From Candidatus Troglogloeales bacterium (GTDB lineage: Bacteria; Nitrospirota; Nitrospiria; SBBL01): DNA of 39,033 nucleotides. A program made the translations under genes and the position numbers. Location of the stretch: contig SBBL01000016.1 of the NCBI GenBank assembly GCA_005239745.1, forward strand, positions 1 to 39,033, read 5' to 3'. The notes under the pieces were generated by a model. The model was not told the DNA's origin. It saw nothing but the letters and a program-made list of their open reading frames with translations, and did not search any database. The first letter of the stretch is position 1. The number at the start of each line of letters is the position of its first letter. Below, piece by piece: positions 1-39,033 of the stretch.

Positions 1-28
1 GGGGGTTCGATCCCCCCCAGCTCCACCA
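1..28 (+). tRNA. tRNA-Ala, 3' part only (window edge)
   Basis: The window opens exactly at the T-stem of a tRNA: 5-bp GC stem, TTCGATC loop, the 3' acceptor strand CAGCTCC, discriminator A and an encoded CCA. The acceptor strand is identical to that of the complete tRNA-Ala at 91-166 and has the T that would make the G3:U70 alanine identity pair. The anticodon lies outside the window, so the isoacceptor is unknown. Confidence 0.8.
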
Positions 29-90
29 AACTGAATTTGACCGAGAATTGAAGGGGGCGCTTCGCGCTTAAGATTGGGACTTCCAACGTT

Positions 91-166
91 TGGTGGAGCT
101 GAGGGGGATCGAACCCCTGACCCCAAGACTGCCAGCCTTGTGCTCTCCCAGCTGAGCTACAGCCCC
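91..166 (-). tRNA. tRNA-Ala(GGC)
   Basis: The reverse strand folds into a full 76-nt cloverleaf: acceptor GGGGCTG/CAGCTCC with a G3:U70 wobble (the alanine identity element), D-arm GCTC/GAGC, anticodon stem CAAGG/TCTTG with loop CTGGCAG (anticodon GGC, reading GCC/GCU), T-arm AGGGG-TTCGATC-CCCCT, discriminator A and encoded CCA. It points towards the partial tRNA at 1-28, so the two alanine tRNA genes are tail to tail, 62 nt apart. Confidence 0.95.
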
Positions 167-232
167 ACTCCCATCCATAAGCCAAGGGTACCCTATCACG
201 AGGTTGCGATACCAAGCAACCCACCCCACCGC

Positions 233-1207
233 TCATGGGACGTATTCTGCAACGCCCCAGACACGCTCGTTTGTAGCGGGCTGTTCTTTCCTCTTCAACA
301 CCCCTTCAACGACCATTAGATAATAGCCTCCATAAAACCAATTTTTAGCGATTTTCTTACGAGACCAAAGGTAAAGTACGCCATCCGATGTTGTGATTTC
401 CCAACGTTGTGGGATGGTGTAGAAGGCAAATGCGGGGCGCGTGCGTTCTGTCACCTGTACCGAAAATGGCCTAGGGAGAAGCAACGGACGTTGACGCGGA
501 AGAACACTCACTCCACCCTCCGGCGAGAGCATTTCAGAAAAATGGTGGTTCTTCATGACTTGAGCAATATCGGCCTTATTTTGGTAGAGGTAGATTTCCC
601 TCCCCTGCTCTGTGAGCAGATAAAAACCCTGATACTCCCTAAAAAGCCCTTTGTGCCGCCGGGTTCGGTCAAACCCTTTCCAAATTAGCGGTTCATGGAT
701 CATCTCTCCGTGGTGAACGCGTCCCCCTAGAGTGAGCACGGCTTCCGCAACGGCGATACTGCGCCTTATCTTATGCCCGTGGTCAGGCATATAGATAACC
801 CGCTCCAAAGCGCTTCCCAGGGTAAATGTGAGGTCGCCACCGTCGTAGCGTACCTTAAATCCAGTCTGCGGCGTACCGGTGGCACGTGCAAAGTAGGAGG
901 GTTGGATGATGCTCAAGTCTTTGGAGGGATGCCGATACATACCGTTTCCCTCTAAGAACGACCACTGGTGGTTGTGGAAAACAGAGCCAAAAAATTCGCC
1001 GTGGTAGCTCGAACCGTCATAGCCGCGGTCAAAGTTCAAAACAGCAACGACCAGGTTCTGAACGTCCTTGCCTCTAAAAACAAACCGATCGGAGTAATAA
1101 GCCGAGTTTGATTCTGCATGGGAAAAGGAGCTTACAAAAAGAAGATACAGAGGAAGGAGGATCGCGCATAACTCTCTAACCGACTGCGTCTTCCAATAAT
1201 TTGTCAT
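233..1207 (-). CDS. Secreted protein of unknown function, possibly lipocalin-like
   Basis: 324 residues starting at ATG 1207. Residues 1-31 look like a Sec signal peptide: a charged start, a hydrophobic stretch around LLPLYLLFVSS, then a likely cleavage after SHA. The mature part is rich in aromatic residues and glycine with alternating beta-type segments and no membrane helix, so it should be periplasmic or outside the cell. Motifs such as YHGEFFG, HHGEMIHEP and WGVAEYV faintly recall the double lipocalin-like fold of the CrtC/AttH group, but I cannot assign it to a family. No clear ribosome site precedes the ATG. The gene stands alone between the tRNA pair and a divergent operon. The 254-bp upstream gap holds no gene I can support. 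Confidence 0.6.
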   Translation of the reverse strand: MTNYWKTQSVRELCAILLPLYLLFVSSFSHAESNSAYYSDRFVFRGKDVQNLVVAVLNFDRGYDGSSYHGEFFGSVFHNHQWSFLEGNGMYRHPSKDLSIIQPSYFARATGTPQTGFKVRYDGGDLTFTLGSALERVIYMPDHGHKIRRSIAVAEAVLTLGGRVHHGEMIHEPLIWKGFDRTRRHKGLFREYQGFYLLTEQGREIYLYQNKADIAQVMKNHHFSEMLSPEGGVSVLPRQRPLLLPRPFSVQVTERTRPAFAFYTIPQRWEITTSDGVLYLWSRKKIAKNWFYGGYYLMVVEGVLKRKEQPATNERVWGVAEYVP

Positions 1208-1461
1208 GTGTCGAAGTGGCGCATTAGATGTCTCAGTACGACTTCTTGACGATTAGGTACCATCCTAAAAAGGGGACATTCTATTGCGTTACAACAAATG
1301 CTTCCTAAACCCTCTTGTCACTTCCTTCCTAAATCTTGTATCCTTCCTCATCGGTGTGGCCCCTCTCTTTTAAGGGGTTAAAAGTAACCTATGGATTATC
1401 CCACAGGGGAGCCACCCAATCCAATTTCAACTAAATTCAGTATATCCCCGGAGGTATCCAG

Positions 1462-1653
1462 ATGTTATGCAAAGTCAGTGTCGTCATTGAAAAAGATGAG
1501 CATGGGTATTACGCTTATCCCCCTGATCTTGAGGGGCGTCAAACTCAGGGGGATACCGTAAATGAGGTCATGGTAAAAATAAAAGAAGCCGTTGAACTTT
1601 ATGTTAAACTTTATAAGGAGAGAATTGCATGGCACTTACAATCGGCGCTTTAA
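1462..1653 (+). CDS. HicB-like antitoxin domain, orphan
   Basis: 63 residues. The N-terminal 50 match the HicB antitoxin fold: a VVIEKDEHGYYAYPPDLEG strand-turn followed by TQGDTVNEVMVKIKEAVELY. A good ribosome site (GGAGGT) lies 7 nt before the ATG. After the domain the frame runs through the ribosome site and start of the next gene and ends there, so the C-terminal 14 residues look incidental. No HicA toxin gene (small double-stranded RNA-binding fold) lies beside it, and no DNA-binding helix-turn-helix is attached. It could be a solitary HicB, common in many bacteria, or the remnant of a toxin-antitoxin pair. Function not assignable. Confidence 0.6.
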   Translation: MLCKVSVVIEKDEHGYYAYPPDLEGRQTQGDTVNEVMVKIKEAVELYVKLYKERIAWHLQSAL

Positions 1654-2168
1654 TGGCCCCATTTTCGCTGCGTAACGTAGATGGCAAAACCATCTTATCG
1701 GAGATGCTTACCCACCAGGCAAAAGGGCTTGCGGTGATCTTCTCATGCAATCACTGTCCGTATGTGCACGCGTGGGAAGATCGCATGATACAACTGGGGA
1801 TGGCGGCCGCCGGTCAAGGCATTCCGTTTGTACTGATTAACGCCAACGACGCGCGGCGCTACCCGGAAGACAGCTTTGACGCGATGGTAGCGCGCGCAGC
1901 CACAAAGCGCTACCCGTTTGTTTATTTGCACGATGAAGATCAGAAGGTGGCACGGGCCTACGGGGCAACCCGCACCCCGGAAGTCTTTCTCTTCAACAAA
2001 GACCTCCGCCTCTGTTACCACGGGAGTATTGACGACAACCACGAGCGCCCAGACGCCGTCCGGTCACACCATCTGAAAGAGGCGATTGGGGCGGTAGTGG
2101 CCGGCCTGGCGCCTGCCGTTACCCAAACGCCGCTTGTCGGCTGCTCCATCAAATGGAAACCCAGCTAG
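1629..2168 (+). CDS. Thioredoxin-fold redox protein (AhpC/TSA-like)
   Basis: 179 residues of the thioredoxin-like/redoxin superfamily. The active-site motif is C40-N-H-C43 followed by PYV, after a beta strand (GLAVIFS), the layout of the peroxiredoxin-like family of about 180 residues. The cis-proline region is TRTPEVFLF near residue 118, and a third cysteine lies near the C-terminus (VGCSIKW). No signal peptide, so it is cytosolic; it probably reduces disulfides or peroxides, but its substrate is unknown. The start at ATG 1629 has AAGGAGAG upstream. The gene overlaps the HicB-like frame by 25 nt and the following membrane protein by 16 nt, suggesting one transcript. Confidence 0.8.
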   Translation: MALTIGALMAPFSLRNVDGKTILSEMLTHQAKGLAVIFSCNHCPYVHAWEDRMIQLGMAAAGQGIPFVLINANDARRYPEDSFDAMVARAATKRYPFVYLHDEDQKVARAYGATRTPEVFLFNKDLRLCYHGSIDDNHERPDAVRSHHLKEAIGAVVAGLAPAVTQTPLVGCSIKWKPS

Positions 2169-2710
2169 TGGAACGCTCCATCCTCTATACCCTGCCAAGC
2201 GTTCTGGTAACCCCCCAAAAGGTCTTCTCCGACGTGTCCTCTTCTCTCACAGATGGGCATGTGATTACCATTTCAACACTCTTTGGTGGTCTGTTTGCCC
2301 TGCATATGATGTCGTGGGAGTCGTTTGATTTTTTCTTCTTCCTAACCATGGTAGGGGCCGCAGGCCCCGGGTTTACCTATTTTAGCGCGTACGTAGTCGC
2401 GTGGCTCATAAAGGTCAGCAACATTGTTGTCGCGCCGCGTCACATCCGCACCGTGCTCGTCTATGGAATGATGCCCTATCTGCTGGCATTGTCCATTGAT
2501 CTGATCGCGCACTTTCAGCCGGTCACAGGCCTGCCCGGTATCAATCTTACCGGCATCATCTGGACGTGGGGCTTAAACGTGTATGGGATAAAACGGGTGG
2601 CAGGGCTTCCCCTGGTGCAGGCCCTGTTTGTCATGGTCATCCCGATTACGTTACTGTTGGTGATCGTCGCCGTCTTGTTCAAAGTGGTGTGGACCATCAT
2701 GGGGGTATAG
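2153..2710 (+). CDS. Yip1-domain-like integral membrane protein
   Basis: 185 residues with about four to five hydrophobic helices (around residues 38-75, 75-92, 103-122, 132-146 and 152-183). The pattern of a short cytosolic N-terminus ending in [11 protein letters not shown] followed by a helical bundle resembles bacterial Yip1/YIF1-type proteins, whose role is poorly known. The start codon lies 16 nt inside the preceding redoxin gene, implying translational coupling. The stop is 2 nt before the sucD start, so redoxin, membrane protein and sucD form a tight unit. The family call rests on topology and a few conserved positions only. Confidence 0.6.
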
Positions 2711-2712
2711 GG

Positions 2713-3582
2713 ATGAGCATTTTAGTGAATCGGAATACCCGTGTCGTTGTTCAAGGGATTACGGGCAAGGAAGGGTCCTTTCATGCCTCCGCCTGCCTCG
2801 CCTACGGAACGCAGGTCGTGTCCGGGGTAACCCCTGGAAAAGGGGGAAGCGCTGTGGATGGTATCCCGGTCTTTCACACGGTTGAAGATGCCGTGCGTGA
2901 GACGGGGGCGGATACGTCCCTTATTTTTGTCCCCCCGCCCGTGGCGTCCGATGCCATCATGGAGGCGGCCCAAGCGGGTATCCCCCTTATCATTGCGATT
3001 ACCGAAGGCATCCCCATCTTTGAGATGATTAAGGTTCGCCGTTTTATTGAAGAGAAAAATGTCCGTCTGATTGGTCCCAACTGTCCCGGTATCATTACGC
3101 CGGAGGAGTGTAAGATCGGTATCATGCCGGGGTTCATTCACAAGAAGGGCCATGTGGGGGTGGTCTCACGCAGCGGTACACTGACCTACGAGGCCGTCTG
3201 GCAACTGACCCAGCTGGGCTTGGGACAATCGTCCTGTGTAGGCATCGGGGGCGATCCAATCAATGGGACCTCTTTTGTTGATGTCTTGAAGCTTTTTGAA
3301 GCGGACGCCGAGACGCACACGATTGTCATGATCGGGGAGATTGGCGGCAATGCGGAGGAGCAGGCAGCGGCGTATATCAAGGCCTCCGTGAGTAAACCCG
3401 TGATCGCCTTTATTGCCGGGATTACTGCCCCTCCGGGGCGCAGAATGGGGCATGCAGGCGCCATTATTTCCGAAGGACAGGGTACGGCACGCAGCAAGAT
3501 GGAGGCTCTGCGATCTGCCGGCGTGACGGTGGTTGAAAACCCCGCCGCCATCGGCGAAGCAGTTAAAAAAGCCCTGCCCTAG
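2713..3582 (+). CDS. sucD: Succinyl-CoA synthetase (ADP-forming) alpha subunit
   Basis: 289 residues, the usual length. It converts succinyl-CoA, ADP/GDP and phosphate to succinate, CoA and ATP/GTP in the TCA cycle together with SucC. The N-terminal Rossmann CoA-binding domain begins [12 protein letters not shown]; the CoA loop VTPGKGG is at 39-45; the C-terminal ligase domain has SRSGTLTYE at 152-160 and the phosphorylated histidine His247 in GHAGAI. The start at ATG 2713 is chosen because the conserved N-terminus SILVNRNTR begins there; the reading frame itself extends much further upstream inside the Yip1-like gene. SucC is not adjacent, so the partner is encoded elsewhere or just outside the window's reach. 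Confidence 0.95.
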
Positions 3583-3661
3583 GCTAGCAGATTTACCGCG
3601 CCAAATCGGCAGATTCCTTGACAATGTGGCACCGACGTCATTAGTATCGCCGCCCACGAAC

Positions 3662-3733
3662 AGGCGCGTAGCTCAGGGGTAGAGCGCTTGCTTGACACGC
3701 AAGAGGTCGGCGGTTCGAGACCGCCCGTGCCTA
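3662..3733 (+). tRNA. tRNA-Val(GAC)
   Basis: A 72-nt cloverleaf: acceptor AGGCGCG/CGTGCCT (one G:U), D-arm GCTC/GAGC, anticodon stem CTTGC/GCAAG with loop TTGACAC (anticodon GAC, valine GUC/GUU), T-arm GGCGG-TTCGAGA-CCGCC, discriminator A. CCA is not encoded, unlike both alanine tRNAs in this window. Its 3' end lies only 19 nt before the thrS start, so the two may share a transcript that needs tRNA processing. Confidence 0.95.
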
Positions 3734-3752
3734 TGTGCTATCGGAACGTTAC

Positions 3753-5666
3753 ATGGAAGTTTTACTTAAATTAGACGGCAAGATCGAGAAGCGGGTCGCC
3801 GTGGGAACGCCGTTTTCCGATATCGTCGCGTCCTTAAAAAACAAGCAGGACGTCCTAGCCGTGTGTGTCAACGGGCAAATGAAGGACCTCTCCGCAACGG
3901 TCAGTGAGGATGCCAACGTCGAGCTTCTCACCTTCGACTCCGATAGGGGGAAAGATGTCTATCGGCACAGCAGCGCTCATCTCATGGCACAGGCCGTGAA
4001 AGAGATATACCCATCCGCCCGGATGACCATTGGCCCCACCATCGAGGATGGCTTCTATTATGACTTTGATTTTGAACGCCCCTTCGTCCCGGAAGACCTT
4101 GAAAAAATTGAGGCCCGTGTCGGCCAAATCATTAAACGCAACCTTCCCATCCAGCGCATAGAGTTGTCGAGGGAGGAGGCCATTAAACTCTTTACGGAGC
4201 GTGATGAACCTTATAAAGCTGAGCTGATTGGCGATATTAAGGCGCCGCCCATTTCGATCTATCGCCAGGGGGAGTTTATTGACCTCTGTACCGGGCCGCA
4301 CGTCCCGTCTACGGGCAGGATCAAGGCATTCAAGATTTTGGGGAGTGCGGGTGCCTACTGGCGGGGGGACGAAAAGAACAAGATGCTCCAACGCATCTAC
4401 GGCACGTCGTTTAGTAAGATGGAAGATTTGAATGCCCACCTCGAAAAATTAGAAGAGATCAAGAGGCGCGATCACAGGCGCTTGGGCAAGGCACTTGACC
4501 TGTTTTCAACGTCCGACGAAATTGGGGCAGGCCTGGTGCTTTGGCATCCCAATGGGGCGATTATCCGAAAAACAATGGAAGACTTCTGGCGAGAGGCCCA
4601 CCTGAAGTCGGGCTATGCGTTGGTTTACTCGCCGCATGTGGCTAAGCTTGACCTTTGGAAGCAAAGCGGCCATCTTGAGTTTTACAAAGAGAATATGTAC
4701 AGCCCGATGGAGGTGGACGGCTGTCCCTACGAAATTAAGCCGATGAATTGTCCTTTTCACATCGTTATCTATAAGTCGCATTTGCGCAGTTACCGGGACC
4801 TTCCATTGCGCTTTGCGGAGTTGGGAACGGTCTATCGCTACGAGCGCTCCGGGGCGCTGCACGGGTTGCTTCGCGTGCGCGGTTTTACGCAAGACGATGC
4901 CCATATCTTTTGCCGCCCGGAACAAATGGCCTCGGAGATATTAAGTGTCCTAGATTTTACGACTTATGTGCTGGGAACGTTTGGTTTTCATCAATATGAT
5001 ATTTACCTCTCAACGCGTCCGGAGGCGTATGTAGGGACACTGGAACTTTGGGAACAGGCAACCTCTGCCCTAGGATCGGCCCTTCAACAAAAGGGGCTGA
5101 CGTATAAGGTGGATCCGGGAGAAGGGGTCTTCTATGGGCCCAAAATTGACGTAAAAATTAAAGATACACTGGGGCGCGCGTGGCAGTGCGCCACGATTCA
5201 GGTGGATTTTAATCTTCCGGAGCGTTTTGGTATCTCTTATCGGGGGAAGGATGGGGGGGAGCAGCCGCCCGTGATGATCCATCGTGCACTGCTGGGGTCG
5301 CTGGAGCGCTTTTTAGGGGTACTCATTGAGCATTATGGCGGGGCGTTTCCGCTTTGGTTGTCGCCGGTGCAGGCTGAAATTATCCCGATTACTGAACGCC
5401 AGCAAGCATATGCACGCAAGATTTGGCAGCAATGCCAGAGTGCGAACCTGCGAGCCTCGGTAGATGACCGTAACGAGCGGATGAACCTGAAGATTCGTGA
5501 AGCCCAGATGATGAAAGTTCCCTATCTATTTGTGGTCGGTGATCGGGAAGTCGAAACGGAAACCGTTTCTGTCCGCACGCGATCCGGGGAGAGCGTTACG
5601 ATGGCACTTTCTGATATACTACGAAAGGTACAGGCAGAGAATGAACAAAGGTGTGTCGTTAGTTGA
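3753..5666 (+). CDS. thrS: Threonyl-tRNA synthetase
   Basis: 637 residues, full length. It charges tRNA-Thr and edits Ser-tRNA-Thr. Domains in order: TGS (1-62); SAD editing domain with the HxxxH motif H72/H76 and the second zinc-type pair in DLCTGPH; class II catalytic core with zinc-ligand cysteine in NCPFH, motif 2 around YRYERSGALHGLLRVRGF, and motif 3 in MIHRALLGSLERFLG; then an anticodon-binding domain from about residue 540. An in-frame GTG at 3735 overlaps the tRNA-Val end region, so I prefer ATG 3753, where the TGS domain begins (MEVLLKLDGK). No T-box leader is present. Followed by infC after 66 nt in the classic thrS-infC-rpmI-rplT order. Confidence 0.96.
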   Translation: MEVLLKLDGKIEKRVAVGTPFSDIVASLKNKQDVLAVCVNGQMKDLSATVSEDANVELLTFDSDRGKDVYRHSSAHLMAQAVKEIYPSARMTIGPTIEDGFYYDFDFERPFVPEDLEKIEARVGQIIKRNLPIQRIELSREEAIKLFTERDEPYKAELIGDIKAPPISIYRQGEFIDLCTGPHVPSTGRIKAFKILGSAGAYWRGDEKNKMLQRIYGTSFSKMEDLNAHLEKLEEIKRRDHRRLGKALDLFSTSDEIGAGLVLWHPNGAIIRKTMEDFWREAHLKSGYALVYSPHVAKLDLWKQSGHLEFYKENMYSPMEVDGCPYEIKPMNCPFHIVIYKSHLRSYRDLPLRFAELGTVYRYERSGALHGLLRVRGFTQDDAHIFCRPEQMASEILSVLDFTTYVLGTFGFHQYDIYLSTRPEAYVGTLELWEQATSALGSALQQKGLTYKVDPGEGVFYGPKIDVKIKDTLGRAWQCATIQVDFNLPERFGISYRGKDGGEQPPVMIHRALLGSLERFLGVLIEHYGGAFPLWLSPVQAEIIPITERQQAYARKIWQQCQSANLRASVDDRNERMNLKIREAQMMKVPYLFVVGDREVETETVSVRTRSGESVTMALSDILRKVQAENEQRCVVS

Positions 5667-5670
5667 AGGT

Positions 5671-5694
5671 CGCCCCCAATAACAAAAGGGGGCG
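5671..5694 (+). promoter_or_regulatory. Hairpin in the thrS-infC intergenic leader
   Basis: CGCCCCC (5671-5677) and GGGGGCG (5688-5694) form a perfect 7-bp stem with a 10-nt A-rich loop, 4 nt after the thrS stop. No U-run follows, so it is probably not a simple terminator. It may stabilise an RNA end or take part in control of infC translation. Only the pairing is directly seen. Confidence 0.5.
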
Positions 5695-5701
5695 GGGAGT
5701 T

Positions 5702-5743
5702 ATGAAAATCCTTATGATTAAGGGGGCTGTCTATCGTTTCTAA
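5702..5743 (+). CDS. Possible 13-residue leader ORF overlapping the infC start
   Basis: An ATG at 5702 just after GGGGAG opens a 13-codon frame (MKILMIKGAVYRF) ending in TAA at 5741-5743. It runs across the infC ribosome site and ends 8 nt past the infC AUC start, in a different frame. If translated, it would compete with or deliver ribosomes to infC. The spacing from GGGGAG to the ATG is very short (2 nt), so translation is uncertain. Confidence 0.25.
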   Translation: MKILMIKGAVYRF

Positions 5744-6260
5744 ACTGCGTATCAACAGAGAGATACGGGAGGACCAGGTTCGGGTAATCGGCTCTAATGG
5801 CGAACAGGTGGGGGTGCTTCCTCTTGGTGGAGCGCTTAAAATGGCCGAAGAGGTGGGACTTGATTTGGTAGAGATTGCGCCCCTGTCTCGCCCGCCTGTT
5901 TGTAAGGTCATGGACTATGGGAAGTACCGGTATCAGCAGAGCAAGAAAGAACATGACGCGCGGCAACGCCAAAAGGGGACCCAACTCAAGGAGGTGAAGC
6001 TACGGCTTTTTACCGGCGAGCATGATCTTAAGTTTAAGATACAGCATATCCGTGATTTTTTGGAAGGCGGCCATAAGGTTAAAGTGACAATGATGCTAAA
6101 GGGGCGGGAGCGGGCTTTTCAGCCGCGCGGACAGGAGCTTATGGTCGGCGTTTCGGAGCAACTACAAGGTGTGGGGCAGTTGGAGTCTGCCCCCAGGATG
6201 GAAGGAAATAGCATTGGGATGATGCTTATCCCGAAGGTGATACGTAAGGAGAAGAAATGA
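5733..6260 (+). CDS. infC: Translation initiation factor IF-3, AUC start
   Basis: 175 residues. IF-3 binds the 30S subunit, prevents premature 50S joining and checks the start codon. The conserved N-terminal block (LRINREIREDQVRVIGSNGEQ) is read only if translation begins upstream of the first conventional in-frame start, GTG 5808. The frame is closed by TGA at 5715-5717, and the only credible start in between is ATC 5733, 6 nt after the ribosome site AGGGGG (5721-5726). AUU and AUC starts in infC are known in other bacteria and underlie autoregulation by IF-3. The C-terminal domain has VKLRLFTGEHDLKFK. The stop overlaps the rpmI start as ATGA. Confidence 0.9.
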   Translation: MVSKLRINREIREDQVRVIGSNGEQVGVLPLGGALKMAEEVGLDLVEIAPLSRPPVCKVMDYGKYRYQQSKKEHDARQRQKGTQLKEVKLRLFTGEHDLKFKIQHIRDFLEGGHKVKVTMMLKGRERAFQPRGQELMVGVSEQLQGVGQLESAPRMEGNSIGMMLIPKVIRKEKK

Positions 6261-6457
6261 AAACCAAGTTAAAGACCCACAAAGGTGCTGCGAAGCGGTT
6301 TTCTATTAGGGCTTCCGGTAAGGTGACACGCAGACAGGTGGGGAAACGGCATTTGTTGAGCCATAAGAGGGCGAGACGCAAGCGTCAGATTAGCGGTATC
6401 GCGGCAGTCCACGCGGTTGAGACGGGTGCCGTGAGAAAGATGCTGCCGTACGGTTAG
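6257..6457 (+). CDS. rpmI: 50S ribosomal protein L35
   Basis: 66 residues, the normal size, very basic. Conserved motifs KTHKGAAKRF and KRHLLSHKRARRKR are present. The protein is part of the large ribosomal subunit. The ATG overlaps the infC stop by 4 nt (ATGA), so translation is coupled to infC; GTAAGGAGAAGAA just upstream gives a good ribosome site. rplT follows after 21 nt. In other bacteria L20 represses rpmI-rplT translation; no specific L20-binding pseudoknot was worked out here. Confidence 0.97.
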   Translation: MKTKLKTHKGAAKRFSIRASGKVTRRQVGKRHLLSHKRARRKRQISGIAAVHAVETGAVRKMLPYG

Positions 6458-6478
6458 AATTAAGATGGGAGGATAACG

Positions 6479-6844
6479 ATGCCAAGAGCAAAAGGAGGGC
6501 CCAAGACCCGGCACAGGCGTAATGATCGCCTTAAAATGGCCAAGGGTTACTATGGGGCAAAGAGCAAGTTATACCGGACGGCAACGGAAGCGGTAGATAA
6601 GTCGCTCCTGTATGCCTATCGCGATCGTCGAGCGAAAAAGCGCAATTTCAGAAGGCTCTGGATTGCACGAATCAATGCGGCGGCTCGAATGCACGGCGTG
6701 ACCTATAGCCGGTTTATGGAGCATCTTAAAAACACCGGCATCACGCTCAATCGTAAAGTATTGGCGGATATTGCGGCACACGACGCGAAGGCCTTTGGAG
6801 ATATCGTTGTGACCATGCCTGGGAAAATGGCCGCGGGAGGCTAA
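6479..6844 (+). CDS. rplT: 50S ribosomal protein L20
   Basis: 121 residues, typical length. The N-terminal basic extension ([25 protein letters not shown]) and the globular domain with [21 protein letters not shown] and NRKVLADIA are characteristic. L20 is needed for early 50S assembly and is often the translational repressor of this operon. The ribosome site GGGAGG precedes the ATG. Last gene of the thrS-infC-rpmI-rplT group; a hairpin follows 12 nt later. Confidence 0.97.
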
Positions 6845-6855
6845 AAGCAGCGAAG

Positions 6856-6890
6856 TCCCCATCGCCCGCAAAGCAAGAGGGGGCAGGGGA
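6856..6890 (+). terminator. Hairpin after rplT, possible terminator
   Basis: TCCCC (6856-6860) pairs with GGGGA (6886-6890) and, inside an internal loop, GCCC (6864-6867) pairs with GGGC (6881-6884). It lies 12 nt after the rplT stop. There is no downstream U-run, so intrinsic termination is not certain; it may only mark or protect the operon's 3' end. Confidence 0.4.
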
Positions 6891-6922
6891 GTAGGAAATA
6901 TGGGAGAGAGGAGAAAATAGAG

Positions 6923-7612
6923 ATGAACCACTGTCCGGTATCAAAAACAGAAACCACGGTTCCAAACGATCCTGCAGCTTCGGAACTTTTGAAAGCAGCC
7001 TATACCAACACGTCTCGCTGGGGCCAGGAGGTACGTGGGTTTACCGCCACACTTGTTTGCAACGATGACGGCGTGGAATATACGGGGAACGTCACGCTGG
7101 ATTTGCCGGAGACGGTCGAGGTGACACTGAGTGCCACTTCAGGAACGGCCCCGGAGCCGCTCCTGAAGTGGGTCAACGGTCAGGTCGGCATGATGGCAAC
7201 CCACCGTGCCTCACGGCCGTTTGAAGAAGCAGACGGAAAATATGCCATCACCTTTGGGCCAAGTGACGCGCATCCGCTTGGACGGCAACTGATCATCCAC
7301 GGCGACGGGATGAACTCGCGCTACCGTGTGAAGGAGGGCCGTATCCAACAGATTCACAGAGACGTGGGGCGGATGCGATTTACGATCAACGTGGAAGAGG
7401 CCATGACGACCTCCGACCGTAAGTTTCTCACTACAAAGTATACGGTCTTCTACTTCTCGCCTGACGGCCAAGTGACGCAGGCGCAGAGCTTCAGCGATTA
7501 TCCTGCCGAAGTAAAGGGGGTCTATCTTCCCGGTGTCCGTAGAATCATCTTTACCGAGAACGGGCAGGTTGCCGTCCGCGTCTTGCGGTTTACCAACCAC
7601 CAACTCCGATAG
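6923..7612 (+). CDS. DUF3386-like protein
   Basis: 229 residues, no signal peptide or membrane segment. It has the pattern of DUF3386 proteins, known mainly from cyanobacteria and some other phyla: an N-terminal helix (ASELLKAAYTNTSRWG) followed by a long antiparallel beta region (GFTATLVCNDDGVEYTGNVTLD, VEVTLSATSG), and a C-terminal beta half with SRYRVKEGRIQQIHR and LTTKYTVFYFSPDG. Function unknown. A strong ribosome site (GAGAGGAGAAA) lies before ATG 6923. It is the only gene between the ribosomal-protein operon and a promoter at 7688, and two GC hairpins lie after its stop. The family call is from memory of motif layout, not a search. Confidence 0.6.
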   Translation: MNHCPVSKTETTVPNDPAASELLKAAYTNTSRWGQEVRGFTATLVCNDDGVEYTGNVTLDLPETVEVTLSATSGTAPEPLLKWVNGQVGMMATHRASRPFEEADGKYAITFGPSDAHPLGRQLIIHGDGMNSRYRVKEGRIQQIHRDVGRMRFTINVEEAMTTSDRKFLTTKYTVFYFSPDGQVTQAQSFSDYPAEVKGVYLPGVRRIIFTENGQVAVRVLRFTNHQLR

Positions 7613-7652
7613 GACATGCCCCCTCCTGCTTTGGGGGATCGTACGTAGTGGC

Positions 7653-7688
7653 ACGGGGCACCCAAAAGCAAGCTTTTGGGTGCCCCGT
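7653..7688. repeat. Perfect 17-bp inverted repeat (hairpin element)
   Basis: ACGGGGCACCCAAAAGC, a 2-nt spacer AA, then its exact reverse complement. Flanking outer arms GGCACG (7650-7655) and CGTGCC (7694-7699) add another pairing layer. The core resembles the hairpin at 30484-30505. It follows the DUF3386-like gene and its right end touches the -35 box of the next promoter, so it could insulate or terminate. No U-run. Confidence 0.7.
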
Positions 7689-7716
7689 TGCAACGTGCCT
7701 CTTATCCGACTATAAT
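7688..7716 (+). promoter_or_regulatory. Sigma-70-type promoter, apparently leaderless
   Basis: TTGCAA (7688-7693), a 17-nt spacer, then a perfect TATAAT (7711-7716). The start of transcription, 6-7 nt later, would fall at 7723/7724, which is the ATG of the next gene. The mRNA would therefore have no or almost no 5' leader. Confidence 0.6.
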
Positions 7717-7723
7717 GAAGGCT

Positions 7724-8187
7724 ATGGACAGAAGTTGCCTTCGTCTCTTTATGATCTTGTTGCTTATCACCAGTACCCCTGCTTTTCAGGTAAGAGCGCT
7801 GGCTGTGCCGGAGGGGTCTCTACCCGTAGAGACAACGCAGACCTCTCACGAGGCTGTTGCTTTCACACACGACGATCGGGAGCGTCTTATCCGACTAGAG
7901 GTCAAGGTTTCGGAGGGGCAGGCATCACTCCAGCACCAAATTGATGATCTGAAGGATAGCGTCAAGCTAGCAATCAACGATGTTAGAAATCTGATCTATG
8001 TTGTCTTGGCGGGTATGTTCACGTTGGTTGGTTTTATCCTCTGGGATCGTCGGACCCTGTTGCACCCGTAGCCAAAAAGAATCTGGAACTCGAAACGCGA
8101 GGAGAACGGGTGGAACGCGCATTGAAAGCGTATGCCGAGGTGGAGCCACGCATGGCAGAGGTGTTACGCTCGCTCCAGTTGATGTGA
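7724..8187 (+). pseudogene. Small membrane protein with coiled coil, -1 frameshift
   Basis: The first frame (7724-8071) encodes a signal peptide (LRLFMILLLITSTPAF), a charged coiled coil (DDRERLIRLEVKVSEGQ, LQHQIDDLKDSV) and one membrane helix (LIYVVLAGMFTLVGFIL) ending in WDRR, then stops. Reading in the -1 frame from 8053 adds 44 residues (starting DPVAPVAKKN, ending RSLQLM) and ends at TGA 8185-8187, overlapping the hemW start by 4 nt. The family I recall has WDRR followed by a T/D-x-L/V-A-P segment and a helical tail, so the two frames are one gene missing one base (a G after CGTCGG). It is either a true mutation or an assembly error. There is no classical slippery heptamer. Function unknown. 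Confidence 0.7.
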
Positions 8188-9290
8188 CCTCGGTTGGCAT
8201 CTACATAGACGTCCCCTTCTGTATTGCCCGATGTGCCTTCTGTGCGTTTAATGTACGGGGCTATCGTGAGGGGGAGGCGGTTGCCTATATCGAGGCCCTC
8301 CGCAAAGAGATTGTCCTGCACGCAAAGTCCGGTTTTGCGAGAGGCGTCGCCACTAGCCTCTACATTGGCGGTGGAACGCCTAGCCTGTATGACCCCGATA
8401 TCATCTGCCGTCTAATTGCCGACTGTCACGAGCATCTGCATTTGTCTGACGATGCTGAAGTGACGTTGGAGGTGCATCCTGCGACGGTTGATCCGATACG
8501 GTTAAGAGCCCTGCGTCGTGGCGGCGTGACGCGCCTCTCCATAGGGGTGCAATCGTTTTCAGACACGCAGCTCGTTCGCCTCGGCAGGCATCACACGGCA
8601 AAGGACGCTATTTCGGCGTTCTATAATGCGCGGTCGGCAGGCTTTAATAGTATTGGCATGGATCTCATGTACGCGTTACCGGAACCGGACACGTGGGCAG
8701 ACACACTCAATCGGGCAATCGCCCTCTCTCCGGAGCATATCTCCATTTATGGCCTTTCCATCGAGGCCGGGACGCAATTTTACAAAACGCGGGCACAAAT
8801 GAAGCTCCCCTCTGAAGCGGAAACGGTTGCCCAATATCGTCTTGCCGGTCGGCGCCTTACACGGAACGGCTATGAACAGTATGAGATTTCCAACTTTGCG
8901 AAACCCGGCTTTGCCTGTAGGCATAACCTGCGTTATTGGGATCGTGGTTCCGTGCTGGGGATTGGCCTATCGGCCGCTTCTTACTTCAATCGGACCCATT
9001 TTGAGAACACCGATACGATAGCCACCTACACCGAGAAAATCGCCTCCGGTTGTCTACCCATTGTTAAGCGGCATCCTATTTCAGAAGAGGAAGAATGGAC
9101 GGATCGGGTTATCTTCGGACTACGCAAAACGGCGGGTATCCCGCGGGATCTGGTTGAGCCACATCCGCATCTGAAGACCGTGGCCGACCGATTCATCGAG
9201 GATGGGTTGCTAGTTTGCGACCTTGATCGGATACGACTCACGGAAAAAGGCAGGTTGTTGAGCGACGAGGTAGCCGTCGCCTTTCTCTGA
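8184..9290 (+). CDS. hemW: Radical SAM heme chaperone HemW
   Basis: 368 residues. HemW binds heme and a [4Fe-4S] cluster and delivers heme to respiratory enzymes; it is often misnamed coproporphyrinogen dehydrogenase. The cluster motif is C13-xxx-C17-xx-C20 followed by AF, whereas HemN has a fourth cysteine (CxxxCxxCxC) there. YIGGGTPSLY, the glycine-rich SAM motif, and the HemN-type C-terminal domain (ERTVIFGLR-like EEWTDRVIFGLR) follow. The frame continues upstream to 7998, but homology begins at TSVGIYIDVPFC, so GTG 8184 is chosen; it overlaps the TGA of the frameshifted upstream gene (GTGA), implying translational coupling. Confidence 0.9.
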   Translation: MTSVGIYIDVPFCIARCAFCAFNVRGYREGEAVAYIEALRKEIVLHAKSGFARGVATSLYIGGGTPSLYDPDIICRLIADCHEHLHLSDDAEVTLEVHPATVDPIRLRALRRGGVTRLSIGVQSFSDTQLVRLGRHHTAKDAISAFYNARSAGFNSIGMDLMYALPEPDTWADTLNRAIALSPEHISIYGLSIEAGTQFYKTRAQMKLPSEAETVAQYRLAGRRLTRNGYEQYEISNFAKPGFACRHNLRYWDRGSVLGIGLSAASYFNRTHFENTDTIATYTEKIASGCLPIVKRHPISEEEEWTDRVIFGLRKTAGIPRDLVEPHPHLKTVADRFIEDGLLVCDLDRIRLTEKGRLLSDEVAVAFL

Positions 9291-9315
9291 ATGAGGATGG
9301 CAACAGAGCCGCTTG

Positions 9316-9346
9316 TTGCACAGAAGGGGTGATATCTTGCTACAAT
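9316..9346 (+). promoter_or_regulatory. Extended -10 promoter before the JAMM gene, leaderless type
   Basis: TGC-TACAAT (9338-9346) is an extended -10 element. A weak -35 (TTGCAC, 9316-9321) sits 19 nt upstream. The predicted transcription start, 7 nt after the hexamer, coincides with the A of ATG 9353, and no ribosome site is visible, so a leaderless mRNA is likely. Confidence 0.45.
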
Positions 9347-9352
9347 GGCGGC

Positions 9353-9823
9353 ATGCTCGTTCTTAGTAAACGCGACCTCGATATCATAAGAAGCAACGCA
9401 GAGCGGGCCTATCCGAGGGAGTGTTGCGGGCTTCTGGGTGGGCAGCGGGAAACGGGATCGTGGATCGTCCGAAGAGTGTCTCCGCTTGAAAATGTTGCGT
9501 CACCCTCCGTTACGGATAGATACGTCATTGACCCACGGGAGAGGCACGGGGCTGAAGAGCGCTTGGCCTGCGACGGATTAACCTTGGTAGGTTTTTACCA
9601 TTCCCACCCGGACCACGAAGCTTACTTTTCAAAAACCGACTTGGAAAATTCGGAAGAGTTTCAGTTTGGTCGGCCGTGGCTTCCGCCTACCTATGCCTAT
9701 CTGGTTATCTCGGTAAAAAAAAGCGTGGCCAATGGTGTGGGCGTTTTCGTGATTCGAGAAGGGGTAGCGGAAAGTATAGACGTTTCTATCAAAGTTGAGG
9801 AGGAACCATGTCCGTTAAAGTAA
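9353..9823 (+). CDS. JAMM/MPN+ metallopeptidase (M67 family, Mec+-like)
   Basis: 156 residues from ATG 9353. The zinc motif is complete: Glu23 in YPRECCGLLGG, then H83-S-H85-P-x6-S93-xx-D96. Bacterial single-domain JAMM proteins of this size cut after the C-terminal Gly-Gly of ubiquitin-like sulfur carriers; Mec+ of actinobacteria releases cysteine from CysO. The following gene, which overlaps by 16 nt, encodes a CysO/MoaD-like domain fused to rhodanese and E1 domains, so that protein is the obvious substrate. An upstream in-frame GTG (9329) exists, but it lies 5' of the predicted transcription start and adds unconserved residues. Cytosolic. Confidence 0.88.
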   Translation: MLVLSKRDLDIIRSNAERAYPRECCGLLGGQRETGSWIVRRVSPLENVASPSVTDRYVIDPRERHGAEERLACDGLTLVGFYHSHPDHEAYFSKTDLENSEEFQFGRPWLPPTYAYLVISVKKSVANGVGVFVIREGVAESIDVSIKVEEEPCPLK

Positions 9824-11259
9824 GGATACCGACCCCGCTTCGGCCAATCGTCGGGGGAGACTCGGAAGTTGCAGTGGAGGGCGCCACGGTGTCAGCCGTA
9901 CTCGATAATATTGAGGCGCGTCATGCGGGATTTAAGGCACGGATACTGGACGACCAAGGGCAGATTCGCCGCTTTGTCAATGTCTTTGTCAATGGGGAGG
10001 ACATCCGCTACTTAAACGGCATAAAGACCGACCTAAAAGACGCGGATACGGTATCTATCGTCCCGGCAGTTGCAGGAGGGCTGGAACGGACCTATCAGGA
10101 GATATTATTTTCGCTTAAAAAAACGCAGCAGGAGATTACCCCAGAAGCTGTTAAAAAAAGGCTGGACACGGGGGAGCGGACCATTTTGGTAGACGTGAGG
10201 GAGTCGGACGAATTCAGAGGTGGACACCTGCCGGAGGCCATCCACATCCCTCGCGGTTTTTTGGAGATGCGGATTGAAGAAACGGTTTTGGACCATGGGG
10301 CCCCTTTGGTCGTTTACTGCGCGGGTGGCGTCCGCTCGTTGTTTGCCGCGGAGACGCTAACACATATGGGGTACACGAATGTTGCCTCCATGTCGGGTGG
10401 GTATGGACGGTGGGCGCAAAAGGGGTTCCCTACGCAAACGCCGGTCGTCCTTTCTGAGAAATATCGGCGCCGATATAGCCGTCACCTCTCCATCCCGGAA
10501 GTGGGTGAGGCCGGTCAGATAAAACTGCTTAAAAGTAAGGTCCTGCTTATCGGGGCGGGGGGCTTAGGATGTCCGGCAGCCTATTATCTTGCGGCTGCCG
10601 GTGTGGGGACGCTAGGGATTGTGGATTTCGATGTGGTGGACGAATCCAACCTACAGCGACAAATTCTTCATACAACCGATCGCGTGGGGGTATCCAAAAT
10701 AAAGTCCGCCATGCAGACCCTTGAGAAATTTAATCCGGATATTACCGTGATCCCATTTGAGGAACGGGTAACCTCTGGAAATATCGAGCGCATCATAAAA
10801 GATTTTGATATCGTGGTGGACGGCAGTGATAATTTCCCTACCCGGTATTTGATCAATGACGCCTGCGTGAAACTAAAGAAGCCGTGCGTCCACGGGAGTG
10901 TCTACCGATTCGAGGGCCAGGTGACGATCTTTCATCCGGCTGGTGGAGGCCCCTGCTATCGCTGCCTTTACAAAGAACCTCCGCCTCCGGAAATGGCCCC
11001 TTCCTGTGCGGATGCCGGTGTCTTAGGCGTCCTTCCCGGCATCATCGGCCTCTTGGAAGCCGTCGAGACGGTCAAGCTGATTCTTGGGATCGGTGTTCCT
11101 CTCGTTGGGAAGGTCATCGCTTATGACGCGCTGGCGGCCACCTTTCAGGAGTTCCGTCTTCGTAAGGACCCCACATGTGAATACTGTCGGGAAGGGGCTA
11201 CTTTCCCCGGTTACATAGATTATGAATATTTTTGCGCCAGACCTTCCGCAGCCTCCTAA
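9808..11259 (+). CDS. Fusion: CysO/MoaD-like carrier - rhodanese - MoeB/ThiF E1-like enzyme
   Basis: 483 residues. Residues 1-91 are a ubiquitin-like sulfur carrier ending VSIVPAVAGG (G90-G91), the tail typical of CysO/MoaD/ThiS. Residues 95-212 are a rhodanese domain (VDVRESDEFRGGHLPEA; active cysteine Cys171 in VVYCAGGVRS). Residues 218-475 are an adenylating E1-like domain: GAGGLG at 249-254, nucleotide-binding DFDVVDESNLQRQ, VDGSDNFPTR, and two zinc CxxC pairs (C383/C386, C457/C460). Parts normally separate (CysO plus MoeZR) are in one chain in the order carrier-rhodanese-E1. The carrier's Gly-Gly is internal, so it must be cut free before adenylation and thiocarboxylation. A strong ribosome site (GAGGAGG) precedes ATG 9808. 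Confidence 0.92.
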   Translation: MSVKVRIPTPLRPIVGGDSEVAVEGATVSAVLDNIEARHAGFKARILDDQGQIRRFVNVFVNGEDIRYLNGIKTDLKDADTVSIVPAVAGGLERTYQEILFSLKKTQQEITPEAVKKRLDTGERTILVDVRESDEFRGGHLPEAIHIPRGFLEMRIEETVLDHGAPLVVYCAGGVRSLFAAETLTHMGYTNVASMSGGYGRWAQKGFPTQTPVVLSEKYRRRYSRHLSIPEVGEAGQIKLLKSKVLLIGAGGLGCPAAYYLAAAGVGTLGIVDFDVVDESNLQRQILHTTDRVGVSKIKSAMQTLEKFNPDITVIPFEERVTSGNIERIIKDFDIVVDGSDNFPTRYLINDACVKLKKPCVHGSVYRFEGQVTIFHPAGGGPCYRCLYKEPPPPEMAPSCADAGVLGVLPGIIGLLEAVETVKLILGIGVPLVGKVIAYDALAATFQEFRLRKDPTCEYCREGATFPGYIDYEYFCARPSAAS

Positions 11260-11309
11260 TTGAAGCAACACTACGCCGTGGAGGTGCGTGGCATCGGTAA
11301 ACTTAATAT

Positions 11310-14300
11310 TCATAAGCCTGTGGTGAATGACCTCACTTCGCTTTCGCTTCTTCCTCCTCGACCGTCTTCGGCGATGACTTTCCAGAAGTAAGTTGTCTTC
11401 TCCTTGAGCGGTTCGGATACGGTAAAGGTTTCTACGTTTTCTCCCGATTCTCCCGATCTATGACCGCAGGCAGTCAGTAAGGTTCCGGTCATGAGGGTGA
11501 TCGCGATAACGGCGAGAGCCCGTCGCTTACGCCCATTGGGGCCGCCCATAAAAACCAGACCTGCAAGCAGCGTTGACGTGCCTACGCTGACATAAAAATC
11601 CACTTTACCCCGGGTCGCCGACTGGGTAACGCCCTTGCAGTCGTCATTAGTAAAGTCTTCATCTGTAGCCCGAAGACAGAGTGTATAAACTAGACGATCC
11701 CCTTGGCTATCAACCGACCGCTCCCACTGGAAGGTAACACCCTTGGAAACATTGAGGGCATTATTGGGTGGGAAAAGCAGCACAGGATTGGTCGGGGCAC
11801 TGTTAGTTTCGGATCCCGCGACCAACTCATCGTCATCCGAAACTCCATCTTTATCATCGTCGGTATCGGTGTTGTTGCCGGTGCTGTCACTATCGGTATC
11901 GGTCGTCTCTTTCGGATCAAGCGGGAAATCGTCGGCACCATCCGTGACGACATCATTGTCGTCGTTGGTATCTGCGTTGTTGCCGGTGCTGTCGCCATCG
12001 GTATCCACCGATTCCGTTGGGTCTAACGGGAAGGCATCGTTCACATCGGCAACCCCGTCGCCATCGTCGTCTGGGTCAACACAATTGGCTTCTCTATCGC
12101 CATCGGTGTCGGGGAAGTCTTCGTCAACCGACCCGTCCACGTCATTGTCCAGCCCGTCACAAACCTCAGGCGAGGGGGTAGTTGCTTGCACCAAGCAGGT
12201 ATCGAGCTCGGCTGTTTTCGTCCAGCCGCATTGCCCGTTTGTTTGCACTTCACACTGCGTAAGATCAGGCTGATAACAGGCATATTCCGGCAGCCATTGA
12301 CAAGTGGAGCCTATCACTTCATCATCCGATGACACACACAGCTCACCTGAACATCCGGCGATAACGCACTGCGGAGACTCCACCTTATCAGGGGTTGAAG
12401 TACAAGCGGTATTCGGTAACAATGTTTGAAGATTATCGTACCAAAACACCACTTCGGAGGTATGCGCGTCTATAAGATAGACGGGCGCAGCCGGTCCGTT
12501 AGCCCCGTCCATGCACGACAGTTGTACTCGGTAAGCGAGAAATGTCCCCGTGTCACGACGGATTATCCATAAGTCAGATTCTGGGTTTATCGGCGGCTTA
12601 CCACACCCGCAGCCTTTAAACGCTTCTGCAGTGGCCTTCTCAATGGCTATTTCAGGTGTGATCTTGGGTATGGTATCAACAACAATATCACTGATAAGGC
12701 CATCCGTAATCGTAAAGAGCGATCCGTCCGGATATAGATGGACGATGGCCTCGCCACCCCATACGGGCACACCACCATGTGCTTGCTGAAAGCGTATATG
12801 GGCCATCGCCAGTTCATCCACTTCAACCCTCTTGACCGTCAGGTCGTTAAGACTCTTAATCCCGTGCTTACCGATAATGTCCTGGAGGTATTGAAGCGCC
12901 AGCTTTTGCGCCATTGCCAACGCTTCCGGCCGCGTATCGTTTTTCTCAAACAGAGGGGTTCCTCCGCAGTTGGCCTTCTTATCGCCATCGGTGTCGGGGA
13001 AGCCTTCATCCACCAACCCATCCACATCGTTGTCTCGTCCGTCGCAGACCTCCGTGGCGAACGAGCTGTTTTCATACGCATAAGCCGAGCCGGAGTCGGT
13101 TCCTGAATCGTCGTTTTTGGGCGCCCCGACGAGGGCGGTACCCTTGCTGATCGCAACGGAAAAGCCAAACTGGTCATAGTCCGCCGCATCGGGGGCGGTC
13201 AGCTTCGACTGTTCTTTCCAAATGCCGGTCACCTGGTCGCGTGCAAAAACATAGGCTGATCCAGCACGCCGTAAACGATCAGGGCCATACTGATCGACCG
13301 GTCCACCCCCCCGTGCCCCAACGATGGCGGTATCGCCGTCAATCGAAACGGACCGGCCAAAGATGTCCTCTTCCGAGACATCTGTGGGGGTGAACTTAGC
13401 CTGCTCTTTCCAAATACCGGTTGACGAATCACGGGTAAAAATATAGACCGACCCGCGCCGACGCACCCCAGTCCATGGATCGGAGAAACTGAAATCCGAT
13501 CCAATAATAGCGGTATTGCCGTCGATTGAGACGGAAACGCCAAAAAGGTCATGCTCCACTGGGGGCCCGGAAAAGGGGTCGTTGGGCGCTGGAACTGGAT
13601 AAGAGGGGGCAAGCCGGGCTTGCTGGTCCCATGTTCCTGCAGAATCACGGGTAAAAACATGTGCTGCTCCGCGCTGTCCACCATATGGGGTATCTACTCC
13701 TCCCTGTGCCCCAACAATAGCCGTATTGCCGCTCACTGAAACAGAACGGCCAAAAAATCTCCCTGAAGTTGCGTCAGAAGCGGTAAGCTTGGCCTGCTCA
13801 CTCCAGACCCCGGTCGTTGGATTACGGGTAAAAACATAGGCCGCACTTGACCGAATGCCATTCGCTCCAATAAGGGCAGTATCGCCGTCAATCGAGACGG
13901 ACCTGCCGAAGTAACCCTCTATCCCCGCATCAGATGCGGTGAGCTTGGCCTGTTGTGTCCATGCGCCGCTCGAATCACGGGTAAAAACATAGGCCGCACC
14001 ATAGGAGCTATCACTGCCATACGCCCCGACAAGTGCAGTATCACTATCAATAGAAACGGAGTAGCCAAACTGGCCCGCTGCCACGTCGGAGGCGGTTAGT
14101 TTGGCCTGCTGGCTCCACCTGCCGGCTAAATCTCGGGTAAAAATATCGGCTGAATTGTCTAGCCTCCCAACAATAGCCGTATCCCCGTCAATCGAAACGG
14201 AGTAGCCAACGTTGTCACCTGCCGCTGCATCGGATGCGATGAGCTTGCTTCCCCCAGCCTGAGCACAGATGTCGCCGATTTTGTCGTTGTTGATGTCGGT

Positions 14301-14585
14301 CTGATCGGGGTTTGAGACCTGTGGGCAGTTATCTAGGGTATCCGTCACCCCGTCGTTTTCATCGTCCGGGTCGAGACAGTCGATTCTTCCGTCGCCGTCG
14401 GTGTCGGGGAAGCCCTCATCCACCTTCCCTTCAAACGTATTGTCTTTGCCATCACACAATTCCTGTAGGATGATTTGGAAAGCCGCAACCGGTTTTGGTG
14501 TCGGCAACCCGATAATGGTGACGAGGAGAACCAAGACGCCCATTGTGCGCGTCAAAGCGGTGAGACCCTTTCGAATAACCATCAT
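11310..14585 (-). CDS. Large secreted FG-GAP propeller protein with calcium-binding repeats
   Basis: 1091 residues from ATG 14585 (GAGG ribosome site); the frame extends 15 codons upstream but those lack support. A signal peptide covers about residues 1-35. Then: a MopE-like CDGKDN..DEGFPDTDGDG block with thrombospondin-3-type Asp repeats; seven FG-GAP repeats (each FGxSVSIDGDTAIVG-like), matching a seven-bladed beta-propeller; a second CDGRDNDVDG block; FTP and PepSY propeptide-like domains (EALAMAQKLALQYLQDI, then VYLIDAHTSEVVFWYD); a cysteine-rich patch; a third CDGLDNDVDG block and long Asp-rich calcium repeats; and a C-terminal Fn3-like domain. No metallopeptidase HExxH core follows the FTP/PepSY pair. 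A hydrophobic segment interrupts the Fn3-like domain (see findings). Likely an outer-surface or secreted adhesin/matrix protein; role unknown. Confidence 0.85.
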   Translation of the reverse strand: MMVIRKGLTALTRTMGVLVLLVTIIGLPTPKPVAAFQIILQELCDGKDNTFEGKVDEGFPDTDGDGRIDCLDPDDENDGVTDTLDNCPQVSNPDQTDINNDKIGDICAQAGGSKLIASDAAAGDNVGYSVSIDGDTAIVGRLDNSADIFTRDLAGRWSQQAKLTASDVAAGQFGYSVSIDSDTALVGAYGSDSSYGAAYVFTRDSSGAWTQQAKLTASDAGIEGYFGRSVSIDGDTALIGANGIRSSAAYVFTRNPTTGVWSEQAKLTASDATSGRFFGRSVSVSGNTAIVGAQGGVDTPYGGQRGAAHVFTRDSAGTWDQQARLAPSYPVPAPNDPFSGPPVEHDLFGVSVSIDGNTAIIGSDFSFSDPWTGVRRRGSVYIFTRDSSTGIWKEQAKFTPTDVSEEDIFGRSVSIDGDTAIVGARGGGPVDQYGPDRLRRAGSAYVFARDQVTGIWKEQSKLTAPDAADYDQFGFSVAISKGTALVGAPKNDDSGTDSGSAYAYENSSFATEVCDGRDNDVDGLVDEGFPDTDGDKKANCGGTPLFEKNDTRPEALAMAQKLALQYLQDIIGKHGIKSLNDLTVKRVEVDELAMAHIRFQQAHGGVPVWGGEAIVHLYPDGSLFTITDGLISDIVVDTIPKITPEIAIEKATAEAFKGCGCGKPPINPESDLWIIRRDTGTFLAYRVQLSCMDGANGPAAPVYLIDAHTSEVVFWYDNLQTLLPNTACTSTPDKVESPQCVIAGCSGELCVSSDDEVIGSTCQWLPEYACYQPDLTQCEVQTNGQCGWTKTAELDTCLVQATTPSPEVCDGLDNDVDGSVDEDFPDTDGDREANCVDPDDDGDGVADVNDAFPLDPTESVDTDGDSTGNNADTNDDNDVVTDGADDFPLDPKETTDTDSDSTGNNTDTDDDKDGVSDDDELVAGSETNSAPTNPVLLFPPNNALNVSKGVTFQWERSVDSQGDRLVYTLCLRATDEDFTNDDCKGVTQSATRGKVDFYVSVGTSTLLAGLVFMGGPNGRKRRALAVIAITLMTGTLLTACGHRSGESGENVETFTVSEPLKEKTTYFWKVIAEDGRGGRSESEVRSFTTGL

Positions 14586-14617
14586 CGAACCCTCGCTTTC
14601 AGTTTGTTGTCTTCTGT

Positions 14618-14646
14618 GAGGGCAGCACAAGGGCCGCCCCTACAAT
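14618..14646. repeat. Short GC-rich palindrome, interspersed-repeat type
   Basis: GGGCAGC (14620-14626) pairs with GCCGCCC (14633-14639) with one A:C mismatch and a 6-nt ACAAGG loop, followed by CTACA. The string reads on the minus strand like the widespread TGTAGGGGC...CTTGTG...GCCC intergenic repeat seen in many environmental bacteria. Only one copy is in this window. Confidence 0.4.
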
Positions 14647-14717
14647 CCAATCCCCACGTCTGAACTCAAGCAATGGACAAGAACAAGCCTACTATCCCCT
14701 CTTGTCAGTCAGAAGCG

Positions 14718-14745
14718 AATATAACACAATACCCCGACCTGTCAG
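14718..14745 (-). promoter_or_regulatory. Promoter for the FG-GAP gene
   Basis: On the minus strand CTGACA, a 16-nt spacer, then TATATT preceded by TGT (extended -10). It would start transcription near 14711, leaving a leader of about 125 nt before ATG 14585. A second AATATA-type box lies 48 bp further upstream without a clear -35. Confidence 0.45.
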
Positions 14746-14925
14746 TTCGTATCGGTCAAAGGCAAATATAACTTGAGGTGGCGTTTCACGGGACGTTTGT
14801 TAGCTGTACCGTCCCATGTGGTAGTATTCCCGCTCGTAGTCGGCCATTGTTCCTGGCAAGGGATAGGACACGTGGCGTGATGGTATCACTTAAGGGCACC
14901 TCATTTGATTACAGAAAACCACGTC

Positions 14926-16233
14926 ATGATTGCCATTGTTGGTCGCCCCAACGTAGGGAAATCAACGCTTTTCAATAAACTGGTAGGGCGGCGACAGGCC
15001 ATTGTCTATAACGAACCCGGGGTAACGCGTGACCGCCATGTGTCGGTCGGTACCTACCGTGACCGGAAATTTACCCTTGTAGATACCGGGGGCTATTGCC
15101 CCGGTCAAGTGGATCAAATCACGGGGCAGATACGGCGGCAGTCGGAAATCGCTATTCGTCAAGCTGAAGCCATCCTGTTTGTGATGGATGCCAGAGAGGG
15201 GGTCAACCCCTTAGATTACGATATTCTCAAGCACCTCCGTGAAAGCGCGAAAGCCATCTATGGGGTGGTGAACAAAATTGACGGGGTAGACGCCAACCAA
15301 TTGTATGAGTTTTATCGGCTGGGGGTTCCCCGCCTTTTTTGCGTTTCGTCAGAACATAACACCGGTCTGAGCGAGTTATTGGATGCCCTCTATCCTACCA
15401 TGTCGCCCACCGTGTCGGAGGCGGCGCAGACCCCTGCAACAGAAGAGGCCGTGGTACGAGTCGTCGTGCTGGGGCGTCCTAATGCGGGTAAGTCAACGTT
15501 GATCAATACCTTGCTGAAAGAAGAGCGGGTGATTGTCAGCGACGTGGCAGGAACCACGCGAGACGCCATTGATTTAGAGGTCGCGTACAAGCAGCGGCCG
15601 TATGTCTTTGTGGATACGGCGGGGATTCGGAAGCGTGGACGGGTGAAGCATGGCGTGGAGCAGTACAGTGTCCTGCGGGCGCAATCGGCCCTTGCGCGTT
15701 CGGATGTTGCCCTCTTAATGATTGATGGTGAGGATGGCATTACGGAGCAAGATACCAAGATTGCCGGAATGATCCTGGAGGCTGGCCGTGGCGCTGTGCT
15801 ACTTATCAACAAGTCGGACCGTTTGACGCCGCTGCAACGCGCTGAGATCGAACGCCGTATTCAGGTGCAGTTCACGTTTATGCGTTATGTGCCGGCGGTC
15901 TTCCTTTCCGCCCTTAAAGGCGTGGGGATTAACCGGATGTTTCAGCAAATCTCTGCCGTCTTTACGGGATTGAACAAGCGGGTCTCCACGGGGGCGTTGA
16001 ACCGATTTTTTAGTGGTGTGGTAAAGCGTCGCTCTCCGCCGATTTATAAGGGGCGGCCGCTTCGGCTGTATTACATCACGCAGAGCGGCGTATCGCCACC
16101 CACCTTTTCTCTATTTGCCAGTGCTCCGTCGGGGCTTCCAGACGCCTACACGCGATACATTGAAAATCAGTTACGGGATGCCTTCGGTTTTGTGGGGACG
16201 CCTGTTCGCATACAAACCAAGGCGCATCACTAA
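14926..16233 (+). CDS. der: GTPase Der (EngA), ribosome assembly
   Basis: 435 residues. Der has two tandem G domains and a KH-like domain and is required for 50S maturation. First G domain: GRPNVGKS at 6-13, DTGG, NKID. Second: GRPNAGKS near 182-189, DTAG, NKSD, and the switch region VAGTTRDAID. The C-terminal KH-like domain contains RRSPPIYKGRPLRLYYITQ. Homology begins at IAIVGRPNVG, so ATG 14926 is preferred over the in-frame TTG 14905, although no strong ribosome site is visible. The stop is 2 nt before the next gene, starting a run of closely packed genes to truA. Confidence 0.95.
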   Translation: MIAIVGRPNVGKSTLFNKLVGRRQAIVYNEPGVTRDRHVSVGTYRDRKFTLVDTGGYCPGQVDQITGQIRRQSEIAIRQAEAILFVMDAREGVNPLDYDILKHLRESAKAIYGVVNKIDGVDANQLYEFYRLGVPRLFCVSSEHNTGLSELLDALYPTMSPTVSEAAQTPATEEAVVRVVVLGRPNAGKSTLINTLLKEERVIVSDVAGTTRDAIDLEVAYKQRPYVFVDTAGIRKRGRVKHGVEQYSVLRAQSALARSDVALLMIDGEDGITEQDTKIAGMILEAGRGAVLLINKSDRLTPLQRAEIERRIQVQFTFMRYVPAVFLSALKGVGINRMFQQISAVFTGLNKRVSTGALNRFFSGVVKRRSPPIYKGRPLRLYYITQSGVSPPTFSLFASAPSGLPDAYTRYIENQLRDAFGFVGTPVRIQTKAHH

Positions 16234-16235
16234 TT

Positions 16236-16517
16236 ATGGCGAGTCAGATCCAAGGGAAGAGTCTTCTGGCGACTGCCAACGGCATCGCCGACGGTTTTGT
16301 GGTGCTCAATCCGCTCGTGATGAAGTCGTTTACGCAAACAACTTATAAGGAGTTGCATCAAGTATTGAAAAGGTCACAGAGGGATATTCGAAGCGCTCCC
16401 TATCCTACGCATGACATCCTCGCCATCCGTAGTCGAAATATGAAGCTTCAACGTATCTACGCCGCGATCATGGTCTTGGAATACTCAGCAAAGACACTGA
16501 ACATTAACCTTGTGTAA
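16236..16517 (+). CDS. Small helical protein of unknown function
   Basis: 93 residues, predicted mostly helical and soluble; basic in the second half (HQVLKRSQRDIRS, IRSRNMKLQRIYAAIMVLEYSAKTL). I do not recognise the family. It lies 2 nt after der and 4 nt before rluB's ATG, so it is probably co-transcribed with these RNA and ribosome maturation genes. No clear ribosome site; coupling with der is likely. The size and place invite a guess at the omega subunit RpoZ, but its conserved N-terminal motifs are absent, so that name is not supported. Confidence 0.6.
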   Translation: MASQIQGKSLLATANGIADGFVVLNPLVMKSFTQTTYKELHQVLKRSQRDIRSAPYPTHDILAIRSRNMKLQRIYAAIMVLEYSAKTLNINLV

Positions 16518-16521
16518 ACCC

Positions 16522-17274
16522 ATGCCGGTTCGTCTTCAAAAGAGGATTGCCGATGTCGGGATTGACTCCCGGCGTCACGCTGAAGACTTAATCCGCCTTG
16601 GACGGATTGAGGTCAATGGCGTGGTCGTCACGAAACTGGGGACAAAAGTAGATGTGAACGATCATGTCCGGGTAGACGGCAAATTGATCGGTGGCCTGCC
16701 CCCAAAGGTCTACCTGCTTTTGAATAAGCCCCGCGGGTATATCACCTCTCTACACGACCCGGAAGGACGGCCAACGGTGATGGACTTGATCAAGGGGGTT
16801 TTACCGCGCGTCTATCCCGTGGGGCGTTTGGACTACGATACGGAGGGGCTTTTGGTCCTTACCAACGATGGGGTTTTATCGGAAGCGTTGATGCACCCAC
16901 GCAATCAAGTCAAGAAAACCTATCATGCTAAGGTCAAGGGCAGGCCCTCACAGGAGAAACTGACAAAGATTGCGCGTGGCGGCATCTCACTGGTTGGGGG
17001 GAGGACGGCGCCCTGCCGTGTTCGGAGGATTCGTGAGACAGAGCGGGCCACATGGGTTGAAATCGTTCTGCACGAGGGAAAGACAGGACAGGTCAGGAAC
17101 ATCATGAAAAAGGTCGGGCACCCGGTGGAGAAACTGCGGCGGGTAGGCTATGGGTGTTTGGAACGCGGCAACCACCCGCTGGGACATTATCGCTACCTGA
17201 CGGAGACGGAGGTAAAGCGGCTTTATGCGCTGACAAAACGAAAATTAGATGACGGTAAAAAAGTAAGCGGTTAG
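16522..17274 (+). CDS. rluB: 23S rRNA pseudouridine synthase, RluB type
   Basis: 250 residues from ATG 16522. It has an N-terminal S4 RNA-binding domain (QKRIADVGIDSRRHAEDLI) and a RsuA/RluB-type catalytic domain with Asp104 in GRLDYDTEGLLVLTNDG. The C-terminal motif is HEGKTGQVRNIMKKVGHPV, where most homologs have RNRQVRRM; this is a mild deviation. It probably makes pseudouridine 2605 in 23S rRNA, although RsuA/RluB/RluE/RluF cannot be separated with certainty by eye. A TTG at 16510 is an alternative start but overlaps the previous stop. The next gene's GTG shares the G of this gene's TAG. Confidence 0.88.
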   Translation: MPVRLQKRIADVGIDSRRHAEDLIRLGRIEVNGVVVTKLGTKVDVNDHVRVDGKLIGGLPPKVYLLLNKPRGYITSLHDPEGRPTVMDLIKGVLPRVYPVGRLDYDTEGLLVLTNDGVLSEALMHPRNQVKKTYHAKVKGRPSQEKLTKIARGGISLVGGRTAPCRVRRIRETERATWVEIVLHEGKTGQVRNIMKKVGHPVEKLRRVGYGCLERGNHPLGHYRYLTETEVKRLYALTKRKLDDGKKVSG

Positions 17275-18512
17275 TGAATCTGTTTCTGCTCGGCTCCAAA
17301 ATGCGGCGCTTACCGGCTCCCTTGTGCACAAAATGGCCACGTATAAAACCTATCGAGTGGTCTCTCCTGGTGGTCTGTGCGGCGACGCTTCTCTGGGCAC
17401 GACCGGCTTGTGCCGCCACCGCGCTCAGTGGTGAAGATACCCTTGTTACCCTCAACCGCATTCGTTATCACACCTATCCTACCTATACGAGAGTTGTCCT
17501 AGATTTAAGCGGGCCCGTGGGGCACCAGGTCACCCAGGACGACGCGTCGTCGCTAATCGTAGAACTAAAGGGGGCCATTTTGGGTGAAGCCCTACGCCAA
17601 GATCCGTTGATTGCCGTTGCCAAAAAACGACTCATAGCCATCAGGGCACTGACCGGAGAACGGCAGGTGCGTGTTCTGCTTGAACTTTCCGGCGCTTTTT
17701 CCCATCATGCCTTCACGCTTCAGTCTCCCGATCGTTTAGTACTGGATGTTTTTGATATGGCCCTACCCAAAACAGGTCCGTCGCTCTCCCCCTCGGAGGT
17801 AAAGCCTCCACCCGTCCCCGAGGTAAAAAGCCGGCCCCTACGTATCGTGATAGATCCAGGTCATGGTGGAAAAGACCCCGGTGCGGTTGGACAGGAGGGG
17901 CTAACGGAGAAAACAATAGCTCTGGATGTTAGTTTCCGTCTTGCAAAATTACTGCGTCAGCGCCCTGGATGGGAGGTCTACCTGACACGTGACCATGACG
18001 TCTTCATCTCCCTAAAAGCACGTAGGGCCTTTGCAAAGCGTCATCGTGCGGACATTTTTCTTTCCGTTCACGTAAACGCCCATACCGAACCCACGGCACA
18101 GGGCATTGAGATGTATCTTTTTGGACGGGCAACGGATAAAGACGCCCTCAGCACCGCTGCACGTGAAAACGCCACCTCTCAATCGGAGACACTCAACTTT
18201 CAGAAACAGATCCTTACGGATATGGTACAAGATTTTACGCGCAATCAATCGCTAGAGTTTGCACACCACCTACAACGCGCATTTTCAAAACAAATCACCG
18301 AAAAATATGCGACCAACAGTCTAGGCGTTAAACGCGCCCCTTTTTATGTCTTGGCCAAAACCGATATGCCGGCCGCCCTGTCGGAAATTGGCTTTATCAG
18401 TAACCCTAAAGAAGCACGGCGGCTGTCCGACTCAACGTACCGGCAAGAAATTGCAGAAACCTTGTACCAAGGGGTTAGTCAATATCGTGCACTCCTTGAA
18501 GATGGCGGTTAA
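17274..18512 (+). CDS. amiC: N-acetylmuramoyl-L-alanine amidase with AMIN domain
   Basis: 412 residues. A hydrophobic signal (WSLLVVCAATLLWARPACA) lies at about 29-47 after a long basic N-terminus, so an ATG at 17301 could also be the start. The AMIN domain (about 55-165) targets the enzyme to septal peptidoglycan or the secretin. The Amidase_3 domain (188-408) has the zinc residues His197 (DPGHGGKDPG), Glu212 and His266 (SVHVNA), and the catalytic Glu371 (LSEIGF). It cleaves the amide between MurNAc and the stem peptide in the periplasm during cell separation. A regulatory helix blocking the active site, as in AmiC-type enzymes, may be the stretch near 290-345. The end overlaps truA by 11 nt. 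Confidence 0.92.
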   Translation: MNLFLLGSKMRRLPAPLCTKWPRIKPIEWSLLVVCAATLLWARPACAATALSGEDTLVTLNRIRYHTYPTYTRVVLDLSGPVGHQVTQDDASSLIVELKGAILGEALRQDPLIAVAKKRLIAIRALTGERQVRVLLELSGAFSHHAFTLQSPDRLVLDVFDMALPKTGPSLSPSEVKPPPVPEVKSRPLRIVIDPGHGGKDPGAVGQEGLTEKTIALDVSFRLAKLLRQRPGWEVYLTRDHDVFISLKARRAFAKRHRADIFLSVHVNAHTEPTAQGIEMYLFGRATDKDALSTAARENATSQSETLNFQKQILTDMVQDFTRNQSLEFAHHLQRAFSKQITEKYATNSLGVKRAPFYVLAKTDMPAALSEIGFISNPKEARRLSDSTYRQEIAETLYQGVSQYRALLEDGG

Positions 18513-19236
18513 ATTAACGTTGGCGTATGACGGCACGGCCTATCATGGCTGGCAGCGGCAGCACCGTCTACGCACCGTACAGGGTACCCTTGAGGATGCC
18601 CTACAACAAATAGCGGGGGAACCTGTTGTACTCTACGGTGCGGGACGAACGGATGCCGGGGTACATGCCGAGGGACAGGTGGCCCACTTCTTATCAACCC
18701 GTTGCCTGACGCCTACCGATTGGACGCGCGCCCTAAATGCACTGCTACCCATGGACATTGCCGTGCGCGCGGCAGAAGGAGTCCCTGATACCTTTCACGC
18801 CCGATTTTCGGCAAAAGAAAAGCAGTATCTCTATCGCATCCACAATGGTACGATCCGAGATGTTCACCGGCAGCACCTCCTTTGGCATATTCCTAAACGG
18901 CTAAATGTCGGTAGGATGCGAAAAGCGGCAGCTTTCTTGGTAGGCGACCACGACTTTACGTCGTTTTGTGCGTCTGGGTCTTTGCAAAAAGACACTCACG
19001 TGTACCTGAAAGCAATTGTCATCCAAAAACGGAAGGATGAAATTACCCTCACGTTTACTGCACAGAGATTTCTTTGGCGCATGGTGCGCAATTTGGTTGG
19101 GCTACTGGTAAAAGTGGGAACGGGTGCGGTTCTACCGGAGACACTCCCTGCTATCCTAGACGCCCGCGATCGTCGTGCCGCCGGCCCAACGGCCCCAGCC
19201 CATGGTCTGTACTTGTTGAAGGTCGCTTATGATTGA
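18502..19236 (+). CDS. truA: tRNA pseudouridine(38-40) synthase TruA
   Basis: 244 residues. TruA modifies positions 38-40 of the anticodon stem of many tRNAs. Catalytic Asp51 lies in GAGRTDAGVHAEGQVAHF; other family motifs are LAYDGTAYHGWQRQ at the N-terminus, FHARFSAKEKQYLYRI, and FLWRMVRNLVG near the C-terminus. The frame runs upstream inside amiC; homology fixes ATG 18502, which lies inside the amiC 3' end. It ends 60 bp before the convergent yajQ gene; the gap contains a weak 7-bp hairpin (CCGAGAG/CTCTTGG on the minus strand). Confidence 0.95.
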   Translation: MAVKLTLAYDGTAYHGWQRQHRLRTVQGTLEDALQQIAGEPVVLYGAGRTDAGVHAEGQVAHFLSTRCLTPTDWTRALNALLPMDIAVRAAEGVPDTFHARFSAKEKQYLYRIHNGTIRDVHRQHLLWHIPKRLNVGRMRKAAAFLVGDHDFTSFCASGSLQKDTHVYLKAIVIQKRKDEITLTFTAQRFLWRMVRNLVGLLVKVGTGAVLPETLPAILDARDRRAAGPTAPAHGLYLLKVAYD

Positions 19237-19296
19237 CACAACGGCTTTAGACCAAGAGAAACCCCTCTCGGCGGCACCGTACGTTAGGAATCTGAG

Positions 19297-19794
19297 CTAC
19301 CGGTAGTTCTCGAATGATAGGTCAATGGAAAAGTTTTGTGATTTCAAGTGGGCAATCGCGGCCTGAAGGGCGTCTTTGTCCTTTCCGCTCACACGCAACT
19401 GATCGTCCTGAATCTGCACCTGCACCTTTAATTTAGTGTCGCGAAGATTTTTGCTGATTTCTTTGGCCACATCAGCAGTGATGCCCTGCCGTACACCCAC
19501 CCGCTGCCTGACCGTCCCCCCTAGCGCCTTTTCAACCGCCTGGTAGGTAAAGGCCTTCAGGGAAACACCGCGCTTCACCAATCTGGCTTTCAAAATATCA
19601 GTAACCGCCTTGAGGGTATAATCATTCTCAGAGAGGATGACAAGTTCCGTATCGTTCTCTAATTGAACCTCGCTTTTGGTATCCTTTAGGTCGAAGCGTT
19701 GTTTAATCTCTTTGTTGGCTTGGTCAACGGCATTCTTCACCTCCACCATTTCAACCTTGGAGACAACATCAAATGAATAGGCCTGCTGCGCCAC
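19297..19794 (-). CDS. yajQ: YajQ/DUF520 nucleotide-binding protein
   Basis: 165 residues from GTG 19794, matching the family's usual 160-165. The start is chosen because GGAGG lies 5 nt before this GTG; the frame begins at a TTG four codons earlier. Motifs: SFDVVSKVEMVEVKNAVDQ, IKQRFDLKDTKSEVQL, DDQLRVSGKDKDALQ and the C-terminal FSIDLSFENYR. YajQ proteins bind nucleotides; some homologs bind cyclic-di-GMP and act in virulence control. The role here is not known. Gene is downstream of trpA on the same strand after 126 bp, with a short palindrome (CCTAAATCTTTAGG) in the gap that may end the trpA transcript. Confidence 0.92.
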   Translation of the reverse strand: MAQQAYSFDVVSKVEMVEVKNAVDQANKEIKQRFDLKDTKSEVQLENDTELVILSENDYTLKAVTDILKARLVKRGVSLKAFTYQAVEKALGGTVRQRVGVRQGITADVAKEISKNLRDTKLKVQVQIQDDQLRVSGKDKDALQAAIAHLKSQNFSIDLSFENYR

Positions 19795-19920
19795 GCCATC
19801 CTCCAAAATCCCACCGGGGCCTTAACCTATCATCCCACCGCGCACGGGTCAAGACGGCGCGAAATCACCCTTCTATAGGCAGGGCCTAAATCTTTAGGGT
19901 GCCCTTGAATGACAATGTGG

Positions 19921-20739
19921 TTAGACGGCCGCTTTGATACCCTTAAGCCACTGCATGAAGTCCGCCGTCTCTCTGTGGGAGGCGATGTCATAAACCCGAT
20001 TAACAATCGCGCTGCCAACAATGATGCCGTCTGCCACCTCTGCAACGGCGCGCGCCTCATCGGCCGTCGAAATGCCAAAACCCACCACCACCGGCAAGTG
20101 CGTTTCTTCCCGTAGCGCACGCACGCGCCGTGAAGTGGCGTCTATACCGGATAACTTGGCACCGGTCACCCCCGTGAGAGAAACGTAATAGATAAAGCCC
20201 GTCGCCTTTTTTGCGATGGCGCGGGCCCGATGCAGAGGGGTGGTGGGTGCGATAAGAAAGATCAGGTGAACATTGTGTGTGCGACCCAGGGTGAGAAAAT
20301 CAGACGCCTCTTCGTGTGGCAGATCGGGAACAACCACCCCGTCCACACCCACAGACTCCGCCTCGCGAAAAAACGCTCCCTCGCCCAATGCCAGTACCGG
20401 ATTACAGTAGGTCATCAGGATGATGGGAATGCTCGTCTCCTGTCGCAGGTCACGGACAAGTTGCAGAATGGCCTTCAACGACACCGCCTGCTTTAGGGCA
20501 CGTTCTCCAGCCCGCGCAATCACGGGACCGTCGGCTACCGGATCGGAAAAAGGTACCCCTAGTTCAATTAAATCCGCACCGGCTTTTTCCATCTCCAGAA
20601 CAAGTTGCCGGGTCCTTGCCAATGTCGGGTCTCCCGCCATGAGGTAGGGGATAAACGCCTTCCTACCGCACGTAGACAACTGCTGAAATGTCCGGTCAAT
20701 CCGGTTAGTACGTGCCTGAGGGCGTTTTGAGTGGATCAT
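19921..20739 (-). CDS. trpA: Tryptophan synthase alpha subunit
   Basis: 272 residues. It cleaves indole-3-glycerol phosphate to indole and glyceraldehyde-3-phosphate and works in a complex with TrpB. The catalytic pair is Glu59 and Asp70 in IELGVPFSDPVADGP; the TIM barrel continues with LTGVTGAKL and VVVGFGIS, and phosphate binding with DGIIVGSAIV. trpB and other trp genes are not adjacent. Its ATG overlaps the stop of the DNA ligase gene by 4 nt (ATGA), so it is translated from the ligase transcript, an unusual partner. Confidence 0.94.
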   Translation of the reverse strand: MIHSKRPQARTNRIDRTFQQLSTCGRKAFIPYLMAGDPTLARTRQLVLEMEKAGADLIELGVPFSDPVADGPVIARAGERALKQAVSLKAILQLVRDLRQETSIPIILMTYCNPVLALGEGAFFREAESVGVDGVVVPDLPHEEASDFLTLGRTHNVHLIFLIAPTTPLHRARAIAKKATGFIYYVSLTGVTGAKLSGIDATSRRVRALREETHLPVVVGFGISTADEARAVAEVADGIIVGSAIVNRVYDIASHRETADFMQWLKGIKAAV

Positions 20740-22496
20740 ACCGTATCTATCTTCCGTTGCCTGCGATACAGGGTTACAATCTCATCCACGGTGGTTGCAT
20801 CGTACGCGCCTTTGTCCTCGCGAATAAACCCCCGCACACGTGGAAAACGCAACGCATAGCCGATTCCTTGTGCATCGGCTCCTGCGGTGTGATGAGAAGA
20901 GCGTGTAATTTCATCGGCCAGGGCAGAAATAACATAACGCGGATAGACCCAAACATGGGGCGTGTATGTCGAATCCACATGCGCGGGTCTTTCAGCAACC
21001 GCATCCGCATCGAGAAGTGCTTTCAGGCGGGCCAACTCATCCTCTGAAAAGCCGGTGCCAATTTTTGAGACGGTCTTAAAGCGGTCGCCGGCCGGGTCGT
21101 AGACCGCCGCCAAAACGGTCCCAATCCCAAAAACCGCCCGGCTTCCCCGACCCGCATCATACCCTACAATGCAAAGATCCATCGAATCGGAAGGAGCGCT
21201 CCGGTAACTTCTCTTTAATTTCACCCAATTAAAGTTGCGCACGCCCGCGGTATAGGGGCCACCGAGTTTTTTAGCCACAATCCCTTCGAATCCACGCTCC
21301 ACCGATCGGTCAAAGAAATCAGCAAGCGCCCTGGCGTTGTCTGTTTCAATCACTTCGGCCACTTCTATAACGGGATCTTGCGGAATCTGTTTTAAAAGAA
21401 CGGAGCGTCGTTTGGCATAGCCGTACGGGGTATAGTCCGTCCCATTTAGATAGAGACAGTCAAAGACAAAATACTTCAGAGGATAAGAGGCTTTCGCCGC
21501 TGTAACGTCGTGTTTACGTTTTCGTTGGAGTGTTTCCTGAAAGGGGCGAAGCGCCCCCGTAGTCTCGTCAAATGAGAGCGCCTCTCCCTCTAGGATAATT
21601 TCATCGTTGGGAAAAAGTCGGGTCATTGCATCGGCGATCTCCGGAAACATCGGCGTGATGCGCTCCTGGTTCCTAGAGAAAATGGCGACCTCTTCTTTTC
21701 CTTTATGTACCTGACATCTGAATCCATCGTATTTGATCTCTACGGCGCACAGACCCATCTTCTCAATAATTTCTTCTGCGCTGGATAAGCGCTCACAGAG
21801 GGCAGGTCGAATGGGAAGTCCCACACACACTCCCACGCCCTGCACCCCCACCAACCCTCGCCCATAAAGGGTTCGGGCAACCCCTCCAAGATCGGAGGTC
21901 ATATGGTACGCCCGCTCGAGCGCCGCCCTGTGGGCACGATCCTCCATTTTAAGCGCCAGTGCCTCAAGCACGGTCGCATCGCCCACCCCTAAACGCAGTT
22001 TTCCCGCCATAAACCTTGCGATATACTGGGACTCGATGGGTGAAACCGCGCCAAACAACCTGCCCGTGGCATCAATTTTTTCTTCAACGCTTCCCTCTCC
22101 GTGGAGCGCCGCGATTTTGTCAATCGTGTCATATACCTCCGTTACAGACAGTCCGTCGGGTGCCGGCCGAGTGTCGGCCGTAAGTTCTGCATAGTATTTC
22201 GCGGCCGATCCGATATCTCCCATCTCGCGGTAGCGTCTTTCGGCTTCTTTCGGGTCTAGACCGGCAGACTTTGCAATGGCACGCAAGAGATACTTCTCTG
22301 ACATGCCCACTACGTGTGGTCCCGAGGTAAGGGGATAGAAAGGCGGACGCAGATGTCCTTGGCTGATATAAATGATTTTATCAATCTCATCCGCACCTGC
22401 TGCTTGAAAAAGATCGGACAGCAGGGAAAACATCTCCAGACGCTTGGTCGTCGCTTCCAATGCGACAAAGGTTGTCACCAACATAAGGAACTGCAT
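20736..22496 (-). CDS. lig: ATP-dependent DNA ligase, archaeal type
   Basis: 586 residues from ATG 22496 (TTG 22502 and ATG 22484 are alternatives; homology begins near VTTFVALEATTKRLEM). It has the three domains of archaeal and eukaryotic replicative ligases: N-terminal DNA-binding domain (1-215), adenylation domain with nucleophile Lys255 in EIKYDGFR, motif III LKYFVFDCLYLNG, motif IV FEGIVAKK, motif V WVKLKRSY, then an OB fold ending in the conserved LRFPRVRGFIREDK. The ligase seals nicks through an AMP-lysine intermediate using ATP, whereas the essential bacterial enzyme uses NAD. Found in a scattered set of bacteria, consistent with transfer. It sits between a nucleotidyltransferase-like gene (stop 11 nt before this start) and trpA (4-nt overlap). 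Confidence 0.93.
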   Translation of the reverse strand: MQFLMLVTTFVALEATTKRLEMFSLLSDLFQAAGADEIDKIIYISQGHLRPPFYPLTSGPHVVGMSEKYLLRAIAKSAGLDPKEAERRYREMGDIGSAAKYYAELTADTRPAPDGLSVTEVYDTIDKIAALHGEGSVEEKIDATGRLFGAVSPIESQYIARFMAGKLRLGVGDATVLEALALKMEDRAHRAALERAYHMTSDLGGVARTLYGRGLVGVQGVGVCVGLPIRPALCERLSSAEEIIEKMGLCAVEIKYDGFRCQVHKGKEEVAIFSRNQERITPMFPEIADAMTRLFPNDEIILEGEALSFDETTGALRPFQETLQRKRKHDVTAAKASYPLKYFVFDCLYLNGTDYTPYGYAKRRSVLLKQIPQDPVIEVAEVIETDNARALADFFDRSVERGFEGIVAKKLGGPYTAGVRNFNWVKLKRSYRSAPSDSMDLCIVGYDAGRGSRAVFGIGTVLAAVYDPAGDRFKTVSKIGTGFSEDELARLKALLDADAVAERPAHVDSTYTPHVWVYPRYVISALADEITRSSHHTAGADAQGIGYALRFPRVRGFIREDKGAYDATTVDEIVTLYRRQRKIDTV

Positions 22497-22507
22497 GCCC
22501 AACCCAT

Positions 22508-23644
22508 CTAATCAATAACCTTCCGGGGCGCCTGCTGAGGAAGTCGCCCGAAAAGCTTAGCTCGGTAACGCATCACCCTCCAAACGGACAAGAGTAGGAA
22601 CCATTGTCCTAGGCGAATTTTATCCCAAAGGCGTTCTCTCACACGTAGGGAAAAAGACCGGCGGGCCTTGCCGTGATCCGGCCCCCCAGAGAAAAGCCGG
22701 TCTATAATTGGTTTAGATAATGCCGGAAGAACGGAATCGCGTTCAATGGCCCGGGCGACGGGGGCTGCCAGGGGAGCCTCCAGAACGGTATGGGCAAGAG
22801 AGAGACCCAAAAGCAACCGGCGCAGATTCCCGATTCGGCGTGCCTGCTCAAGCAGAGACGACCAGTCCATCTGGGGATAAGTAGACACGGCCTGGGCGAT
22901 GTCACAGATCAATAGCAACTGTGCCCACTGGTGCTTCTCCCCGTGTGCGCAGAGTATCAGGAAAATATGCTCAGGGGCAAAAATGGGGACAGGCCGGGAG
23001 ATACCGGGAACGGCAACCATCGTTGCAGCCTCTTGTAACCGTGTCCAGGGTAGAGGAAAGCCAAACTGTTTGGGGACAATTCCCCGATGTAGGTCAACGG
23101 ACATGCCATCTTCTCTATCGAAGGGAAGTCCATGCAGATACTGATCATGGAAGTCCCATACTTTCTTTTGGAGTGCATTTACCGATGAGGGATGGGGATG
23201 GCTATATCCCTGCTCGCGTAAGATGCGGCAAGCGGTGGGAATGTTATCCGGGCCAACAAGGATATCAAGGTCACCGGACTGCCTAAGCACGGCATTTCCA
23301 TAAAGCGTGACTGCCAGACAGGGACCCTTATAGGGAAGCCCTAAGACCCCATTGGCTTTAAATAAAGACAATAACGTACTTAGCTCAGCCATCATAAAAA
23401 GACTGCGTTGGGCATTGCCTCGGAGGAAGAGACGCAGATTTTTGAGAATATCTTCCTGGAGGTTTTCAGAAAAAGTAGAGGTTAGGTGCCAGGCAAGAAG
23501 CGGCAACACACCGTGTTGCCGGGCAGTTTCCAAAAGATAGGGCCAGTCGGTCTCCTTCTGTAGTTGCTTGCGTACATTTTCTATGCGCCCTGGAGACAGG
23601 GGGATTCGCGCGCAGGCAAGGATAAGGTTGTGTTCATGCCGCAT
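22508..23644 (-). CDS. Nucleotidyltransferase-like protein (NTP_transf_5 type)
   Basis: 378 residues from ATG 23644, preceded by AGGTAAGG; an in-frame GTG at 23665 is possible. The core motif is LPYKGPCLAVTLYGNAVLRQSGDLDILV, written here only in part: YKG near 90, then GDLDILV with the two acidic metal-binding residues, the hallmark of the large NTP_transf_5 family. A second segment, VDLHRGIVPKQFGFPL, and a helical C-terminus (WFLLLSVWRVMRYRAKLFG) follow. Family members often accompany polysaccharide or peptide modification genes; the substrate is not known. It is 118 bp downstream of the thiolase and 11 nt upstream of the ligase. Confidence 0.75.
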   Translation of the reverse strand: MRHEHNLILACARIPLSPGRIENVRKQLQKETDWPYLLETARQHGVLPLLAWHLTSTFSENLQEDILKNLRLFLRGNAQRSLFMMAELSTLLSLFKANGVLGLPYKGPCLAVTLYGNAVLRQSGDLDILVGPDNIPTACRILREQGYSHPHPSSVNALQKKVWDFHDQYLHGLPFDREDGMSVDLHRGIVPKQFGFPLPWTRLQEAATMVAVPGISRPVPIFAPEHIFLILCAHGEKHQWAQLLLICDIAQAVSTYPQMDWSSLLEQARRIGNLRRLLLGLSLAHTVLEAPLAAPVARAIERDSVLPALSKPIIDRLFSGGPDHGKARRSFSLRVRERLWDKIRLGQWFLLLSVWRVMRYRAKLFGRLPQQAPRKVID

Positions 23645-23761
23645 TGCCTTACCTGACGCACTCACGTCCGATTCATGACGAGGACTTTCCGGTTACGGAA
23701 GTTGACCGTTGGACAATCATCGGAGTAGAAGATTCCGCAATCCACCTGAAGCGTCGGCATC

Positions 23762-24949
23762 TTATCTCTCCAGGACGATGGCCGATCCGATGCCGCCGCC
23801 CACACAGAGTGAGGCCACTCCTAGAGACAGGTCTCTTCGCCGCATCTCTTTCAACAAGGTTAAAACGAGTCGTGCCCCGCTCATTCCTACCGGGTGTCCT
23901 AAGGCAATTGCCCCGCCGTTTACATTGGTAATCTCACGCTTTAATCCAAGCACCCGCTCGACCGTCAGATACTGAACGGCAAAGGCCTCGTTGATTTCAA
24001 CAAGCTGTACGTCATTGAGTGAAAGCCCGGCCTTTTGAAGTGCTTTTGGGATAGCCACGGCGGGCCCAATCCCCATACGCTTAGGCTCAACACCAACGGA
24101 CGCATAGGCGCGTACATAGCCCAGTGGCGTCAGCCCAAGCGCGCGCGCACGCTCGTCCGACATCATGAGCAAGGCGGCAGCGCCGTCACTAATCGGACAG
24201 GCGTTGCCGCCCGTGACCGTCCCCCCTTCTTTGAAGATAGGCGGATAAAGCGAGAGCATCTGTTCCGTTAGGGCAATGTTAGGCCCTTCGTCCTGGGCAA
24301 ACAATTCCGGCGGAACGTCCCTCCCGGCCGCATGTTTAGGGACGAGAATGGGGGCGATCTCATCCTTCAGGCGTCCTTCCCGGATAGCGCGGAAGGCGCG
24401 TTTGTGACTTTCAACGGTATACTGATCCTGTTCTTTTCGCCCGATGCTGAATTCCTCGGCGAGATTTTCCGCCGTCATCCCCATGATCTGACCGCAGAAG
24501 CCATCCGTTAGGCCTTCCCAGATCGTGTCAATCATTGTTGAATGACGAAGGCGGTGACCAAAACGCATATCCCGTGAGACAAACGGGGCAAGGCTCATGT
24601 TTTCAATGCCGCCTGCCACCTGTACGTCTGCGTCCCCTGAATAAATATTCTGACAGGCGTTCACAACGGCCTGTAATCCGGACGCACAGTTCCGTGCAAC
24701 CGTATAGGCCGGCGTGGTGATGGGAAGACCCGCCATTAACGTTACCACACGGGCTAGGTTGGTGGCATCGCTGTATTGTCCCACACACCCAAAAATGACC
24801 TCTTCAACGGCACTTTCGCCGATGCCCGTTTTCTTAATGAGCGCCTGAGTGACATGTGCCCCCATCTTATGATTCGTCACATCCTTAAGCGCACCCCCTA
24901 GATTCCCAATGGGGGTGCGTACCCCATCAATAATGGCCACTTTTTTCAT
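23762..24949 (-). CDS. Acetyl-CoA acetyltransferase / 3-ketoacyl-CoA thiolase
   Basis: 395 residues, full-length thiolase. The acyl-accepting cysteine is Cys88 (VARNCASGLQA); His352 is in ALGHPVGMSGAR and the second catalytic cysteine Cys382 in CVGGGIGSA. NEAFA is present as EINEAFAVQ. The enzyme either condenses two acetyl-CoA or cleaves 3-ketoacyl-CoA; the sequence does not separate the two. The neighbour upstream on the same strand, 56 nt away across a strong hairpin, is a long-chain acyl-CoA ligase, which favours fatty-acid degradation. Named without a symbol because atoB, phaA and fadA cannot be distinguished here. Confidence 0.92.
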   Translation of the reverse strand: MKKVAIIDGVRTPIGNLGGALKDVTNHKMGAHVTQALIKKTGIGESAVEEVIFGCVGQYSDATNLARVVTLMAGLPITTPAYTVARNCASGLQAVVNACQNIYSGDADVQVAGGIENMSLAPFVSRDMRFGHRLRHSTMIDTIWEGLTDGFCGQIMGMTAENLAEEFSIGRKEQDQYTVESHKRAFRAIREGRLKDEIAPILVPKHAAGRDVPPELFAQDEGPNIALTEQMLSLYPPIFKEGGTVTGGNACPISDGAAALLMMSDERARALGLTPLGYVRAYASVGVEPKRMGIGPAVAIPKALQKAGLSLNDVQLVEINEAFAVQYLTVERVLGLKREITNVNGGAIALGHPVGMSGARLVLTLLKEMRRRDLSLGVASLCVGGGIGSAIVLER

Positions 24950-24967
24950 GATGCTTTCCCTCCGTTA

Positions 24968-25002
24968 ATCCCCTCCTTACTCAAGGAGGGGTTAGGGGTG
25001 GT
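24968..25002. repeat. Perfect 9-bp hairpin, interspersed-repeat type
   Basis: CCCCTCCTT (24970-24978), loop actc, AAGGAGGGG (24983-24991), followed by TTAGGGGTGGTT. Both the stem and the flanking TTAGGGGTGG match a common intergenic palindrome of environmental bacteria. It lies between fadD and the thiolase, where it could attenuate or protect the mRNA. Confidence 0.6.
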
Positions 25003-25005
25003 TTG

Positions 25006-26691
25006 TTAGGGAGTAGAATTCCTTTCCTCTTCGATCAAAACCCTTTTCAATACCTTCCCAACAATGGTTTTCGGCAGCTGTGTCCGAAACGCGATACTTT
25101 GCGGAACCTTAAACTTGGCAAGCGTCATCTGACAGAAAGATTTTATCTCCGACTCGGTGGCCTCTTCCCCCTCTTTCAGCACCACATAAGCCTTGATCCG
25201 CTCTCCGGCAAACGGGTCCGGCAGGCCCACGACAACCGCCTCCTTCACCTTCGGGTGTTGGTAGAGAACCTCTTCCACTTCTCTCGGATAGACGTTCTCA
25301 CCGCGTGTTTTAATCATCTCTTTTTTGCGATCTACAATATGGAAATAGCCCTCTGCGTCCATTTTAGCAATGTCGCCCGTGTGAAGCCAGCCATCGTGTA
25401 AGACATCGTCACTCTCCTTTTGCCTCTTCCAGTATCCACGCATGACCTGCGGTCCATGGACAAGAAGTTCCCCCACCTCACCCACATCGCAGGTCTCTCC
25501 GGACTCGATATCTACGATTTTTGCAACGGTTCCGGGCAGCGGAAGCCCGATACTGCCGGGCTTCCGCTGCCCATGAATGGGGGTGGCATGGGTAACAGGA
25601 GAGGCTTCCGACAGTCCGTAGCCCTCTACCAGACGCCCTCCGGTTAAGTCCTCAAACTGCCGCTGCACTTCCACATGAAGGGGTCCGGCCCCCGATAGGC
25701 ACGCCCGGATCGAGGATAGATCGTAGTGTTTGACTTTGGGAAAATGATTGATGGCAACATACATAGCCCCTACACCCATAAACACCGTGGCACGTGTGTG
25801 TTGGATGGTTTCTAAGACGTCTTTGACGATAAAACGGGGAAGGAGGACAAGCGTTGACATAAGCCATATGGAAAGATTCATGCAAGTGGTCATCCCATAA
25901 ACATGAAAAAACGGGATGGCGCCCAGAAAAACCTCTCCCTGTTCTCGAAGTGTTGGCATCCAGCAACGACATTGATAGGTGTTGGAAACTAGGTTGTGGT
26001 GGGTGAGCATGACCCCTTTTGGGGTGCCGGTGGTGCCTCCCGTGTACTGGAGTAAGGCAAGATCGTCGGACGTGACCACGGGTAATCCTTCCACCTCGGT
26101 GGAACCGGTTTCATGTATCAAGGCATTAAAGTCGTAGATGGGGGGGATTTTATCAATATGAATCCACTGGCCTTCACGTCTGGCCTTGATGGGATAGAGA
26201 AAGCTTAAAAGCCACGGCAAGGCGTCTTTCACGGAAGCGAGCAGGGTGTGTTTAACGGTCGTGTCACTTTTGACGGACTCAACCTTTGGGTAGAGAAAAT
26301 CTAAGGTAATAATGGTTTCTGCCCCGGAATCGGCCAGTTGTATTTGTAACTCCCGTTCCGTGTACAAGGGGTTCGTCATCACCACGATCGCACCTGCCTT
26401 TAGGGCACCGTAATAGGCAACGACACATTGCGGGATATTGGGCAACATGATGGCGACACGATCCCCCTTGGTAACGCCAAGCCTCTTTAGGGCATGGGCA
26501 CAACGGCTGGTTTGGTCGTCGAGGTCTTGGTAGGACGTGGCCCTGCCGTAGAAGGAAAGGGCCGGATGTTGTGGCGCACGCTCTGCCGCGTTGGTGAGCG
26601 CTTCAAACAACGGCGCGGACGGAGGTGTGATCTGGTGGGGAACCCCAGTCTCATACCGTCGTAACCACGGATAGTCTACCGAGGCAGCCAT
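25006..26691 (-). CDS. fadD: Long-chain acyl-CoA synthetase
   Basis: 561 residues. It activates fatty acids to acyl-CoA through an acyl-AMP. Motifs of the adenylate-forming superfamily: P-loop YTGGTTGTPKGVMLTHHN near 224; VEGYGLSEASP near 356; HTGDIAKMDAEGYFHIVDRKKEMI near 443-467; and the catalytic lysine in PKTIVGKVLKR near the C-terminus. No signal peptide; probably peripheral to the inner membrane. ATG 26691 is preceded by AGGA at 9 nt. It is upstream of the thiolase on one strand, so both likely serve fatty-acid use. Confidence 0.93.
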   Translation of the reverse strand: MAASVDYPWLRRYETGVPHQITPPSAPLFEALTNAAERAPQHPALSFYGRATSYQDLDDQTSRCAHALKRLGVTKGDRVAIMLPNIPQCVVAYYGALKAGAIVVMTNPLYTERELQIQLADSGAETIITLDFLYPKVESVKSDTTVKHTLLASVKDALPWLLSFLYPIKARREGQWIHIDKIPPIYDFNALIHETGSTEVEGLPVVTSDDLALLQYTGGTTGTPKGVMLTHHNLVSNTYQCRCWMPTLREQGEVFLGAIPFFHVYGMTTCMNLSIWLMSTLVLLPRFIVKDVLETIQHTRATVFMGVGAMYVAINHFPKVKHYDLSSIRACLSGAGPLHVEVQRQFEDLTGGRLVEGYGLSEASPVTHATPIHGQRKPGSIGLPLPGTVAKIVDIESGETCDVGEVGELLVHGPQVMRGYWKRQKESDDVLHDGWLHTGDIAKMDAEGYFHIVDRKKEMIKTRGENVYPREVEEVLYQHPKVKEAVVVGLPDPFAGERIKAYVVLKEGEEATESEIKSFCQMTLAKFKVPQSIAFRTQLPKTIVGKVLKRVLIEEERNSTP

Positions 26692-26861
26692 GAACCGATC
26701 CTATCAAAATTAGGAGGATACCGGCAATGTGTTATGGATCAATGATTATGCTAAGGGCGGAGCTTTTAGAGAGGGGGATGGGTCTTTGCCTCCTTAGCCA
26801 TATGAGGACCGGTCGGTTTGTATGGTATCCTACCCACTAAACCATTGATGTACTTTCGGTC

Positions 26862-27452
26862 ATGGAAGAAATCCCGTTTCTTTTAGAAGACGAAGGGTTG
26901 ACGGTTGAGGCGTTTCTCGCCCTTTGTCGGTACCGTCCCATTGACCCCGCTTTGCGCCTTCTACTAACCTCCGATGGTAAAACCGTACAACACCTGGCTG
27001 CCATCGGGTTAGCCTCCGTCACGATTGAAGTCCAGTCACAAAAGGAGTGCGCCCTAGAGGATGATATGGCCGACCTCTTGGGAATACCACGCAGGGAGAA
27101 AGGCATCGCCCGAACCGTCTTCTTAAAAAACCCAAATCGCCTTCTCTACGCAAGGTCGGTCTTTCCGCTCTCCGGGTATTCCCCAAATTTTTATGAAGAG
27201 ATTTGGCTTGCACAACAGCCGCTTGGTACGGTGATTCATGACGCCCGCATCCCGACCTTTCGAGACCGGGTAGCCATCTATCATCGCCCTTTCCCAGAGC
27301 TTGCCGGTGTGTGGAGCCCTTCTGCCATCCTATCCCCGGAAACACGGTTATGGGCGCGACAATATCACCTAACACTGGCAGGAGAAGTCACGGGGGTCGT
27401 CATGGAAATCTTCTCGCCAGACATTTCCCGTTTTGATCGCAACCAGTTCTAA
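26862..27452 (+). CDS. Chorismate lyase-like protein (UbiC/DUF98 fold)
   Basis: 196 residues. The layout matches chorismate pyruvate-lyase: LRLLLTSDGKTVQHL (about 31-45), LLYARSVFPLS with Arg98 (the UbiC LARTVVP region), PLGTVIHD (120-127) and a C-terminal strand VVMEIFSPDI in which Glu182 corresponds to the catalytic glutamate of UbiC's LTELFLP. It would release pyruvate from chorismate to give 4-hydroxybenzoate, the head group of ubiquinone and plastoquinone. The N-terminal 25 residues are extra. Next to it, beyond a repeat-filled gap, are a membrane methyltransferase and a kinase-like protein. The fold assignment is fairly safe; the activity is inferred. Confidence 0.75.
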   Translation: MEEIPFLLEDEGLTVEAFLALCRYRPIDPALRLLLTSDGKTVQHLAAIGLASVTIEVQSQKECALEDDMADLLGIPRREKGIARTVFLKNPNRLLYARSVFPLSGYSPNFYEEIWLAQQPLGTVIHDARIPTFRDRVAIYHRPFPELAGVWSPSAILSPETRLWARQYHLTLAGEVTGVVMEIFSPDISRFDRNQF

Positions 27453-27477
27453 AGTGTCGTTTCAACCCCTTCGCCTT

Positions 27478-27560
27478 TGTCACTTCGACCGAAGGGAAGA
27501 ATCTTTCTCGTTTTCGTTTGGGACGACAAAGCCGGATTTCTCGCTATCCTCGAAATGACA
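27478..27560. repeat. Inverted pair of TGTCA-TTCGA type interspersed repeats
   Basis: Copy 1 (27478-27503, +) starts TGTCACTTCGACC and ends AATC. Copy 2 (27535-27560, -) starts TGTCATTTCGAGG and ends AAATC. The two 26-mers share 18 positions including TGTCA, TTCGA and AATC, and face each other. The motif family (TGTCATTTCGA...AGAAATC) is common between genes in many phyla. It fills the 149-bp gap between the chorismate lyase-like and methyltransferase-like genes. Confidence 0.6.
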
Positions 27561-27601
27561 CCGTTGTGATATTGTCCGGATCCTACCGCGCTAAAACAAC
27601 C

Positions 27602-28150
27602 ATGCACAGAAAATGGTTACAGAAGATTACCCTTAAAACAATCCCTTGTTTTTTGCTATATGGGGTTGTTATTTTGAGAGCGACTTTTCATCCCGGCCCG
27701 TTTTGGATAGGGCTTACCCTCCTGATCTTGGGTGAGTTTCTACGCTTGTGGGCCGCGGGACACTTAAGCAAAAACAGAGAGGTCACCGTACATGGCCCAT
27801 ACGCCTATGTCAAAAATCCGCTTTATATCGGGACGCTCTTTGTGGCGGTCGGCTTTTGCGCGATGGCGAGTCAGTGGTGGGGTCTCGCGGTTGTGCTTAT
27901 CGCCTTTTTCTTCTATTATGCGCCTTTCAAGACAAGACGGGAGGCCAGTCGCCTGAGACGACTATATGGGGAAACGTGGGACGCGTACGACCAAAACGTT
28001 CGGGACTACCTTCCGCGCTTATCTCCTTACGTCGCGGGCGCGCCGGCCAGATGGAAGTGGGAGAAGGTCGTTTCCAATAGTGAACATGAAACCGCTGTCG
28101 TTGTCTTTCTCTCCGCACTCTTCCTAGGGGCCTATCTATGGGTCGGTTAA
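27602..28150 (+). CDS. Isoprenylcysteine carboxyl methyltransferase-like membrane protein
   Basis: 182 residues from ATG 27602; an in-frame start further upstream lies inside the repeat and is rejected. Four or so membrane helices (around 14-30, 34-52, 82-108 and the extreme C-terminus). The SAM-binding signature of ICMT/PEMT-type enzymes is present: TVHGPYAYVKNPLYIGTLF, then FYYAPFKTRREASRLRRLYGETWDAYDQNVRDYLPRL in pieces, including the conserved E-x-x-L-x-x-x-Y-G region. It would methylate a lipid or membrane-bound substrate. It overlaps the kinase-like gene by 13 nt, so the two are probably linked in function. Confidence 0.8.
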   Translation: MHRKWLQKITLKTIPCFLLYGVVILRATFHPGPFWIGLTLLILGEFLRLWAAGHLSKNREVTVHGPYAYVKNPLYIGTLFVAVGFCAMASQWWGLAVVLIAFFFYYAPFKTRREASRLRRLYGETWDAYDQNVRDYLPRLSPYVAGAPARWKWEKVVSNSEHETAVVVFLSALFLGAYLWVG

Positions 28151-28845
28151 CCCATGATATCCAGACGGTCATTCGCAAAGGCGCCATATGGAAGCCTGAT
28201 CTTTTCGTGATCGAGATGGATGGGGTGCACACGCTGATTAAAGATTATTCCGCGACCCCCTTTTTTTATCGAGTCTGTATCGGACAATGGTCTAATCGGC
28301 GAGAGGCCAAAATGTATCAAAAACTAAGGGGCATTCCAGGCATCCCAATGTTCCGTGGGGCCTTTGGCAAAAACGCGATCGCTGTAGAATATGTTTCAGG
28401 TGTTTCCGGAGATCGTATCGCGCCCTCGGAACTGACCCCGCGTTTTTTGGACGACTTAAGGCGACTGATTGACACAATACACGAGCGCGGTGTGGTTCAC
28501 TGTGACCTCAGGAATATCAAGAATATCCTGCGGGGGGACGATGGGCTTCCGTATATTGTTGATTTTGCGACGGCCTTCACGCGAAGTAAGCCATGGAACT
28601 TTATAAAGAACGGCCTATACCGGATCTTTTATCAGGATGATCTCTTGGCGGTTTTAAAACTCAAGCGGGTTCGTGCCCCACATCTTCTTACAAGGGAGGA
28701 GGAGCACATACTGGATCGGGGAGTGTTTTTGCAAAAAGAAGCTATCTTTATAAAGACCCACATGCAAACTTTTCTCAAGAAGATATTCTATCGAACAGCA
28801 AAAGGATCACAACGACAACGGAGGGGGGGTAATGCGTTTCATTAA
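28138..28845 (+). CDS. Small protein kinase-like / lipopolysaccharide kinase-like protein
   Basis: 235 residues with the essential kinase-fold residues: Lys35 (TLIKDYS), Glu56 in the C-helix (RREAKMY), the catalytic loop H121-C-D123-L-R125-N-I-K-N129, and the metal-binding D142 (IVDFATA, replacing DFG). The short size, the absence of a glycine-rich loop and the VVHCDLRNIKNIL form resemble the WaaP/RIO/Bud32-type lipid- or sugar-kinase group more than classic Ser/Thr kinases. The basic C-terminus may bind membrane. Start ATG 28138 lies inside the methyltransferase gene; the end overlaps purH by 14 nt. The substrate is unknown. Confidence 0.75.
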   Translation: MGRLTHDIQTVIRKGAIWKPDLFVIEMDGVHTLIKDYSATPFFYRVCIGQWSNRREAKMYQKLRGIPGIPMFRGAFGKNAIAVEYVSGVSGDRIAPSELTPRFLDDLRRLIDTIHERGVVHCDLRNIKNILRGDDGLPYIVDFATAFTRSKPWNFIKNGLYRIFYQDDLLAVLKLKRVRAPHLLTREEEHILDRGVFLQKEAIFIKTHMQTFLKKIFYRTAKGSQRQRRGGNAFH

Positions 28846-30382
28846 ACGGGCGATTTTAAGTGTTCATAACAAAACGGGCATTGTGGATTTTGCGCGCGGT
28901 TTGCGCGCCTTTGGGGTTGAACTGCTCTCTACGGGCGGGACATACAAGCAACTTTCAGAGGCGGGTATCCCCGTCACGGAGGTTTCGGCATACACGGGAT
29001 TTGCGGAAATGCTGGACGGTCGCGTGAAGACCCTGCATCCGCTCATCCACGGGGCCATTTTAGGAAAGCGGGACAACGCTAGTCACCTGGAACAGATGAA
29101 CCGAGCGGGGATTACCCCGATTGATCTCGTGGCGGTCAATCTTTATCCGTTTGAAGAAACCGTCGCGCGACCGGGGGTAACATGGGAAGACGCCATCGAG
29201 CAGATTGATATTGGCGGTCCCTCACTGCTTCGGTCGGCGGCGAAGAATCATCAAGACGTGCTTGCGGTGACCTGTCCCGATCGCTATGAAAATATTTTGA
29301 ACGAGATGAAGGCCTCCGGCGGTGCGGTTTCTTTACAGACACGCCGCAACGGTGCCAAAGAGGTGTTTGCCCACACCTCCGCGTACGACCGCGCCATCTT
29401 TGACTACTTCAATCGGCAGGAGGTGTCCGAGTTTCCGGAACAACTATCTATTTCACTGACCAAGGTCAAGGGGTTGCGGTACGGTGAGAATCCGCACCAG
29501 TCGGCCGCCCTCTACCGCGGCACCCAAGAAGGCGCGGGCACGCTTGCGGAAGCCGTACAGCGGTCTGGCAAGGAGATGTCATACAACAATTTTCTTGATG
29601 CGGATGCTGCGCTCACGCTTGTACGGGCATTTCGTGAGATCGCAGTCGTCATCGTTAAGCATAACAATCCCTGTGGGGTGGCCACGTGCTCTCAAGTAGC
29701 GTCCGCCTATCGGAAGGCACGCGCAACGGACCCCACGTCTGCCTTTGGTGGGGTGGCGGCATTTAATAGGACGATTGATATCGAAGCGGCAAATGAGATT
29801 GCCTCAACCTTTATGGAGGTGGTGGTGGGGCCTGATATCACCGATGAGGCCGCGTCGTTTCTTGCAACCAAAAAAAATCTACGCGTACTAATAACCGGGG
29901 AAACGGCACAAACGGCAAACCACCCGTTTGAGATGCGTCGGATCAGCGGAGGATGGCTTCTACAAACACAAGACACAAGGATGATTGACGAGGTGAAGAC
30001 GTTAAAAGTGGCTTCGGCAAGGCCCCCATCGGACGAAGAGGCGCGAGCACTGCTCTTTGCGTGGAAGGTAAGCAAGCAAGTGAAGTCCAATGCGATCGTA
30101 TTTGCAAAAAACGGGCAGACGGTGGGTATTGGGGCGGGGCAGATGAACCGTGTTGATTCGGTGCAGATCGCCATCATGAAGGCACAGATGCCAACAGTTG
30201 GTTGTGTCATGGCCTCCGACGCCTTTTTCCCGTTTCGGGATGGCATTGATGCTGCAGCAAAGGCGGGCATTACCGCCGTGATTCAGCCGGGCGGCTCCAT
30301 TCGAGACGCGGAAGTTATTCAGGCGGCCAATGAGCGCAACATGGCCATGGTCCTCACGGGCATACGTCACTTCAGGCATTAG
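28832..30382 (+). CDS. purH: Bifunctional AICAR formyltransferase / IMP cyclohydrolase
   Basis: 516 residues, full length. It catalyses the last two steps of IMP synthesis. The N-terminal MGS-like cyclohydrolase domain has AILSVHNKTGIVDFARGL, STGGTYKQL and DGRVKTLHP; the C-terminal formyltransferase domain has the substrate segment NFLDADAALTLV, the catalytic KHNNPCGVA, SAFGGV and the end KAGITAVIQPGGSIRD. A strong ribosome site (GGAGGGGGGG) precedes ATG 28832, within the kinase-like gene. The next 217 bp carry the dispersed repeat and a hairpin. Confidence 0.96.
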   Translation: MRFIKRAILSVHNKTGIVDFARGLRAFGVELLSTGGTYKQLSEAGIPVTEVSAYTGFAEMLDGRVKTLHPLIHGAILGKRDNASHLEQMNRAGITPIDLVAVNLYPFEETVARPGVTWEDAIEQIDIGGPSLLRSAAKNHQDVLAVTCPDRYENILNEMKASGGAVSLQTRRNGAKEVFAHTSAYDRAIFDYFNRQEVSEFPEQLSISLTKVKGLRYGENPHQSAALYRGTQEGAGTLAEAVQRSGKEMSYNNFLDADAALTLVRAFREIAVVIVKHNNPCGVATCSQVASAYRKARATDPTSAFGGVAAFNRTIDIEAANEIASTFMEVVVGPDITDEAASFLATKKNLRVLITGETAQTANHPFEMRRISGGWLLQTQDTRMIDEVKTLKVASARPPSDEEARALLFAWKVSKQVKSNAIVFAKNGQTVGIGAGQMNRVDSVQIAIMKAQMPTVGCVMASDAFFPFRDGIDAAAKAGITAVIQPGGSIRDAEVIQAANERNMAMVLTGIRHFRH

Positions 30383-30388
30383 CAACGA

Positions 30389-30478
30389 AAGGGCACCTCT
30401 AAAAACCTACTGCGCGGCCCAACGGCTGCCCACCCCAAAACATTCAAACATTGTTTTGGGGGCCCCGGTGCGTTGCGC
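30389..30478. repeat. 90-bp dispersed repeat, copy A
   Basis: Identical to 38895-38984 at 87 of 90 positions, in the same orientation. It starts AAGGGCACCTCTAAAAACC, contains CCCCAAAACA...TGTTTTGGGG (10-bp stem, 9-nt loop), and ends GGTGCGTTGCGC; a CTGCGC near the left pairs with GCGCAG or GCGCGG near the right. No coding capacity. Located just after purH; the other copy is just after secA. Confidence 0.85.
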
Positions 30479-30483
30479 GGGGT

Positions 30484-30505
30484 CCCCAAGAGCAGGCTCT
30501 TGGGG
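30484..30505. repeat. Perfect 10-bp hairpin, same family as 7653-7688
   Basis: CCCCAAGAGC, AG, GCTCTTGGGG. With its flanks it reads CGGGGTCCCCAAGAGCAGGC..., close to the CGGGGCACCCAAAAGCAAGC... core at 7654. It directly follows repeat copy A but not copy B. It may act as a terminator for purH, though no U-run follows. Confidence 0.6.
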
Positions 30506-30599
30506 TGCTGTGCTGTGCTTAAGAATCCTCATGTATACTATATACATTGCGGTTCCTACCTGGCGACTCCGTTGGCGACGACTTTGACGTAGTCATGTC

Positions 30600-31433
30600 T
30601 TACCGATCGGCAGACGCCATTTTTCCGATGGCCGTTTTTATCCATGCCAACGGGACAAAGAGGGCACCGGCAAATGATCCGACCGCGAACCGAAAGAGAA
30701 ACAAAAGCAGGCTCTGAGAGGAAGAGCTTTTCCCTTGAAGCGACTCTACCGGAAACGGCGCTTGTCCGGACGCCATCCAGGGAGAAGTCCCTGCGGCCGG
30801 TTTTCTGCCAACAATTGAAATGGCATAGTCCTCTTGTGCCACCCACTTCGGGCGGATACAAACATACCGAATGTCTACAAATCCAGCTTCCTTGTACCAG
30901 TGCAGATACTGGTCTTTCGTCGGAAAAAGCATGAAGACGTTTGCGACAAAGCGAGCCACCGGATGCTCCGGCTCCAGGGGGCCGATGATCGTCGCGAAAC
31001 CGCCTTCCTTGATTACCCGGTAAGCCTCGGCGATTGCCCGTTGCGGATCAGGCCAGTACTCAATAGACCCACAGGAGACATAACGGTCAAACCGATCACA
31101 CTCCCAGGGTAAATTTTCCGCGTCACCCAAATAGAAACGGACACCTGTTATCGAAGCGCGCTTTTTTGCCTTGTCCTGTTGATAATCGCTTTGATCGAGG
31201 GCATGGATGTGCGACGGCGCCACAAATTTAACAATCTGTTCGGTGGCAAACCCCGTCCCCGCACCCACCTCGGCCACCTCCAGGTCGGAGCGATTGAGTT
31301 GTGCCACTGAAAGGGCAGACTGAATCATTTCCGACGTCTCAAACCACGGGTTGATGAATCGATCATAGATGATGGAGAGGTAGCGATAGAACCAGTATGC
31401 CTCCTCTTTGTGTTGCAAAAAACGCAATCTCAT
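30600..31433 (-). CDS. SAM methyltransferase resembling plant VTE3 (quinone ring methylation)
   Basis: 277 residues. The N-terminus RFLQHKEEAYWFYRYLSIIYDRFINP, seen in parts (residues 4-29), the SAM motif EVGAGTGFATE (55-65), YVSCGSIEYWPDPQRA (118-133), EAYRVIKEGGFATIIGP and FMLFPTKDQYLHWY (167-180) follow plant chloroplast VTE3 (2-methyl-6-phytyl-1,4-hydroquinone methyltransferase) almost step by step. A C-terminal hydrophobic helix (about 243-267) again matches VTE3, which is membrane-anchored. VTE3 acts in plastoquinone and tocopherol synthesis. It starts 12 nt after the nrdB stop on the same strand, so it is likely co-transcribed. A menaquinone-type substrate is the main alternative. Confidence 0.82.
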   Translation of the reverse strand: MRLRFLQHKEEAYWFYRYLSIIYDRFINPWFETSEMIQSALSVAQLNRSDLEVAEVGAGTGFATEQIVKFVAPSHIHALDQSDYQQDKAKKRASITGVRFYLGDAENLPWECDRFDRYVSCGSIEYWPDPQRAIAEAYRVIKEGGFATIIGPLEPEHPVARFVANVFMLFPTKDQYLHWYKEAGFVDIRYVCIRPKWVAQEDYAISIVGRKPAAGTSPWMASGQAPFPVESLQGKSSSSQSLLLFLFRFAVGSFAGALFVPLAWIKTAIGKMASADR

Positions 31434-31445
31434 CAGATTTAAGCC

Positions 31446-32444
31446 TCAAAACGTCTCGCTAAAAGTAACCTCTCCGGAGACGCCCACTTGGTAGGCAGTC
31501 ACGCGGCGCTCGAAAAAATTAGCGAGTTCCTGAACATCTTGGTGATCCATGAAGGGGAACGGATTACGGGCACCAAAGGCGGGAGGAATGCCGATATTGG
31601 CCATCCGCTGGTCACCCACGAACCTTAAATATTGGTGCATCTCTTGTCTAGAGAGGCCGGCCACCCCGTATAAAAGCAAATCATCGGCAAAGGCCATCTC
31701 ACAGGCGATCGCCTCTGAGATCATTGCGACAACCTGCTTCTGCGTCTCCTCATCAAACAGCTCCGGCTCCTCACCTCGGATGGTGGCAATGACTTCATAG
31801 GCAAAGGCCATGTGGGCAGACTCATCGCGAAAGACCCAGTTGGTACCCGTAGCAAGACCATTGAGCAACCCTTTCGAACGCAGGAAATAGACATAGGCAA
31901 AGGCCGCAAAAAAGAATAACCCTTCGATGCACCCGGCAAAACAAATCAGATTTAACAAAAACCGACGCCGATCCTGAACGGATGTTAAACGGTCAACGTC
32001 GTACATAGCATTCATCCACTTGAAGCAAAACGCAGCCTTTTTCTGAATGGAGGGAATATGGTCAACGGCGGAAAAGGCCAGCGCGCGTTCATCCATATCT
32101 GGAAGGTACACGTCCAGTAAGGTGAGATAAAACTGAACGTGCACCGCCTCTTCAAAGAGCTGGCGCGACAGATACAGACGCGCCTCCGGGGCATTGATAT
32201 GTGTGTAGAGATTAAGGACCAAGTTATTCGCGACAATCACGTCTCCGGTTGCAAAAAACGCAATCAAGCGTTTGATTAAATGGTGCTCCGCCGGGGTTAA
32301 GCGTGTCCGCAGATCGGTTAGATCGGTCGTGAAGTCTACTTCCTCCACCGTCCAACTGTTCTTAATCGCGTCCCGATACATCTCATAAAACCTGGGATAG
32401 CGCATCGGACGCAGCGTCATATTGAGTCCCGGATCTAAAATCAT
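31446..32444 (-). CDS. nrdB: Ribonucleoside-diphosphate reductase, small subunit (class I)
   Basis: 332 residues from ATG 32444, with AAGGGGGAG upstream; an in-frame GTG at 32459 is rejected. All six di-metal ligands are visible: Asp68, Glu99, His102, Glu174, Glu208 and His211. Tyr106 is at the position of the E. coli radical tyrosine (ExxHxxxY), so it should form a tyrosyl radical rather than a class Ic type centre. It supplies the radical to NrdA to make deoxyribonucleotides. NrdA is not adjacent. The VTE3-like methyltransferase follows after 12 nt. Confidence 0.94.
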   Translation of the reverse strand: MILDPGLNMTLRPMRYPRFYEMYRDAIKNSWTVEEVDFTTDLTDLRTRLTPAEHHLIKRLIAFFATGDVIVANNLVLNLYTHINAPEARLYLSRQLFEEAVHVQFYLTLLDVYLPDMDERALAFSAVDHIPSIQKKAAFCFKWMNAMYDVDRLTSVQDRRRFLLNLICFAGCIEGLFFFAAFAYVYFLRSKGLLNGLATGTNWVFRDESAHMAFAYEVIATIRGEEPELFDEETQKQVVAMISEAIACEMAFADDLLLYGVAGLSRQEMHQYLRFVGDQRMANIGIPPAFGARNPFPFMDHQDVQELANFFERRVTAYQVGVSGEVTFSETF

Positions 32445-32757
32445 GGGCTCCCCCTTCACAAAACGTGTAACATACTTACGGCCCTTCTTACTTCAAGCGG
32501 GTGAACTCCCCCCCAGCAAAGGAAGCAAGCCAATGCCACAATATCTAGCACACAGATAATCCAAAGTCTACCCTATGTAGAGAGCGCGCTATAGCTTTGG
32601 AAGCCGTACGGTGGATATAACGGTGGATATAAGAGACGGGTGGGCCTATTCTATTCGGACGCCGGTTTCAATAGGGCCCTTTGGGGTGGCCTACCACATA
32701 CCATTGGCCTGCCATCTGTACCAGCTTCTATCGTTGATTTGGGAAAGGAGGATAAGA
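32445..32757. other. 313-bp intergenic region upstream of nrdB
   Basis: It separates nrdB (-) from the small ORF and PilZ gene (+). It contains a 12-bp tandem duplication (32608-32631) and weak AT-rich boxes. A 63-codon frame at 32611-32802 has no ribosome site and no recognisable domain; I do not call it a gene. Confidence 0.5.
32608..32631. repeat. 12-bp tandem direct repeat
   Basis: ACGGTGGATATA occurs twice, head to tail with no spacer. It may be a recent slippage duplication or a pair of binding half-sites in the intergenic region; neither is established. Confidence 0.6.
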
Positions 32758-32883
32758 ATGAGGGAATGCGGCTACTTTGACTTTACCAAAAAGTCGTGCT
32801 AGGTTCGGCTGCCGGTTAAGCGAAGGCTGCGTTCTAGCAAACGGTGCGCAGAGGCAACCGTCATCGTGATAGGCGAGAAGTGA
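32758..32883 (+). pseudogene. Short ORF with one in-frame TAG, coupled to the PilZ gene
   Basis: ATG 32758 follows a near-perfect ribosome site (AAAGGAGG, 6 nt upstream). It encodes MRECGYFDFTKKSC, then TAG at 32800-32802. The same frame stays open for another 26 codons (starting VRLPVKRRLRSSKRC) and ends in TGA 32881-32883, which overlaps the PilZ gene's ATG as TGATG. The strong ribosome site and precise coupling suggest a real 41-residue Cys-containing basic protein broken by one mutation, or a true 14-residue peptide. I do not recognise the family. Confidence 0.4.
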
Positions 32884-33446
32884 TGGGTGAAAAACGGAAG
32901 GTGGTTCGGGTCGGGGTGGAGTGTACGGCTATCTACCGAATCGTGCCGCAGGGCACGCCACGGAAGTTAGAGGCACGACGCAGTGCAATGTATCATATCC
33001 CAAGCATTCCGGCATCGGAAGCTGTGGAGAAACTGAGCAATCAGGCAAAAGATACCGACCCGGAAGTTAAGGAGCTGCTCCTCTGGCTTGATTGGAAAAT
33101 TAGTTTTGCCATCAAGACCCTCTCACAAAAGCAAGATGAGTCACTTTTTCCGCACCGCGCAATGATGGTTGACCTCAGTGCCTCCGGCATGATGTTTCTA
33201 ACCCCTTCATCACTCAACGCTGGAGAAATGCTGGAGTTTCAGATGATTCTTCCCGTCATCCCTTTTCGGGAGATGACCGTGCCCGGTCAGGTTACCTGGT
33301 GCATGCCGATTAAGGAGGACGCTTCCCAAAAAATAGACTATATGGTCGGTATCTTGTTCTGCGACCTCGCGGAGGACGATCGCGAGTGTATCATCCACTA
33401 TGTCGTGCAGCGACAGCTTCAGGTAAGGCGCGAATCTATCCGATAA
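32883..33446 (+). CDS. PilZ-domain protein (probable cyclic-di-GMP receptor)
   Basis: 187 residues from ATG 32883; a GTG at 32844 is an alternative, but the TGATG coupling supports this start. Both cyclic-di-GMP motifs are present: R5-xxx-R9 in KRKVVRVG and D97-x-S99-xx-G102 in VDLSASGMMF. Between them lies a helical insert of about 60 residues (EAVEKLSNQ to SFAIKTLSQKQ), longer than in a minimal PilZ domain. The beta-barrel continues to GQVTWCMP and MVGILFCDL. It would sense cyclic-di-GMP to control motility, adhesion or secretion; the partner is not encoded nearby. Confidence 0.85.
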   Translation: MGEKRKVVRVGVECTAIYRIVPQGTPRKLEARRSAMYHIPSIPASEAVEKLSNQAKDTDPEVKELLLWLDWKISFAIKTLSQKQDESLFPHRAMMVDLSASGMMFLTPSSLNAGEMLEFQMILPVIPFREMTVPGQVTWCMPIKEDASQKIDYMVGILFCDLAEDDRECIIHYVVQRQLQVRRESIR

Positions 33447-33479
33447 ATTTCGCTAAGTATTCAAGCCAAAATAATTTAC

Positions 33480-34091
33480 CTACAGGCTGACCGCGGCCGC
33501 ACGTGAGAGCAACGGCGTGCCTCTCCAATTTCTCGAAATAAACGAAAAGAGCCGATGCTCAATCTTGTTCCACTTGCTGGTCCCCGGCGGAAAATGACAA
33601 ACATGAATCGTCATCCGAAGTTGATCCGCAAGCGCCTGAAGTTCCACCTTCCAGAGCCGTGAACGGTTCGTGTTCGATCCCCCACTGTCTGCAGTAATCC
33701 AGAGATCCCGGGATCGAGGGTATCTCACCTGACCCATCTCCTCCCACCATTTTCGAATGGAGTTCACGGCAAAGGACGCCGTATCGTGATCCACTCCCAC
33801 CGTCACCCATCCCTCATTCTGTGAGGGGTCATAGACACCATGGGGAATCACCTTCTCCAATTTCAAATCCGCAAAATCGTGCATGTTCACCCATCGTGGC
33901 GACCGACGCCTTCTCCATTCTTGCCCGTCATTCTTGAAGTTCCCAATCAGCTCCTTCTTTTTGGTGTCCACCGAAATCACCGGCTGATTCCTCTCTTGTG
34001 CAGCTTGAACGCTCTGGCTGATGTGGCGAAACTGCGCACCGCGATCGGGGTGATGGAGGCCCTCTTTCGTCTTCCGATTCGCTTAAAGACT
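33480..34091 (-). mobile_element. ISAzo13-like transposase fragment
   Basis: The open part (33480-33980) reads ISVDTKKKELIGNFKN, HDFADLKLEKVIPHGVYD, ITADSGGSN, CHFPPGTSKWNKIEHRLFSFI and NWRGTPLL, the C-terminal catalytic region of ISAzo13-family transposases. The same frame continues upstream to 34085 with ANRKTKEGLHHPDRGAQF, preceded by TAA (34083-34085) where the family normally has a glutamine codon, so a C-to-T change is likely. Homology stops near 34091 on one side and near 33500 on the other, so both ends, and any terminal repeats, are lost. Not active. Confidence 0.85.
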
Positions 34092-34123
34092 GGGCATTGT
34101 TAAATCAATCTTTATATGCTCTC

Positions 34124-35156
34124 TCACCGCCAAGCCTCCAAGTCGGCTTCTCCCACTTCGATATACTCAATGATCTCGCCGGTCTCAGTCGTCATCGTCT
34201 TGATCTCCCGTTGATGCTGAAACAAAAGCGCAATCGCACGTAATAGAGAAAGCACTTTGGGATGATCCCGCCTTGCCCATAACGCATCGCTTCCAAACGG
34301 ATTCAATTCCGGGTCCGGATCAATAATCACCAACGACTTCAACATCCGCTGCGCCGCCTGATGCTTTGCAATCATAAAATCGCGTTTCTTGTTTCTCCTG
34401 TATCCTTCCAACGTCATATCGGCTCGCTGCCTCGCTACTATCCGTTTCGTGAGACCCGCGCTTTCATCCATGCCGCAAATAAAAAACCGGCCCTTCGTCG
34501 CTTCATCCATATTCGGTGCTGTCGTGCTCATTAAAAAACCGGCCGGCCCGCGCACCTTCTGCTCCCGGCTCCCCCTCTGCCCAGACACCGGGTCTTTCAC
34601 CACACTGGCCAGAGAGAGCATCCCCGACGATTGCATCGAACGAATCGAATAGGCCGCGCCACTTTGCCCACCGTGACCATTGCCACCGCCCAACCCCGCC
34701 ATCTCTTCAATCGCAATCAACTTGTGAACCAACGCCCTTTCCCCTTGATAGAACAGGGCTTGATCGGTCAGCCGCGTCCAACGCTTTACATCCTCGGTCG
34801 GCATCAATAATAAAAGCGCTTCCATGCAAGCCGACTTGCCCGCGGCAGAACGCGACTGAATCAAAAGCGACAACGGCTTCTCTAATTTGCGGGAAGTGCA
34901 AGCCAAATATCCCACCCGCTTGATTGTTTCTTCTCCCAAAGCCCCAGCGTTTCTAAATCGGACAGAATCACATCGAAAAGACTCAGGTTCATCAAAAACT
35001 GTTTTGCCGCGGCCTCGATCTCAGGTGAGGGCGCTTCCGGATTTTTCTCTTCCGCCTTCACCCCCAACGTTCCACCCGCTGCAAAATCTGCATCAGATCG
35101 TCACGAACCAGTTCTTCGCGTTCTTTGAGTTCGGTCTGGGATTGATCAATCTTCAT
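34124..35156 (-). pseudogene. Primase/helicase-like P-loop protein, frameshifted and truncated
   Basis: Three pieces in order: 35156-35058 starting at ATG after a strong AAGGAGGT (MKIDQSQTELKEREEL...), then a -1 shift near 35064; 35067-34937 (GVKAEEKNPEAPSP...LSDLETLGL), then a second -1 shift at CTTTGGG near 34937; and 34936-34124 (GEETIKRVGYLACTSRKLEKPL, P-loop SRSAAGKSACMEALL, IAIEEMAG, STTAPNMDEATKGR). The last piece resembles the helicase-like C-terminal half of long CHC2-zinc-finger primases of planctomycetes and relatives. The gene lacks a zinc-finger part and ends abruptly in IEVGEADLEAWR, 30 nt before the ISAzo13 fragment. It looks like a decayed mobile-element gene; two assembly errors are the alternative. 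Confidence 0.65.
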
Positions 35157-35231
35157 CCAAAGACCTCCTTCCGGAAACTGGTGTCAGGAGGAAAATTAAA
35201 AAGTGACAAATCTATTTTGTCATCGGGTGCC

Positions 35232-35261
35232 TTGACATTTGAAAAGTCAGCGCATTAGGAT
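35232..35261 (+). promoter_or_regulatory. Promoter for the M23 peptidase gene
   Basis: A perfect TTGACA (35232-35237), an 18-nt spacer and TAGGAT (35256-35261, 4 of 6 to consensus). It gives a leader of about 65 nt before ATG 35332 with GGAGGT as ribosome site. A small palindrome TGACAAA...TTTGTCA (35204-35222) lies just upstream and could be an operator or the end of an older transcript. Confidence 0.45.
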
Positions 35262-35331
35262 GCCTCCCCTGTTTGTTCTCACATTTTTACCCCGGACATA
35301 TTATTAAGTGTAGGAAAGCACGCGGAGGTAA

Positions 35332-36087
35332 ATGATGGCACGAAACGGCTTAGGTCGGTATGTAGTAATGGTAATGGCGGGGCCTGAGGCGGCGCCCTAT
35401 CAGTTTTCGGTTAGCAAACGCTTCTGCAAAGTCACGGCCGGACTCTTTGCGGTAGGGATGGTGGCACTGGGAGCAGCCTTTACTGCTTTTGGTACGGAGT
35501 ATGCCCGCATGCACGAGCGGGTTGTGGAAATAGATTCCCTCCGTCAGGCCGTTGCTTGGCAGCGCACCAAAATCCAGTCGTCTTCTGCGCGGGTGGCGGC
35601 TCTCGAGACGCAGATATCCAATGTCCTTTATACAAATGATAAATTGCAACAGGTCGTTGAAGCCCGTCTAGACACCATCCCCTCCATTCTTCCCGCCTGG
35701 GGCCGGATCAATTCCAAGTTTGGGAGACGCCTCTCGCCCGTTACAGGTCGAATGCGCATGCACAATGGGGTAGATATCTCTGCACCGCGTGGTGAACCGG
35801 TGGTCGCCTCGGCGCCCGGGAAGGTTGTTACCTCGGGGTACCACGGGGCATATGGTCGGTTAGTAACCATTGACCATGGGAACGGCTTTGCAACCTACTA
35901 CGCGCATCTCTCTCGTGCATCTGCAAGGCCCGGGGCAGGGGTAAGACGTGGAGATGTTGTCGGTTACGTCGGCAGTACGGGGCAGTCATCGGGTGTCCAT
36001 CTTCACTATGAGGTTCGCTTTAATAACGAGCCGGTTGACCCCATGGATTATATGCGCAATCCTGCAACCGTCTTTTTCCAAGGCTAG
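35332..36087 (+). CDS. M23-family (LytM) peptidase, membrane-anchored
   Basis: 251 residues. One membrane helix at about 33-53, a coiled coil at 58-112 (HERVVEIDSLRQAV, ARVAALETQIS), then a LytM domain with zinc residues H144-xxx-D148 (HNGVDISAPRG) and H223-x-H225 (GVHLHYEVRF), plus AHLS at 191-194. All catalytic residues are present, so it is probably an active peptidoglycan endopeptidase in the periplasm (MepM-like) rather than a degenerate activator. The GGAGGT ribosome site fixes the start at ATG 35332 or the adjacent ATG 35335. secA follows after 131 bp that holds a GC palindrome (GTCCGCGGAC) but no gene. Confidence 0.9.
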   Translation: MMARNGLGRYVVMVMAGPEAAPYQFSVSKRFCKVTAGLFAVGMVALGAAFTAFGTEYARMHERVVEIDSLRQAVAWQRTKIQSSSARVAALETQISNVLYTNDKLQQVVEARLDTIPSILPAWGRINSKFGRRLSPVTGRMRMHNGVDISAPRGEPVVASAPGKVVTSGYHGAYGRLVTIDHGNGFATYYAHLSRASARPGAGVRRGDVVGYVGSTGQSSGVHLHYEVRFNNEPVDPMDYMRNPATVFFQG

Positions 36088-36218
36088 ACGGAATTTCCGT
36101 AGTCAAAGTCGCTCTGCCGTCCGCGGACGCACCGACTTTTATTCCCCCAGCCCTCCGTGCTACGCTTTCCCAGCGCCACCCTGTTCGTTCGGACGTTTTA
36201 TTCCACATCTACCGTCTC

Positions 36219-38858
36219 ATGCTTGGTTCAATTCTGAGAAAGATCTTCGGCAGTCACAATGACCGTGAACTGAAACGGCTGGCACCGTTAGTTGAAGCGG
36301 TTGCCGCATCTGAAGCGATCGTTTCACCGATGACAGACACCCAACTGCGCGAAAAAACCGACCAGTTCCGAAAACAATTGACAGAGGGAGACCCGGACGA
36401 TGCCACGCTAGCTGCGCGAATGATGGACATACTTCCCGTGGCCTTTGCCGTCGTGCGGGAGGCTTCACGACGCACACTGGGGATGCGACATTTTGATGTA
36501 CAGATAATCGGCGGTATTGCCCTACATGAAGGCAAAATTGCCGAAATGAAAACGGGGGAAGGCAAGACGCTTGCGGCAACGCTTCCGGTCTATCTCAACG
36601 CGCTTGCCGGGCGCGGTGTCCATGTGATCACCGTTAACGACTATCTGGCTAAACGCGACTCACAATGGATGGGGACAGTGTATACGTTTCTAGGGCTTAC
36701 CGTTGCCTGTATCCAACACGATATGGACAGCACCGACCGACGCGCGGCTTATCGCGCGGATATTACCTATGGCACGAACAACGAGTTCGGTTTTGACTAT
36801 CTGCGCGACAACATGAAGTTCGATCGGGGGGAACTTGTTCAGCGTGACCCCTATTACGCCATTGTTGACGAGGTAGACAGTATCCTGATTGATGAGGCGC
36901 GCACGCCCCTGATTATTTCCGGCCCAGGGGAGGCGTCCACCTCACTGTACGAACGTGCGAATCAGATCGTTCCTCTGCTTCAGTTAGGCACGGACTATAC
37001 GATCGAGGAAAAGACCAAGACCGCCACACTGACGGAGGAGGGAAATGCCAAGGTAGAGTCGGCCTTTGGCGCGGGGAATCTTTATGATCTGGCCAACATT
37101 GGTCTATTGCACCATGTTTTGCAGGCGCTTCGGGCTCACGCGCTTTATCGCCGCGATGTAGATTATGTGGTTAACGATGGGCAAGTGGTTATCGTGGACG
37201 AGTTTACCGGTCGCCTGATGCCCGGGCGGCGATGGAGCGATGGCCTCCACCAAGCGATTGAGGCCAAAGAAAAGGTCGTCATCGAGAATGAAAATCAGAC
37301 GCTTGCCACCATCACGTTTCAGAATTATTTTCGGCTGTATAAAAAACTGGCCGGTATGACCGGAACGGCCGACACCGAGGCAACGGAGTTTTCCAAGATT
37401 TATGGGCTTGAAGTGTTGGCCATCCCGCCCAATTGTCCGGTGATTCGGACGGACTATTCCGATATCATCTACCGCACGGAGAGAGAGAAGTTTGCCGCTA
37501 TTGTTGATGAAATTGCCAGGCTGCATGAAACGGGGCAACCGTCTCTCGTGGGAACCATTTCCATAGAAAAGTCGGAACACCTTTCTCTGTTGTTGAAACG
37601 CAGAGGCATCCCTCATACCGTGCTTAACGCAAAACATCACGAGAAAGAGGCCCAGATTATCGCGCAAGCGGGACACTTGGGGGCGGTGACCATTGCCACC
37701 AACATGGCCGGTCGGGGCACTGATATTTTGTTGGGAGGGAACCCAGACTTTCTGTTCAAGCAGTACGTGTCTGCCCATCCGAATGCAGATGCACCGGCAC
37801 TGGACGCGGCACGGGAGAGGTTATACAAGGAAACCGCGAAAGAAAAGGCAGACGTGATCGCAGTGGGGGGGCTTTTTATCATCGGTACCGAGCGACACGA
37901 ATCCAGGCGGATTGATAACCAACTGCGCGGCCGATCGGGGCGCCAAGGCGACCCCGGAGCGTCACGCTTTTATCTGTCGCTGGAAGACGATCTGCTGCGT
38001 ATTTTTGGCTCCGACCGTATTTCAGCGCTCATGGGACGGCTGGGGATGGAGGAAGGAGAGCCTATCGAACACCGGATGGTGACTCGGGCCATCGAAAATG
38101 CCCAAAAACGGGTGGAGGGCAGTCACTTCGACACGCGAAAGAGTCTTCTGGAATACGATGACGTCATGAATGTACAACGCAGCATTATCTACAACCGTCG
38201 TCATGCGCTGCTGTACAGTAACGATGTTTCTGAAGAGATCCACGAGATGATCGGCGAACAAATCACGGAAATGGTAACAACCTGTTGCCCGGAGAACACC
38301 TATGCAGAGGCATGGGATATTCCGCTGCTCATACGCATGACCCATGGTTTTTTCCGCCTGTCTCTTGCAGAGGGAGACCTATCCGAGATGGGTAGAGAGG
38401 CATTGAAGGAAGAGATGACCCACCGCATTTTGGCCGCATATGAGAGGAAGGTGTCGGATATTGGGGAAACGATCTTTCGGCAGGTCGAACGGCAAATTCT
38501 CTTGCAGGCCATAGACAGGCATTGGCGGGATCATCTGCTTTCCATGGATCATCTTAGGGAAGGGATTGGCCTGCGTGGCTATGGCCAGAAGGAGCCGCTG
38601 AGCGAGTATAAAAGGGAAGGATTTACGCTTTTTACCTATATGGTTAGGCAGATCAGAGAAGGAACCCTAGAGCGCCTTTTCTGTTTGGAAAGGGCGATGG
38701 AAGCGCCACGGGGGCAAGCGCCGACTAATGTTCGTTATGGTCCAATCGCAGATGCGGGTACGAGGACACACTCGCCTCGAGAGGAGAAAAAGGTGGGCAG
38801 AAACGACCCCTGTCCTTGCGGAAGCGGGAAAAAATACAAAAAATGTTGCGGAAACTAA
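36219..38858 (+). CDS. secA: Preprotein translocase ATPase SecA
   Basis: 879 residues, full length. SecA drives unfolded proteins through SecYEG using ATP. Walker A is MKTGEGKT (110-117); DEVDSILIDEARTPL is the DEAD-type motif II; the preprotein cross-linking region follows; NBD2 has TNMAGRGTDILLGG and QLRGRSGRQGDPG; helical scaffold motifs such as HWRDHLLSMDHLREGIGLRGYGQ are present. The C-terminal zinc domain is GRNDPCPCGSGKKYKKCCG (C-x-C-x8-C-C), which binds SecB or ribosomes. No clear ribosome site precedes ATG 36219, but homology (MLGSILRKIFGS) begins there. Confidence 0.97.
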   Translation: MLGSILRKIFGSHNDRELKRLAPLVEAVAASEAIVSPMTDTQLREKTDQFRKQLTEGDPDDATLAARMMDILPVAFAVVREASRRTLGMRHFDVQIIGGIALHEGKIAEMKTGEGKTLAATLPVYLNALAGRGVHVITVNDYLAKRDSQWMGTVYTFLGLTVACIQHDMDSTDRRAAYRADITYGTNNEFGFDYLRDNMKFDRGELVQRDPYYAIVDEVDSILIDEARTPLIISGPGEASTSLYERANQIVPLLQLGTDYTIEEKTKTATLTEEGNAKVESAFGAGNLYDLANIGLLHHVLQALRAHALYRRDVDYVVNDGQVVIVDEFTGRLMPGRRWSDGLHQAIEAKEKVVIENENQTLATITFQNYFRLYKKLAGMTGTADTEATEFSKIYGLEVLAIPPNCPVIRTDYSDIIYRTEREKFAAIVDEIARLHETGQPSLVGTISIEKSEHLSLLLKRRGIPHTVLNAKHHEKEAQIIAQAGHLGAVTIATNMAGRGTDILLGGNPDFLFKQYVSAHPNADAPALDAARERLYKETAKEKADVIAVGGLFIIGTERHESRRIDNQLRGRSGRQGDPGASRFYLSLEDDLLRIFGSDRISALMGRLGMEEGEPIEHRMVTRAIENAQKRVEGSHFDTRKSLLEYDDVMNVQRSIIYNRRHALLYSNDVSEEIHEMIGEQITEMVTTCCPENTYAEAWDIPLLIRMTHGFFRLSLAEGDLSEMGREALKEEMTHRILAAYERKVSDIGETIFRQVERQILLQAIDRHWRDHLLSMDHLREGIGLRGYGQKEPLSEYKREGFTLFTYMVRQIREGTLERLFCLERAMEAPRGQAPTNVRYGPIADAGTRTHSPREEKKVGRNDPCPCGSGKKYKKCCGN

Positions 38859-38894
38859 GGGGTTGAGGTCATCAGCCCCATCGGCTTAGATATT

Positions 38895-38984
38895 AAGGGC
38901 ACCTCTAAAAACCTACTGCGCGACCCAACTGCTGCCCACCCCAAAACATTCAAACATTGTTTTGGTGGCCCCGGTGCGTTGCGC
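38895..38984. repeat. 90-bp dispersed repeat, copy B
   Basis: Differs from copy A (30389-30478) at three positions, including one that breaks a base pair in the CCCCAAAACA hairpin. It lies 36 nt after the secA stop in the same orientation relative to the upstream gene as copy A to purH. The sequences outside the 90 bp are unrelated, so these are the true edges within this window. Confidence 0.85.
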
Positions 38985-39033
38985 AGGCGTGACGACTGTC
39001 CGCATGAAGATCAAGTCCTCACGGAACAACCAA

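Follow-up and report, generated by a model that had tools for sequence, protein, structure and literature searches.

The infC locus

The window, i.e., the whole stretch of 39,033 nucleotides that was analysed, carries on its plus strand the row thrS, infC, rpmI and rplT, presented in Table 1 together with the other features of the locus. The first ORF of this row is taken to be thrS, and the two ORFs downstream of infC, presumably rpmI and rplT, were named from sequence and position. The infC product was identified as translation initiation factor IF-3 by a Pfam search for the IF3_N domain, while its C-terminal part is covered by a match to solved IF-3 chains. The search against these chains yielded a near full-length match to the product, with a best E of 6.1e-41: query residues 10-173 match residues 13-177 of the 180-residue chain 8jsg_A, which we take to be E. 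coli IF-3, and in the three best chains the alignment begins at query residue 10 or 12, corresponding to positions 5745 or 5751.

Table 1. Features of the infC locus (positions in the window; SD, Shine-Dalgarno sequence).
Feature	Position	Strand	Remarks
tRNA-Val (anticodon GAC)	3662-3733	+	directly before the thrS ORF
thrS (threonyl-tRNA synthetase) ORF	3735..5666	+	from the ORF list; name assumed
Hairpin in the thrS-infC gap	5670-5695	+	8 pairs, loop of 10, no T-run after it
Out-of-frame ORF, MKILMIKGAVYRF, then stop	5702-5743	+	ATG start; SD -10.7 kcal/mol, spacing 8
In-frame TGA	5715..5717	+	upstream closure of the infC frame
SD of infC, AAGGGGG	5720..5726	+	anti-SD duplex -11.2 kcal/mol, spacing 5 to ATC 5733
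infC (IF-3)	5733..6260	+	175 codons from the probable AUC start at 5733, then stop; stop at 6260
ATC, probable start codon	5733..5735	+	strong SD; Ile codon and SD kept in relatives
IF3_N match	5751-5960	+	E 2.1e-31, 108.8 bits, 70/70 profile positions
GTG, first in-frame conventional start	5808..5810	+	within IF3_N; rejected as start
rpmI (L35)	6257..6457	+	ATG start, SD -9.2 kcal/mol; name assumed
rplT (L20)	6479..6844	+	ATG start, SD -10.2 kcal/mol; name assumed

The tRNA-Val gene at the head of the row is possibly co-transcribed with thrS. Between thrS and AUC 5733 lie 66 nt, and these hold a hairpin. The fold of 5667-5700 has an energy of -15.8 kcal/mol and a z of -2.70, and the thrS-infC gap folds with z <= -1.5 in 5/6 f3 loci and 7/7 f9 loci, with differing sequences; the hairpin may play a part in the stability or processing of the mRNA. 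The region around the AUC (5700-5780) folds no better than its shuffles (z -0.57). A short out-of-frame ORF crosses both the SD and the AUC of infC and ends 8 nt past the AUC codon. A comparable ORF was found in only 14 of the 109 loci with enough thrS-infC gap (window included), with unrelated sequences, and is thus not a conserved leader peptide; in this genome, the ORF might act on infC initiation by coupling or by competition.

Start codon of infC in the window

The earlier note on this DNA had proposed that infC starts at AUC, the conserved N-terminus of IF-3 being readable only upstream of the first conventional start. The full 70-position IF3_N match does begin at 5751, upstream of GTG 5808, which corresponds to approximately position 20 of the profile. 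The closure of the frame by a TGA at 5715-5717 is likewise confirmed. The codons that follow this TGA in the infC frame read L-R-G-L-S-I-V-S-K-L-R-I-N-R-E-I-R, and no AUG, GUG or UUG is present in the frame between the TGA and the conserved N-terminus. GTG 5808, located 25 codons downstream of ATC 5733, is hence the first in-frame ATG/GTG/TTG after the TGA, and the mechanical ORF list begins infC there and trims the protein by 25 residues, as had been anticipated. Given IF3_N begins at 5751, initiation at 5808 would mean the loss of conserved protein.

The placement of the SD also stands as described: AGGGGG at 5721-5726 is followed by six bases (CTGTCT) and then by ATC 5733-5735. Among the six in-frame codons tested, ATC 5733 is the only one with a strong SD: CTG 5727 reaches -3.3 kcal/mol and GTG 5808 -1.9 kcal/mol, while CTG 5745, ATC 5751 and ATA 5763 have none. 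The SDs of rpmI ATG 6257 and rplT ATG 6479 are given for comparison in Table 1. The anti-SD sequence used in all energy computations is an assumed one, given no 16S match, and hence no readable 16S rRNA 3' end, was found in the available sequence of the organism's own genome or of nine relatives. Taken together with the related genomes discussed below, these features indicate infC very probably starts at AUC 5733.

Start codon in the order and class

Relatives were searched by tblastn with the thrS ORF as query, which located thrS upstream of infC; the position of the thrS stop is doubtful for two loci, G003 (-14) and L206 (687 nt). Given the window's genome is the sole member of its genus and family among the genomes compared, the nearest comparison is at the order level. 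All 18 genomes of the order have infC. Upstream of the domain, eleven of them (the window's included) have an ATC preceded by an SD; the other seven have an ATG, so AUC is not indispensable. In nine of the eleven, the ATC precedes profile position 1 by exactly 18 nt, the distance seen in the window; in the two f4 genomes the distance is 42 and 48 nt. In two f4 loci (L090 and L091), the ATC of infC, which is out of frame with thrS, precedes the end of the thrS frame by 35 and 29 nt.

For the class, 102 loci (window included) were drawn from the 248 class genomes with a match, partly by best score; f10, f11 and a number of genera, including the large g40 of f13, lie outside the sample. Starts were assigned by a family rule, i.e., AUG for f15 and for genera g3 and g4 of f2, and an AUH (AUA, AUC or AUU) near the domain otherwise. 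Under this rule the class comprises 72 ATC, 1 ATA, 1 ATT and 28 ATG starts, two f2 genomes (G004 and G006) being counted as AUG starts even though they satisfy the AUH rule at -5.5 kcal/mol given in the next section. In 74/102 loci, therefore, the domain is closely preceded by an Ile codon with an SD in front of it. The ATG loci form two groups only, namely all 21 of the f15 loci then sampled and seven loci of two f2 genera, while a third f2 genus (G001) retains ATC.

The choice among Ile codons is itself uneven. The AUH starts of the class are ATC in 72/74 loci vs 55/74 at the Ile of the fifth domain codon (Fisher p 7.5e-5) and 584/806 at the other Ile codons of the same ORFs (p 8.4e-8), relatedness being not removed in either comparison. 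Hence, the synonymous third base of the start codon is constrained.

Conventional codons are found near many of these starts. In 33 of the 74 AUH loci, a GTG or TTG that a gene caller could take as the start coincides with the first domain residue or shortly precedes it (38 codons in all): 29 loci have GTG at that residue itself and 9 have TTG two codons earlier. No SD among the 38 reaches -5.5 kcal/mol, the best being -0.8. In six of the 74 loci a conventional codon lies further upstream, again with no SD <= -5.5 kcal/mol.

One genome (G017) contains a second, divergent IF3_N copy (L099), whose first conventional codon is TTG and which was removed before the class count. The estimated contamination of this genome is 8%; the copy may be a paralogue or belong to a foreign contig.

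Start codon across the phylum and chance controls

The phylum search yielded a match in 382 of 395 genomes, class included, and 87 loci outside the class, they too picked partly by best score, were read. Of these 87, 86 have an AUH whose SD lies at spacing 3-10 and has an energy of -5.5 kcal/mol or lower. The earlier note had suggested the upstream region of relatives be inspected for a conserved AUC or AUU, and an Ile-type codon with an SD is indeed what prevails there, in both the class and the rest of the phylum. In terms of codons, the 84 loci tallied outside the class comprise 67 AUA, 11 AUC and 6 AUU. The sole locus without an AUH (G360) seems to start at TTG. Five of the 86 are less clear due to rival conventional codons: G288, G302 and G322 have one with some SD as well, and in G301 and G381 a GTG overlaps the thrS stop.

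Some loci leave little room for any other start. In 13 of them the AUH is the second codon after the frame stop, so no start is possible upstream, and in six more it is the third. In G030, where the frame reads TAA-CCT-ATC and continues for 135 nt with no conventional start, the AUC is the sole plausible start.

Chance was evaluated with a strict test, in which an in-frame AUH with an SD <= -7 kcal/mol at 3-10 nt must lie between the frame stop and the domain. It is passed by 161 of 190 phylum loci (162 under the looser rule at -5.5 kcal/mol given above). When applied within the IF-3 ORF to four windows of equal size, the same test is passed by 11, 0, 0 and 5 of the 190 loci; in the two other frames, by 20 and 5; and in shuffles, by 113 of 3,800. 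A chance placement of the AUH and its SD is thus excluded.

A set of 80 named loci that spans many groups of bacteria presents a similar picture, with an AUH and SD in 73. Forty of these 73 have no conventional start in the searched stretch, and four have a conventional start that bears an SD. Three of the other seven loci have neither an AUH with SD nor a conventional start, and four seem conventional.

The candidate start at AUC 5733 is therefore strongly supported, as its codon, position, SD and frame closure all recur in the relatives. If so, the N-terminus of an essential protein is corrected here, where a conventional-start caller would cut 25 residues, and such a caller would place the infC start wrongly in many related genomes. 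The near-cognate start of infC appears widespread in the sampled phylum, with interchange among AUC, AUA and AUU tolerated and AUG seldom used.

Alternative starts

It is very improbable that the start is another non-canonical codon, i.e., CTG 5727, CTG 5745 or ATC 5751. All three are in frame and unconventional, and the places of 5745 and 5751 carry TTG and GTG in the relatives counted above. In the window, however, only CTG 5727 has any SD, a weak one, and the relatives' conventional codons at the two places lack an SD, whereas the place of 5733 holds an AUH with one. The two CTGs, put forward in the earlier note as competitors, are thus much weaker candidates, and SD and conservation together rule out all three codons.

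The reading in which infC begins at GTG 5808 and the open frame upstream is untranslated is scarcely credible. Although this is the first in-frame conventional start, using it would cut off approximately profile positions 1-19, its own SD is weak, and the stretch upstream is conserved in relatives as protein, as SD and as codon; SD and conservation again rule it out.

That a one-base error in the contig hides a true start at ATG 5702, now in another frame (MKILMIKGAVYRF, then stop), is next to impossible: the SD of this ATG is good (Table 1) and the assembly is a draft of 145 contigs, but relatives from several families share the frame with an ATC at the same place, an SD-led out-of-frame start reaching the infC start occurs only in the few unrelated cases noted above (14/109), and the infC frame is intact to its stop, so the frame error is ruled out as the frame is common to the relatives.

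The lineages with AUG

Two lineages have switched to AUG. In f15, 32 of 35 loci (e.g., L168, L123 and L272-L284) have an infC AUG that overlaps with the stop of thrS, by four bases (ATGA) in 26 and by one base in 6; the overlap is absent in G226, G237 and G255. When 22 f15 loci were tested, none presented an AUH or a conventional start with an SD <= -5.5 kcal/mol at spacing 3-10. SD-like stretches do exist at an abnormal distance (-7.1 kcal/mol at 13 nt in G236 and -6.0 kcal/mol at 15 nt in three g56 loci), so the lack of an SD in f15 refers to normal spacing. SD use has not been lost by the lineage: rpmI has an SD in all five f15 loci where it was found, 17 being without a find (this control was unfound in 59/161, 0/7 and 17/22 loci). 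In the two f2 genera, g3 and g4, a GGAGG precedes the AUG by only 2-3 bases, and TAATG occurs in 2/7 loci.

Given the f15 AUG lies on the thrS stop with no SD at normal spacing, its translation would be by re-initiation. In E. coli, re-initiation at an AUG that lacks an SD declines when IF-3 is in excess, and IF-3 is described as inhibitory in three cases, namely non-canonical starts, leaderless mRNAs and SD-less re-initiation (PMC2268962). The f15 lineage may therefore have exchanged a non-canonical start for SD-less re-initiation while keeping its sensitivity to IF-3. The broader proposal, by which the phylum would keep IF-3 feedback by two routes, AUH with SD and the SD-less AUG re-initiation of f15, is tentative and rather doubtful, since two AUG switches are few and are independent by taxonomy only. 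If it holds, f15 changed its start codon and perhaps left IF-3 sensitivity unchanged. With these two AUG lineages, nature provides a test of what is under selection, the codon as such or the sensitivity of the start to IF-3.

Another possibility is that AUG starts simply accompany the overlap of thrS and infC. This is weakened by five AUH loci with a four-base overlap with the thrS stop that nonetheless have an SD; the choice of codon is therefore not settled by overlap alone. A limited literature search, covering titles and abstract openings, returned no paper on infC-thrS re-initiation in Nitrospirota. In the portion of its text available, a paper on termination-reinitiation names the E. coli infC-rpm pair and not thrS-infC (PMC6728339).

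Proposed IF-3 feedback

In the proposed mechanism, the 30S subunit would be positioned by AAGGGGG, the strong SD that lies five or six bases ahead of the AUC, and would set the initiator tRNA on this near-cognate codon, which has a third-base mismatch. Complexes of the 30S subunit on near-cognate codons would be destabilised by IF-3. Plentiful IF-3 would then lower infC translation and scarce IF-3 would raise it, a negative feedback. IF-3 is described as destabilising 30S complexes on non-canonical starts, whereby infC controls itself (PMC5472188), and autoregulation through the AUC can soundly be inferred from the work on E. coli and Streptomyces. By the same analogy, we infer that IF-3 discriminates against AUC 5733 in the source organism. 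At 13 selected positions of E. coli IF-3, the protein of the window is identical in six (71, 75, 99, 110, 133 and 134) and differs in seven, so a discrimination of equal strength is not to be assumed.

It is also conceivable, if unlikely, that AUC is the start but acts mainly through its weakness, fixing IF-3 at a low level with negligible feedback. Near-cognate starts lowered the yield of three reporters in S. aureus (PMC13009471), and AUG replaces the codon in some relatives. On the other hand, the change of AUU to AUG in E. coli abolishes autocontrol, according to the title of Butler 1987 as cited in PMC5472188, and the near-cognate arrangement is present in most of the phylum loci read. 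Feedback by IF-3 on the AUC start probably operates in this organism.

Comparison with known systems

Near-cognate infC starts are documented elsewhere. The statement in the earlier note that AUU and AUC starts of infC go with IF-3 autoregulation agrees with what is described for E. coli (ATT) and Streptomyces (ATC) (PMC5472188). AUU is given as the infC start of both E. coli and B. subtilis (PMC1805508), S. aureus infC has an AUA start with ribosome density on the codon (PMC13009471), and a survey of genes that prefer non-AUG starts in bacteria exists (arXiv 2008.10758, cited in PMC9845219). Given AUU, AUC and AUA starts of infC are already published for other bacteria, the infC of the window is a further example of a known arrangement.

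The gene order of E. coli is thrS-infC-rpmI-rplT, as in the window. Its infC also resembles the one described here in having an Ile-family start and a strong SD (PMC1805508, PMC5472188). It differs in the codon, AUU there vs AUC here, and in that feedback is demonstrated there and proposed by analogy here.

Streptomyces belongs to a phylum different from that of the window's organism. Its infC has the same ATC start, and is reported to be misannotated in most Streptomyces species (PMC5472188). In the window, the nearest conventional start is downstream, unlike in Streptomyces, so misannotation would shorten the protein. In Myxococcus xanthus, the IF-3 gene dsg/infC has an AUC start, as here, and its IF-3 has extra regions, unlike here.

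The infC of S. aureus likewise combines a near-cognate start with an extended SD and a retapamulin-enriched ribosome density on the codon (PMC13009471). Although its AUA differs from the AUC of the window, AUA is the commonest form in the window's phylum outside its own class (67 of the 84 tallied loci).
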